From contig NZ_JARIXP010000015.1 of assembly GCF_029269265.1 (NCBI RefSeq), forward strand, positions 1-36,535: a stretch of DNA of 36,535 nt. The letters run 5' to 3'. Position numbers and translations under genes: made by a program. This document shows positions 1 through 36,535 of this stretch, piece after piece. Origin of the DNA: Rheinheimera sp. 1928-s. Its GTDB lineage: Bacteria; Pseudomonadota; Gammaproteobacteria; Enterobacterales; Alteromonadaceae. The notes below the pieces were generated by a model that ran no database searches, was not told the origin of the DNA, and saw only the letters and a program-made list of their open reading frames with translations. Position 1 is the first letter of the stretch, and each line of letters begins with the position of its first letter.

Positions 1-1
1 G

Positions 2-349
2 AAAGACAATGTAGGCAAGGAAGTCTGGCGTTGTATTCAGGTTTACAGTGCTCAGTTGGGTTGTGAAGTAGTGGAACTGAATGTCCAGATCGATCATGTT
101 CATTTGGTGATTAAAGTCCCACCGAAGATATCGATCTCGAGCTTAATGGGGGCGTTAAAAGGAAAAATAGCATTGAAGTTGTTCAGCAAATTTCCTCATC
201 TGAGAAAGAATAAAATGTGGGGAAATCATTTCTGGCAACGAGGTTATTTTGTAGATTCAGTTGGAATAAACGAAGATATAATTCGGCGCTATGTGCGGCA
301 CCAAGAAAAAATGGAACGGCAAGAGCAGGCCGAATTGGCACTAGACTAG
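2..349 (+). CDS. tnpA: IS200/IS605-family Y1 transposase TnpA, 5' end outside the window
   Basis: The frame is open from the first bases, so this is the C-terminal 115 residues of a longer protein. An HUH motif (DHVHLV) and a later tyrosine in RRYVRHQEK are the two catalytic elements of single-strand, Y1-type transposases. The segment around HFWQRGYF is also typical of the family. A TTG at 56 could be called as a start, but the homologous sequence runs through it to the window edge, so I treat the gene as truncated by the window, not by mutation. The stop TAG is followed by hairpins that form the element's right end. It lies tail to tail with the pyrophosphatase fusion gene. The subgroup of IS200/IS605 is not determined. 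Confidence 0.85.
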   Translation, partial: KDNVGKEVWRCIQVYSAQLGCEVVELNVQIDHVHLVIKVPPKISISSLMGALKGKIALKLFSKFPHLRKNKMWGNHFWQRGYFVDSVGINEDIIRRYVRHQEKMERQEQAELALD

Positions 350-411
350 ACAAAGGGCCCCTTTTAGGGGCTTAACACAAAGCCACCTTCTTCAGAAGGT
401 GGATTATTTAC
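349..411 (+). mobile_element. Right end of the IS200/IS605-type element
   Basis: Two hairpins follow the transposase stop. The first is CCCC-TTTTA-GGGG (359-371). The second is a perfect 8-bp stem CCACCTTC/GAAGGTGG with a TTCA loop (383-402). Subterminal imperfect palindromes that are not inverted repeats of each other are the hallmark of this family. Bases 349-398 recur at 36486-36535 with one mismatch. The exact cleavage position after the hairpin cannot be set from one copy. Read on the minus strand, the second hairpin followed by CTTTGTGTT may also terminate the pyrophosphatase fusion gene that ends at 416. Confidence 0.7.
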
Positions 412-415
412 TTTT

Positions 416-1927
416 TTACAGCGAATAGTCTTTGACCAGCTGCAGAGCTTCTTTAGCTGGAGCAAAGCCCTCGACGCTGATTTGTTGCGGCAATCCTTTG
501 TAGTGTTCAAACCATAACTTCAGCAGCTGATCGGCGCCAGGATAAACAGCTATCAAAGTTTCGATGGAATTAATCTGCTGATAATCAGCGCCAAGTGGCA
601 CAGCCAGCAATTTATCATCGCCCTGGCCCTGATCCTTCATCCGCATCAGGCCGATCAAACGCACCTGAACTAGTGAACCTTGGTTAATGGCAGGCCCAAG
701 CACCAGCACATCCAAAGGATCACCATCGCCGCCTTTAGCAACAGGGTATAAAGTAGAAGGAATAATGCCGTAATTGGCAGGATATGGCAGGTAATTTACC
801 TGGCGTGGTTTGCCGTCTTTCATCTCCCACTCCAGCTTCAGCGGCTGGCTTTTGGATTGTTGCCACTTCGCCACCTGACCCGCAGAAATTTCAATCAAAG
901 CCTGGACCTGACCTTCAGCATTTGTTGCTTTAGGTAATTGCTGCAGGCCCGAATCCAGCAGCAGTTCTGATTCAAACCTCTGCGGGCCACAGGATACAGC
1001 CATCCCTCTCATCTGCAGTGATAAGCCAAGACGACCTGGCTTATCCGCTGCACATAACAGCTGATCCAGCCGCTGATAATCGGCTTTACCTGTCCAGCCC
1101 AGTTGTGCTGCGGTAAAGCCATGACTGATGTTGGTTGTCGCCTTTAAACTAAGCAGATGGGCATGGATACGTTCAAGCCACTGCACCAGTGCTGCTGTGG
1201 ATCTGTACCCGGTAAAAGCCAGTTCTGGTTGCTGACGCAAATAGTCTGCCCAATAAAACTCGACAAAAGGCAAAGCTGGTTTTGGTTTTTTCCAGACACC
1301 CCCTTGCAGAAAATAAGCAGCACCACGATAAGGATCGTTGTGTAATGCCACCCTGCCCAACTGCTCTGGCCATTGTTCTGTCGACAGCGATTCGCCATTG
1401 GCATCTTTGGACCAGGATAAACCTTGTGCCACTAACACTGCTAAGAAGTCGTGCTTATTACCTGACTTCTGTTGCTGCGGTTGATTAAATACATCGGTCA
1501 CCAGCACTGAAACTTTCAGCTCTTTGCCGACATAATCGTACAACGCAGAAAACCCATGATGACCATCGGTCAGATACAGCTGATTATCTGGCCCCAGCAC
1601 AACGGTATTCATCTCTGATTTTTTCTGTTTTTTGCCTTTTTCTTTACCAAGGCATTGATAAGAATCAGGCCTTAGCAAAGAGGACTCTGCGCTGAATTCT
1701 ACTTTTTTTCCCCAACCACTCATTTCACAGAAATCTTCCAGCAACTTTTTGCTGTTAGTGCGGTAGCTGGCTAATTTGTAATTCACCTGATCATGAGAAA
1801 TTACAGCTTGGGTAGGGCGTAAATCAGCCAACCTGACTTCCAGCACATCCCCGGCTTGAATGGGTGCAGCCTTTAATTGAAAAGCGCAACACAGCACCAG
1901 CATAAATTTTACACAATGACGTAACAC
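416..1927 (-). CDS. Exported fusion: ParB-like domain + family I inorganic pyrophosphatase
   Basis: 503 aa. An N-terminal signal sequence (about 1-21, likely cut after LKA) predicts export. Residues about 27-260 resemble the putative ParB-like nuclease family (Pfam ParBc_2), with LRPTQ at 36-40, LTDGHH at 119-124 and NDPYRG at 197-202. Residues about 340-503 are a family I inorganic pyrophosphatase. The DGDPLD signature has metal ligands D401, D403 and D406. Other active-site counterparts are the E of ALIEIS, K and E of LKLEWE, Y of ANYG, D432, D438, K439 and Y476-K477, so the enzyme should hydrolyse PPi. The start is GTG at 1927, behind an AAAGGA ribosome site; an ATG eight codons later is less likely. 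It is divergent from the TonB receptor gene. The C-terminus stops next to the IS end and may have lost a few residues compared with E. coli Ppa. The role of the ParB-like part is unknown. Confidence 0.8.
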   Translation of the reverse strand: MLRHCVKFMLVLCCAFQLKAAPIQAGDVLEVRLADLRPTQAVISHDQVNYKLASYRTNSKKLLEDFCEMSGWGKKVEFSAESSLLRPDSYQCLGKEKGKKQKKSEMNTVVLGPDNQLYLTDGHHGFSALYDYVGKELKVSVLVTDVFNQPQQQKSGNKHDFLAVLVAQGLSWSKDANGESLSTEQWPEQLGRVALHNDPYRGAAYFLQGGVWKKPKPALPFVEFYWADYLRQQPELAFTGYRSTAALVQWLERIHAHLLSLKATTNISHGFTAAQLGWTGKADYQRLDQLLCAADKPGRLGLSLQMRGMAVSCGPQRFESELLLDSGLQQLPKATNAEGQVQALIEISAGQVAKWQQSKSQPLKLEWEMKDGKPRQVNYLPYPANYGIIPSTLYPVAKGGDGDPLDVLVLGPAINQGSLVQVRLIGLMRMKDQGQGDDKLLAVPLGADYQQINSIETLIAVYPGADQLLKLWFEHYKGLPQQISVEGFAPAKEALQLVKDYSL

Positions 1928-1941
1928 AGCCTGTCCTTTTA

Positions 1942-1971
1942 ATAATCAACAACATCAGTTTGCTTTTTCAA
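1942..1971 (-). promoter_or_regulatory. Possible promoter of the pyrophosphatase fusion
   Basis: On the minus strand TTGAAA (1966-1971), 18 bp and GATTAT (1942-1947) lie just upstream of the ribosome site. They would give a leader of about 10 nt. This is a hexamer match only. Confidence 0.3.
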
Positions 1972-2000
1972 AAGCCGACACTACAAGAGCACTGCTGTTG

Positions 2001-2051
2001 CTGTCATCAAAAAAACACACTGTCACGAAAAGTTCATACTGAATTGATAGT
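2001..2051 (+). promoter_or_regulatory. Candidate PHO box and -10 for the TonB receptor gene
   Basis: CTGTCAT (2001-2007) and CTGTCAC (2020-2026) are direct copies of the PhoB half-site. The second copy is followed, at the canonical 11-bp repeat distance, by the degenerate half-site AGTTCAT (2031-2037). This gives an 18-bp PHO-box-like unit. A -10-like GATAGT starts at 2046, 8 nt downstream, close to the spacing seen in PhoB-dependent promoters where the box replaces the -35. The first heptamer is 19 bp from the second, which is not canonical. Confidence 0.45.
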
Positions 2052-2084
2052 CTCGCCGCGATTAAAAAAACTTAGGGAATCAGC

Positions 2085-4865
2085 ATGTTAACGAAACGTT
2101 TCAAAAAGAATGCGATAAAAGTAGCGATGTTTGGACTGGGTTTACCTTTGGCGGCTTACGTACAGGCTGCTCAGACAGTAGAAGGTGTAGTACAAAAAGC
2201 CGACTCTGGTGTAGTACTGGCAGGCGCAGCGGTGAAAGTAAAAGAAACAGGCCAGCAGGTATTTACTGACGCATCGGGCCGCTTTGTATTACGTAACCTG
2301 ACAACAGATCAGGTGACACTGGAAATTAATTATATTGGCTTGCCTGTCGTTACTCAGACAGTGCAGACGAGCAACAACCAAAACCTGACTATTCAACTGG
2401 ATGATTTGGAACGACTGACTGTTGTGGGTCAGCGTCAGGCACAAAATAAAGCTCTGAACCTGTATCGCGCCTCTGACAGTATCACTAATTTTATCGCGTC
2501 AGACGATATGGGCCAGTTTGTTGATCAGAACGTTGCTGAATCCTTACAACGTTTAGCCGGCACTTCGATCAGCCGCGATCAGGGCGAAGGCCGCTTTGTC
2601 AGTATCCGTGGTATTTCCGCTGGCTTAAGCAACGTGACAGTGAACGGTATGCGTATTGGTACTCCTGAAGGAAGTTCACGTGCCGTGCCATTGGACGTTA
2701 TTCCTACAGGTTCAATTGAAGGTATTTCTGTTACCAAAGCTCCTACCCCTGATATGGCTGGCGATGCCATTGGTGGTGCTGTGGATGTGAAATCAGCCTC
2801 AGCCTTTGATCGGGATGGCGCTCAGCTGCGTTACCGGGCTGAAGGTTCTTACAATGAGCTCAGTGGCGACACCAGTCCAAAATTCAGCGTGAATGCCAGC
2901 GATGTATTCAGCTTAAGTGGTGACAAAAAAGACTTTGGTGTGTCTTTTGGTCTGAACTACTTAGACCGCAAGCTGGAATCAGACAACCAGGAAGCAGAGT
3001 ACGATATGGTTGATTTTGGTGATGATGAAGCTTTTGCTTTGCTGGAACTGCAGCAACGTAAATATTTCGTCAACCGCGAACGTATCGGCAGCAATCTGAA
3101 TCTGGAATACAGACCAGATAACAATAACAAATATTTCCTCAATACTGTGTTCAGTCGTTTCAGCGATGCCGAAACCCGTCAACGTAGTATTTATGTGTTT
3201 GAAGAAGGCACATTAACCGACTTTGACGGCGAGCAGGCAACAGTGTCTGAACTGGCACCGGATGCAGTGCGTAAACGTATTCGCTACCGCACCAAAGAGC
3301 AGGACACGCTTGCAGTCAGCTTAGGTGGTGACCATATTCAGGACAGCTATAACCTGGATTATTATGCTGGTGTTTCCATCACTAAAGAACGTGTATTAGA
3401 CGAAAACGAAGGCCGTTTTGAATTTGATGGGGATGAGCTGGAAGCCACCTACACTATAGGCCGCGGTGTACCTCGTTTCAATATTTTACGTAATGGTGTG
3501 GCAGATACCACCCATTTGGACAATGCCAATTATGTCTTAGATCGGGCAGTCCTCGAACCTATCAAGGTTGACGATAACGAATACAATCTGGGTGCAAACC
3601 TGGAGTTGCCTTATTTTGCCGGCAACAGCAATTTTACCTTAAAAACCGGTGTGGATTTACGCTGGAAAGACAAAGACACCAATTCAGATATCACAGAATT
3701 GCGATCTGTTCCTGACGCACTGCTGTCTGAGTTTACCGGCCCTACCCCGAAATATGGTTTAGGTAATTTGGGTCAGGGTGTCAGTTCTTCACGTTATATT
3801 CAGTTTTTTAATCAAAACAGAGCAGACTTCAATGCACGTCCACGGGATCAGGTTGCCAATCAGTTGACAGAGCTGGGTGAAGACTTTGTAGCTGATGAAA
3901 ATGTGCAAGCGGCTTATCTGATGGGTACTTACGACGGTGACAACTGGCGTTTGATTGCAGGTGCCAGGGTTGAACGCACAGATTACTCTGCCACAGGTAA
4001 CCAGTTGGAACTGGATGAAGAAGGTGATCTGACGATTTCTCAGCGTACAGCGTCTTCAGATTACACCAATGTGTTGCCAGGCCTGCATTTCCATTACGAG
4101 TTGGCCGAAGATCTGATGTTACGCGCGGCCTGGACTAATACTATAGCCAGACCAAGCTTTAACGACATTTCTCCACGCGCCTCTATTGATGTGGAAGAAA
4201 ATGAAGTAAGTCTGGGTAATCCTGAGCTGGATCCTTACGAAGCGATGAACTACGACCTGATGCTGGATTGGTATTATGGCGAAGGTAGCTTGGTATCTGC
4301 TGGTATCTTCTATAAAGACATCGACAATTTTATTGTTGAGCAAACCCGCAACGACGTACCTGAGTTTGCTGGTTTTGACGTCACCATGCCAATCAATGCG
4401 TTAGGTGCTTCGGTAAAAGGCCTGGAGTTTAATGTGCAGCATAGTTTCAGTAATGAAATGCTGCGTGGCTTTTTGGTTGGCGCAAACATGACGTTATTAG
4501 ACACAGAACTGGCAGTGCCAGACCGTGCGGGTGAGTCATTCAGCCTGCCTGAGTCTGCAGAAAAAGCCGGTAACCTGTTTCTGGGTTATGAAAACGATGT
4601 ATTCAGCGCCAGAGCCAGCTTGTCTTACCGTGATAAGTTCTTAAGTGAAGTGGGCGATAGTGCTATGTATGATATTTATGTCGCAGAGCATACTCAGGTC
4701 GATATTACAGCTTCTTACAAACTGAGCAAAAACCTTGAACTGGTGACAGAATTGGTCAACCTGACTGATGAACCACTGGAACTTTATCAGGGCAACAAAA
4801 ACTACAACTTCCAGTATGAAGAATACGGCATGACTGTAGCTTTTGGTGTCAAAGGCAAGTTCTGA
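2085..4865 (+). CDS. TonB-dependent outer-membrane receptor
   Basis: 926 aa. A signal peptide covers residues 1-28 (cleavage near VQA-AQ). A carboxypeptidase-regulatory-like domain (about 31-107, VEGVVQKADSG...) follows, then a TonB-box-like LTVVGQR. The plug domain contains ESLQRLAGTSISRDQGEG, VSIRGI, VNGMRI and GDAIGGAVDVKSAS. The rest is a beta barrel ending in a terminal Phe (FGVKGKF), the usual outer-membrane sorting signal. The plug resembles the Xanthomonas/Caulobacter type of receptors. The ATG is preceded by AGGGA. The gene is divergent from the exported pyrophosphatase and has a PHO-like motif upstream, so uptake of a phosphorus compound is one possibility. The substrate cannot be read from the sequence, and many relatives import glycans or siderophores. 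Confidence 0.9.
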   Translation: MLTKRFKKNAIKVAMFGLGLPLAAYVQAAQTVEGVVQKADSGVVLAGAAVKVKETGQQVFTDASGRFVLRNLTTDQVTLEINYIGLPVVTQTVQTSNNQNLTIQLDDLERLTVVGQRQAQNKALNLYRASDSITNFIASDDMGQFVDQNVAESLQRLAGTSISRDQGEGRFVSIRGISAGLSNVTVNGMRIGTPEGSSRAVPLDVIPTGSIEGISVTKAPTPDMAGDAIGGAVDVKSASAFDRDGAQLRYRAEGSYNELSGDTSPKFSVNASDVFSLSGDKKDFGVSFGLNYLDRKLESDNQEAEYDMVDFGDDEAFALLELQQRKYFVNRERIGSNLNLEYRPDNNNKYFLNTVFSRFSDAETRQRSIYVFEEGTLTDFDGEQATVSELAPDAVRKRIRYRTKEQDTLAVSLGGDHIQDSYNLDYYAGVSITKERVLDENEGRFEFDGDELEATYTIGRGVPRFNILRNGVADTTHLDNANYVLDRAVLEPIKVDDNEYNLGANLELPYFAGNSNFTLKTGVDLRWKDKDTNSDITELRSVPDALLSEFTGPTPKYGLGNLGQGVSSSRYIQFFNQNRADFNARPRDQVANQLTELGEDFVADENVQAAYLMGTYDGDNWRLIAGARVERTDYSATGNQLELDEEGDLTISQRTASSDYTNVLPGLHFHYELAEDLMLRAAWTNTIARPSFNDISPRASIDVEENEVSLGNPELDPYEAMNYDLMLDWYYGEGSLVSAGIFYKDIDNFIVEQTRNDVPEFAGFDVTMPINALGASVKGLEFNVQHSFSNEMLRGFLVGANMTLLDTELAVPDRAGESFSLPESAEKAGNLFLGYENDVFSARASLSYRDKFLSEVGDSAMYDIYVAEHTQVDITASYKLSKNLELVTELVNLTDEPLELYQGNKNYNFQYEEYGMTVAFGVKGKF

Positions 4866-4870
4866 TGCAA

Positions 4871-4894
4871 AGGTCAGAGTTTTGGCTCTGACCT
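4871..4894 (+). terminator. Hairpin after the TonB receptor gene, between convergent genes
   Basis: A perfect 9-bp stem AGGTCAGAG/CTCTGACCT has a 6-nt loop and starts 5 nt after the receptor stop. It overlaps the last codons of the convergent acetyltransferase. The T tract is weak on both strands. The same TCAGAG/CTCTGA core is reused after fabF at 23524-23548. Confidence 0.55.
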
Positions 4895-5389
4895 GAGTTG
4901 TTTCGTCATATAACAGGCTATTTCCGGTAGATAAGTATCGAGAATAGCCTGTTGTTCTGTAGTGATATTCATCTCTTTGACAAAACCTTGCTTAGCCCAA
5001 TAGCCTTCTGCTCCCTGCACTGCCACTAAAGCCAACGCCTGTAACCCCATTTTTTCAGTTTCAGCTGTCGCATGTTTTAATAACTCAGGCGCTAACGACT
5101 GGCCACGAAAATCAACAGAGATCGCCATATCATGCAGATAGAGGCAATTGGCATTTTGATACAAAGGAAAAGCCGCGGCCAAAGGCGTAATGCTGCCAAG
5201 TACAGAGGGATAAGCCAGCAGATAACCAGCCATTTGCTGCTCTATAAAATAACCCCAGCAGGTCTGAGAACAAGCCGCGATACGGGCAGCCATTACAGCT
5301 GCAGATTCAACCAGCTCTTCGCTGTAGCAATCTTGCTGAACTAGCATCAACTTGGGCACATCCACAGCAGATAAAGTAAAAACGGCCAT
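4874..5389 (-). CDS. GNAT-family N-acetyltransferase
   Basis: 171 aa from the ATG at 5389, which follows GGAAG at a good distance. A longer frame from a TTG at 5434 would begin inside the terminator of the gene upstream and has no ribosome site. The central block LYLHDMAISVDFRGQSLAPELLKHA is motif A of the GNAT fold, the acetyl-CoA pyrophosphate loop. The usual Q/R-x-x-G-x-G/A reads RGQSLA, with Ser in place of the middle Gly. ALVAVQGAEGYWAKQGF is motif B. The substrate is unknown. The 3' end overlaps the terminator hairpin of the convergent receptor gene. Only a strong hairpin separates it from the upstream small exported protein, so it is probably expressed by read-through or from a promoter I cannot see. 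Confidence 0.75.
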   Translation of the reverse strand: MAVFTLSAVDVPKLMLVQQDCYSEELVESAAVMAARIAACSQTCWGYFIEQQMAGYLLAYPSVLGSITPLAAAFPLYQNANCLYLHDMAISVDFRGQSLAPELLKHATAETEKMGLQALALVAVQGAEGYWAKQGFVKEMNITTEQQAILDTYLPEIACYMTKQLRSEPKL

Positions 5390-5400
5390 AACAAAAACTT

Positions 5401-5440
5401 CCAAAAACAAAGCCACCTGCTCAATCAGAGACAAGTGGCT
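5401..5440 (-). terminator. Rho-independent terminator just before the acetyltransferase start
   Basis: On the minus strand AGCCACTTGT and GCAGGTGGCT (two G-U pairs) form a 10-bp stem with a 10-nt loop, followed by TTGTTTTTGG. The U tract ends directly against the GGAAG ribosome site of the acetyltransferase. It should end the transcript of the 5477-5866 gene and could act as an attenuator for the next one. Confidence 0.75.
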
Positions 5441-5476
5441 TATTGAAACCCAAACTGAAAAGCTTTTTTGGACTTT

Positions 5477-5866
5477 TTAGTTCAGGCTTTTTAACATAGC
5501 TTGATCCAAACCATCGCCAGTTAATAACTTCACAATGGCCTTGCAGTGATCCAAGGTAAAGTCACCTTCGCTGATTTGCAGATTTAATGCTTCACGACGT
5601 TTTTGCACTACGTCAGACAAAATTTTATTGTCGGCGTCAGCACCTTTTAACTTTTGTTCTAACTTAGTCAGCCATGGATACAGCTGTTTTTCAGCGTCAT
5701 AAGCCTGCTGACGAACTTCAGGATGATAATCCTGACAGGCGTTAATGTTTAACAAATAAAAATTTAAGTAACCGGCAACGGTCAGATACTGGTAGTCCAC
5801 TGTTTGAGCTTTTACTGCAGAACTTAAACATAAAGCGGCGAACAGGCTGTAACCTAACTTCTTCAT
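5477..5866 (-). CDS. Small exported protein of unknown function
   Basis: 129 aa. A clear signal peptide (MKKLGYSLFAALCLSSAVKA, cut before QTVDYQ) predicts a periplasmic protein of about 109 residues. The mature part is helical and charged. It has one Cys in INACQDYHPE and one in LDHCKAIV, which could form a disulphide. I do not recognise a family. The ATG has a strong GGGGAG site 8 nt upstream. The gene is followed by an intrinsic terminator and then the acetyltransferase on the same strand. Confidence 0.7.
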   Translation of the reverse strand: MKKLGYSLFAALCLSSAVKAQTVDYQYLTVAGYLNFYLLNINACQDYHPEVRQQAYDAEKQLYPWLTKLEQKLKGADADNKILSDVVQKRREALNLQISEGDFTLDHCKAIVKLLTGDGLDQAMLKSLN

Positions 5867-5913
5867 CTAAGACTCCCCAAAAAAATCGTAAATTCGATAC
5901 CCAATCTACAGAG

Positions 5914-5945
5914 AATAACCTGCCTTTTCAACATAGCAGGTTATT
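5914..5945 (-). terminator. Hairpin downstream of the prp operon
   Basis: A perfect 10-bp stem AATAACCTGC/GCAGGTTATT with a 12-nt loop lies about 70 nt after prpF. No real U tract follows it on either strand, so it may be a Rho-independent terminator of poor quality or a 3' stabilising stem. Confidence 0.4.
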
Positions 5946-6015
5946 TATAGCGTAATAATCAGTTGCAAACTTAAGATCAAGGTTTCAACCTATCATTTTT
6001 AGCGTTTAGGTTAGC

Positions 6016-7209
6016 TTAAAATGTGCCGGCAGGCACCCGCACCCAGCCTTCCATCAATACCCGTGCACTTCGGCTCATCATAGCTTTGGTGACTTTCCAC
6101 TCACCTGCTACTAAAGCCGCTTCGGCGCCTACTCTCAAAGTGCCAGACGGATGACCAAAACGCACGGCTTTGCGTTTGACGCCACCAGCAGCCAGATTGA
6201 CTAAAGTGCCAGGAATAGCAGCTGCTGTACCAATAGCCACAGCAGCTGTGCCCATCATGGCATGATGCAATTTGCCCATAGATAAAGCGCGCACCACTAA
6301 ATCCATATCTGCTGTAGTCACAGCTTTACCGCTGGATGATACATAATCGACAGCTGGCGCGACAAAAGCTACCTTAGGCGTATGCTGGCGGGTTTTAGCT
6401 TCGTCTATATGCGACATCAAGCCCATTTTGACTGCACCATAAGCCCGGATAGTCTCAAACATGGCCAAAGCTTTGGCATCACTATTAATGGCATCCTGCA
6501 GCTCTGTGCCTGTATAACCTATGTCTTTGGCGTTAACAAAAATAGTCGGAATACCGGCATTAATCAGTGTGGCTTTAAAAGTGCCAACGCCAGGCACTTC
6601 CAAATCGTCCACCAGATTGCCTGTTGGGAACATGGAACCACCGCCCTCGCCGTCTTCATCTGCGGCCGGGTCGATAAATTCCAGTTGCACTTCAGCGGCA
6701 GGAAAAGTCACACCATCCAATTCAAAGTCACCACTTTCCTGCACTTCGCCATTGATCATCGGCACATGAGCAATAATGGTTTTGCCAATATTGGCCTGCC
6801 AAATCCGCACTGTGGCTTTGCCGTTTTGTGGAATACGACTGGCATCGACTAAACCTGCGCTGATGGCAAAGGAGCCTACAGCTGCAGATAAATTGCCGCA
6901 ATTGCCACTCCAGTCGACAAAAGCTTTGTCGATGGAGACCTGACCAAACAAGTAATCGACATCGTGATCGCTTTTTGTGCTTTTGGCTAAAATCACAGTT
7001 TTGCTGGTACTGGACGTAGCGCCGCCCATGCCATCAATTTGTTTACCGTACGGATCCGGGCTGCCAATCACACGCAGCAATAAGGCATCACGCGCTGCTC
7101 CTGCGGTTTGTGCTGCTTCCGGCAAATCCTGCAAACGGAAAAACACACCTTTGCTGGTACCACCACGGATATAAGTGGCGGGGATCCTGATTTGTGGTAA
7201 ATGGTTCAT
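6016..7209 (-). CDS. prpF: 2-methylaconitate cis-trans isomerase PrpF
   Basis: 397 aa, full length. It isomerises the 2-methylaconitate made by AcnD so that the hydratase step can yield 2-methylisocitrate. The N-terminus (IRIPATYIRGGTSKGVFF) and GNCGNLSAAVGSFAI, with its active-site-region Cys, are highly typical of PrpF in the diaminopimelate-epimerase-fold group. It is the last gene of the prp operon. Its AGGGA ribosome site overlaps the acnD stop and the gap is 8 nt, so translation is probably coupled. AcnD and PrpF occur together and jointly replace the iron-free dehydratase PrpD. Confidence 0.95.
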   Translation of the reverse strand: MNHLPQIRIPATYIRGGTSKGVFFRLQDLPEAAQTAGAARDALLLRVIGSPDPYGKQIDGMGGATSSTSKTVILAKSTKSDHDVDYLFGQVSIDKAFVDWSGNCGNLSAAVGSFAISAGLVDASRIPQNGKATVRIWQANIGKTIIAHVPMINGEVQESGDFELDGVTFPAAEVQLEFIDPAADEDGEGGGSMFPTGNLVDDLEVPGVGTFKATLINAGIPTIFVNAKDIGYTGTELQDAINSDAKALAMFETIRAYGAVKMGLMSHIDEAKTRQHTPKVAFVAPAVDYVSSSGKAVTTADMDLVVRALSMGKLHHAMMGTAAVAIGTAAAIPGTLVNLAAGGVKRKAVRFGHPSGTLRVGAEAALVAGEWKVTKAMMSRSARVLMEGWVRVPAGTF

Positions 7210-7217
7210 AGTTTTCC

Positions 7218-9806
7218 CTACACCTTAGCTTCAAGGAAGTCTTTGGCAAAACGCTGTAACACGCCACCCGCTTCATAAATAGATACTTCTTCAGCTGTAT
7301 CCAAACGACAAGTCACAGGAACCTGCAGCTTTTCTCCGTTTCTGCGGGTAATCACTAAAGTTAAGGTAGTGCGAGGTGTACGTTCACCTGTCACGTCATA
7401 ACTTTCTGTGCCATCCAAAGCCAAGGTTTTACGATTGACACCAGCTTTAAACTCCAAAGGTAATACACCCATACCCACCAGGTTAGTGCGATGAATACGC
7501 TCGAACCCTTCGGCCACTATGGCTTCAACACCAGCTAAACGCACACCTTTAGCCGCCCAGTCACGGGATGAACCCTGACCATAATCCGCACCGGCAATAA
7601 TAATTAAAGGCTGCTTACGTTCCATATAAGTTTCAATGGCTTCCCACATCCGGGTCACCACACCCTCTGGCTCAATACGGGTTAAAGAACCTTGTTTGAT
7701 TTTGCCGTCTACCACTGCCATTTCGTTGATGAGTTTTGGGTTAGCAAAAGTAGCGCGCTGCGCTGTTAAATGGTCGCCACGATGGGTGGCGTAGGAGTTA
7801 AAATCTTCTTCCGGCAGCCCCATTTTATGCAGATATTCACCGGCAGCACTGTCCATCATAATGGCGTTGGATGGTGATAAATGGTCTGTGGTGATGTTGT
7901 CACCCAGCACAGCCAGAGCACGCATACCTTTCATGCTGCGCTCACCAGCCAATGCACCCTCCCAATAGGGCGGACGGCGGATGTAAGTGGTTTGTGGACG
8001 CCAGTCGTACAGCGGGCTGATTTTTTCACCGTAATCCACAGATACAGCAAACATAGGCTCGTAGACTTTACGGAACTGTTCAGGTTTGACGCTGCTTGCC
8101 ACCACTGCATCAATTTCAGCGTCGCTTGGCCAGATGTCTTTTAAGCGAATTTCTTTACCGTCTTGATCCAGTCCCAGCACGTCTTTTTCGATATCAAAAC
8201 GAATAGTACCTGCTATGGCATAAGCCACAACCAAAGCAGGTGAAGCTAAAAACGCCTGTTTAGCATAAGGGTGAATACGGCCATCAAAGTTGCGGTTACC
8301 AGACAATACAGCTGTGGCGTATAGATCGCGTTCTATCAGTTCTTGTTGGATCACAGGATCTAAAGCACCGCTCATACCGTTACAGGTGGTACAGGCAAAA
8401 GCCACAATACCAAAACCTAAACTTTCCAAATCTGTCAGTAAGTTGGCTTCTTTTAAATACAACTCCACAGTTTTAGAACCAGGCGCCAGCGAGCTTTTCA
8501 CCCATGGCTTACGGCTTAAACCTTTGGCTTTAGCGTTGCGGGCCAATAAACCTGCAGCTATCACGTTACGTGGGTTACTGGTATTGGTGCAACTGGTAAT
8601 GGCGGCGATAATAACAGCGCCATCCGGCATTAAACCCGGCTCGTTTTCCACTACACCACTAATGCCTTTGGCGGCTAAATCGCTGGTTGATACCCGGGCG
8701 TGAGGATTGGAAGGACCAGCAATAGTGCGGCCCACACTGGATAAATCAAAACGAATAACACGCTCGTATTCGGCCGTTTTTAAACTGTCGGACCATAAAC
8801 CTGCAGTTTTGGCGTAGGTTTCTACCAGCTTGACCTGCGCTGGCTCGCGGCCTGTCAGGGTTAAATAGTCCAGCGTTTGCTGATCAATAGAGAACATAGC
8901 GGCAGTAGCGCCATATTCCGGCGTCATATTAGAGATAGTAGCGCGGTCGCCTAAACTCAGGCTGCTTGCCCCTTCACCAAAGAACTCCAGATAAGCAGAG
9001 ACGACTTTTTCTTTACGTAAAAATTCAGTCAAGGCCAGGACGATGTCGGTTGCCATAATGCCTGGCTGAGCTTTGCCCGTCAGCTCCACGCCAATAATAT
9101 CCGGCAGACGCATCCAGGAGGCGCGGCCTAACATCACGCTTTCCGCTTCTAAGCCACCTACCCCAATAGCAATGACACCCAGCGCATCCACATGAGGCGT
9201 ATGGCTGTCGGTGCCAACTAAAGTATCAGGGAAAGCGACGCCATCAATGGCGTGAATAACTGGCGACATCCGCTCTAAATTGATCTGGTGCATAATGCCG
9301 TTGCCTGGCGGGATCACATCGACATTTTTGAAGGCTTTTTTTGTCCAGTTGATAAAGTGGAATCTGTCGTCGTTGCGTCTGTCTTCAATAGCGCGGTTTT
9401 TCTCAAAAGCGTCTTTTTCAAAACCACCATGCTCTACAGCCAAAGAGTGATCAACAATTAGCTGAGTTGGCACTACAGGGTTTACTTTGGCCGGATCGCC
9501 GCCTTGCAGCGCTATCGCATCACGCAGGCCTGCTAAATCCACTAAAGCGGTTTGACCTAAAATATCGTGACAGACCACCCGGGCTGGAAACCATGGAAAG
9601 TCCAGATCCTGCTTGCGGTAAATCAGTTGTTTTAATGAATCGGTTAAAGTCGCCGGATCGCAGCGGCGTACCAGGTTTTCAGCATGAACACGGGAGGTAT
9701 AAGGCAGCTTGGCGTAAGAGCCAGCTTCAATGTCGTTGCATGCAGCTGCTGCATCAAAATAATCCAGGTTAGTGCCTGGTAAGTTTGTACGGTAATTAGA
9801 ATTCAT
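7218..9806 (-). CDS. acnD: Fe/S-dependent 2-methylcitrate dehydratase AcnD
   Basis: 862 aa, an aconitase-family enzyme that dehydrates 2-methylcitrate. The cluster-binding cysteines are in SCTNTSNP and ACTTCNGMSG. The C-terminal swivel domain carries GADYGQGSSRDWAAKG with the substrate-binding Ser-Arg. The N-terminus (NYRTNLPGTNLDYFDAAAACNDI) distinguishes AcnD from housekeeping AcnA. It lies between prpC (82-nt gap holding a strong hairpin) and prpF (8 nt). The ribosome site is weak (GAGTGG, about 12 nt upstream). No prpD or prpE is visible in this locus, so propionyl-CoA synthesis must be encoded elsewhere or the cycle serves odd-chain and branched acyl-CoA breakdown. Confidence 0.95.
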   Translation of the reverse strand: MNSNYRTNLPGTNLDYFDAAAACNDIEAGSYAKLPYTSRVHAENLVRRCDPATLTDSLKQLIYRKQDLDFPWFPARVVCHDILGQTALVDLAGLRDAIALQGGDPAKVNPVVPTQLIVDHSLAVEHGGFEKDAFEKNRAIEDRRNDDRFHFINWTKKAFKNVDVIPPGNGIMHQINLERMSPVIHAIDGVAFPDTLVGTDSHTPHVDALGVIAIGVGGLEAESVMLGRASWMRLPDIIGVELTGKAQPGIMATDIVLALTEFLRKEKVVSAYLEFFGEGASSLSLGDRATISNMTPEYGATAAMFSIDQQTLDYLTLTGREPAQVKLVETYAKTAGLWSDSLKTAEYERVIRFDLSSVGRTIAGPSNPHARVSTSDLAAKGISGVVENEPGLMPDGAVIIAAITSCTNTSNPRNVIAAGLLARNAKAKGLSRKPWVKSSLAPGSKTVELYLKEANLLTDLESLGFGIVAFACTTCNGMSGALDPVIQQELIERDLYATAVLSGNRNFDGRIHPYAKQAFLASPALVVAYAIAGTIRFDIEKDVLGLDQDGKEIRLKDIWPSDAEIDAVVASSVKPEQFRKVYEPMFAVSVDYGEKISPLYDWRPQTTYIRRPPYWEGALAGERSMKGMRALAVLGDNITTDHLSPSNAIMMDSAAGEYLHKMGLPEEDFNSYATHRGDHLTAQRATFANPKLINEMAVVDGKIKQGSLTRIEPEGVVTRMWEAIETYMERKQPLIIIAGADYGQGSSRDWAAKGVRLAGVEAIVAEGFERIHRTNLVGMGVLPLEFKAGVNRKTLALDGTESYDVTGERTPRTTLTLVITRRNGEKLQVPVTCRLDTAEEVSIYEAGGVLQRFAKDFLEAKV

Positions 9807-9841
9807 GGCGTGGCCACTCAGTTAAAAAGTTGCTTCAGATC

Positions 9842-9870
9842 CTACAAAAGCCCTTAGTGGGCTTTTGTAG
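9842..9870 (-). other. Strong intercistronic hairpin between prpC and acnD
   Basis: A perfect 12-bp stem CTACAAAAGCCC/GGGCTTTTGTAG has a 5-nt loop and lies 19 nt after prpC. No U tract follows on the minus strand, so it does not look like a full terminator. It could set different mRNA stability for prpB-prpC and acnD-prpF, or be an RNase site. Confidence 0.6.
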
Positions 9871-9888
9871 TTGGATGTCTTGTTGCGA

Positions 9889-11016
9889 TTAACGCTGTGC
9901 CAGCGGAGTGACTGTACGTGGTTCCACGCCAGTATATTCAGCGCTTGGGCGAATAATACGGTTGTCAGCACGTTGTTCCATCACATGCGCAGCCCAGCCT
10001 GTTAAACGTGAACAAACAAAAATAGGCGTAAACAGCTTGGTGGGAATACCCATGTAGTTGTAAGCCGAGGCATGGAAGAAATCTGCGTTACAGAACAGTT
10101 TTTTCTCGCGCCACATGACGCTTTCACAGCGCACTGAGATGTCATACAAGGAAGTGTTGCCGTTGGCTTTACCCAGCTTTTCTGACCATTCTTTGATCAC
10201 CGCATTACGTGGGTCGGACTCTGCATAAATAGCATGACCAAAACCCATAATTTTTTCTTTACGTTCCAGCATGCCCATTAACTTGGTTTCGGCATCATCC
10301 GGATTGTCCATCTTTTCAATCAGTTCCATCGCTGCTTCGTTCGCACCACCGTGCAGAGGGCCACGTAATGAACCAATAGCGCCAGTGATACACGAGTGCA
10401 TATCACTTAAAGTAGAAGCACAAACACGGGCTGTGAAGGTAGAAGCATTAAACTCGTGCTCTGCGTATAAAATCAGCGAAGAGTTCATTACATCTGTATG
10501 CAGTTGAGTTGGCTTTTCGCCATGTAAAGTCCAGAGGAACTGCTCGGCAATAGAATCGGCTGCTGTTTCCACTTCAATGCGCTGGCCTTTATGGCTGAAG
10601 TTATACCAGTAGTTAATTAAACCAGGGAAAATCGCCAGTAAACGGTCAGTCGCATCTTGTTGCTCGGCAAAACTCTCTTCAGTTTCTAAGTTGCCCAACA
10701 TAGAGCAACCGGTGCGCATTACATCCATAGGATGAGCAGAAGCAGGAATACGCTCCAGCACTTCTTTTAAAGCCTGTGGCAGGTTTCGCATTGCTTTTAA
10801 GCGTTTTTTGTACGCGGCCAGTTCAGCTTCGTTTGGTAACTCGCCTTTTAAAATCAGGTGCGCTACTTCTTCAAATTCACAGTGAGCGGCTAAGTCTTTC
10901 ACGTCGTAACCACGGTAGGTCAGGCCTGAACCTGTTTTGCCTACTGTGGATAAAGCGGTTTTACCTGCGATTTGGCCACGTAAGCCTGCACCTGATAATT
11001 CTTTTGCGTTCGCCAT
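9889..11016 (-). CDS. prpC: 2-methylcitrate synthase PrpC
   Basis: 375 aa, a short type I citrate-synthase-family protein condensing propionyl-CoA with oxaloacetate. GPLHGGANEAAMELIEKM and GFGHAIYAESDPRN carry the two catalytic histidines, and the conserved Asp lies in the C-terminal third. The N-terminus (AGLRGQIAGKTALSTVGKTGSGLTYRGYD) is typical of PrpC and not of GltA. The ATG has a GGAGAGACAAG ribosome site. It follows prpB by 80 nt and precedes acnD. Confidence 0.95.
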   Translation of the reverse strand: MANAKELSGAGLRGQIAGKTALSTVGKTGSGLTYRGYDVKDLAAHCEFEEVAHLILKGELPNEAELAAYKKRLKAMRNLPQALKEVLERIPASAHPMDVMRTGCSMLGNLETEESFAEQQDATDRLLAIFPGLINYWYNFSHKGQRIEVETAADSIAEQFLWTLHGEKPTQLHTDVMNSSLILYAEHEFNASTFTARVCASTLSDMHSCITGAIGSLRGPLHGGANEAAMELIEKMDNPDDAETKLMGMLERKEKIMGFGHAIYAESDPRNAVIKEWSEKLGKANGNTSLYDISVRCESVMWREKKLFCNADFFHASAYNYMGIPTKLFTPIFVCSRLTGWAAHVMEQRADNRIIRPSAEYTGVEPRTVTPLAQR

Positions 11017-11096
11017 CTTGTCTCTCCGTTTTTAATTTGTTCTGTTGATTTATTGAATGCTGTAGTTATTGTTTTTATTTTTTAGCAGCAAACTTC

Positions 11097-11990
11097 TTAT
11101 TTAGTGCTTTTGCCTGCGGCAAATAAGGAATCCAATTTCTGCTCATAACTGTGATAGTTCAGGAAGTCGTAAAGTTCAGCGCGGGTTTGCATGCTGTCGA
11201 CTACTGCTTTCTGATCGCCGTTGGCCAGAATAGACTCATACACATTCAGCGCGGCTTTGTTCATAGCGCGGAACGCACTCAACGGATACAACACCATATC
11301 GACACCTACGCCAGCCAGCTCTGCTTTGTTAAACAGCGGCGTTTGGCCAAACTCGGTGATATTGGCAAGAACAGGCACTTTCAGCACCTTGGTAAAAGCC
11401 TGATACTGCTCCAGCGTGTACACAGCTTCAGCAAAAATGGCGTCGGCACCAGCAGCTTCACAAGCTAAAGCACGCTCGATGGCGGCGTCTAAACCTTGTT
11501 GTTGCAACGCATCAGTGCGCGCCATAATAAAAAAGTTCTCGTCTGTTCTGGCATCCACAGAAGCCTTGACGCGATCGACCATTTCTTCCAAAGATACGAT
11601 TTCTTTGTTTGGTCTGTGACCACAACGTTTTTGCGCCACCTGATCTTCAATATGAAAACCTGCAGCACCAGCATTGGTCATCTCTTTAACGGTACGGGCA
11701 ATATTAAAAGCTCCGCCCCAGCCAGTATCAGCATCCACCAGCAATGGCAGTTCAGTAGCACCGGTAATACGGCGGATATCTTCACAGACATCATTTAATG
11801 AGGTCATGCCCAAATCCGGCAAACCAAAAGAAGCATTGGCCACACCAGCGCCTGATAAATACAGGGCTTTATGACCCACTCGTTCAGCCATCATGGCGGT
11901 GTAGGCGTTAATAGTGCCAACCAGCTGTAACGGATGATTGTCTTTAATTGCCTGACGAAGCAGAGCGCCAGCGCTTTTTACATTAGCCAT
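11097..11990 (-). CDS. prpB: Methylisocitrate lyase PrpB
   Basis: 297 aa. It cleaves 2-methylisocitrate to pyruvate and succinate. The family signature KRCGH ([14 protein letters not shown]) holds the catalytic Cys. [12 protein letters not shown] supplies the Mg-binding acidic residues. The chosen ATG at 11990 has GGGGA just upstream and overlaps the 3' end of the GntR gene by 8 nt. An upstream in-frame start at 12023 would only add a non-conserved stretch. The overlap implies translational coupling with the regulator, which is therefore the first gene of the operon. Confidence 0.95.
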
Positions 11991-12669
11991 GTGAAGTCCC
12001 CTGTTGAAGTAACTGTTGTTCAATATTACGTTTGGATGCAGCGATATGACGGCGCATCAATAAGTCGGCAAGTTCGCCATCACGGTTAGCAATGGCATTG
12101 ATAATAGCTTTGTGTTCGTCAAAAGCCCGCGATACCCGTGGGCCATTCATGCCAAGCTGTACCCGATACATCCGCACCAGAAAATACAGCTCATCACTTA
12201 AGATATTAATCAGATAAGGATTTTTACTGCCCAAGATGACGCGATAATGAAAATCAACGTCGCCCGCTTCCTGGTAATAACTTTCACCTTCGCGCACCCG
12301 TTGTGTCGACAAATGCTGATCAAGTAGCGCTCGTACTTCGGCAATTTCCTGCTCTGTCATATGCTCTGCCGCCAAACGACAAGCCAGCCCTTCGAGCTCT
12401 TCGCGCAGCTGATACAAAGAACGTAAACCTTCAATCGACAGCTTGACCACACGGGCACCAGCATTGGGTGTACGTTCTATCAAATGACAGCGCTCTAAAC
12501 GCGCTAAGGCTTCACGCAGCGGTGCACGGCTTAAATCATAACGTCGCGCCAGTTCAGGCTCACTGATCTTGGTACCAGCAGGAATGTCACCTTCCACTAT
12601 GGCAGTGCGAATTTGCACCAGCACTCGGTCGGCTGCAGTAATAGCTTCTTTAAATTCGGTAGCAAGCAT
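11983..12669 (-). CDS. GntR/FCD-family regulator of the prp operon (PrpQ-like)
   Basis: 228 aa. Residues about 12-80 form a GntR winged helix-turn-helix ([43 protein letters not shown]). The rest is an all-helical FCD ligand domain with metal-ligand-like residues D..H in VDFHYRVI and late histidines ([16 protein letters not shown]). A GntR regulator heading the prp operon is known in several gammaproteobacteria, where it has been called PrpQ. Most enteric bacteria use the unrelated sigma-54 activator PrpR instead. No ribosome site precedes the ATG. A perfect operator palindrome occupies the bases 4-15 nt upstream of it. Likely a repressor relieved by a methylcitrate-cycle intermediate; the ligand is an inference. 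Confidence 0.88.
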
Positions 12670-12672
12670 CAG

Positions 12673-12684
12673 ATTGTCGACAAT
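12673..12684. promoter_or_regulatory. Operator 1 of the prp operon (perfect palindrome)
   Basis: ATTGTCGACAAT is a perfect 12-bp palindrome 3 nt before the regulator's start codon. It shares the core TGTCGACA with operator 2. Its centre is 73 bp from that of operator 2, about seven helical turns. Short GT-N-AC palindromes are typical targets of FCD-type GntR regulators. Confidence 0.7.
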
Positions 12685-12701
12685 AATTAGAAAGTGATAA
12701 C

Positions 12702-12730
12702 GTTTTACCGCTTTAAACTGCTTTGGTCAA
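12702..12730 (-). promoter_or_regulatory. Sigma-70 promoter of the prp operon
   Basis: On the minus strand TTGACC (12725-12730), a 17-bp spacer and TAAAAC (12702-12707) match sigma-70 elements. It sits exactly between the two palindromic operators, which supports it as the regulated prp promoter. Confidence 0.6.
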
Positions 12731-12744
12731 GGATGAAGTATTAG

Positions 12745-12758
12745 TTATGTCGACATAA
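12745..12758. promoter_or_regulatory. Operator 2 of the prp operon (perfect palindrome)
   Basis: TTATGTCGACATAA is a perfect 14-bp palindrome with the same TGTCGACA core as operator 1. It is placed about 14 bp upstream of the -35 hexamer. Confidence 0.7.
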
Positions 12759-12810
12759 AGACTAAAGTACTAGAGGAAGTTGTATGGAATTATGCACAGG
12801 GAAATAGCAG

Positions 12811-12831
12811 GGCCAGCTCAAAAGCCTGGCC
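12811..12831. terminator. Hairpin downstream of the LytTR gene
   Basis: GGCCAG/CTGGCC forms a 6-bp GC-rich stem with a 9-nt loop just after the LytTR stop. The T tract (TTT) is on the plus side only, so it is a weak terminator candidate for the minus-strand operon. Confidence 0.35.
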
Positions 12832-12835
12832 TTTA

Positions 12836-13540
12836 TCACAAACTCCAGAGCTGTTTGAAAGCGACAGCCTGACGACGCGAGATCTCCAGCTGTAAACCGC
12901 TTTTGAGTGTTAATTCAAAGCCACCGCTGATCGATGCTTCAATAGTCTGAATATACTGTGTATTTACAATCCAGCTGCGGCTTGCGCGGAAAAAGCTTTG
13001 TTTGGGCAACTTTTGCTCCAATGTCGCCAGATTACGATAAATCAGCGGCTGGCCTGCTGAGAAATACACTTTGGTGTAATTGCCCTGAGCTTCAAAGGCA
13101 TAAACATCGGATAAAGTAATGAAATAACAGCGTTCTCCATCTTTTAAAAACACCTGACTCTGTAAAGTCATTTCCGACTGAGGCCCACCAACTGGCACTT
13201 TAGCCAACGCCGATTGCAGCCGTACTGCAGTTACAGGTTTGAGCAGATAATCTTTGGCATGATAATCAAAAGACTTCAGCGCATAACAATCAAAAGCTGT
13301 GACAAAAATCACATGGGGTTTACGGGGTAACTCGTCCAGCTGTTCCAACAAACTAAAGCCATCACCGCCCGGCATATCAATATCTAGTAACAGTAAGTCC
13401 GGCTCAGTCTGATAAATCAAGGCTTTGGCTTGTTCTACATTTTCAGCCTGCCCGGCCAACTCAATGCCCTGACACTGATTGAGCTGATTGATGAGTTCAA
13501 GCCTTGCCAGTCTGCTGTCATCTATCACCAGTACTTTCAT
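12836..13540 (-). CDS. LytTR-family response regulator
   Basis: 234 aa from the ATG at 13540, whose GGAG site lies 8 nt upstream. It overlaps the kinase stop as ATGA. A start at 13603 would run inside the kinase gene. Residues 1-about 120 are a receiver domain with D7-D8, the phospho-acceptor D53 (LLLLDIDMPGGDG), T in FVTAFD and K in DYLLKPV. The C-terminal half is a LytTR DNA-binding domain (FLKDGERCYFITLSDVYAFEAQGNYTKVYF ... FFRASRSWIVNTQYI). It should be phosphorylated by the adjacent kinase. A 20-bp-spaced GCCGTTT repeat upstream of the operon is a candidate target, which would mean autoregulation. Confidence 0.9.
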   Translation of the reverse strand: MKVLVIDDSRLARLELINQLNQCQGIELAGQAENVEQAKALIYQTEPDLLLLDIDMPGGDGFSLLEQLDELPRKPHVIFVTAFDCYALKSFDYHAKDYLLKPVTAVRLQSALAKVPVGGPQSEMTLQSQVFLKDGERCYFITLSDVYAFEAQGNYTKVYFSAGQPLIYRNLATLEQKLPKQSFFRASRSWIVNTQYIQTIEASISGGFELTLKSGLQLEISRRQAVAFKQLWSL

Positions 13541-14571
13541 TTCACAGTCTCCAACGGCAAACGAATTTCGGCGACCACTTTGTCCTGCTGTTGCTCCAGC
13601 CACAAGCTGGCTGCTCCCAGATACAAGAGTTGCAAACGCTGACGAATATTTTTTAGTCCAACTCCGGTGGTGTTCTGTGTTGTAGATTGCAGCAAACCCG
13701 GATTACTGATCTGTATACTGATTTCGCCATGCTGCACCAGAGCCCGGATCCGGATCTCGCCACCCTGAGTCAATCTGCTGATGCCATGCTTAATGGCGTT
13801 CTCGACACAAAGTTGTATCAGCAGTTTAGGGATCAATACGTTGTTACAATCCTCATCAATCTGCTCAACATACTGCAACCTGTGTTCAAATTGAATAGAA
13901 CATAAAGCAATATAAGCATGCACTATCTCCAGTTCCTGATGAAGCGCAACTTTGATGCCCTGTTCACTGTTCAGATTGTACCGCAGCATATCCGATAAAG
14001 TGGCCAGCATAGTTCTTGCGCGTTCAGGATCCTCCAAAATTAAAGCTCGTATATTATTGATGGCATTAAACAAAAAATGAGGATTTAACTGATTGATCAA
14101 GGCATCCAATTGAGTCGCATGCAATAAAGCCGTTGTCTGTCGTAATTGCCGGACTTTAATCATTGAAAAATACAAAGCAGACCAAAGTAACATCACCATC
14201 AGCATGTTAAAAAAGTTACCCTGCCCTATAGACTTGATCACAAACCAGCGCTGGTCCGGCGGAATTGGATAGCCATAGCCAAGCGCTGATAACAAAAACA
14301 CCATGATGAGCAGCATCAGGGTAGCAAAAGCAGCAATGACAACAGCACCAGCAACCAAAGTCACAGTTTGCTTAGTTAAACTGCTCTGAGCCAGTTGGTT
14401 GCGAAAGAACAGCCTGAGTCCATGTGAACCTAAGCCCGTTGCACCTATCAGCACTGCAGCATAAAGCAGTTCAGTTTCTACAAAAACTGGCCTGTTGCTT
14501 ATCATCAATGCCATCAGCACATACAACAAAGTCCAGCCTGCCCATTGCCCCCAGCTATACAAGTTGATCAT
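13537..14571 (-). CDS. LytS-type membrane sensor histidine kinase
   Basis: 344 aa. About four transmembrane segments fill the first 135 residues (near 8-24, 35-50, 70-97 and 118-137). The cytoplasmic His_kinase (PF06580) box follows, LNPHFLFNAINNIRALI, with H165 as the phospho-acceptor. The ATPase domain has the N-box VENAIKHG (N258) and the G-box TGVGLKNIRQRL. There is no extracytoplasmic sensor domain beyond short loops. ATGA overlaps join it to the serine hydrolase frame upstream and the LytTR gene downstream, so all are one operon. The signal is unknown. Co-transcription with a hydrolase suggests an envelope or peptide-related stimulus, which is inference. Confidence 0.9.
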   Translation of the reverse strand: MINLYSWGQWAGWTLLYVLMALMISNRPVFVETELLYAAVLIGATGLGSHGLRLFFRNQLAQSSLTKQTVTLVAGAVVIAAFATLMLLIMVFLLSALGYGYPIPPDQRWFVIKSIGQGNFFNMLMVMLLWSALYFSMIKVRQLRQTTALLHATQLDALINQLNPHFLFNAINNIRALILEDPERARTMLATLSDMLRYNLNSEQGIKVALHQELEIVHAYIALCSIQFEHRLQYVEQIDEDCNNVLIPKLLIQLCVENAIKHGISRLTQGGEIRIRALVQHGEISIQISNPGLLQSTTQNTTGVGLKNIRQRLQLLYLGAASLWLEQQQDKVVAEIRLPLETVK

Positions 14572-15488
14572 TTTGAAGTTTTTTCCTGCACTTTTTCGTT
14601 TTGGGCAAATTGTTGGGCCAGCTCAAAACCCTGACGGTTCAAAGGCGCTGACAGATTACTCAGGATCACTATTCCAGTTTTCAATTGGGGATCAAATACA
14701 ACAACAGAACTAAAGCCTGCGGTTTGGCCAGAATGCCAGAGCCAGTTTTTATCTGACATCCAGCCCGGAGTCATCTTTGGCTCACCGTCAACATCAAGAG
14801 GAGTCAGCCATTGCCTGATCAGCGCATCTGTCTGCTGCAACCTGAAGATGGAGCTTAACATCTGTGCCATATCTTCTACCGAAGCCACTACAGCACCGGC
14901 CCCCGCTAAAGCATCAAAATGCCAGTGTGCCATTTTCTGTCCATTCAGTGCATAACCACTGGCAAGGTTTTTATTCCCGTATCCAGGCAACTGAAGTTCC
15001 GCAGAGTTCATTGCAAGAGGCTGTAAAACCCTTTGTCGCATAATATCTGCCAAGGGTTGCTGTAAAGAAAGCTCCAGCAAGAACCCCAGCAGCCCATACC
15101 CATAATTAGAATAACTAAAATCCGCATCGCCCAGCTGTGTTTGTTGCAAAGACTGTAATAAATCATCTTTTTTATAAGTTTCATAAGGCGCAGTCAGATC
15201 ATGCAACGGCATATTAGCTGGCAGACGCGGCAATCCACTCCTGTGAGTTAACAAGGCTGCCAGACTATACTTATGCGATGGCTTTAGTGCCACCAGAGCG
15301 GGAATTTCCTGCTCTAAAGCCCATTGCCCATTCTGCAGCATGCTCAGACTGGCCAGTGCGATCAGTGGTTTTGTCACTGAGCCTATCTCAAACAGAGTGT
15401 CTTTTCTGACTGCAACTTTATGGTCGATATCAGCAAAACCGTGCAGACGATACTCAATCTGTTGATCCCTGACCAGAGCAATGGCCAC
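14568..15488 (-). CDS. Class C beta-lactamase-like serine hydrolase domain (frame -1 to the gene upstream)
   Basis: The frame from a GTG at 15488 gives 306 aa with the penicillin-binding/beta-lactamase fold motifs: SVTK (37-40, nucleophile Ser), YSN in FSYSNYGYG and HSG in WLWHSGQTAG. The GTG has no ribosome site, and the product would have no signal peptide. The frame is open further upstream to a stop at 15570-15572. That added part reads SPWLEAEFGQNAV, the normal N-terminal strand of this family. There is no ATG, GTG or TTG in it. It meets the preceding gene at an A8 run in the -1 frame, so the real product is probably a fusion with that gene. The stop overlaps the kinase start as ATGA. 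Confidence 0.8.
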   Translation of the reverse strand: MAIALVRDQQIEYRLHGFADIDHKVAVRKDTLFEIGSVTKPLIALASLSMLQNGQWALEQEIPALVALKPSHKYSLAALLTHRSGLPRLPANMPLHDLTAPYETYKKDDLLQSLQQTQLGDADFSYSNYGYGLLGFLLELSLQQPLADIMRQRVLQPLAMNSAELQLPGYGNKNLASGYALNGQKMAHWHFDALAGAGAVVASVEDMAQMLSSIFRLQQTDALIRQWLTPLDVDGEPKMTPGWMSDKNWLWHSGQTAGFSSVVVFDPQLKTGIVILSNLSAPLNRQGFELAQQFAQNEKVQEKTSK

Positions 15489-15559
15489 AGCATTCTGACC
15501 AAATTCAGCTTCAAGCCAGGGCGATAACTGCTGCAGATTTATAACCTGATGGGATCTAG

Positions 15560-16210
15560 CTAGTTTTTTTTAAAATCCAGTGGCATCGCCATGCCCTGAA
15601 CAAAGGTACCCTGCCATCGATCTTTTGCCCAAACAGCACTATAAGCAGCATTGATCAAAGACGAGCTAAAACGCAGCTGTGTATCAGATAAAGTAAATTC
15701 ATTCACTGGTATACCAAAACTCTCCTGTTTTGGGCTATCCAATGTAACGTGGTAGCCACCCGCTACTACAGCCACATTGAGCACCAGTGGCAATACTGAG
15801 TTTTTACTGATCTGTAAATCGCCAAACCATTGCTGCTCATGCTCAAGTCGCTGCATGTCCTGTTCAGACAAACGAGTAAGGGTCACCTCATGCTGACGCT
15901 GCTGAGTAAAAGTCCCTGTGAGTTTTTTTCCATCAAAGGTCCCTGAAAATGACGCTTTTAATGCCGTATCGCTAAAGCTCAGATGGTTACCATCAAGTTT
16001 AAACTGGCTAGGGATCATCTCTTTCAGATTTTGGTTTGGACTCAGCATAAACAGCTGATACCCCTGCTCTTCGTTGGTAATACGTAAAGCAAGTACTATC
16101 CGGTACTGAGGAGCAAGTTCTAAAACCCCTCGCCAATGGCCAGTAACATCCTGAGCCGACACTTTAAAACAGCACAAAAATGCAACGAAGATAAGAATAT
16201 AGTTTTTCAT
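15560..16210 (-). CDS. Exported N-terminal module of a serine hydrolase (frame ends at A8 run)
   Basis: 216 aa from the ATG at 16210, which has an ideal AAGGAGGA ribosome site. A start 10 codons earlier is unlikely. A signal peptide (MKNYILIFVAFLCCFKVSA) is followed by two related beta-rich halves, from about 22 (VTGHWRGVLELAPQYRIVLALRI) and about 125 (LPLVLNVAVVAGGYHVTLDSPKQESFGIPV). The pattern YxxTLDSPxQxxxGIP is familiar from the N-terminal domain of exported alpha/beta hydrolases and serine hydrolases, where it is followed by a catalytic domain. Here the frame stops at TAG directly after A8, while the catalytic domain continues in the -1 frame. Alone, the product would be a periplasmic, non-catalytic protein. 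Confidence 0.75.
   Translation of the reverse strand: MKNYILIFVAFLCCFKVSAQDVTGHWRGVLELAPQYRIVLALRITNEEQGYQLFMLSPNQNLKEMIPSQFKLDGNHLSFSDTALKASFSGTFDGKKLTGTFTQQRQHEVTLTRLSEQDMQRLEHEQQWFGDLQISKNSVLPLVLNVAVVAGGYHVTLDSPKQESFGIPVNEFTLSDTQLRFSSSLINAAYSAVWAKDRWQGTFVQGMAMPLDFKKN
15563..15571 (-). other. A_AAA_AAC heptamer at a -1 frame junction
   Basis: On the minus strand the upstream gene reads GAT TTT AAA AAA AAC TAG. The last seven bases before the stop fit the X_XXY_YYZ rule for -1 slippage. After a slip, decoding continues CTA GCT AGA and stays open through the whole serine hydrolase. It could be programmed frameshifting, a phase-variable A8 tract, a fixed mutation or a sequencing error. Confidence 0.55.
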
Positions 16211-16276
16211 AATTTCCTCCTTTGATATGACAGCCAGCATCTTAAAACGCCGCAGTTATTCCGTATGTCTTTTATG

Positions 16277-16305
16277 ATAAACGGCGCTTTGACAACTCAA
16301 ACGGC
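16277..16305 (-). promoter_or_regulatory. Candidate LytTR-binding direct repeat
   Basis: On the minus strand GCCGTTTGA (16297-16305) and GCCGTTTAT (16277-16285) start 20 bp apart, two helical turns. They fit the general LytTR half-site (A/C)(A/C)GTTN(A/G) well. The repeat lies 67 nt or more upstream of the operon's first start codon. Confidence 0.4.
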
Positions 16306-16321
16306 TTTTTTCCAACATCAG

Positions 16322-17044
16322 TTAGTTTTCAATGCCGGATTGCCGCCACTTCTGCATATTCACTCCTTTGATCATCATCCACAGGCTTAAGGTTAACTCG
16401 CCCGCTAATACCGGTATCATAATCCATGGGAATAGCAGCGCAGCCAAATCGGGTGTAAGCAATAAAGCCAGGCTATTAACCAGATAACAACCACCAGCCA
16501 CCACTAAGAGCCCCCCGATAAAAGCTGGGAAGAAACCAGATTGAATGATCAGATAGCCGCGAAGTAAACAGGCGAAAGCAAAAAAGATCAGTCCTATAGC
16601 AAAACCATAGCCATGCAACCGAATAGCAAGATAAGACCAGGCAGCAAGCAGCTCAGAAGGAAACACCGATGCCGCAGCCATACCACCTAATAGCAGCAAC
16701 GGAATCACTAACAGCACCTTATTGGCAACCAACATGGCGGTTTGGATCAGGTTAAAAAAAGTGGCCGCCAGATTCAGCCCAGCGTTGACGCGTTTAAACA
16801 ATAAATAAAACAACACGATAATAGGAATATCCAGTAATTGCATCGATAAATCACCCACTATACCCAGGCTCCACAGCCTGGTAGATGCAGCGATATTTAT
16901 AGCAGTCGCTGCTGCATCTGAAGGCACAACCAACGTTCCTCTGACCATCAGCTCACCAAAAAGCCCCAGACCAATAATGACCAGATAAAACAGGCCACTA
17001 AGACGCACATAAAACTGTGGTGCTCGTTCAAAAGAAGAAATCAT
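16322..17044 (-). CDS. DUF4386-family integral membrane protein
   Basis: 240 aa with about six hydrophobic segments (near 14-32, 58-82, 92-120, 128-150, 155-175 and 180-215). The opening YVRLSGLFYLVIIGLGLFGELMVRGTLVVP and the block LWSLGIVGDLSMQLLDIPIIVLFYLLFKRV are typical of DUF4386 proteins. The function of the family is not known. The ATG has AAGG 7 nt upstream. It is on the same strand as the hydrolase-kinase-regulator operon, 111 nt before it, and may or may not be co-transcribed, since the candidate LytTR repeat lies in that gap. Confidence 0.75.
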   Translation of the reverse strand: MISSFERAPQFYVRLSGLFYLVIIGLGLFGELMVRGTLVVPSDAAATAINIAASTRLWSLGIVGDLSMQLLDIPIIVLFYLLFKRVNAGLNLAATFFNLIQTAMLVANKVLLVIPLLLLGGMAAASVFPSELLAAWSYLAIRLHGYGFAIGLIFFAFACLLRGYLIIQSGFFPAFIGGLLVVAGGCYLVNSLALLLTPDLAALLFPWIMIPVLAGELTLSLWMMIKGVNMQKWRQSGIEN

Positions 17045-17293
17045 AGAATGCCTTAGAGTGACAAAACATGGCAGGCGCTGGGAAAAACACCTGTTTGGGC
17101 GGAGTCAGATCTGGTTCCTGATGGACTTTTGTAACCTTGGATTACACTGCCAGATCCAACTAAAAAAAGCCACTGGCATACAAAGTAGTACTCAGTAAAA
17201 AATGTGATACGACAATTTTTGTCCTCGATTTTCTGACATAGCTGTGATTGAATATCAGCGTCGAAGCAAAATGGAGTGTTGTAATCAACCCGT

Positions 17294-18331
17294 ATGAGTT
17301 TACTAATTGCGTTTGTGGTGTTATCAATTTCGGTATCTTTTATCTGTTCTATCCTTGAAGCAGCGCTGTTATCTATCACCCCCAGCTACATTGCCCAGCA
17401 AAAACTGACTCAGCCCAAGCTATACGAAAAACTGAAAGCTCTTAAAGAGAAAATAGACCAACCTCTGGCTGCAATCCTGACATTAAACACTGTTGCGCAT
17501 ACAGTGGGTGCCACAGGCGTCGGTGCTCAGGTGACTCTAGTTTTTGGCGACGGTTATTTGGGTATTGCCTCAGCTATCATGACATTGCTTATATTAGTCT
17601 TGTCAGAAATATTACCTAAAACTATTGGTGCCCGCTATTGGCCAAGTTTGGCTCCGGTGTTACCTACCCTGCTCAACGGCATGATTTTTATTCTGAAACC
17701 TTTTATCTGGATGTCAGATCAGGTTATGAAGCTGTTTGGCGGTGGACACCATGATCACGATTTACGTCAGGAAATCAAAGCACTGACTATATTAGGCCGC
17801 GAGCTCAACAAACTCGATGAAGATGAACAACGGGTTATCGCTAATATTCTTGATTTACACGACATTAAAGTACGCGAGATCATGACACCACGCACTGTCT
17901 GTGAATCCGCCAAGCCTGATGAAGCTTTATCATCTTTACTCGATCGTGTGAAAAAACATCGTTTCTCGCGTTATCCTGTGCTGGATAATGATGAATCGCC
18001 TCTGGGTATAGTGTTTCGTTACGACATGCTGGAATTCAACGAAGAACAAACCGCAGCTGACATTATGAAACCAGTGAAAGTGATTTCGGATATGCTGAAT
18101 GTGGAACAGCTAATGTCACAGCTGATCCGGGAACGTCAGCATATGGCATTAGTTTATGACGAATATGGTAGTTGGATGGGCCTGGTCACCATGGAGGACG
18201 TGATTGAATCCATTATTGGTCAGCCGATTATGGATGAAACAGACGATATTCCAAACATGCGCCGTTTTGCCAAACGCCGCTGGGAACATAAACAAAAACA
18301 GCTAAGCGATGATAAAAGCCAGCAAGGATAA
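17294..18331 (+). CDS. CNNM/CorC-family membrane protein with CBS pair
   Basis: 345 aa. Residues about 1-165 form a DUF21/CNNM transmembrane domain with SFICSILEAALLSITPSYI and the conserved proline region ILVLSEILPKTIGARYW. A linker helix follows (TILGRELNKLDEDEQRVIANIL), then two CBS motifs, VREIMTPRTVCESAKPDEAL and ADIMKPVKVISDMLNVEQL, ending in GSWMGLVTMEDVIESIIGQPIMDE. The usual C-terminal CorC_HlyC domain is missing, so this is the short form. Relatives take part in Mg2+ or other cation export; the substrate here is not shown. The preceding 249 bp hold no other gene that I can support. No good ribosome site is seen (GGAG is 16 nt away), so the start is moderately sure. Confidence 0.85.
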   Translation: MSLLIAFVVLSISVSFICSILEAALLSITPSYIAQQKLTQPKLYEKLKALKEKIDQPLAAILTLNTVAHTVGATGVGAQVTLVFGDGYLGIASAIMTLLILVLSEILPKTIGARYWPSLAPVLPTLLNGMIFILKPFIWMSDQVMKLFGGGHHDHDLRQEIKALTILGRELNKLDEDEQRVIANILDLHDIKVREIMTPRTVCESAKPDEALSSLLDRVKKHRFSRYPVLDNDESPLGIVFRYDMLEFNEEQTAADIMKPVKVISDMLNVEQLMSQLIRERQHMALVYDEYGSWMGLVTMEDVIESIIGQPIMDETDDIPNMRRFAKRRWEHKQKQLSDDKSQQG

Positions 18332-18348
18332 AATCTGCACAATTCAAA

Positions 18349-18385
18349 CCGGCGCTCTTCGTAAGTTAACAGCGCCGGAGTTTTT
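18349..18385 (+). terminator. Rho-independent terminator of the CNNM gene
   Basis: The stem CCGGCGCT/AGCGCCGG (18349-18356 and 18371-18378) has a 14-nt loop and is followed by AGTTTTT. It lies 17 nt after the stop codon. Confidence 0.8.
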
Positions 18386-18609
18386 AACTATCCTGGCTGA
18401 CACAAACTACAAATAAAACCCTGTTGTATTTCCAGCCTCCCCACTCTGACTACACAACAACTATCCCCGAATTAACCTCGTGCCTTTGCAGTTTTTATTA
18501 GATTAAATTTTTCTAACATTAATAGTTTGTGAAAACTTTGGCATCTATAGCTATTTTGTGACAGCGGCCTTAATTCTTCAGCAAAAGCTTATGCTGCCTG
18601 AGCTGGAGT

Positions 18610-18653
18610 GGATAAGGTGGGGATAACTGCGGTATAAGATCAGGATAAGTTTT
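18610..18653 (+). repeat. Four tandem 11-bp units with core GGATAA
   Basis: Units GGATAAGGTGG, GGATAACTGCG, GTATAAGATCA and GGATAAGTTTT start at 18610, 18621, 18632 and 18643. The hexamer core is kept in phase at exactly 11 bp while the other five bases vary. This is the geometry of OmpR/PhoB-type regulator sites. The 220 bp between the CNNM terminator and this repeat are AT-rich and show no gene. Confidence 0.55.
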
Positions 18654-18654
18654 G

Positions 18655-18840
18655 ACTTCTGTTTCCGATTGAATGACTTAAAAGCAAACAGACCGCAGGA
18701 AAATTTCAGAAGCCTTGTCTACACTGAAAACCTGTAAGTTAACCTGTTTTGTCCTCTTTGGTTCCGTATAGCGCACGGCTCATTTAGATGAGCCATTCCC
18801 CTAAGCCCAGAATGAATCCCTTGATTCTGGGCTACTTTTC
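18655..18840 (+). ncRNA. Candidate small RNA ending in tandem hairpins
   Basis: No reading frame fits here. Two perfect hairpins follow each other: GGCTCAT/ATGAGCC with a TTAG loop (18777-18794), and AGCCCAGAAT/ATTCTGGGCT (18804-18833) followed by ACTTTTCC. They lie too far (over 440 bp) from the CNNM stop, which already has its own terminator. A separate plus-strand transcript is the simplest explanation. A phased 11-bp repeat precedes it. The 5' end is not defined and no convincing -10 was found. The second hairpin could instead serve tatD from the other strand. Confidence 0.35.
18804..18840 (+). terminator. Terminator hairpin with U tract, plus strand
   Basis: A perfect 10-bp stem with a 10-nt loop is followed by ACTTTTCC on the plus strand. 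On the minus strand it lies 32 nt beyond the tatD stop without a T tract, so it may be bidirectional. Confidence 0.65.
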
Positions 18841-18865
18841 CTTCTGAGCAAGCTGTGTTAGTTAA

Positions 18866-19648
18866 TTATAAGGCTCTCTTAACCGATTGAAACAGCTGAT
18901 AAAAATTTTCAGTTGTTTGTTCTGCCAGCTGTTCAATGCTGACATTACGCTGCTCTGCAATACAAGCTGCAACAGCGCTGACATAAGCAGGCTGATTGGT
19001 TTTGCCACGATAAGGCACAGGGGCTAAATAAGGCGAGTCGGTTTCGATCAGCAGTCGATCCGCTGGTATTTGTCGGGCTACAGCACGCAGCTCATCTGCG
19101 TTACGAAAAGTCACTATGCCAGATAACGAAATATAAAAACCTAAATCCAAAGCGGCTTTTGCTGTGTCCCAGTCTTCAGTAAAACAATGCAAAACACCTC
19201 CACAGTCGGCAGCTCCGCCGGAGTGCAATAAATTCAAGGTATCAGCCCTGGCATCGCGGGTATGCACTATTAAAGGTTTTTTCAGTTCACGGCCTACCGC
19301 AATATGAGCGGCAAAAGCCTCTTGCTGAATCGCTTTACTGTCCGGGCTGTAAAAGTAATCCAGGCCAGTTTCACCTACGGCCACTACCGCAGGATCAGCG
19401 CAATAACGGCGCAGTAATTCGATATCGATTTGATCTTCCTGATGCAGTGGGTGTTCACCACAAGACACTGACACTTGCGGATAAGCGGCTACAAGCTGCT
19501 TCATCGCGGGAAACTCTTTCAGACTGACCGATACACAAAGCATATGTTCAACTTTGGCAGCTGCGGCTTGTTGTAAAACGTCCGGTAACGTCAGGGCTAA
19601 TTTGTCCCATTCCAGGCGATCGAGGTGACAATGTGAATCAACAAACAA
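18866..19648 (-). CDS. ycfH: TatD-family metal-dependent hydrolase (YcfH)
   Basis: 260 aa, the usual length. All metal-site motifs are present: DSHCHLD, GETGLDYFY, LIVHTRDA, VLHCFTED and ETDSPYLAP. It is closest to E. coli YcfH, which has the same place after holB. TatD proteins are Mg2+-dependent nucleases or related hydrolases of the amidohydrolase fold; the physiological substrate of YcfH is not settled. The start is TTG at 19648, with GGAG upstream. No ATG fits, because DSHCHL must stay near the N-terminus. It is the last gene of the long minus-strand cluster. Confidence 0.92.
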   Translation of the reverse strand: MFVDSHCHLDRLEWDKLALTLPDVLQQAAAAKVEHMLCVSVSLKEFPAMKQLVAAYPQVSVSCGEHPLHQEDQIDIELLRRYCADPAVVAVGETGLDYFYSPDSKAIQQEAFAAHIAVGRELKKPLIVHTRDARADTLNLLHSGGAADCGGVLHCFTEDWDTAKAALDLGFYISLSGIVTFRNADELRAVARQIPADRLLIETDSPYLAPVPYRGKTNQPAYVSAVAACIAEQRNVSIEQLAEQTTENFYQLFQSVKRAL

Positions 19649-19688
19649 AAGAGTTCTCCAAAAAAATAGTTAAAACAGCCACTGAATT

Positions 19689-20015
19689 CTAAAGGCTGTA
19701 GGTAGGCTCAGTCGAATCGAGCATACCACCCAATAATTTTTCAATTTTATCCTGCAGCTGAAATTTATCGTCGATAAAAGCCACACCAATGCCAGCCGGA
19801 GTAGAGCTTTGCGCTCCTTGTGGTGTCAGCCATGCTACTTTGCCGGAAACCCTTACGGGCTCCAGCGCATCAGGTAAGGTGACCACTAAAGACAAAGAAT
19901 GCCCCATACGATAAGGCCGCGCAGTACGCACAAACAAACCACCGTTTTTCAGAAATGGCATATAGCAGCGATACAGCTCTTTAAGTTCAGTAAAATCCAG
20001 TTGGATTTCGTCCAC
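19689..20015 (-). CDS. pilZ: Type IV pilus PilZ protein
   Basis: 108 aa. The PilZ fold is seen in LFVRTARPYRMGHSLSLVVTLPD and VSGKVAWLTPQG...PAGIGVAFID. The RxxxR and (D/N)xSxxG motifs needed to bind cyclic di-GMP are absent, as in the canonical type IV pilus PilZ, which acts through protein contacts in pilus assembly. It sits between holB and tatD, the usual place in Pseudomonas and Alteromonadales. The start is GTG at 20015, with AGGAG 7 nt upstream and 12 nt after the holB stop. Confidence 0.9.
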   Translation of the reverse strand: MDEIQLDFTELKELYRCYMPFLKNGGLFVRTARPYRMGHSLSLVVTLPDALEPVRVSGKVAWLTPQGAQSSTPAGIGVAFIDDKFQLQDKIEKLLGGMLDSTEPTYSL

Positions 20016-20027
20016 AGTAAGCTCCTG

Positions 20028-20930
20028 TTACAACAAGGCCGAGCGGAGTTGCACTAACAAGGCCGACAAATTCAGCGCTGCATTTTGGCCTGTAATCAAC
20101 TGACGATCACGGCCCCATTGTTGTAAAGACAACAATAACTGGTGGTGTTTCAGCTGCATATCAGCGCCTTTAGTCCATAACTCCTGTCGTACAAACCAGA
20201 ATAAGGTTGAAGGCAATTGTTCAGTGTCAGGTAAATGAGCCAGCAGCTCATACATATCTAACTGAGCGGACACGAACTTCTTCAGCATAACCAATTGTGC
20301 AGAAATTGCTGCTGCTTCGTCGCTTTCTAATAATTTCAACGCTAATAAAGGTGCGCCGCCGACGTATTGCAGTAAAAAGTCCGGTACAGGTCTGCTGCTG
20401 TGTTCCTGTAACCAATGCTCTATCTGTTCACCATAGACAGGCGCTAAAGCCCAGCTTTGGCAACGGCTTAAAATAGTAGGCAATAGCTGAGCCGGATGAG
20501 CGCTTTGCAAAATCAGAAAGCTGTTTTGTGGCGGCTCTTCCAGAGTTTTTAATAAAGCATTGGCTGCGGCTTCAGTCATCAATTCAGCCTGCGGGATCAG
20601 CGCCAGCTTGACGCCGCCTTGCTGCGACGCACCCTGCATAAACTGACCTAAAGCACGTATAGGGTCAACCCCAATACTGCTGCCTTCTGTTGGTAACTGC
20701 CACAGATCCGGATGATGGCCGGATGCCATTAGCTGACAACTTTTGCATAAACCACAAGGCAGTTGCTGTTGCGGGCTTTTACATAACAAATAAGCAGCCA
20801 AGCGTTTAGACAGCGCCAATTTGCCAATGCCAACAGGGCCTGTCAGTAATAACGCATGATGCAACTGCCCTGCTTCTGCCAATTCGGTCAGTTTGTATTG
20901 GTATGAGTCCAGCCACGGAAAATCAGACAT
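20028..20930 (-). CDS. holB: DNA polymerase III subunit delta'
   Basis: 300 aa from the ATG at 20930. This start matches the family N-terminus (MSDFPWLDSY versus MRWYPWL in E. coli). It overlaps tmk by 8 nt. A GTG at 20957 has no ribosome site. Delta' is the stator of the clamp loader. Seen: GPVGIGKLALSK (P-loop with its Lys, unlike the degenerate E. coli loop), a zinc module with cysteines in LLCKSPQQQLPCGLCKSC, AAANALLKTLEEPP, and LSRCQSW (SRC motif). It follows tmk and precedes pilZ. Confidence 0.93.
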   Translation of the reverse strand: MSDFPWLDSYQYKLTELAEAGQLHHALLLTGPVGIGKLALSKRLAAYLLCKSPQQQLPCGLCKSCQLMASGHHPDLWQLPTEGSSIGVDPIRALGQFMQGASQQGGVKLALIPQAELMTEAAANALLKTLEEPPQNSFLILQSAHPAQLLPTILSRCQSWALAPVYGEQIEHWLQEHSSRPVPDFLLQYVGGAPLLALKLLESDEAAAISAQLVMLKKFVSAQLDMYELLAHLPDTEQLPSTLFWFVRQELWTKGADMQLKHHQLLLSLQQWGRDRQLITGQNAALNLSALLVQLRSALL

Positions 20931-21594
20931 CTGTGTCAAGATCCGCCTTTGCATCACGGCTTAAAGACCCGCTTTGATACGCCTGTTGCAGCGCATTCAG
21001 TATTTGTTGCTGCACCTGCTGCATAGACTGACTGGCATCAATAGTCACTATATTGGCTTCAGTGGCTGCAATTTGTTGATATTTGGCACGAGTGCGCTGG
21101 AAAAATGCCAATTGCTCCAGCTCAATCCGATCCAGTTCGCCCCGAGCCTGAGCACGTTGTAAGCCGATGGCAGGATCTATATCCAGATACAGCGTCAAAT
21201 CCGGCGTTAAATCACCTAATACCACCTGACGAATACTGTTAATCAGATTTTCATCCAGTTGACGGCCCCCCCCCTGATAGGCACGCGAGGATAAATCGTG
21301 GCGATCACCCAGTACCCAGGTGCCTTGCTGCAAGGCAGGCTGGATCACAGTTTTTACGAGCTGCACACGGGACGCATACATCAATAAGAGTTCGGTTTCA
21401 GGTGCTACTTTTTCATCCTGTACTTGTTTGACTATAGTTCGGATTTGTTCAGCCAAAGGTGTGCCACCTGGCTCACGGGTGCTGATAAATGGGATTTGAT
21501 GTTCGTTCAGCCATTGCTGGATAGTGCGGATAGCACTGGTTTTACCGGCGCCTTCCAGCCCTTCCACTACAATAAAACGACCTGAAGTTGTCAT
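20923..21594 (-). CDS. tmk: Thymidylate kinase
   Basis: 223 aa. It phosphorylates dTMP to dTDP. P-loop GLEGAGKTS near residue 12, substrate motif STREPGGTPLAEQIR, and GDRHDLSSRAYQGGGRQLD for the DRY-type region and the LID. The C-terminal tail is about 10 residues longer than E. coli Tmk. The ATG is preceded by GGAAAAG. It lies 35 nt after mltG and overlaps holB by 8 nt. Confidence 0.95.
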   Translation of the reverse strand: MTTSGRFIVVEGLEGAGKTSAIRTIQQWLNEHQIPFISTREPGGTPLAEQIRTIVKQVQDEKVAPETELLLMYASRVQLVKTVIQPALQQGTWVLGDRHDLSSRAYQGGGRQLDENLINSIRQVVLGDLTPDLTLYLDIDPAIGLQRAQARGELDRIELEQLAFFQRTRAKYQQIAATEANIVTIDASQSMQQVQQQILNALQQAYQSGSLSRDAKADLDTDV

Positions 21595-21629
21595 GGTTTT
21601 TTCTTTTCCAAAATTCTCTTACCTAAAAT

Positions 21630-22646
21630 TCACTTTCTTAAAATATACTGCCGCACTGCAGCATTATGCTCAGCCAGAGTGCGGGAAAACTGATGCGTAC
21701 CATCCCCTTTGGAGACAAAATACAGCCAGTCACTTTGCGCTGGCTGAGCAGCAGCAATAATAGAGCTTCCACTTGGCGCAGCTATTGGACCCGGAGGTAA
21801 GCCAAAATGCTGATAGGTATTATAAAGATGTGGATTGCGCAAATCAGCTCTGGTGATGTCACCATTAAAACTATCGCCTAAACCATAAATAACAGTTGGG
21901 TCTGTTTGTAATCTCATACCAAGCGCCAGTCGATTCACAAAAACCGAGCTGACAAGCGGTTTCTCGGGTTCATGGCCACTTTCTTTTTCGATAATTGAAG
22001 CCATGATCAGTAATTCATAAGGTGTTTTGTAGGGCAGTTGAGGCTGTCGACTATCCCAGGCCTGCTGTAAACGTTGGATCAATAACTGGTTAGCGCGCTT
22101 TAATAATTCAGTACTGCTGCTGTTGGCGGTGTAATTATAGGTTTCAGCAAAAAACAAAGCCTCAGCATTGGTTGGTTTCTCACCCCAACTGTCTGGCCAT
22201 AGGGCTAAAGCCACCATATCTGTATCTTCTGCCAGATCGTGTTTTAAGTATTGTGCTTCAGCCATACGTTTTAAGCTTTGGCTTAAGGTTTCCCCTTCTT
22301 TGATGCTAAAAGAGAATTGCGCCACTTTGCCGCTGGCGAATAAATGCAACATTTGTAATAAGCGGGTTGGCTTTTGATCTGTGGGTACCTTGTATACGCC
22401 CTGATGCAATTTTGCTAATTCAGGATGCATACGCAAATAAATGGATAACCAACGGCATTGGGCGTTACTTAACAGCTGTTGTTGCTGCCAACTGCGACAG
22501 AGCTTCATCGCGCTGTCGCCCGCTTTAATTTCGATGTAAGGCTCAGTCAGAGCTAAAGTACTCTGGCTGTATTGTTGCCATACATGACTTAAACCCAGAT
22601 AACTAAGCAGTGCAACTAACAGGACTACAAATAAAGTTCGGATCAA
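21630..22646 (-). CDS. mltG: Endolytic murein transglycosylase MltG
   Basis: 338 aa. One N-terminal transmembrane helix (residues 3-20) anchors it in the inner membrane. A LysM-like part (IEIKAGDSAMKLCRSWQQ) leads to the YceG catalytic domain with the Glu of MASIIEKESG and VFVNRLALGMRLQTDPTVIYGLG. It cuts nascent glycan strands to set their length. The start is TTG at 22646, reading TTGATCCGA. It overlaps the pabC stop by four bases, and its GGAG site lies inside the last pabC codons. Confidence 0.93.
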   Translation of the reverse strand: MIRTLFVVLLVALLSYLGLSHVWQQYSQSTLALTEPYIEIKAGDSAMKLCRSWQQQQLLSNAQCRWLSIYLRMHPELAKLHQGVYKVPTDQKPTRLLQMLHLFASGKVAQFSFSIKEGETLSQSLKRMAEAQYLKHDLAEDTDMVALALWPDSWGEKPTNAEALFFAETYNYTANSSSTELLKRANQLLIQRLQQAWDSRQPQLPYKTPYELLIMASIIEKESGHEPEKPLVSSVFVNRLALGMRLQTDPTVIYGLGDSFNGDITRADLRNPHLYNTYQHFGLPPGPIAAPSGSSIIAAAQPAQSDWLYFVSKGDGTHQFSRTLAEHNAAVRQYILRK

Positions 22647-23407
22647 AGCTCAACTCCGCTGACAAACTGACGTACCAGTTCGATATTTTTAGTTTGCCCG
22701 GCAAATTCCTTCACCGGCACTACGCCCATCAGGGCATTACAAATCAACAAGGCTTCTGCTTGCTGCAGATCCGCCAGGCGATAACGACCTTCTGTCACGG
22801 ATAGCTGAGCCATCAGATGTTGACGCATAACCCCACAGACACCGGCCTGATCCAGCGCTGGAGTAAACCATTTGCCTTCTTTACAAAACATCAGATTGGC
22901 GGCTGACACTTCAATCACAGCGCCACTTTGATCCAGCACCGCAAGTTCATCAAAACCGCTTTGAGCTAATTCAGCTTTAATCAGCACCTGTTCCAGCCTG
23001 TTGTTGTGTTTTAAACCAGCCAGAGCGGGTTGCTGTGCCAGTTTAAATTGTGCCACTCCCAAGCGAATGCCCTGTTGCAGCCAATCACTGTAAGCAGGTA
23101 AAGCTGCAGTGCTGATATAACAGCAAGGCGATTCAATACCTTGCGGGCTATAGCCCCTGCCTGCCTGCCCACGGCTGATCAGTACTTTAATCACGTGGTC
23201 AGGCGCTGAAATATTTTGCTGCACTTTTCTGGTCAGCTCGTCAGTATCAAAAGAATGGATCAACAAACGTTTGGCACCACAAACTAAACGCTGCAGATGC
23301 AAATCCCACAGCATAGCTTTGCCGTCTTTTACCCGCACAGTGGTAAAAAGTCCGTCACCATACTGAAAACTACGATCTGTGCTGTTGGGAGCCTGCAGGT
23401 AAAGCAT
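22643..23407 (-). CDS. pabC: Aminodeoxychorismate lyase
   Basis: 254 aa from the ATG at 23407; one TTG codon earlier is also possible. It is a fold-type IV PLP enzyme that converts 4-amino-4-deoxychorismate to p-aminobenzoate and pyruvate for folate. Seen: RSFQYGDGLFTTVRV, the PLP-lysine in LKHNNRLEQVLIKAEL, and LDQAGVCGVMR near the cofactor phosphate. Its ribosome site is weak. It is separated from fabF by 147 nt holding a hairpin, and it overlaps mltG by 4 bp. Confidence 0.92.
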   Translation of the reverse strand: MLYLQAPNSTDRSFQYGDGLFTTVRVKDGKAMLWDLHLQRLVCGAKRLLIHSFDTDELTRKVQQNISAPDHVIKVLISRGQAGRGYSPQGIESPCCYISTAALPAYSDWLQQGIRLGVAQFKLAQQPALAGLKHNNRLEQVLIKAELAQSGFDELAVLDQSGAVIEVSAANLMFCKEGKWFTPALDQAGVCGVMRQHLMAQLSVTEGRYRLADLQQAEALLICNALMGVVPVKEFAGQTKNIELVRQFVSGVEL

Positions 23408-23523
23408 CAATGCCAGTCCACATCATTTGAAAAAATTCTGGCCGAAAGTATGCCTGAAATCAGTGACTTTGGGAATGTAGCGGCAGAGTCTAGCTTCAGA
23501 CTCAAAAAGGATAAAGCGAATAA

Positions 23524-23548
23524 GGGATCAGAGCTTAACTCTGACCCC
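23524..23548 (-). terminator. Hairpin after fabF
   Basis: On the minus strand GGGG-TCAGAG and CTCTGA-CCC pair with one mismatch and a 5-nt loop, 6 nt after the fabF stop. Little U tract follows, so it probably reduces rather than stops transcription into pabC. A smaller GAGTCT/AGACTC stem lies at 23488-23505. Confidence 0.5.
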
Positions 23549-23554
23549 TACATT

Positions 23555-24793
23555 TTAGATTTTCTTAAACAGAATAGAACCGTTGGTACCGCCAAAACCA
23601 AAGGAGTTACATAAAGCGTATTCCATTTTGGCATCGCGGGCCGTATGCGGCACATAGTCTAAATCACAACCTTCATCCGGATTATCCAGGTTGATGGTCG
23701 GAGAAACTTTCTGGTCGATCAGCGACAAAATCGTAATGATGGATTCAACTGAACCCGCAGCACCCAATAAGTGCCCCATCATCGACTTGCTGGAACTGAC
23801 CATTAATCCTTCTGGTTTAGCACCAAAAATAGATTTAATGGCCATAGTTTCAGCGATATCACCTGCTGGCGTAGAGGTACCATGAGCATTAATGTATTGC
23901 ACTTGCTCAGCGTTCACGCCGGCATCACGCAAAGCATTTTTCATCGCCAAAGCAGCGCCACGACCGTTTTCCGGTGGTGAAGTCATATGATACGCATCGC
24001 CGCTCATACCAAAACCTACCAGTTCAGCGTAAATTTTTGCGCCACGGGCTTTGGCATGTTCGTACTCTTCCAGTACTACAACACCAGCGCCGTCGCCCAA
24101 TACAAAACCGTCACGGTCTTTATCCCATGGACGACTTGCTTGTTGTGGCGCATCGTTACGGGTTGATAAAGCTCGGGCCGCACCAAAGCCACCCATACCT
24201 AAAGTAGTAGAGGCTTTTTCTGCACCACCAGCAATCATAGCGTCCGCATCACCGTACGCTATCATACGAGCGGCCTGACCAATGTTATGCACACCTGTAG
24301 TACAAGCGGTGACAATACTGATATTTGGACCTTGCAGACCTAACATGATGGATAAATGACCTGAAATCATGTTGATAATGGTAGAAGGCACAAAAAACGG
24401 CGATAAACGACGTGGGCCGCTGTTCAGTAATTTGGTGTGATTTTCTTCGATTAAACCTAAACCACCAATACCTGAACCTACAGCAACACCAATACGTTCG
24501 GCGTTTTCTTCGTTAATTTCCAGTCCGGAATCTTTAAAAGCCTGCACACCGGCAGCTACACCGTACTGGATAAATAAATCCATTTTTTTGGCTTCTTTGG
24601 CCGGGAAAAACTGTTCGACGTCAAAATTTTTGACTAAACCAGCAAATTTGGTGGTGTAAGCCTCTGGATCAATATGATCAAACAGCGCTATTCCACTTTG
24701 ACCTTGTAATAAAGCCTGCCAGGTCGACGTTACATCGTTCCCCAGGGGCGTTAGCATACCTAAGCCCGTCACAACCACTCGACGTTTTGCCAC
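23555..24793 (-). CDS. fabF: 3-oxoacyl-ACP synthase II (KAS II)
   Basis: 412 aa. It elongates acyl-ACP with malonyl-ACP. The Cys-His-His triad is complete: C164 in [12 protein letters not shown], His in [11 protein letters not shown] and His in [12 protein letters not shown]. The start is GTG at 24793, behind a strong GGAGGA site. It follows acpP across a 12-bp terminator hairpin, the same order as in E. coli. Confidence 0.97.
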
Positions 24794-24872
24794 AGAATCC
24801 TCCGCAGTCTAATTTATTCTTTATTGCTGATCTGCTTCTGCATTGAGTACGTAGCAGACAGCTTCAGAAACA

Positions 24873-24900
24873 AAAACGGGTAGCAGAGGCTACCCGTTTT
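24873..24900 (-). terminator. Strong terminator/attenuator between acpP and fabF
   Basis: A perfect 12-bp stem AAAACGGGTAGC/GCTACCCGTTTT has a 4-nt loop and continues into a T tract on the minus strand. It lies 14 nt after the acpP stop. It would let the abundant short acpP mRNA accumulate, with partial read-through into fabF. Confidence 0.85.
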
Positions 24901-24913
24901 GTCAGCTCAACGC

Positions 24914-25150
24914 TTACTCAGCGTGGGCCTTGATATAGTCGATAGCAGACTGTACCGTTGTAATTTTTTCAGCTTCTTCGTCTGGGATCTCTGTGTCGAA
25001 TTCTTCTTCCAGAGCCATAACTAATTCTACTGTGTCCAGAGAGTCAGCGCCTAAATCGTCAACGAAAGAAGATTCGTGCTTCACTTCTTCTTCTTTAACG
25101 CCTAACTGCTCGATGATAATTTTTTTAACGCGTTCTTCGATGTTGCTCAT
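24914..25150 (-). CDS. acpP: Acyl carrier protein
   Basis: 78 aa from the ATG at 25150, with AGGAAG upstream. The frame stays open for 57 more codons, but that part is leader DNA. Ser of [10 protein letters not shown] is the 4'-phosphopantetheine attachment site. The protein is very acidic ([16 protein letters not shown]), as expected. It carries growing acyl chains for the Fab enzymes encoded on both sides and for PlsX. Confidence 0.98.
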
Positions 25151-25208
25151 CTTTTCTTCCTTTTTCTCATGTAAATCGCAACAATTGGTGCAATTTTGTG
25201 TGGCGGCT

Positions 25209-25237
25209 AGTTTATGCGTAAGCCTGATTTGTTGCAA
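25209..25237 (-). promoter_or_regulatory. Probable acpP promoter
   Basis: On the minus strand TTGCAA (25232-25237), a 17-bp spacer and TAAACT (25209-25214) lie in the 183-bp fabG-acpP gap. They would give a leader of about 50 nt. An own promoter for acpP fits its needed expression level. Confidence 0.45.
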
Positions 25238-25333
25238 GTAACGACTCAGTCTTTTCCTGCTGGTCAAACCATTTGCCTTAGTTCCTGAAACCGCAGTTTT
25301 ATTGACTGCAACTTCAGCCACATTGGCAAAAGC

Positions 25334-26083
25334 TTACACCATATACATACCACCGTTGATATGGATGGTTTCACCCGTAATATAGGCTGCCGGACCTGAA
25401 GCCAAAAAGGCTACAGCGGCTGCTATTTCTTCCGGCTGGCCCAGACGATTCGCCGGGACCTGGCTGAAAATTGCTTCTTTTTGCTCTTCTGACAATTCTT
25501 TGGTCATATCGGTGTCGATAAAACCTGGTGCAACAGCGTTCACCGTGATACCACGGGAGGCAACTTCTCTGGCCAATGACTTGGTGAAACCTAATACGCC
25601 CGCTTTCGCTGCAGCATAGTTTGTCTGACCCGCATTACCCATAGAACCTACCACTGAACCTATGCTGATGATCCGGCCGTGACGCTTTTTCATCATGCTA
25701 CGCAGCACAGCTTTACTTAAACGGTACACTGATGTCAAATTGGTTTGCATGATGTCGAACCATTCTTCTTCTTTCATGCGCATCAACAGGTTATCGCGGG
25801 TAATACCAGCGTTGTTCACCAGAATATCAATATCGCCAAACTGAGTTTTAATAGTCTCTAAACACTGCTCAATAGAAGCCGTATCGCCGACATTTAACAC
25901 CAGGCCTAACCCTTTGTCACCTAAATAAGCGGAAATAGCAGCAGCACCTGATTCAGTTGTTGCAGTTCCAACCACTTTAGCGCCTAAAGCGGCTAATTGT
26001 TCAGCAATAGCGCGACCTATGCCACGGCTTGCGCCCGTGACTAAGGCCACCTGACCTTCTAAAGAAATAAATGGAGTCGTCAT
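25334..26083 (-). CDS. fabG: 3-oxoacyl-ACP reductase
   Basis: 249 aa, a classical short-chain dehydrogenase. It has the NADPH loop TGASRGIG, the NNAG motif, catalytic Ser in SIGSVVGSMGN, Y-x-x-x-K in NYAAAKAG, and the C-terminal GGMYMV typical of FabG. It reduces 3-oxoacyl-ACP in each elongation cycle. It follows fabD by 14 nt, and its AAGG site overlaps that gap. Confidence 0.97.
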   Translation of the reverse strand: MTTPFISLEGQVALVTGASRGIGRAIAEQLAALGAKVVGTATTESGAAAISAYLGDKGLGLVLNVGDTASIEQCLETIKTQFGDIDILVNNAGITRDNLLMRMKEEEWFDIMQTNLTSVYRLSKAVLRSMMKKRHGRIISIGSVVGSMGNAGQTNYAAAKAGVLGFTKSLAREVASRGITVNAVAPGFIDTDMTKELSEEQKEAIFSQVPANRLGQPEEIAAAVAFLASGPAAYITGETIHINGGMYMV

Positions 26084-26097
26084 AGTCTTTAAGCCTT

Positions 26098-27036
26098 TTA
26101 TTCTGCAGCTAAAGCGTCTTTTAATGACGCTACATCTGTGACTGAAGCAGTGTTCAGTTCTTTATTAATACGTTTAATTAAGCCACTTAATACCTTGCCT
26201 GCCCCCAGTTCAATCACTGTGTCCACGCCCTGTGCAGCTAAAAACTCGATACTTTCTGTCCAGCGCACCGGACTATACAGCTGACGAACCAATGCATCTT
26301 TGATTGCAGCGGCATCAGCTGCGGCAACAACGTCGACATTGTTCACTACGGGTATGACAGCTGTATGAAACGAAATACTGTTTAAATCATCTGCCAGTTT
26401 GTCTGCCGCTGGCTTCATTAAAGCGCAGTGTGACGGCACAGATACAGGTAAAGGCAGCGCACGTTTGGCACCAGCGGCTTTACAAAGTTCATTTGCACGT
26501 TCAACTGCGGCTTTGTTACCGGCTATAACCACCTGACCAGGTGAGTTGAAGTTGACAGGAGACACCACTTCACCTTGCGCTGCTTCTTCGCAGGCTTTGG
26601 CAATCAGTGCATCGTCCAGACCAATAATGGCTGACATAGCACCAGTACCTGCTGGCACTGCCAATTGCATATACTGACCACGTTTTTCTACCAGCTTGAC
26701 GGCATCAGACAAGGTCAATACACCAGCACAAACTAAAGCGGAATATTCACCTAAAGAGTGACCAGCTAAATAAGCTGGAGTCGCGCCGCCCTGCTCCAGC
26801 CATACTCTATACACAGCCACAGAAGCTGTTAATAAAGCAGGCTGAGTACGGTGTGTTTCGTTTAATGCTGTATCAGGACCATTGGCTACTAAGGCCCATA
26901 AGTCATAACCTAAAGCCGCTGAAGCTTCGGCGAAGGTGTCGCGCACTGTAGCGAATTCAGCATGCAGTTCGGCCAACATGCCGACACTTTGTGAGCCCTG
27001 TCCTGGAAATACCAATGCAAGTTTGTTGTTCATCAT
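26098..27036 (-). CDS. fabD: Malonyl-CoA:ACP transacylase
   Basis: 312 aa. It transfers malonyl from CoA to ACP. FPGQGSQ at the N-terminus, the nucleophile Ser in GHSLGEYSA, and the catalytic His in VPSHCALM are all present. Two ATG codons stand in tandem (27036 and 27033), and either may be used. It lies 27 nt after fabH and 14 nt before fabG. Confidence 0.97.
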   Translation of the reverse strand: MMNNKLALVFPGQGSQSVGMLAELHAEFATVRDTFAEASAALGYDLWALVANGPDTALNETHRTQPALLTASVAVYRVWLEQGGATPAYLAGHSLGEYSALVCAGVLTLSDAVKLVEKRGQYMQLAVPAGTGAMSAIIGLDDALIAKACEEAAQGEVVSPVNFNSPGQVVIAGNKAAVERANELCKAAGAKRALPLPVSVPSHCALMKPAADKLADDLNSISFHTAVIPVVNNVDVVAAADAAAIKDALVRQLYSPVRWTESIEFLAAQGVDTVIELGAGKVLSGLIKRINKELNTASVTDVASLKDALAAE

Positions 27037-27063
27037 TTTTCTCGCAATATTCTCGTACTATCG

Positions 27064-28023
27064 TTAATAACGTATTAAAGCCGAAGCCCAGGCAAAACCA
27101 CTGCCAAATGCTTCAAGCAATATAGTTTGTCCACGTTGGATACGGCCATCACGCACAGCTTCATCTAAGGCTGTAGGCACTGTGGCAGCTGAGGTGTTGC
27201 CATAACGGTCGAGGTTAATGACAACCTGATCCATTGACATATCCAGTTTACGGGCCACAGCAGAGATAATGCGCAGATTGGCCTGATGTGGCACTAACCA
27301 GTCGATTTGGGATTTATCCATATTGTTGGCAGCAAGGGTTTGCTCGACCACTTCAGATAAACGGGTGACTGCAACTTTAAATACTTCGTTGCCTTTCATC
27401 GCGCCCCAGGAGTTATGCACTGAAGCTTCGACACCACGGATAGGGTTGTCGACATACAATAATTCGGAGTATTTACCGTCAGCATGAATATGAGTGGATA
27501 AAATACCCGGCTCTTCAGAGGCTTCTAAAATAACAGCACCTGCGGCATCACCAAATAAAATCACCATGCTGCGATCTTCAGGACTCATTAAACGCGACAA
27601 ACAATCCGCGCCTATCACCAGCACTCGTTTTGCCATGCCACTTTTTACATACTGGTCAGCAATACTTAAGGCATAACAAAAGCCAGCACAAGCGGCGGCT
27701 ACGTCAAAAGCAGGAATACCAGGAATATCCAGCTCACGCTGCACTTCGCAGGCTGCGCTTGGCAAGGCTCGGGAAGCGCTGGTGGTAGCCATGACAATCA
27801 TATCGATGGAGTTTTTGTCGATGCCAGCTGCTTCAATAGCTTTGAGTGCAGCTTGAGCACCCATAGTAGCAACAGTTTCGTTGTCGCCTATAATGCGGCG
27901 TTCTTTGATACCAGTACGTTCGATGATCCACTCGTCTGTGGTTTCAACCATGGTTTCGAGATCAGCATTGGTTCTGACCTGAGACGGAAAGTAACTTCCG
28001 GTTCCAATAATGCGTGAATACAT
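27064..28023 (-). CDS. fabH: 3-oxoacyl-ACP synthase III (KAS III)
   Basis: 319 aa. It starts fatty acid synthesis by condensing acetyl-CoA with malonyl-ACP. The Cys in [12 protein letters not shown], His in [10 protein letters not shown] and Asn in [10 protein letters not shown] form the triad. [17 protein letters not shown] is the family N-terminal signature. Its AGGG ribosome site overlaps the plsX stop, 6 nt upstream. Confidence 0.97.
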
Positions 28024-28029
28024 TGGGCC

Positions 28030-29070
28030 CTACGCTTTGTCAATTAATACGTGTTCCAGCCTGTCTTTGATCTTCACCGGCACCTGGCGTTCAACCTCGC
28101 GCACGGCCTGACGGATGGCACTAAGAAATGCTTCTTTTGTCGCATTTCCATGACTCTTCACTACAATTCCGCGCAATCCTATCAGACTTGCCCCGTTATA
28201 CTGGTCGGGGTTCACGCCTAAAGCCATACTTTTCAGGAAAGGTTTGATTAACCAGCCGAAAAGTTGAGCAGACATGGAGTTTTTCAGTGCAGTCTCTAAG
28301 CGTTTTAAGATGAGTTTCGCCACACCTTCACAGGTTTTCAGCGCTACATTGCCAACGAAGCCATCACAAACAATAACGTCGGCTTTGCCGGAAAAAATGT
28401 CATTGCCTTCGATATAGCCAATGTAATTGATATCCGCACATTCGGATAAGAGTAAGGAGGTTCGCTTGATTTGATCCGAACCTTTGATTTCTTCTTCGCC
28501 CATATTCAGCAAAGCCACTTTAGGTTTGACTATGCCTTCCACTTCTTCGGCCATCACAGCGCCCATCACGGCGAACTGGAACAAGGTATCTGAATCACAA
28601 TTCACCGTAGCGCCTAAATCCAGCATAAACACCGGACTGCCGACAGTAGAAGGCAGGCTACTTATTAAAGCAGGACGTTCAACGCCGTTCAGCATCTTCA
28701 AGACAAAATGCGCCATAGCAATCAAAGCTCCGGTATTACCGGCACTGACACAAGCAGCCACTTTGTTTTGTTCGACTAAATCCAGAGCAATACGCATCGA
28801 CGACTGGCGCTTGTTACGCAAAGCCACAGAAGGTTTGTCGGTCATCAGAACAGTTTGGGAAGCATGCTGAACAGAAAGCTGAGGATGGTTTAAATAACCA
28901 GCTTGTTCTAATTCGTGGGTGAGTATTTCAGAATCGCCACAGAGGACTAGATCTACATGGGGAAATTCGCACAGCGCTTCTATAGCTGCAGGAATAGTTG
29001 ATTGGGGGCCATGGTCGCCCCCCATCATGTCTAAAGCTATTTTAAGTCGTAGTGGTTGCAACGAGTGCAT
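28030..29070 (-). CDS. plsX: Phosphate acyltransferase PlsX
   Basis: 346 aa. It makes acyl-phosphate from acyl-ACP for glycerolipid synthesis. IALDMMGGDHGP, DKPSVALRNKRQSSMRIALDL, VSAGNTGALIA and VCDGFVGNVALKTCEG are typical of the family. It follows rpmF by 6 nt, and its AAGG site overlaps the rpmF stop. Confidence 0.96.
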   Translation of the reverse strand: MHSLQPLRLKIALDMMGGDHGPQSTIPAAIEALCEFPHVDLVLCGDSEILTHELEQAGYLNHPQLSVQHASQTVLMTDKPSVALRNKRQSSMRIALDLVEQNKVAACVSAGNTGALIAMAHFVLKMLNGVERPALISSLPSTVGSPVFMLDLGATVNCDSDTLFQFAVMGAVMAEEVEGIVKPKVALLNMGEEEIKGSDQIKRTSLLLSECADINYIGYIEGNDIFSGKADVIVCDGFVGNVALKTCEGVAKLILKRLETALKNSMSAQLFGWLIKPFLKSMALGVNPDQYNGASLIGLRGIVVKSHGNATKEAFLSAIRQAVREVERQVPVKIKDRLEHVLIDKA

Positions 29071-29076
29071 CCAACC

Positions 29077-29244
29077 TTACTTAATTACTTTACGACCTTT
29101 GTAGTAACCATCTTCAGTGATGTGGTGACGACGGTGCGTCTCACCTGAAGTTGCGTCTACAGACAGCGTTGGCCCAGTCAACGCATCATGAGAACGACGC
29201 ATGTCACGTCTTGCACGAGATTTTTTGTTTTGCTGTACAGCCAT
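29077..29244 (-). CDS. rpmF: Ribosomal protein bL32
   Basis: 55 aa, read directly from the sequence: [20 protein letters not shown] through [20 protein letters not shown] to KVIK and TAA. It is nearly the E. coli length and lacks the zinc-binding cysteines, as in the C-minus type of proteobacteria. GGAGAAAGGCA precedes the ATG. It lies between yceD (19 nt) and plsX (6 nt), the conserved arrangement that ties a ribosomal protein to lipid synthesis. Confidence 0.97.
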
Positions 29245-29263
29245 TGCCTTTCTCCTAAAAAAA

Positions 29264-29791
29264 CTATTTTTTCTTCAATTCTTGCAATATTGCAAATGGG
29301 TTCGGTTTTTCTGGTTCTGGTTCTATTACTCCCCAGCTCATCTGCACTTTGGCTGGATCACAAGATCCTTCATCGTGCATCGGAAACAAGGGTAAAGCCA
29401 GAATTAATTCGTCCTCAACCAATTGCCTCAAGTTAACTTCGCCGTGTTCGTTTTTTTCGACCACTTCGTAGCGCTCTGGAATATCGTCATGAGCCGAATC
29501 TTTGTCACTCCTTATCGGAGTGTATGCAAAACTGGTGTTCAGTTCCAGGTTCATGTGTTCGCTACAGCGTTCACACTTCACTTGTACCTGACAACGAGCC
29601 TGAGCTTCAATGAAGACCAAACCCTGTTCATCAGTTCCGCAATTTACTACTACGTCTACATCACCCTCAGAACTTACTAACGAGTCAGTTAATCTGGTTA
29701 AAGTAACCAGAGGAACTATACCATCAAAGGTTGCACGTTTCTGCGCAGCTCGGGTTGGATCAAGGGTAATTGGAATTTTTACCTTTTGCAT
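29264..29791 (-). CDS. yceD: YceD (DUF177), 23S rRNA accumulation protein
   Basis: 175 aa. The N-terminus [19 protein letters not shown] matches E. coli YceD closely and fixes the start. CERC (KCERCSEHM) and [16 protein letters not shown] are the family signature; the end [13 protein letters not shown] is also typical. The family has been linked to 23S rRNA accumulation, but the mechanism is not clear. It is the first gene of the rpmF-plsX-fab cluster. The promoter places the transcription start only about 3 nt before the ATG, and there is no ribosome site, so the mRNA is probably leaderless. Confidence 0.93.
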
Positions 29792-29800
29792 AAGGCGCGC

Positions 29801-29829
29801 ATCATATAGATCGAGGCTAAAGCTGTCAA
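29801..29829 (-). promoter_or_regulatory. Strong promoter of the yceD-rpmF-plsX-fab cluster
   Basis: On the minus strand TTGACA (29824-29829), a 17-bp spacer and TATGAT (29801-29806) are near consensus. Start of transcription is expected near 29794, against the yceD ATG at 29791. Confidence 0.8.
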
Positions 29830-29931
29830 AGGATTCCTGCCTCTTTTTTGTTAATTATTCCCGCCTAAACCGCTGTTCTGACGGCCGTTCTGGCGTTATA
29901 GTGCGGCGCATTGTCCCAAGGGAGTTGTTTT

Positions 29932-30525
29932 ATGTCAACAAAAGTACTGGTTTTAGCCTCTACCTCTGTGTATCGCAAGGCTTTATTGGAAAAACTTACA
30001 CCGAACTTTTCTACCGCAAAACCCGAAGTAGACGAAACTGCTCTGCACGATGAAACACCAGAACAACTGGTTAGCCGCTTAGCTGTATTAAAAGCACAAG
30101 CTGTGGCAAATAGCCTGACTGAAGGTTTAGTCATAGGTTCAGACCAGGTGGCAGTGTTTAACGGTCAAATCCTCGGCAAACCTCATACCGCGGAAAATGC
30201 CTATAAACAATTAAAAAGCTTCAGCGGCCATTGTGTGACCTTTTTAACCGGCCTGGCTCTGGTCAATGCACAAACCAAACAGCATCAGCTTTGTGTTGAG
30301 CCATTTAAAGTGCATTTTCGTGAATTAACAGACGCCGAAATTCTTACCTATATAGAGAGAGAGCAGCCACTGAACTCCGCCGGTAGTTTTAAAAGCGAAG
30401 GTTTGGGTATCAGTTTATTTGAAAAGCTCGAAGGCGACGACCCAAACAGCTTAATAGGCCTGCCATTAATTCGTTTGCTTGAAATGCTGAGAAATGAAGG
30501 CAGGGATTTGCTGACAAAACCTTGA
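29932..30525 (+). CDS. yceF: Maf-family nucleotide pyrophosphatase YceF (m7GTP type)
   Basis: 197 aa from the ATG at 29932, after GGGAG. A start at 29911 would precede the ribosome site. Maf motifs: LASTSVYRKALLEKL, PEVDET, IGSDQVAVFNGQILGKP, SGHCVTFLTGLALV, and SAGSFKSEGLGI...EKLEGDDPNSLIGLPL. These follow E. coli YceF, shown to hydrolyse 7-methyl-GTP, rather than YhdE. It is divergent from yceD. A -10-like TATAGT is at 29897-29902. Confidence 0.93.
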   Translation: MSTKVLVLASTSVYRKALLEKLTPNFSTAKPEVDETALHDETPEQLVSRLAVLKAQAVANSLTEGLVIGSDQVAVFNGQILGKPHTAENAYKQLKSFSGHCVTFLTGLALVNAQTKQHQLCVEPFKVHFRELTDAEILTYIEREQPLNSAGSFKSEGLGISLFEKLEGDDPNSLIGLPLIRLLEMLRNEGRDLLTKP

Positions 30526-30559
30526 TCAGATCCTTTAAACGCAGCACATATAACTATTA

Positions 30560-30795
30560 ACACCCTCCCCCTTAGCCGCGAGCCGTTCAAAAATGGGTGA
30601 CCAAGGTTTTAAGACGAGGAGTGTTTGAGCGAGGAGCGGTAGCGACGAACGAGTTGCCGAGTCGCCTTGGGCGCACTTTTTTGAGCGGGCTTTCGAAGCG
30701 GCCAGGGTCGCCTTTTCTTTGCGCCTCTTTCTTTTGGCGACGCAAAAGAAAGAGGCTCGCCTTCGGCGAAAGCGTTTTATTCAATTCTTTCATAG
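30560..30795. repeat. Dispersed intergenic repeat with long hairpin
   Basis: This block between convergent yceF and the HAD gene is rich in short palindromes and GAGCGAGGAGCG-like words. Reading frames on both strands (about 68 codons each) are overlapping and unlike real proteins. I recall similar blocks scattered between genes in Shewanella, Aeromonas and relatives, so I read it as a repeat family. Its copy number in this genome cannot be seen here. Confidence 0.5.
30723..30756. terminator. Long bidirectional hairpin in the repeat
   Basis: A 14-bp perfect stem (GCCTCTTTCTTTTG / CAAAAGAAAGAGGC) with a 6-nt loop lies between two convergent genes. It may end both transcripts. Confidence 0.55.
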
Positions 30796-30818
30796 ATATC
30801 TAAAGTTTGAACTTTCAA

Positions 30819-31466
30819 TCAAAGCGCTGTTAACAGCTCTGGCAGCGAATCAATAATAGCTTTGGGCTGATAACGACTCAGCTCTTCCCTGCCATGTACA
30901 CCATGAGTCACCCCAATACGGGGCATTTCTATGGCTTGCGCCATCGCCATATCGTGAATAGTGTCCCCGACCATAATAGCGCGGTGAGCGGGTAACTTAA
31001 GTTCTGCCAGAATTTGCTTCAGCATATCAGGGCTGGGTTTAGACTCTGCTTCATCGGCACAGCGGCTGGTGCTGAAGTATGGCTCTAATCCGGTTTCTTC
31101 AAACATCCGCTTTAAGCCCTTACGGGCTTTGCCTGTCGCCACCGCCAATAAAACACCTTGTTGCTTCAGCTCCAGCATTACCTGCTCTGCCCCTTCAAAT
31201 AAAGGTGTCGGCGGATGCTCGTGCGATAAATACTGGTCGCGGTAATGTTCAAACACAGTCTGGCGCTGCGTGCCATTGATACCAGGAAATAAAATATCAA
31301 ACACAGGATCCAGACTCAGACCAATAATTTGTTTCACCTGATGTTCTGTGGGTACGACTAAACCAGACAGCTCTGCAGCAGAACGCATGGAAGAAACAAT
31401 ACGCCCCACTGAATCCATCACAGTGCCGTCCCAATCAAATACCACTAAAGCTATATCCGAACTCAT
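30819..31466 (-). CDS. HAD-IA phosphatase (Gph-like)
   Basis: 215 aa. All four HAD motifs are present: FDWDGTVMDS (nucleophile and acid Asp), AVATGKARKG, SKPSPDML (Lys), and MVGDTIHDMAMA. An alpha-helical cap lies between motifs I and II. It resembles phosphoglycolate phosphatase, but the position right after rluC is shared by a separate HAD gene of Alteromonadales and Vibrio, so the substrate is left open. The start overlaps the rluC stop by one base (TAATG). Confidence 0.88.
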   Translation of the reverse strand: MSSDIALVVFDWDGTVMDSVGRIVSSMRSAAELSGLVVPTEHQVKQIIGLSLDPVFDILFPGINGTQRQTVFEHYRDQYLSHEHPPTPLFEGAEQVMLELKQQGVLLAVATGKARKGLKRMFEETGLEPYFSTSRCADEAESKPSPDMLKQILAELKLPAHRAIMVGDTIHDMAMAQAIEMPRIGVTHGVHGREELSRYQPKAIIDSLPELLTAL

Positions 31467-32425
31467 TATTTTCTCTTTAACTTTTCCAGTACGCTACTTA
31501 ATGCTTTATCCAAAGGCGCTTCACAGGTTAACAAATTGCCTGTGCCCGGATGGGTAAAGGTCAGAGTTTTGGCATGCAAATACAAACGGTTTAAACCAAG
31601 CTTCTGCATTTGTGAGGTAAATTCGTTATCACCGTATTTATCATCACAGGCAATGGCATGACCTTTACAGGCGGTATGCACACGAATTTGGTGAGTACGG
31701 CCTGTGACAGGGAACGCCTCTACTAAAGTGCCTTCCTCATAGCGCTGCAGAATTTTAAAACGGGTTTCTGAAGGTTTACCTAAAGCTTCATCCACTTTCA
31801 CCACGCGCTCACCACTTTGTAAGGTGTTTTTACGCAGCGGATCTGTGACTTTTTTGATTTTGCTGTCCCATTGACCTGCCACTAAAGCCCAGTATTTTTT
31901 TTCTACTGTTTTTAAGCGCAGCTGTTCATGCAGATTGGTCAGCACAGAGCGTTTTTTCGCGATCAGCAAACAACCTGAAGTATCACGGTCTAAACGGTGC
32001 ACCAGTTCAAGATGACGGGCGGTTGGACGTAAAGCCCGCAAAGCTTCAATCACACCAAAAGATAAACCGCTGCCACCATGCACAGCCATACCTGTAGGTT
32101 TGTTCAGCACTATTAAATCGTTGTCTTCAAAAAGAATATGGCTTTCAAGGTTTTTCACCATCGCAAGACCAGTCGACACCGGTTCTTTTTCCGGCTCGTC
32201 ATGAACCACAAGTGGCGGCACACGCACCTGATCACCGGCTTGCAGTTTGTACTCAGGTTTTATTCTTTTTTTATTAACCCGCACTTCACCTTTGCGCAAA
32301 ACCCTATAAATCACACTCTTTGGTACGCTCTTCAAGCGCGCCATTAAGAAGTTATCTATGCGTTGACCGGAATAATCTTCTTCTACATCAATATATTGCA
32401 CCGGAGTTTTGATATTTTCAGTCAT
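31466..32425 (-). CDS. rluC: 23S rRNA pseudouridine synthase RluC
   Basis: 319 aa. An N-terminal S4 RNA-binding domain (GQRIDNFLMARLKSVPKSVIYRVLRKGEVRVNKKRIKPEYKL) precedes the RluA-type catalytic domain with the Asp of VHRLDRDTSGCLL and the GRTHQIRVH motif. RluC modifies positions 955, 2504 and 2580. It is divergent from rne, as in E. coli, which supports RluC over RluD. No clear ribosome site precedes the ATG. Confidence 0.94.
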   Translation of the reverse strand: MTENIKTPVQYIDVEEDYSGQRIDNFLMARLKSVPKSVIYRVLRKGEVRVNKKRIKPEYKLQAGDQVRVPPLVVHDEPEKEPVSTGLAMVKNLESHILFEDNDLIVLNKPTGMAVHGGSGLSFGVIEALRALRPTARHLELVHRLDRDTSGCLLIAKKRSVLTNLHEQLRLKTVEKKYWALVAGQWDSKIKKVTDPLRKNTLQSGERVVKVDEALGKPSETRFKILQRYEEGTLVEAFPVTGRTHQIRVHTACKGHAIACDDKYGDNEFTSQMQKLGLNRLYLHAKTLTFTHPGTGNLLTCEAPLDKALSSVLEKLKRK

Positions 32426-32458
32426 GCGTTTCAGTTACTCTGCTAAGCTTAAATTAAG

Positions 32459-32488
32459 TTGCTATTGTTCGCTAATTAGTGGGATAAT
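32459..32488 (+). promoter_or_regulatory. Candidate rne promoter
   Basis: TTGCTA (32459-32464), an 18-bp spacer and GATAAT (32483-32488) point toward rne. They would give a leader of about 550 nt, in the range of the long E. coli rne leader. Confidence 0.45.
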
Positions 32489-32495
32489 TACCGGG

Positions 32496-33041
32496 CTAAT
32501 TATGCCAAAAATGGCAATTAGGGCGCTCAAAGTGACGTAAGAGAAAATGTGAGGCACCGTTCGGGAGGCAGATCATACCGAATTCGTTGGGAAAACCAAC
32601 GTATTTATACTCTGCGGGCGAGAATAACGCTATTTGTCTGAAGTAATGCTGCGTAATTTATTACTGACAGAGACAAAACACAGCTTCCGGTCACTTAGGC
32701 AAAAAAAAATTGCGACAACGCAGCGCGGTATCGCGCGATCTCTGTGTCAGATCACAGCAAAAAACATTTAAGTGCGGCCCTGACAAGGCGGCACCAAATA
32801 TACCCGAACAGCTTTAAGTTAGAGTAAGGCGATAAGCACGCGAGCCATGACGGACTAAGATCCCTCAGATAAAGGCGGAGCAAATGCAGCCAGCCCGAAG
32901 TAGCTTCAAACTGCAAAGGTATAAAATGAGTTAGCTCAAGCATTCCCAGTCGAGAGACTGCAGCATTGATATGTTTGACCATCTGAAACGCGGACGCAGG
33001 ATGTCGTTGCGTTGTGGCCTATGTAATAGAGTCACAAAACA
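32496..33041 (+). promoter_or_regulatory. Long structured rne leader, probable autoregulatory 5' UTR
   Basis: This stretch has no supportable gene. Hairpins include CTAAT..TGCCA/TGGCA..ATTAG (32496-32521) at the predicted transcript start, GTTGG/CCAAC (32587-32601), GCGCG-GTAT-CGCGC (32732-32745) and CAGTC-GAGA-GACTG with a GNRA-type loop (32948-32961). An A9 run lies at 32701-32709. In E. coli RNase E limits its own mRNA by cleaving a long structured leader. The same logic is likely here by position, but no base-level match to the E. coli element was established. Confidence 0.55.
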
Positions 33042-36000
33042 ATGAAAAGAATGTTAATTAATGCCACGCAGGAAGAAGAAATCCGCGTAGCTCTAGTCGA
33101 TGGACAAAAATTATACGACCTGGATATCGAAAGCCCAGGACACGAACAGAAAAAAGCGAATATCTACAAAGGAAGAATCACCCGGGTTGAACCCAGTCTG
33201 GAAGCAGCTTTTGTTGATTATGGCTCTGAACGCCATGGCTTTTTACCTCTGAAAGAAATCTCTCGCGAATATTTCCCTGCCGGTTATACCTTTGATGGTC
33301 GCCCAAATATTAAAGAAGTGGTCAAAGAAGGTCAGGAAGTTATCATCCAGATTGATAAAGAAGAACGTGGTCAAAAAGGTGCAGCCTTAACTACATTCAT
33401 CTCTTTAGCTGGTTCTTATTTAGTACTGATGCCTAACAATCCTCGCGCCGGTGGTATTTCCCGTCGTATTGAAGGTGACGAGCGTCAGGATTTAAAAGAC
33501 TCGCTGGATCAATTACAACTGCCAGACGGCATGGGTTTAATAGTTCGTACCGCTGGTGTGGGTAAATCTCACGAAGAGCTGGATTACGACTTAAAAGCTT
33601 TATTAAAACACTGGTCTGCTATTACTCACGAAGCACAAAACCGCCCTGCTCCATTCCTGATCCATCAGGAAAGCAACGTGGTATTCCGCGCTATTCGTGA
33701 TTATCTGCGTCGTGATGTTGGTGAAATACTGATCGACAACCCACGTATTTTCGAAGAAGCCAAAGTATATATTCAGCAGTTCCGCCCTGATTTTGCCCAC
33801 CGCGTCAAAATGTATCAGGGCGAAGTGCCACTCTTTATGCACTTCCAGATTGAAACTCAGATTGAATCCGCCTTCCGTCGTGAAGTGCGTTTACCTTCTG
33901 GTGGATCTATCGTCATCGACAGCACTGAAGCCTTAACTGCCATTGACATCAACTCGTCAAAAGCAACCAAAGGTGGTGATATCGAAGAAACAGCCTTTAA
34001 CACCAACTTAGAAGCCGCAGATGAAATTGCTCGTCAGTTACGTTTACGTGACTTAGGTGGTTTGATTGTGATCGACTTCATCGACATGACACCAGTTCGT
34101 CATCAACGTGAAGTAGAAAACCGCTTAAAAGACGCCGTAAAACAAGACCGTGCCCGCGTGCAGATTGGCCGCATTTCACGTTTTGGTTTACTGGAAATGT
34201 CACGTCAGCGTTTACGTCCTTCGTTGGGCGAATCTGCAACTCACGTTTGTCCACGTTGTCATGGCCGCGGCACTATTCGCAGTACTGAGTCTTCAGCTCT
34301 GTCGATTTTACGTTTAATCGAAGAAGAAGCCATTAAAGACAACACCAGTCAAATTCATGCTCAGGTCCCGGTTTCTGTAGCCACTTACCTGATGAATGAA
34401 AAACGTGATTCAGTACGCCGTATTGAAAGCCGTCATGGTATCCGGATTTACATCATTCCTAACGAACATATGGAAACGCCAAACTATGAAGTGACGCGCA
34501 TCCGTATCGACGAAGAGATTGAAGAGTCCAGCTACAACATGGTGAAAGCTCCTGCTATTGGCAGTGCTGTGTATCACCCTATCGGCGAAAACGTTAAAGA
34601 AAAACCAGCAGTATCCGCCATTAATATGGCTGAAGCTTCTGCCTCTGCGGCGGCATCACCAGCTCCAACAGCCCGTAAAGTTGAAGTGGCTGAAGTAAAA
34701 GATGCAGGCCTAGGTCTGGTTGATTCTGTGGTGGGTTGGTTTAAATCCTTATTCGCTGCTGCACCTGCACCAGAGAAAAAAGTGGAAGAAGCACCACGCC
34801 GCAGTAACAACCGTGATAACAACAGACGTCGTAACAACAAGAATCGCCGCCGTCAGGAAGGGGATGAAAAAGTTGCAAAAGACGACAACGCTACTCCAGC
34901 GAAAGCTGAGCGCACTACTGAACGTAATACGGAACAACGAGCGCCAAGACAGGATAAACCTCGTCAGGAACGTGGTGAACGCCCGGAACGTGGAGAGCGC
35001 ACAGAACGAGCTGAGCGACCAGAGCGCACAGAAAGACCTGAGCGTACTGAACGTCCGGAACAGAAAAAACCTCTATCAGAACGTCCAGCTCCGGTTAAAG
35101 CCGTAGAACAAGACGAAGAGCACAGCACCAAGATTGTTGAGCGCCGTCAACGCCGCCAGATGCGCAAGTCTGTGCGTCATGAAAAAGAAGGCGTTGCAGC
35201 AGTAACAGCAACAACTGTAGTGGAAGCAGCAGTAGTCGCCTCTCCTGTGGTTGAAACCCCAGTAGTTGCACCAGTCGCCATCGACACAGCTGTGGCGGAA
35301 ATTGCCGTAGCAGCGCCAGTAAAAGAAGCTGTTGCAGAAACTGAAGCTGCTGTTCAGGCAAATGTTCCGGCCGATGTTATTGAAACAGAATCAGCTGAAA
35401 CTGTAACTGTCGACACTGCCGATGCAGAAAGCACTGATGCGGAAAAAGAAGCTGCAGAAGGTCGCAGCCGCAGCCGTCGTTCTCCTCGTCATTTACGTGC
35501 TGCTGGTCAGAAACGTAAAAAAGAGCAACAGGACCAGGAAGCTGAAGAAGCTTTAGCTGCCCGTTACCCTGAAGATCAGGACGCTACAGTAAGCACTGAA
35601 CAACAATTGGATCTGCCAATTACTGAAACAGTAACAGAAACTGCTGTTGTTGAAACTGCACCAGTTGCTGTTGAACCAGCTCCAGTGGTTGAAACTGCAC
35701 CAGTTGCTGTTGAATCAGCGCCAGTGGTTGAAGCTGCGCCAGTTGCTGTTGAACCAGCTCCGGTCGTTGAAGCTGCACCAGTTGCAGCTGAACCAGCACC
35801 AGTGGTTGAAGCTGCACCAGTTGCTGTTGAACCAGCTCCGGTCGTTGAAGCTGCACCCGTTGCTGCTAAAACAGCTCCGGTCGTTGAAGCTGCGCCAGTT
35901 GCTGCTGAACCAGCTCCGGTCGTTGAAGCTGCGCCAGTTGCTGCTGAACCAGCTCAAGTAGTTCCAGCTGAGCCTGTAGCGGAAGAAGCACCAAAAGCCA

Positions 36001-36269
36001 AAACACGCAAAGCGCCTGTGAAAAAAGTAGTAGCTGAAGTGAAGGCTCCTGTTGTTGCTGGTAACAGATACGCCAAAATGGTGACTGCAGATATGACTAA
36101 ACCAGTAGCCAAAGCTGAAACTGTGGCAACTGTTGAAACAGCACCTCAGACAACAAGCATGGATAACAGCGAACGACCACTGGTCATCAGTTCAGAACGT
36201 CCTGGTGGCTCAGCCTCTGCCCGTCAGATGAGTGTTGCTCCTATGACAAAACCTGGTTCAGCTGAATAA
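33042..36269 (+). CDS. rne: Ribonuclease E
   Basis: 1075 aa. An S1 domain (about 38-125) is followed by the RNase H-like and 5'-sensor regions and the DNase I-like catalytic part, with metal ligands in [12 protein letters not shown] and VIDFIDMTP. The Zn-link is CPRCHGRG. After about residue 520 the tail is disordered. It has an amphipathic stretch [13 protein letters not shown] (about 558-570) that fits a membrane anchor, then an RNA-binding block rich in Arg with many ERPERTER units, a further [10 protein letters not shown] block, and eight copies of a 13-residue Ala/Pro/Val unit. Two M-x-x-A-x-MTKP motifs stand near the C-terminus, a likely partner-binding site. It scaffolds the RNA degradosome. 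Confidence 0.97.
35646..35957 (+). repeat. Eight 39-bp tandem repeats within rne
   Basis: In frame, the unit [13 protein letters not shown] is repeated eight times from residue 869. V/A and P/T variants alternate, and DNA identity between some units is very high. Such arrays change length by slippage and give a flexible, uncharged to acidic spacer between the Arg-rich block and the C-terminal motifs. Confidence 0.9.
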
Positions 36270-36290
36270 GCTGGTTTAAAACCCAAAAGA

Positions 36291-36318
36291 GAGGCCACCG
36301 CAAGGTGGCCTTTTTGTT
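36291..36318 (+). terminator. Rho-independent terminator of rne
   Basis: GGCCACC-GCAA-GGTGGCC followed by TTTTTGTTTT lies 23 nt after the stop codon. Confidence 0.92.
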
Positions 36319-36328
36319 TTCGGCCCTA

Positions 36329-36535
36329 AACCACCTACTTCAGTAGGTGGTTATCATCCAAAAGGCTTTGCCTGAAACTCTGTTTGTATTTTTCTTACGA
36401 GCTATACCAAGCTGGGATTAGACATCGAATTCTTTGGCGTAGACTAAGTAAAAAAGTAACGGACGCTGAAGTTGCTAAGTTACTCGACAAAAGGCCCCTT
36501 TTAGGGGCTTAACACAAAGCCACCTTCTTCAGAAG
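36329..36535 (+). mobile_element. Non-autonomous IS200/IS605-like element, right end cut by the window
   Basis: A left hairpin AACCACCTAC-TTCA-GTAGGTGGTT (36329-36352) and a right-end sequence (36486-36535, identical to 349-398 except one base) enclose about 130 bp without HUH or Y1 motifs. Both hairpins share the CCACC stem and TTCA loop, as expected for the two ends of one element. The frame before the right end reads DAEVAKLLD, faintly like the transposase C-terminus QAELALD, so it may be a deletion derivative. It is inserted directly after the rne terminator. Confidence 0.65.

Follow-up and report, generated by a model that had tools for sequence, protein, structure and literature searches.

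Conserved A runs between a β module and a hydrolase as candidate programmed slip sites in split genes of Rheinheimera and its relatives

Slippage on a run of adenines lets one gene give rise to two proteins in dnaX, where the ribosome slips on A_AAA_AAG in E. coli and the polymerase on A9 in Thermus (PMC3711429). Magnesium chelatase and the programmed clusters of GeneTack consist of two overlapping ORFs with a conserved A_AAA_AAR run and have in-frame fusions in other species (PMC3711429, PMC5009743). E. coli reporters of another gene, with its own flanks and 7, 9, or 11 As, gave 10, 40, and 63%, respectively (PMC3711429)—rates that by analogy make a useful slip rate plausible for the gene described here. 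Among the experimentally supported cases, ordinary non-mobile bacterial genes account for few conserved programmed frameshifts (PMC3711429). The main texts of PMC4066793 and PMC5009743 do not mention a lactamase or serine hydrolase, and that of PMC3711429 mentions neither beta-lactamase nor serine, while listing one 'Hydrolase/Epimerase' cluster (+1) as TC. A literature search on this gene family together with frameshifting returned no paper that looked relevant. The gene family possibly stands on an older frameshift candidate list already.

The window analyzed here is a stretch of 36,535 nt from contig NZ_JARIXP010000015.1 of Rheinheimera sp. 1928-s, and all coordinates refer to it. It bears a split gene that runs from 16210 down to 14568 on the minus strand, a strand absent from the preliminary description of this DNA. 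The 0-frame ORF (15560–16210, minus strand; ATG at 16210, TAG at 15562–15560) encodes a putatively exported module of 216 aa. The signal peptide and the β-rich fold that had been proposed for it both find support: the N terminus, MKNYILIFVAFLCCFKVSA, has the appearance of a signal peptide when judged by eye, and the AlphaFold2 model (pLDDT 89.9) has its strands in residues 24–113 and 126–215—two tandem β domains. No Pfam or NCBIfam family matches the module above its cut-off. In another family, a stand-alone protein (L125:2394-3752, genome G1011) carries about four copies of the β domain behind a start that is signal-like by eye; the adjoining ORF presumably encodes a MacB/FtsX-type permease-like protein.

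The 3′ end of the module ORF reads GAT TTT AAA AAA AAC TAG, the stop codon following directly on eight As and a C. The A8 run (15564–15571, minus strand) contributes to an in-phase A_AAA_AAC heptamer, the presumed slip site (15563–15569, minus strand). Immediately upstream of the run, a TAA (15570–15572, minus strand) closes the −1 frame, which, once past this codon, stays open for 333 codons to 14571 before its own stop (ORF 14568–15569, minus strand). Being shut before the run and open after it, the −1 frame can hence be joined to the 0 frame only within about 10 nt, most of which are the A run. The split at A_AAA_AAC—with a −1 frame that opens at the run and carries the hydrolase—is as the preliminary description had it, and so are the catalytic motifs of SxxK, YxN, and HxG type, all three of which are present (SVTK, YSN, and HSG) in a PF00144 match of 172.9 bits against a cut-off of 27 (E 1.3e-50). 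As a more specific assignment, class C β-lactamase (NF033085) was rejected, for which the hydrolase scores 102.8 bits against a curated cut-off of 415. The genome holds 12 further matches to the hydrolase domain, all at most 31% identical, and thus no close second copy.

A second A8 run of the window (31895–31902) lies within an ORF, on its sense strand. The ORF, which we take to be pseudouridine-synthase-like, is intact, and this built-in control indicates that an A run by itself does not split a gene. An A9 run (32701–32709) sits between this ORF and a gene assumed to be RNase E-like, outside the listed ORFs of at least 80 aa.

Relatives of the module were searched in 295 and then 395 genomes of the family, 394 of the order, and 369 of the class, as well as in 31 and 13 genomes of two genera and 40 of a second family, all of these being overlapping sets. 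Within the genus, 3 of 22 genomes—the window's own included—contain the module. The 395-genome search gave matches in 55 genomes and full-length modules in 52, the partial matches of G049, G268, and G288 remaining outside; 22 of the 52 lie in a short open frame (217–281 aa, G006 among them) and 30 in a long one. Initially, the 30 best-scoring loci of 60 matches were examined; four more full-length ones were added later, and the remainder was partial or weak. Together with four loci of the second family, the full-length modules make up 56 loci, one per genome and the window included: 24 are split, 31 are fused in frame, and one has the module alone. Weak matches from the order search (G033, G044, G078, G147, G358, and G455) were left out, as was G518, in which one module domain is fused to an α/β hydrolase. 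Two in-frame fused homologs with other damage—a stop within the module (L120, G298) and a hydrolase broken further on (L127, G1053)—were scored as fused at the junction, and the split locus L126 was left out of the start, structure, dN/dS, and tree tests.

The split loci spread over seven genera and two families. The nearest relative, G005, shares 95% DNA identity over 1643 bases and has an identical A8 run and junction. The module-only genome G006 carries a module 71% identical to that of the window, which ends at an ordinary stop where A8 is missing; its hydrolase part is lost save for a short 3′ remnant ahead of the kinase gene. A quick tree of the kinase and regulator from 31 loci requires three changes between the split, fused, and module-only states, with long branches between split loci.

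At the junction, at least eight consecutive As are present in all 24 split loci (A8 in six, A9 in 17, and A10 in one), as opposed to 1 of 31 fused loci (Fisher 1e-14, uncorrected for kinship, with close relatives inflating the counts). In 33 loci comprising 282,733 bases, A or T runs of at least eight occur 44 times, and 23 of these, counted by coordinates, fall on the module–hydrolase junction; the run is there more often than by chance. Codon taste alone does not readily account for 24 unbroken runs either, since AAA makes up 385 of the 538 lysine codons found in the other parts of these genes. A −1 shift is needed in 22 of the 24 split loci, and each of the 22 has an in-phase A_AAA_AAN heptamer (AAG in 14, AAC in four, AAA in three, and AAT in one). 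The stretch to which the shift is confined measures 10 nt both in the window and in G005, and 19–22 nt in six more loci. A comparison of the junction with relatives had been suggested, in which either an in-frame fusion or the same heptamer would be seen; both outcomes were found, the heptamer being kept in 22 split loci and a run of at least eight being absent from 30 of 31 fused ones, which fits a programmed site. An in-frame relative with A7 or A9 and no slippery heptamer had been named as the sign of a simple mutation or sequencing error. What comes nearest is a single locus, in G665: it is fused, retains A9 within the in-frame fusion, and soon meets stops in the other frames—after 11 codons in the −1 and after two in the +1 frame. 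With such early stops, slipping in G665 would give the module alone, as in dnaX.

The two remaining split loci need +1. L105 (G660) has A8, which is shorter by one A than the run of its close relative G163 (L090), and L102 (G216) has A10 as opposed to A8 in L126 of the same genus; each now has its intact hydrolase in the +1 frame. These two may represent states of slippage, variants that are switched off, or errors of assembly.

Such differences in length bear on phase variation, by which the A run would change its length in the DNA and switch the hydrolase on in some cells and off in others. Runs of 8–10 As and the other register of G660 next to G163 speak for this. Free drift, however, predicts about one-third of junctions in each register, whereas the 25 junctions with a run of at least eight divide into 22 in −1, two in +1, and one in frame (related genomes and hence nonindependent), and the runs of the window and G005 are identical. 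We consider phase variation quite improbable, and the on/off switching through a variable A8 that the preliminary description had offered as an option fits poorly, given that 22 of 25 run-bearing junctions share a single register and one is in frame.

A pseudogene or a sequencing error is the least probable reading and close to negligible. Homopolymers are common error sites and L105 may be such a case; yet, the same kind of split recurs in 24 genomes, including G132 and G675, which are both listed as single contigs, and low dN/dS values and intact catalytic motifs argue against decay. For the module, dN/dS amounts to 0.06–0.21 (8 of 12 pairs, dS being saturated in the rest) and for the hydrolase to 0.11–0.26 (9 of 12 pairs, with the same restriction), pointing to purifying selection on both halves alike. 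SxxK, YSN, and HxG are intact in all 21 split loci of PF00144 type. Between the lone module of G006 and that of the window, dN is 0.19 and dS 2.0. At the level of sequence, the junction, its conservation, and the selection on both halves are hence well established.

The hydrolase might also be a separate protein, the translation of which would begin at a start of its own or re-initiate past the 0-frame stop. An in-frame ATG, GTG, or TTG is present within 60 nt of this stop in 14 of 23 split loci, five of which have ATG (L093, L101, L102, L108, and L112, overlapping the stop in the last). On the other side, position and kind of start differ between loci, no start within 60 nt has a Shine–Dalgarno match in any of the 23 loci, and nine loci—the window included—have no start codon at this distance at all. 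The product would presumably be devoid of a signal peptide, and re-initiation needs no A run, although 24 of 24 loci carry one. That the window hydrolase has neither a start nor a ribosome site of its own, as first described, is correct near the junction, where the first start codon of the −1 frame is a GTG 74 nt beyond the TAG without a Shine–Dalgarno match; farther off, considering the first five starts per locus, a match is found 269 nt downstream in the window, 239 nt downstream in L093, and 73 nt upstream in L106. Overall, a separate start is quite improbable.

Judged from these sequences, it is highly probable that slippage at the A run is programmed and that one gene thereby yields two exported proteins, the module as the short one and the enzyme as the long one. 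Reading kept in frame would stop at the TAG and release the folded double-β module alone. A fraction slipping by −1 on A_AAA_AAN would proceed into the catalytic domain and yield the module, a flexible linker, and the serine hydrolase in one chain. In the model of the naturally fused G665 protein (mean pLDDT 76.5), residues 220–235, just past the slip point, fall below 50, suggesting that slipping would join two separate domains. The module also occurs by itself, in G006 and, as a version of four domains, in G1011, which speaks for the same reading. We infer that both products are made and exported, in a ratio that the slip rate would set.

The preliminary description had attributed these two products to a programmed frameshift. 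The conserved heptamer and register support it, and the frameshift itself stays a deduction to which slippage of the RNA polymerase forms a nearly equivalent alternative: the run length would vary in the mRNA, a fraction of messages would have the hydrolase in frame, and the same two products would result. We slightly prefer the ribosome as the slipping machine, at roughly an even chance, and rate the polymerase a little below that. Ribosomal −1 slipping matches a register that hardly varies and a heptamer that is in phase. With 14 of 22, the commonest heptamer is A_AAA_AAG, which in E. coli belongs to those most prone to shifting when stimulators are present (PMC4066793). According to Antonov et al., mixed directions among orthologs are a sign of polymerase slippage (PMC3711429); two of 24 loci need +1 here, and 22 of 24 keep the −1 register, which is ribosomal by the same rule. 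L102 (A10) and L105 (A8), with their hydrolase in +1, are out of reach for −1 ribosomal slipping and fit the polymerase. The latter is also favored by the 8–10 As of every split locus, which exceed the need of a ribosomal heptamer, and by heptamers ending in AAC or AAT in 5 of 22 cases; altogether, the last base is C, T, or A instead of G in 8 of 22 heptamers, which counts against the ribosome. Selection against runs becomes evident at nine in a large share of genomes, whereas in some, a length of eight As is apparently sufficient (PMC1088944); 6 of the 24 runs are just A8, which weakens the case for the polymerase.

Consistent stimulators, the lack of which is a further point for the polymerase, did not emerge, although a programmed −1 ribosomal frameshift profits from them without requiring them. 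A Shine–Dalgarno-like stimulator is absent in 22 of 23 loci and present in one. The downstream RNA is unusually stable within the first 40 nt in 0 of 23 loci, and over 70 nt, 6 of 23 reach z −2 or lower. For L109, L110, and L112 (about 19–33 nt after the A run), and also for L094 and L101, the RNA of the 70-nt stretch exceeds its shuffled versions in stability (z −2.7 to −4.3); these elements are too distant or varied to be called stimulators.

The hydrolase is followed by a histidine kinase (His_kinase PF06580; 13537–14571, minus strand), a conserved neighbor whose ATG overlaps the hydrolase stop as ATGA, and by a response regulator with a LytTR domain (12836–13540, minus strand; start set at an internal ATG by comparison with L018). 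In 30 of 33 loci and in L126, kinase and LytTR regulator lie downstream with the same orientation. The order module–hydrolase–kinase–regulator holds for 30 of the 34 loci checked and module–kinase–regulator for one more, G006; in L107, L115, and L120, neither the kinase nor the regulator was found. In 13 of 23 loci, the sequence at the hydrolase stop is ATGA, and in the window and G005, this ATG is the kinase start. Such an overlap suggests that frame-shifted ribosomes arriving at the hydrolase stop would also favor translation of the kinase gene. Upstream of the module, a DUF4386 gene (16322–17044) lies on the same strand; one also adjoins the module in G006 (L018), and none was found at the other 32 loci checked.

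In the second family, a different hydrolase stands behind the same kind of run. The modules of L109, L110, and L112 end at A9, behind which stands C-TAA, C-TAG, or T-TGA. An α/β hydrolase (Hydrolase_4, E 2.4e-14 to 2.5e-17), with GHSEG in all three, is encoded in the −1 frame. These split genes likewise precede a kinase and a regulator, in the operon slot otherwise taken by the PF00144 hydrolase, and the fourth genome of this family, G579 (L111), has an in-frame fusion. Hence, the slip site either outlived an exchange of the catalytic domain or has two separate origins at one boundary. We offer only as a tentative and rather doubtful idea that the A run might be an ancient recoding hinge at the module edge of the module–hydrolase–kinase–regulator operon, which would have survived a swap of the whole catalytic domain—serine β-lactamase fold for α/β hydrolase or the reverse—and would set the proportions of enzyme, sensor, and free module through the number of ribosomes reaching the overlapping kinase gene.

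Genes of this split kind are easily mistaken for broken ones. Their interest lies in a slip site that is kept across two families, in products that appear to be exported, and in the pairing of one kind of site with either of two unrelated enzymes. The natural contrasts within the set—A8, A9, A10, fused, and module only—will be useful for separating ribosomal from polymerase slippage.

Among proteins of related build, the D-aminopeptidase DAP of Ochrobactrum anthropi (1ei5) carries barrels that follow its catalytic domain in frame; the barrels of the window gene, on the contrary, precede it, and many unrelated barrels align with the module fold as well as or better than those of DAP. Bacteroides finegoldii WP_055279051.1 (35% identity over 41% of the module) and G518 (L070) resemble the window gene in having a relative of the module domain upstream of an α/β hydrolase, and differ in being single ORFs without a frameshift. 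With magnesium chelatase and the GeneTack clusters, the present genes share the overlapping ORFs, the conserved run, and the in-frame fusions of other species, the protein being a different one. They differ from dnaX in that the unshifted product of the split loci is the short form, in that the proteins are apparently exported, and in that a combined Shine–Dalgarno and hairpin signal was not found. As in dnaX, however, one gene would provide two proteins from an A-run slip site, and in G665, the long form lies in frame and the −1 frame is the one that ends early—the dnaX arrangement itself.
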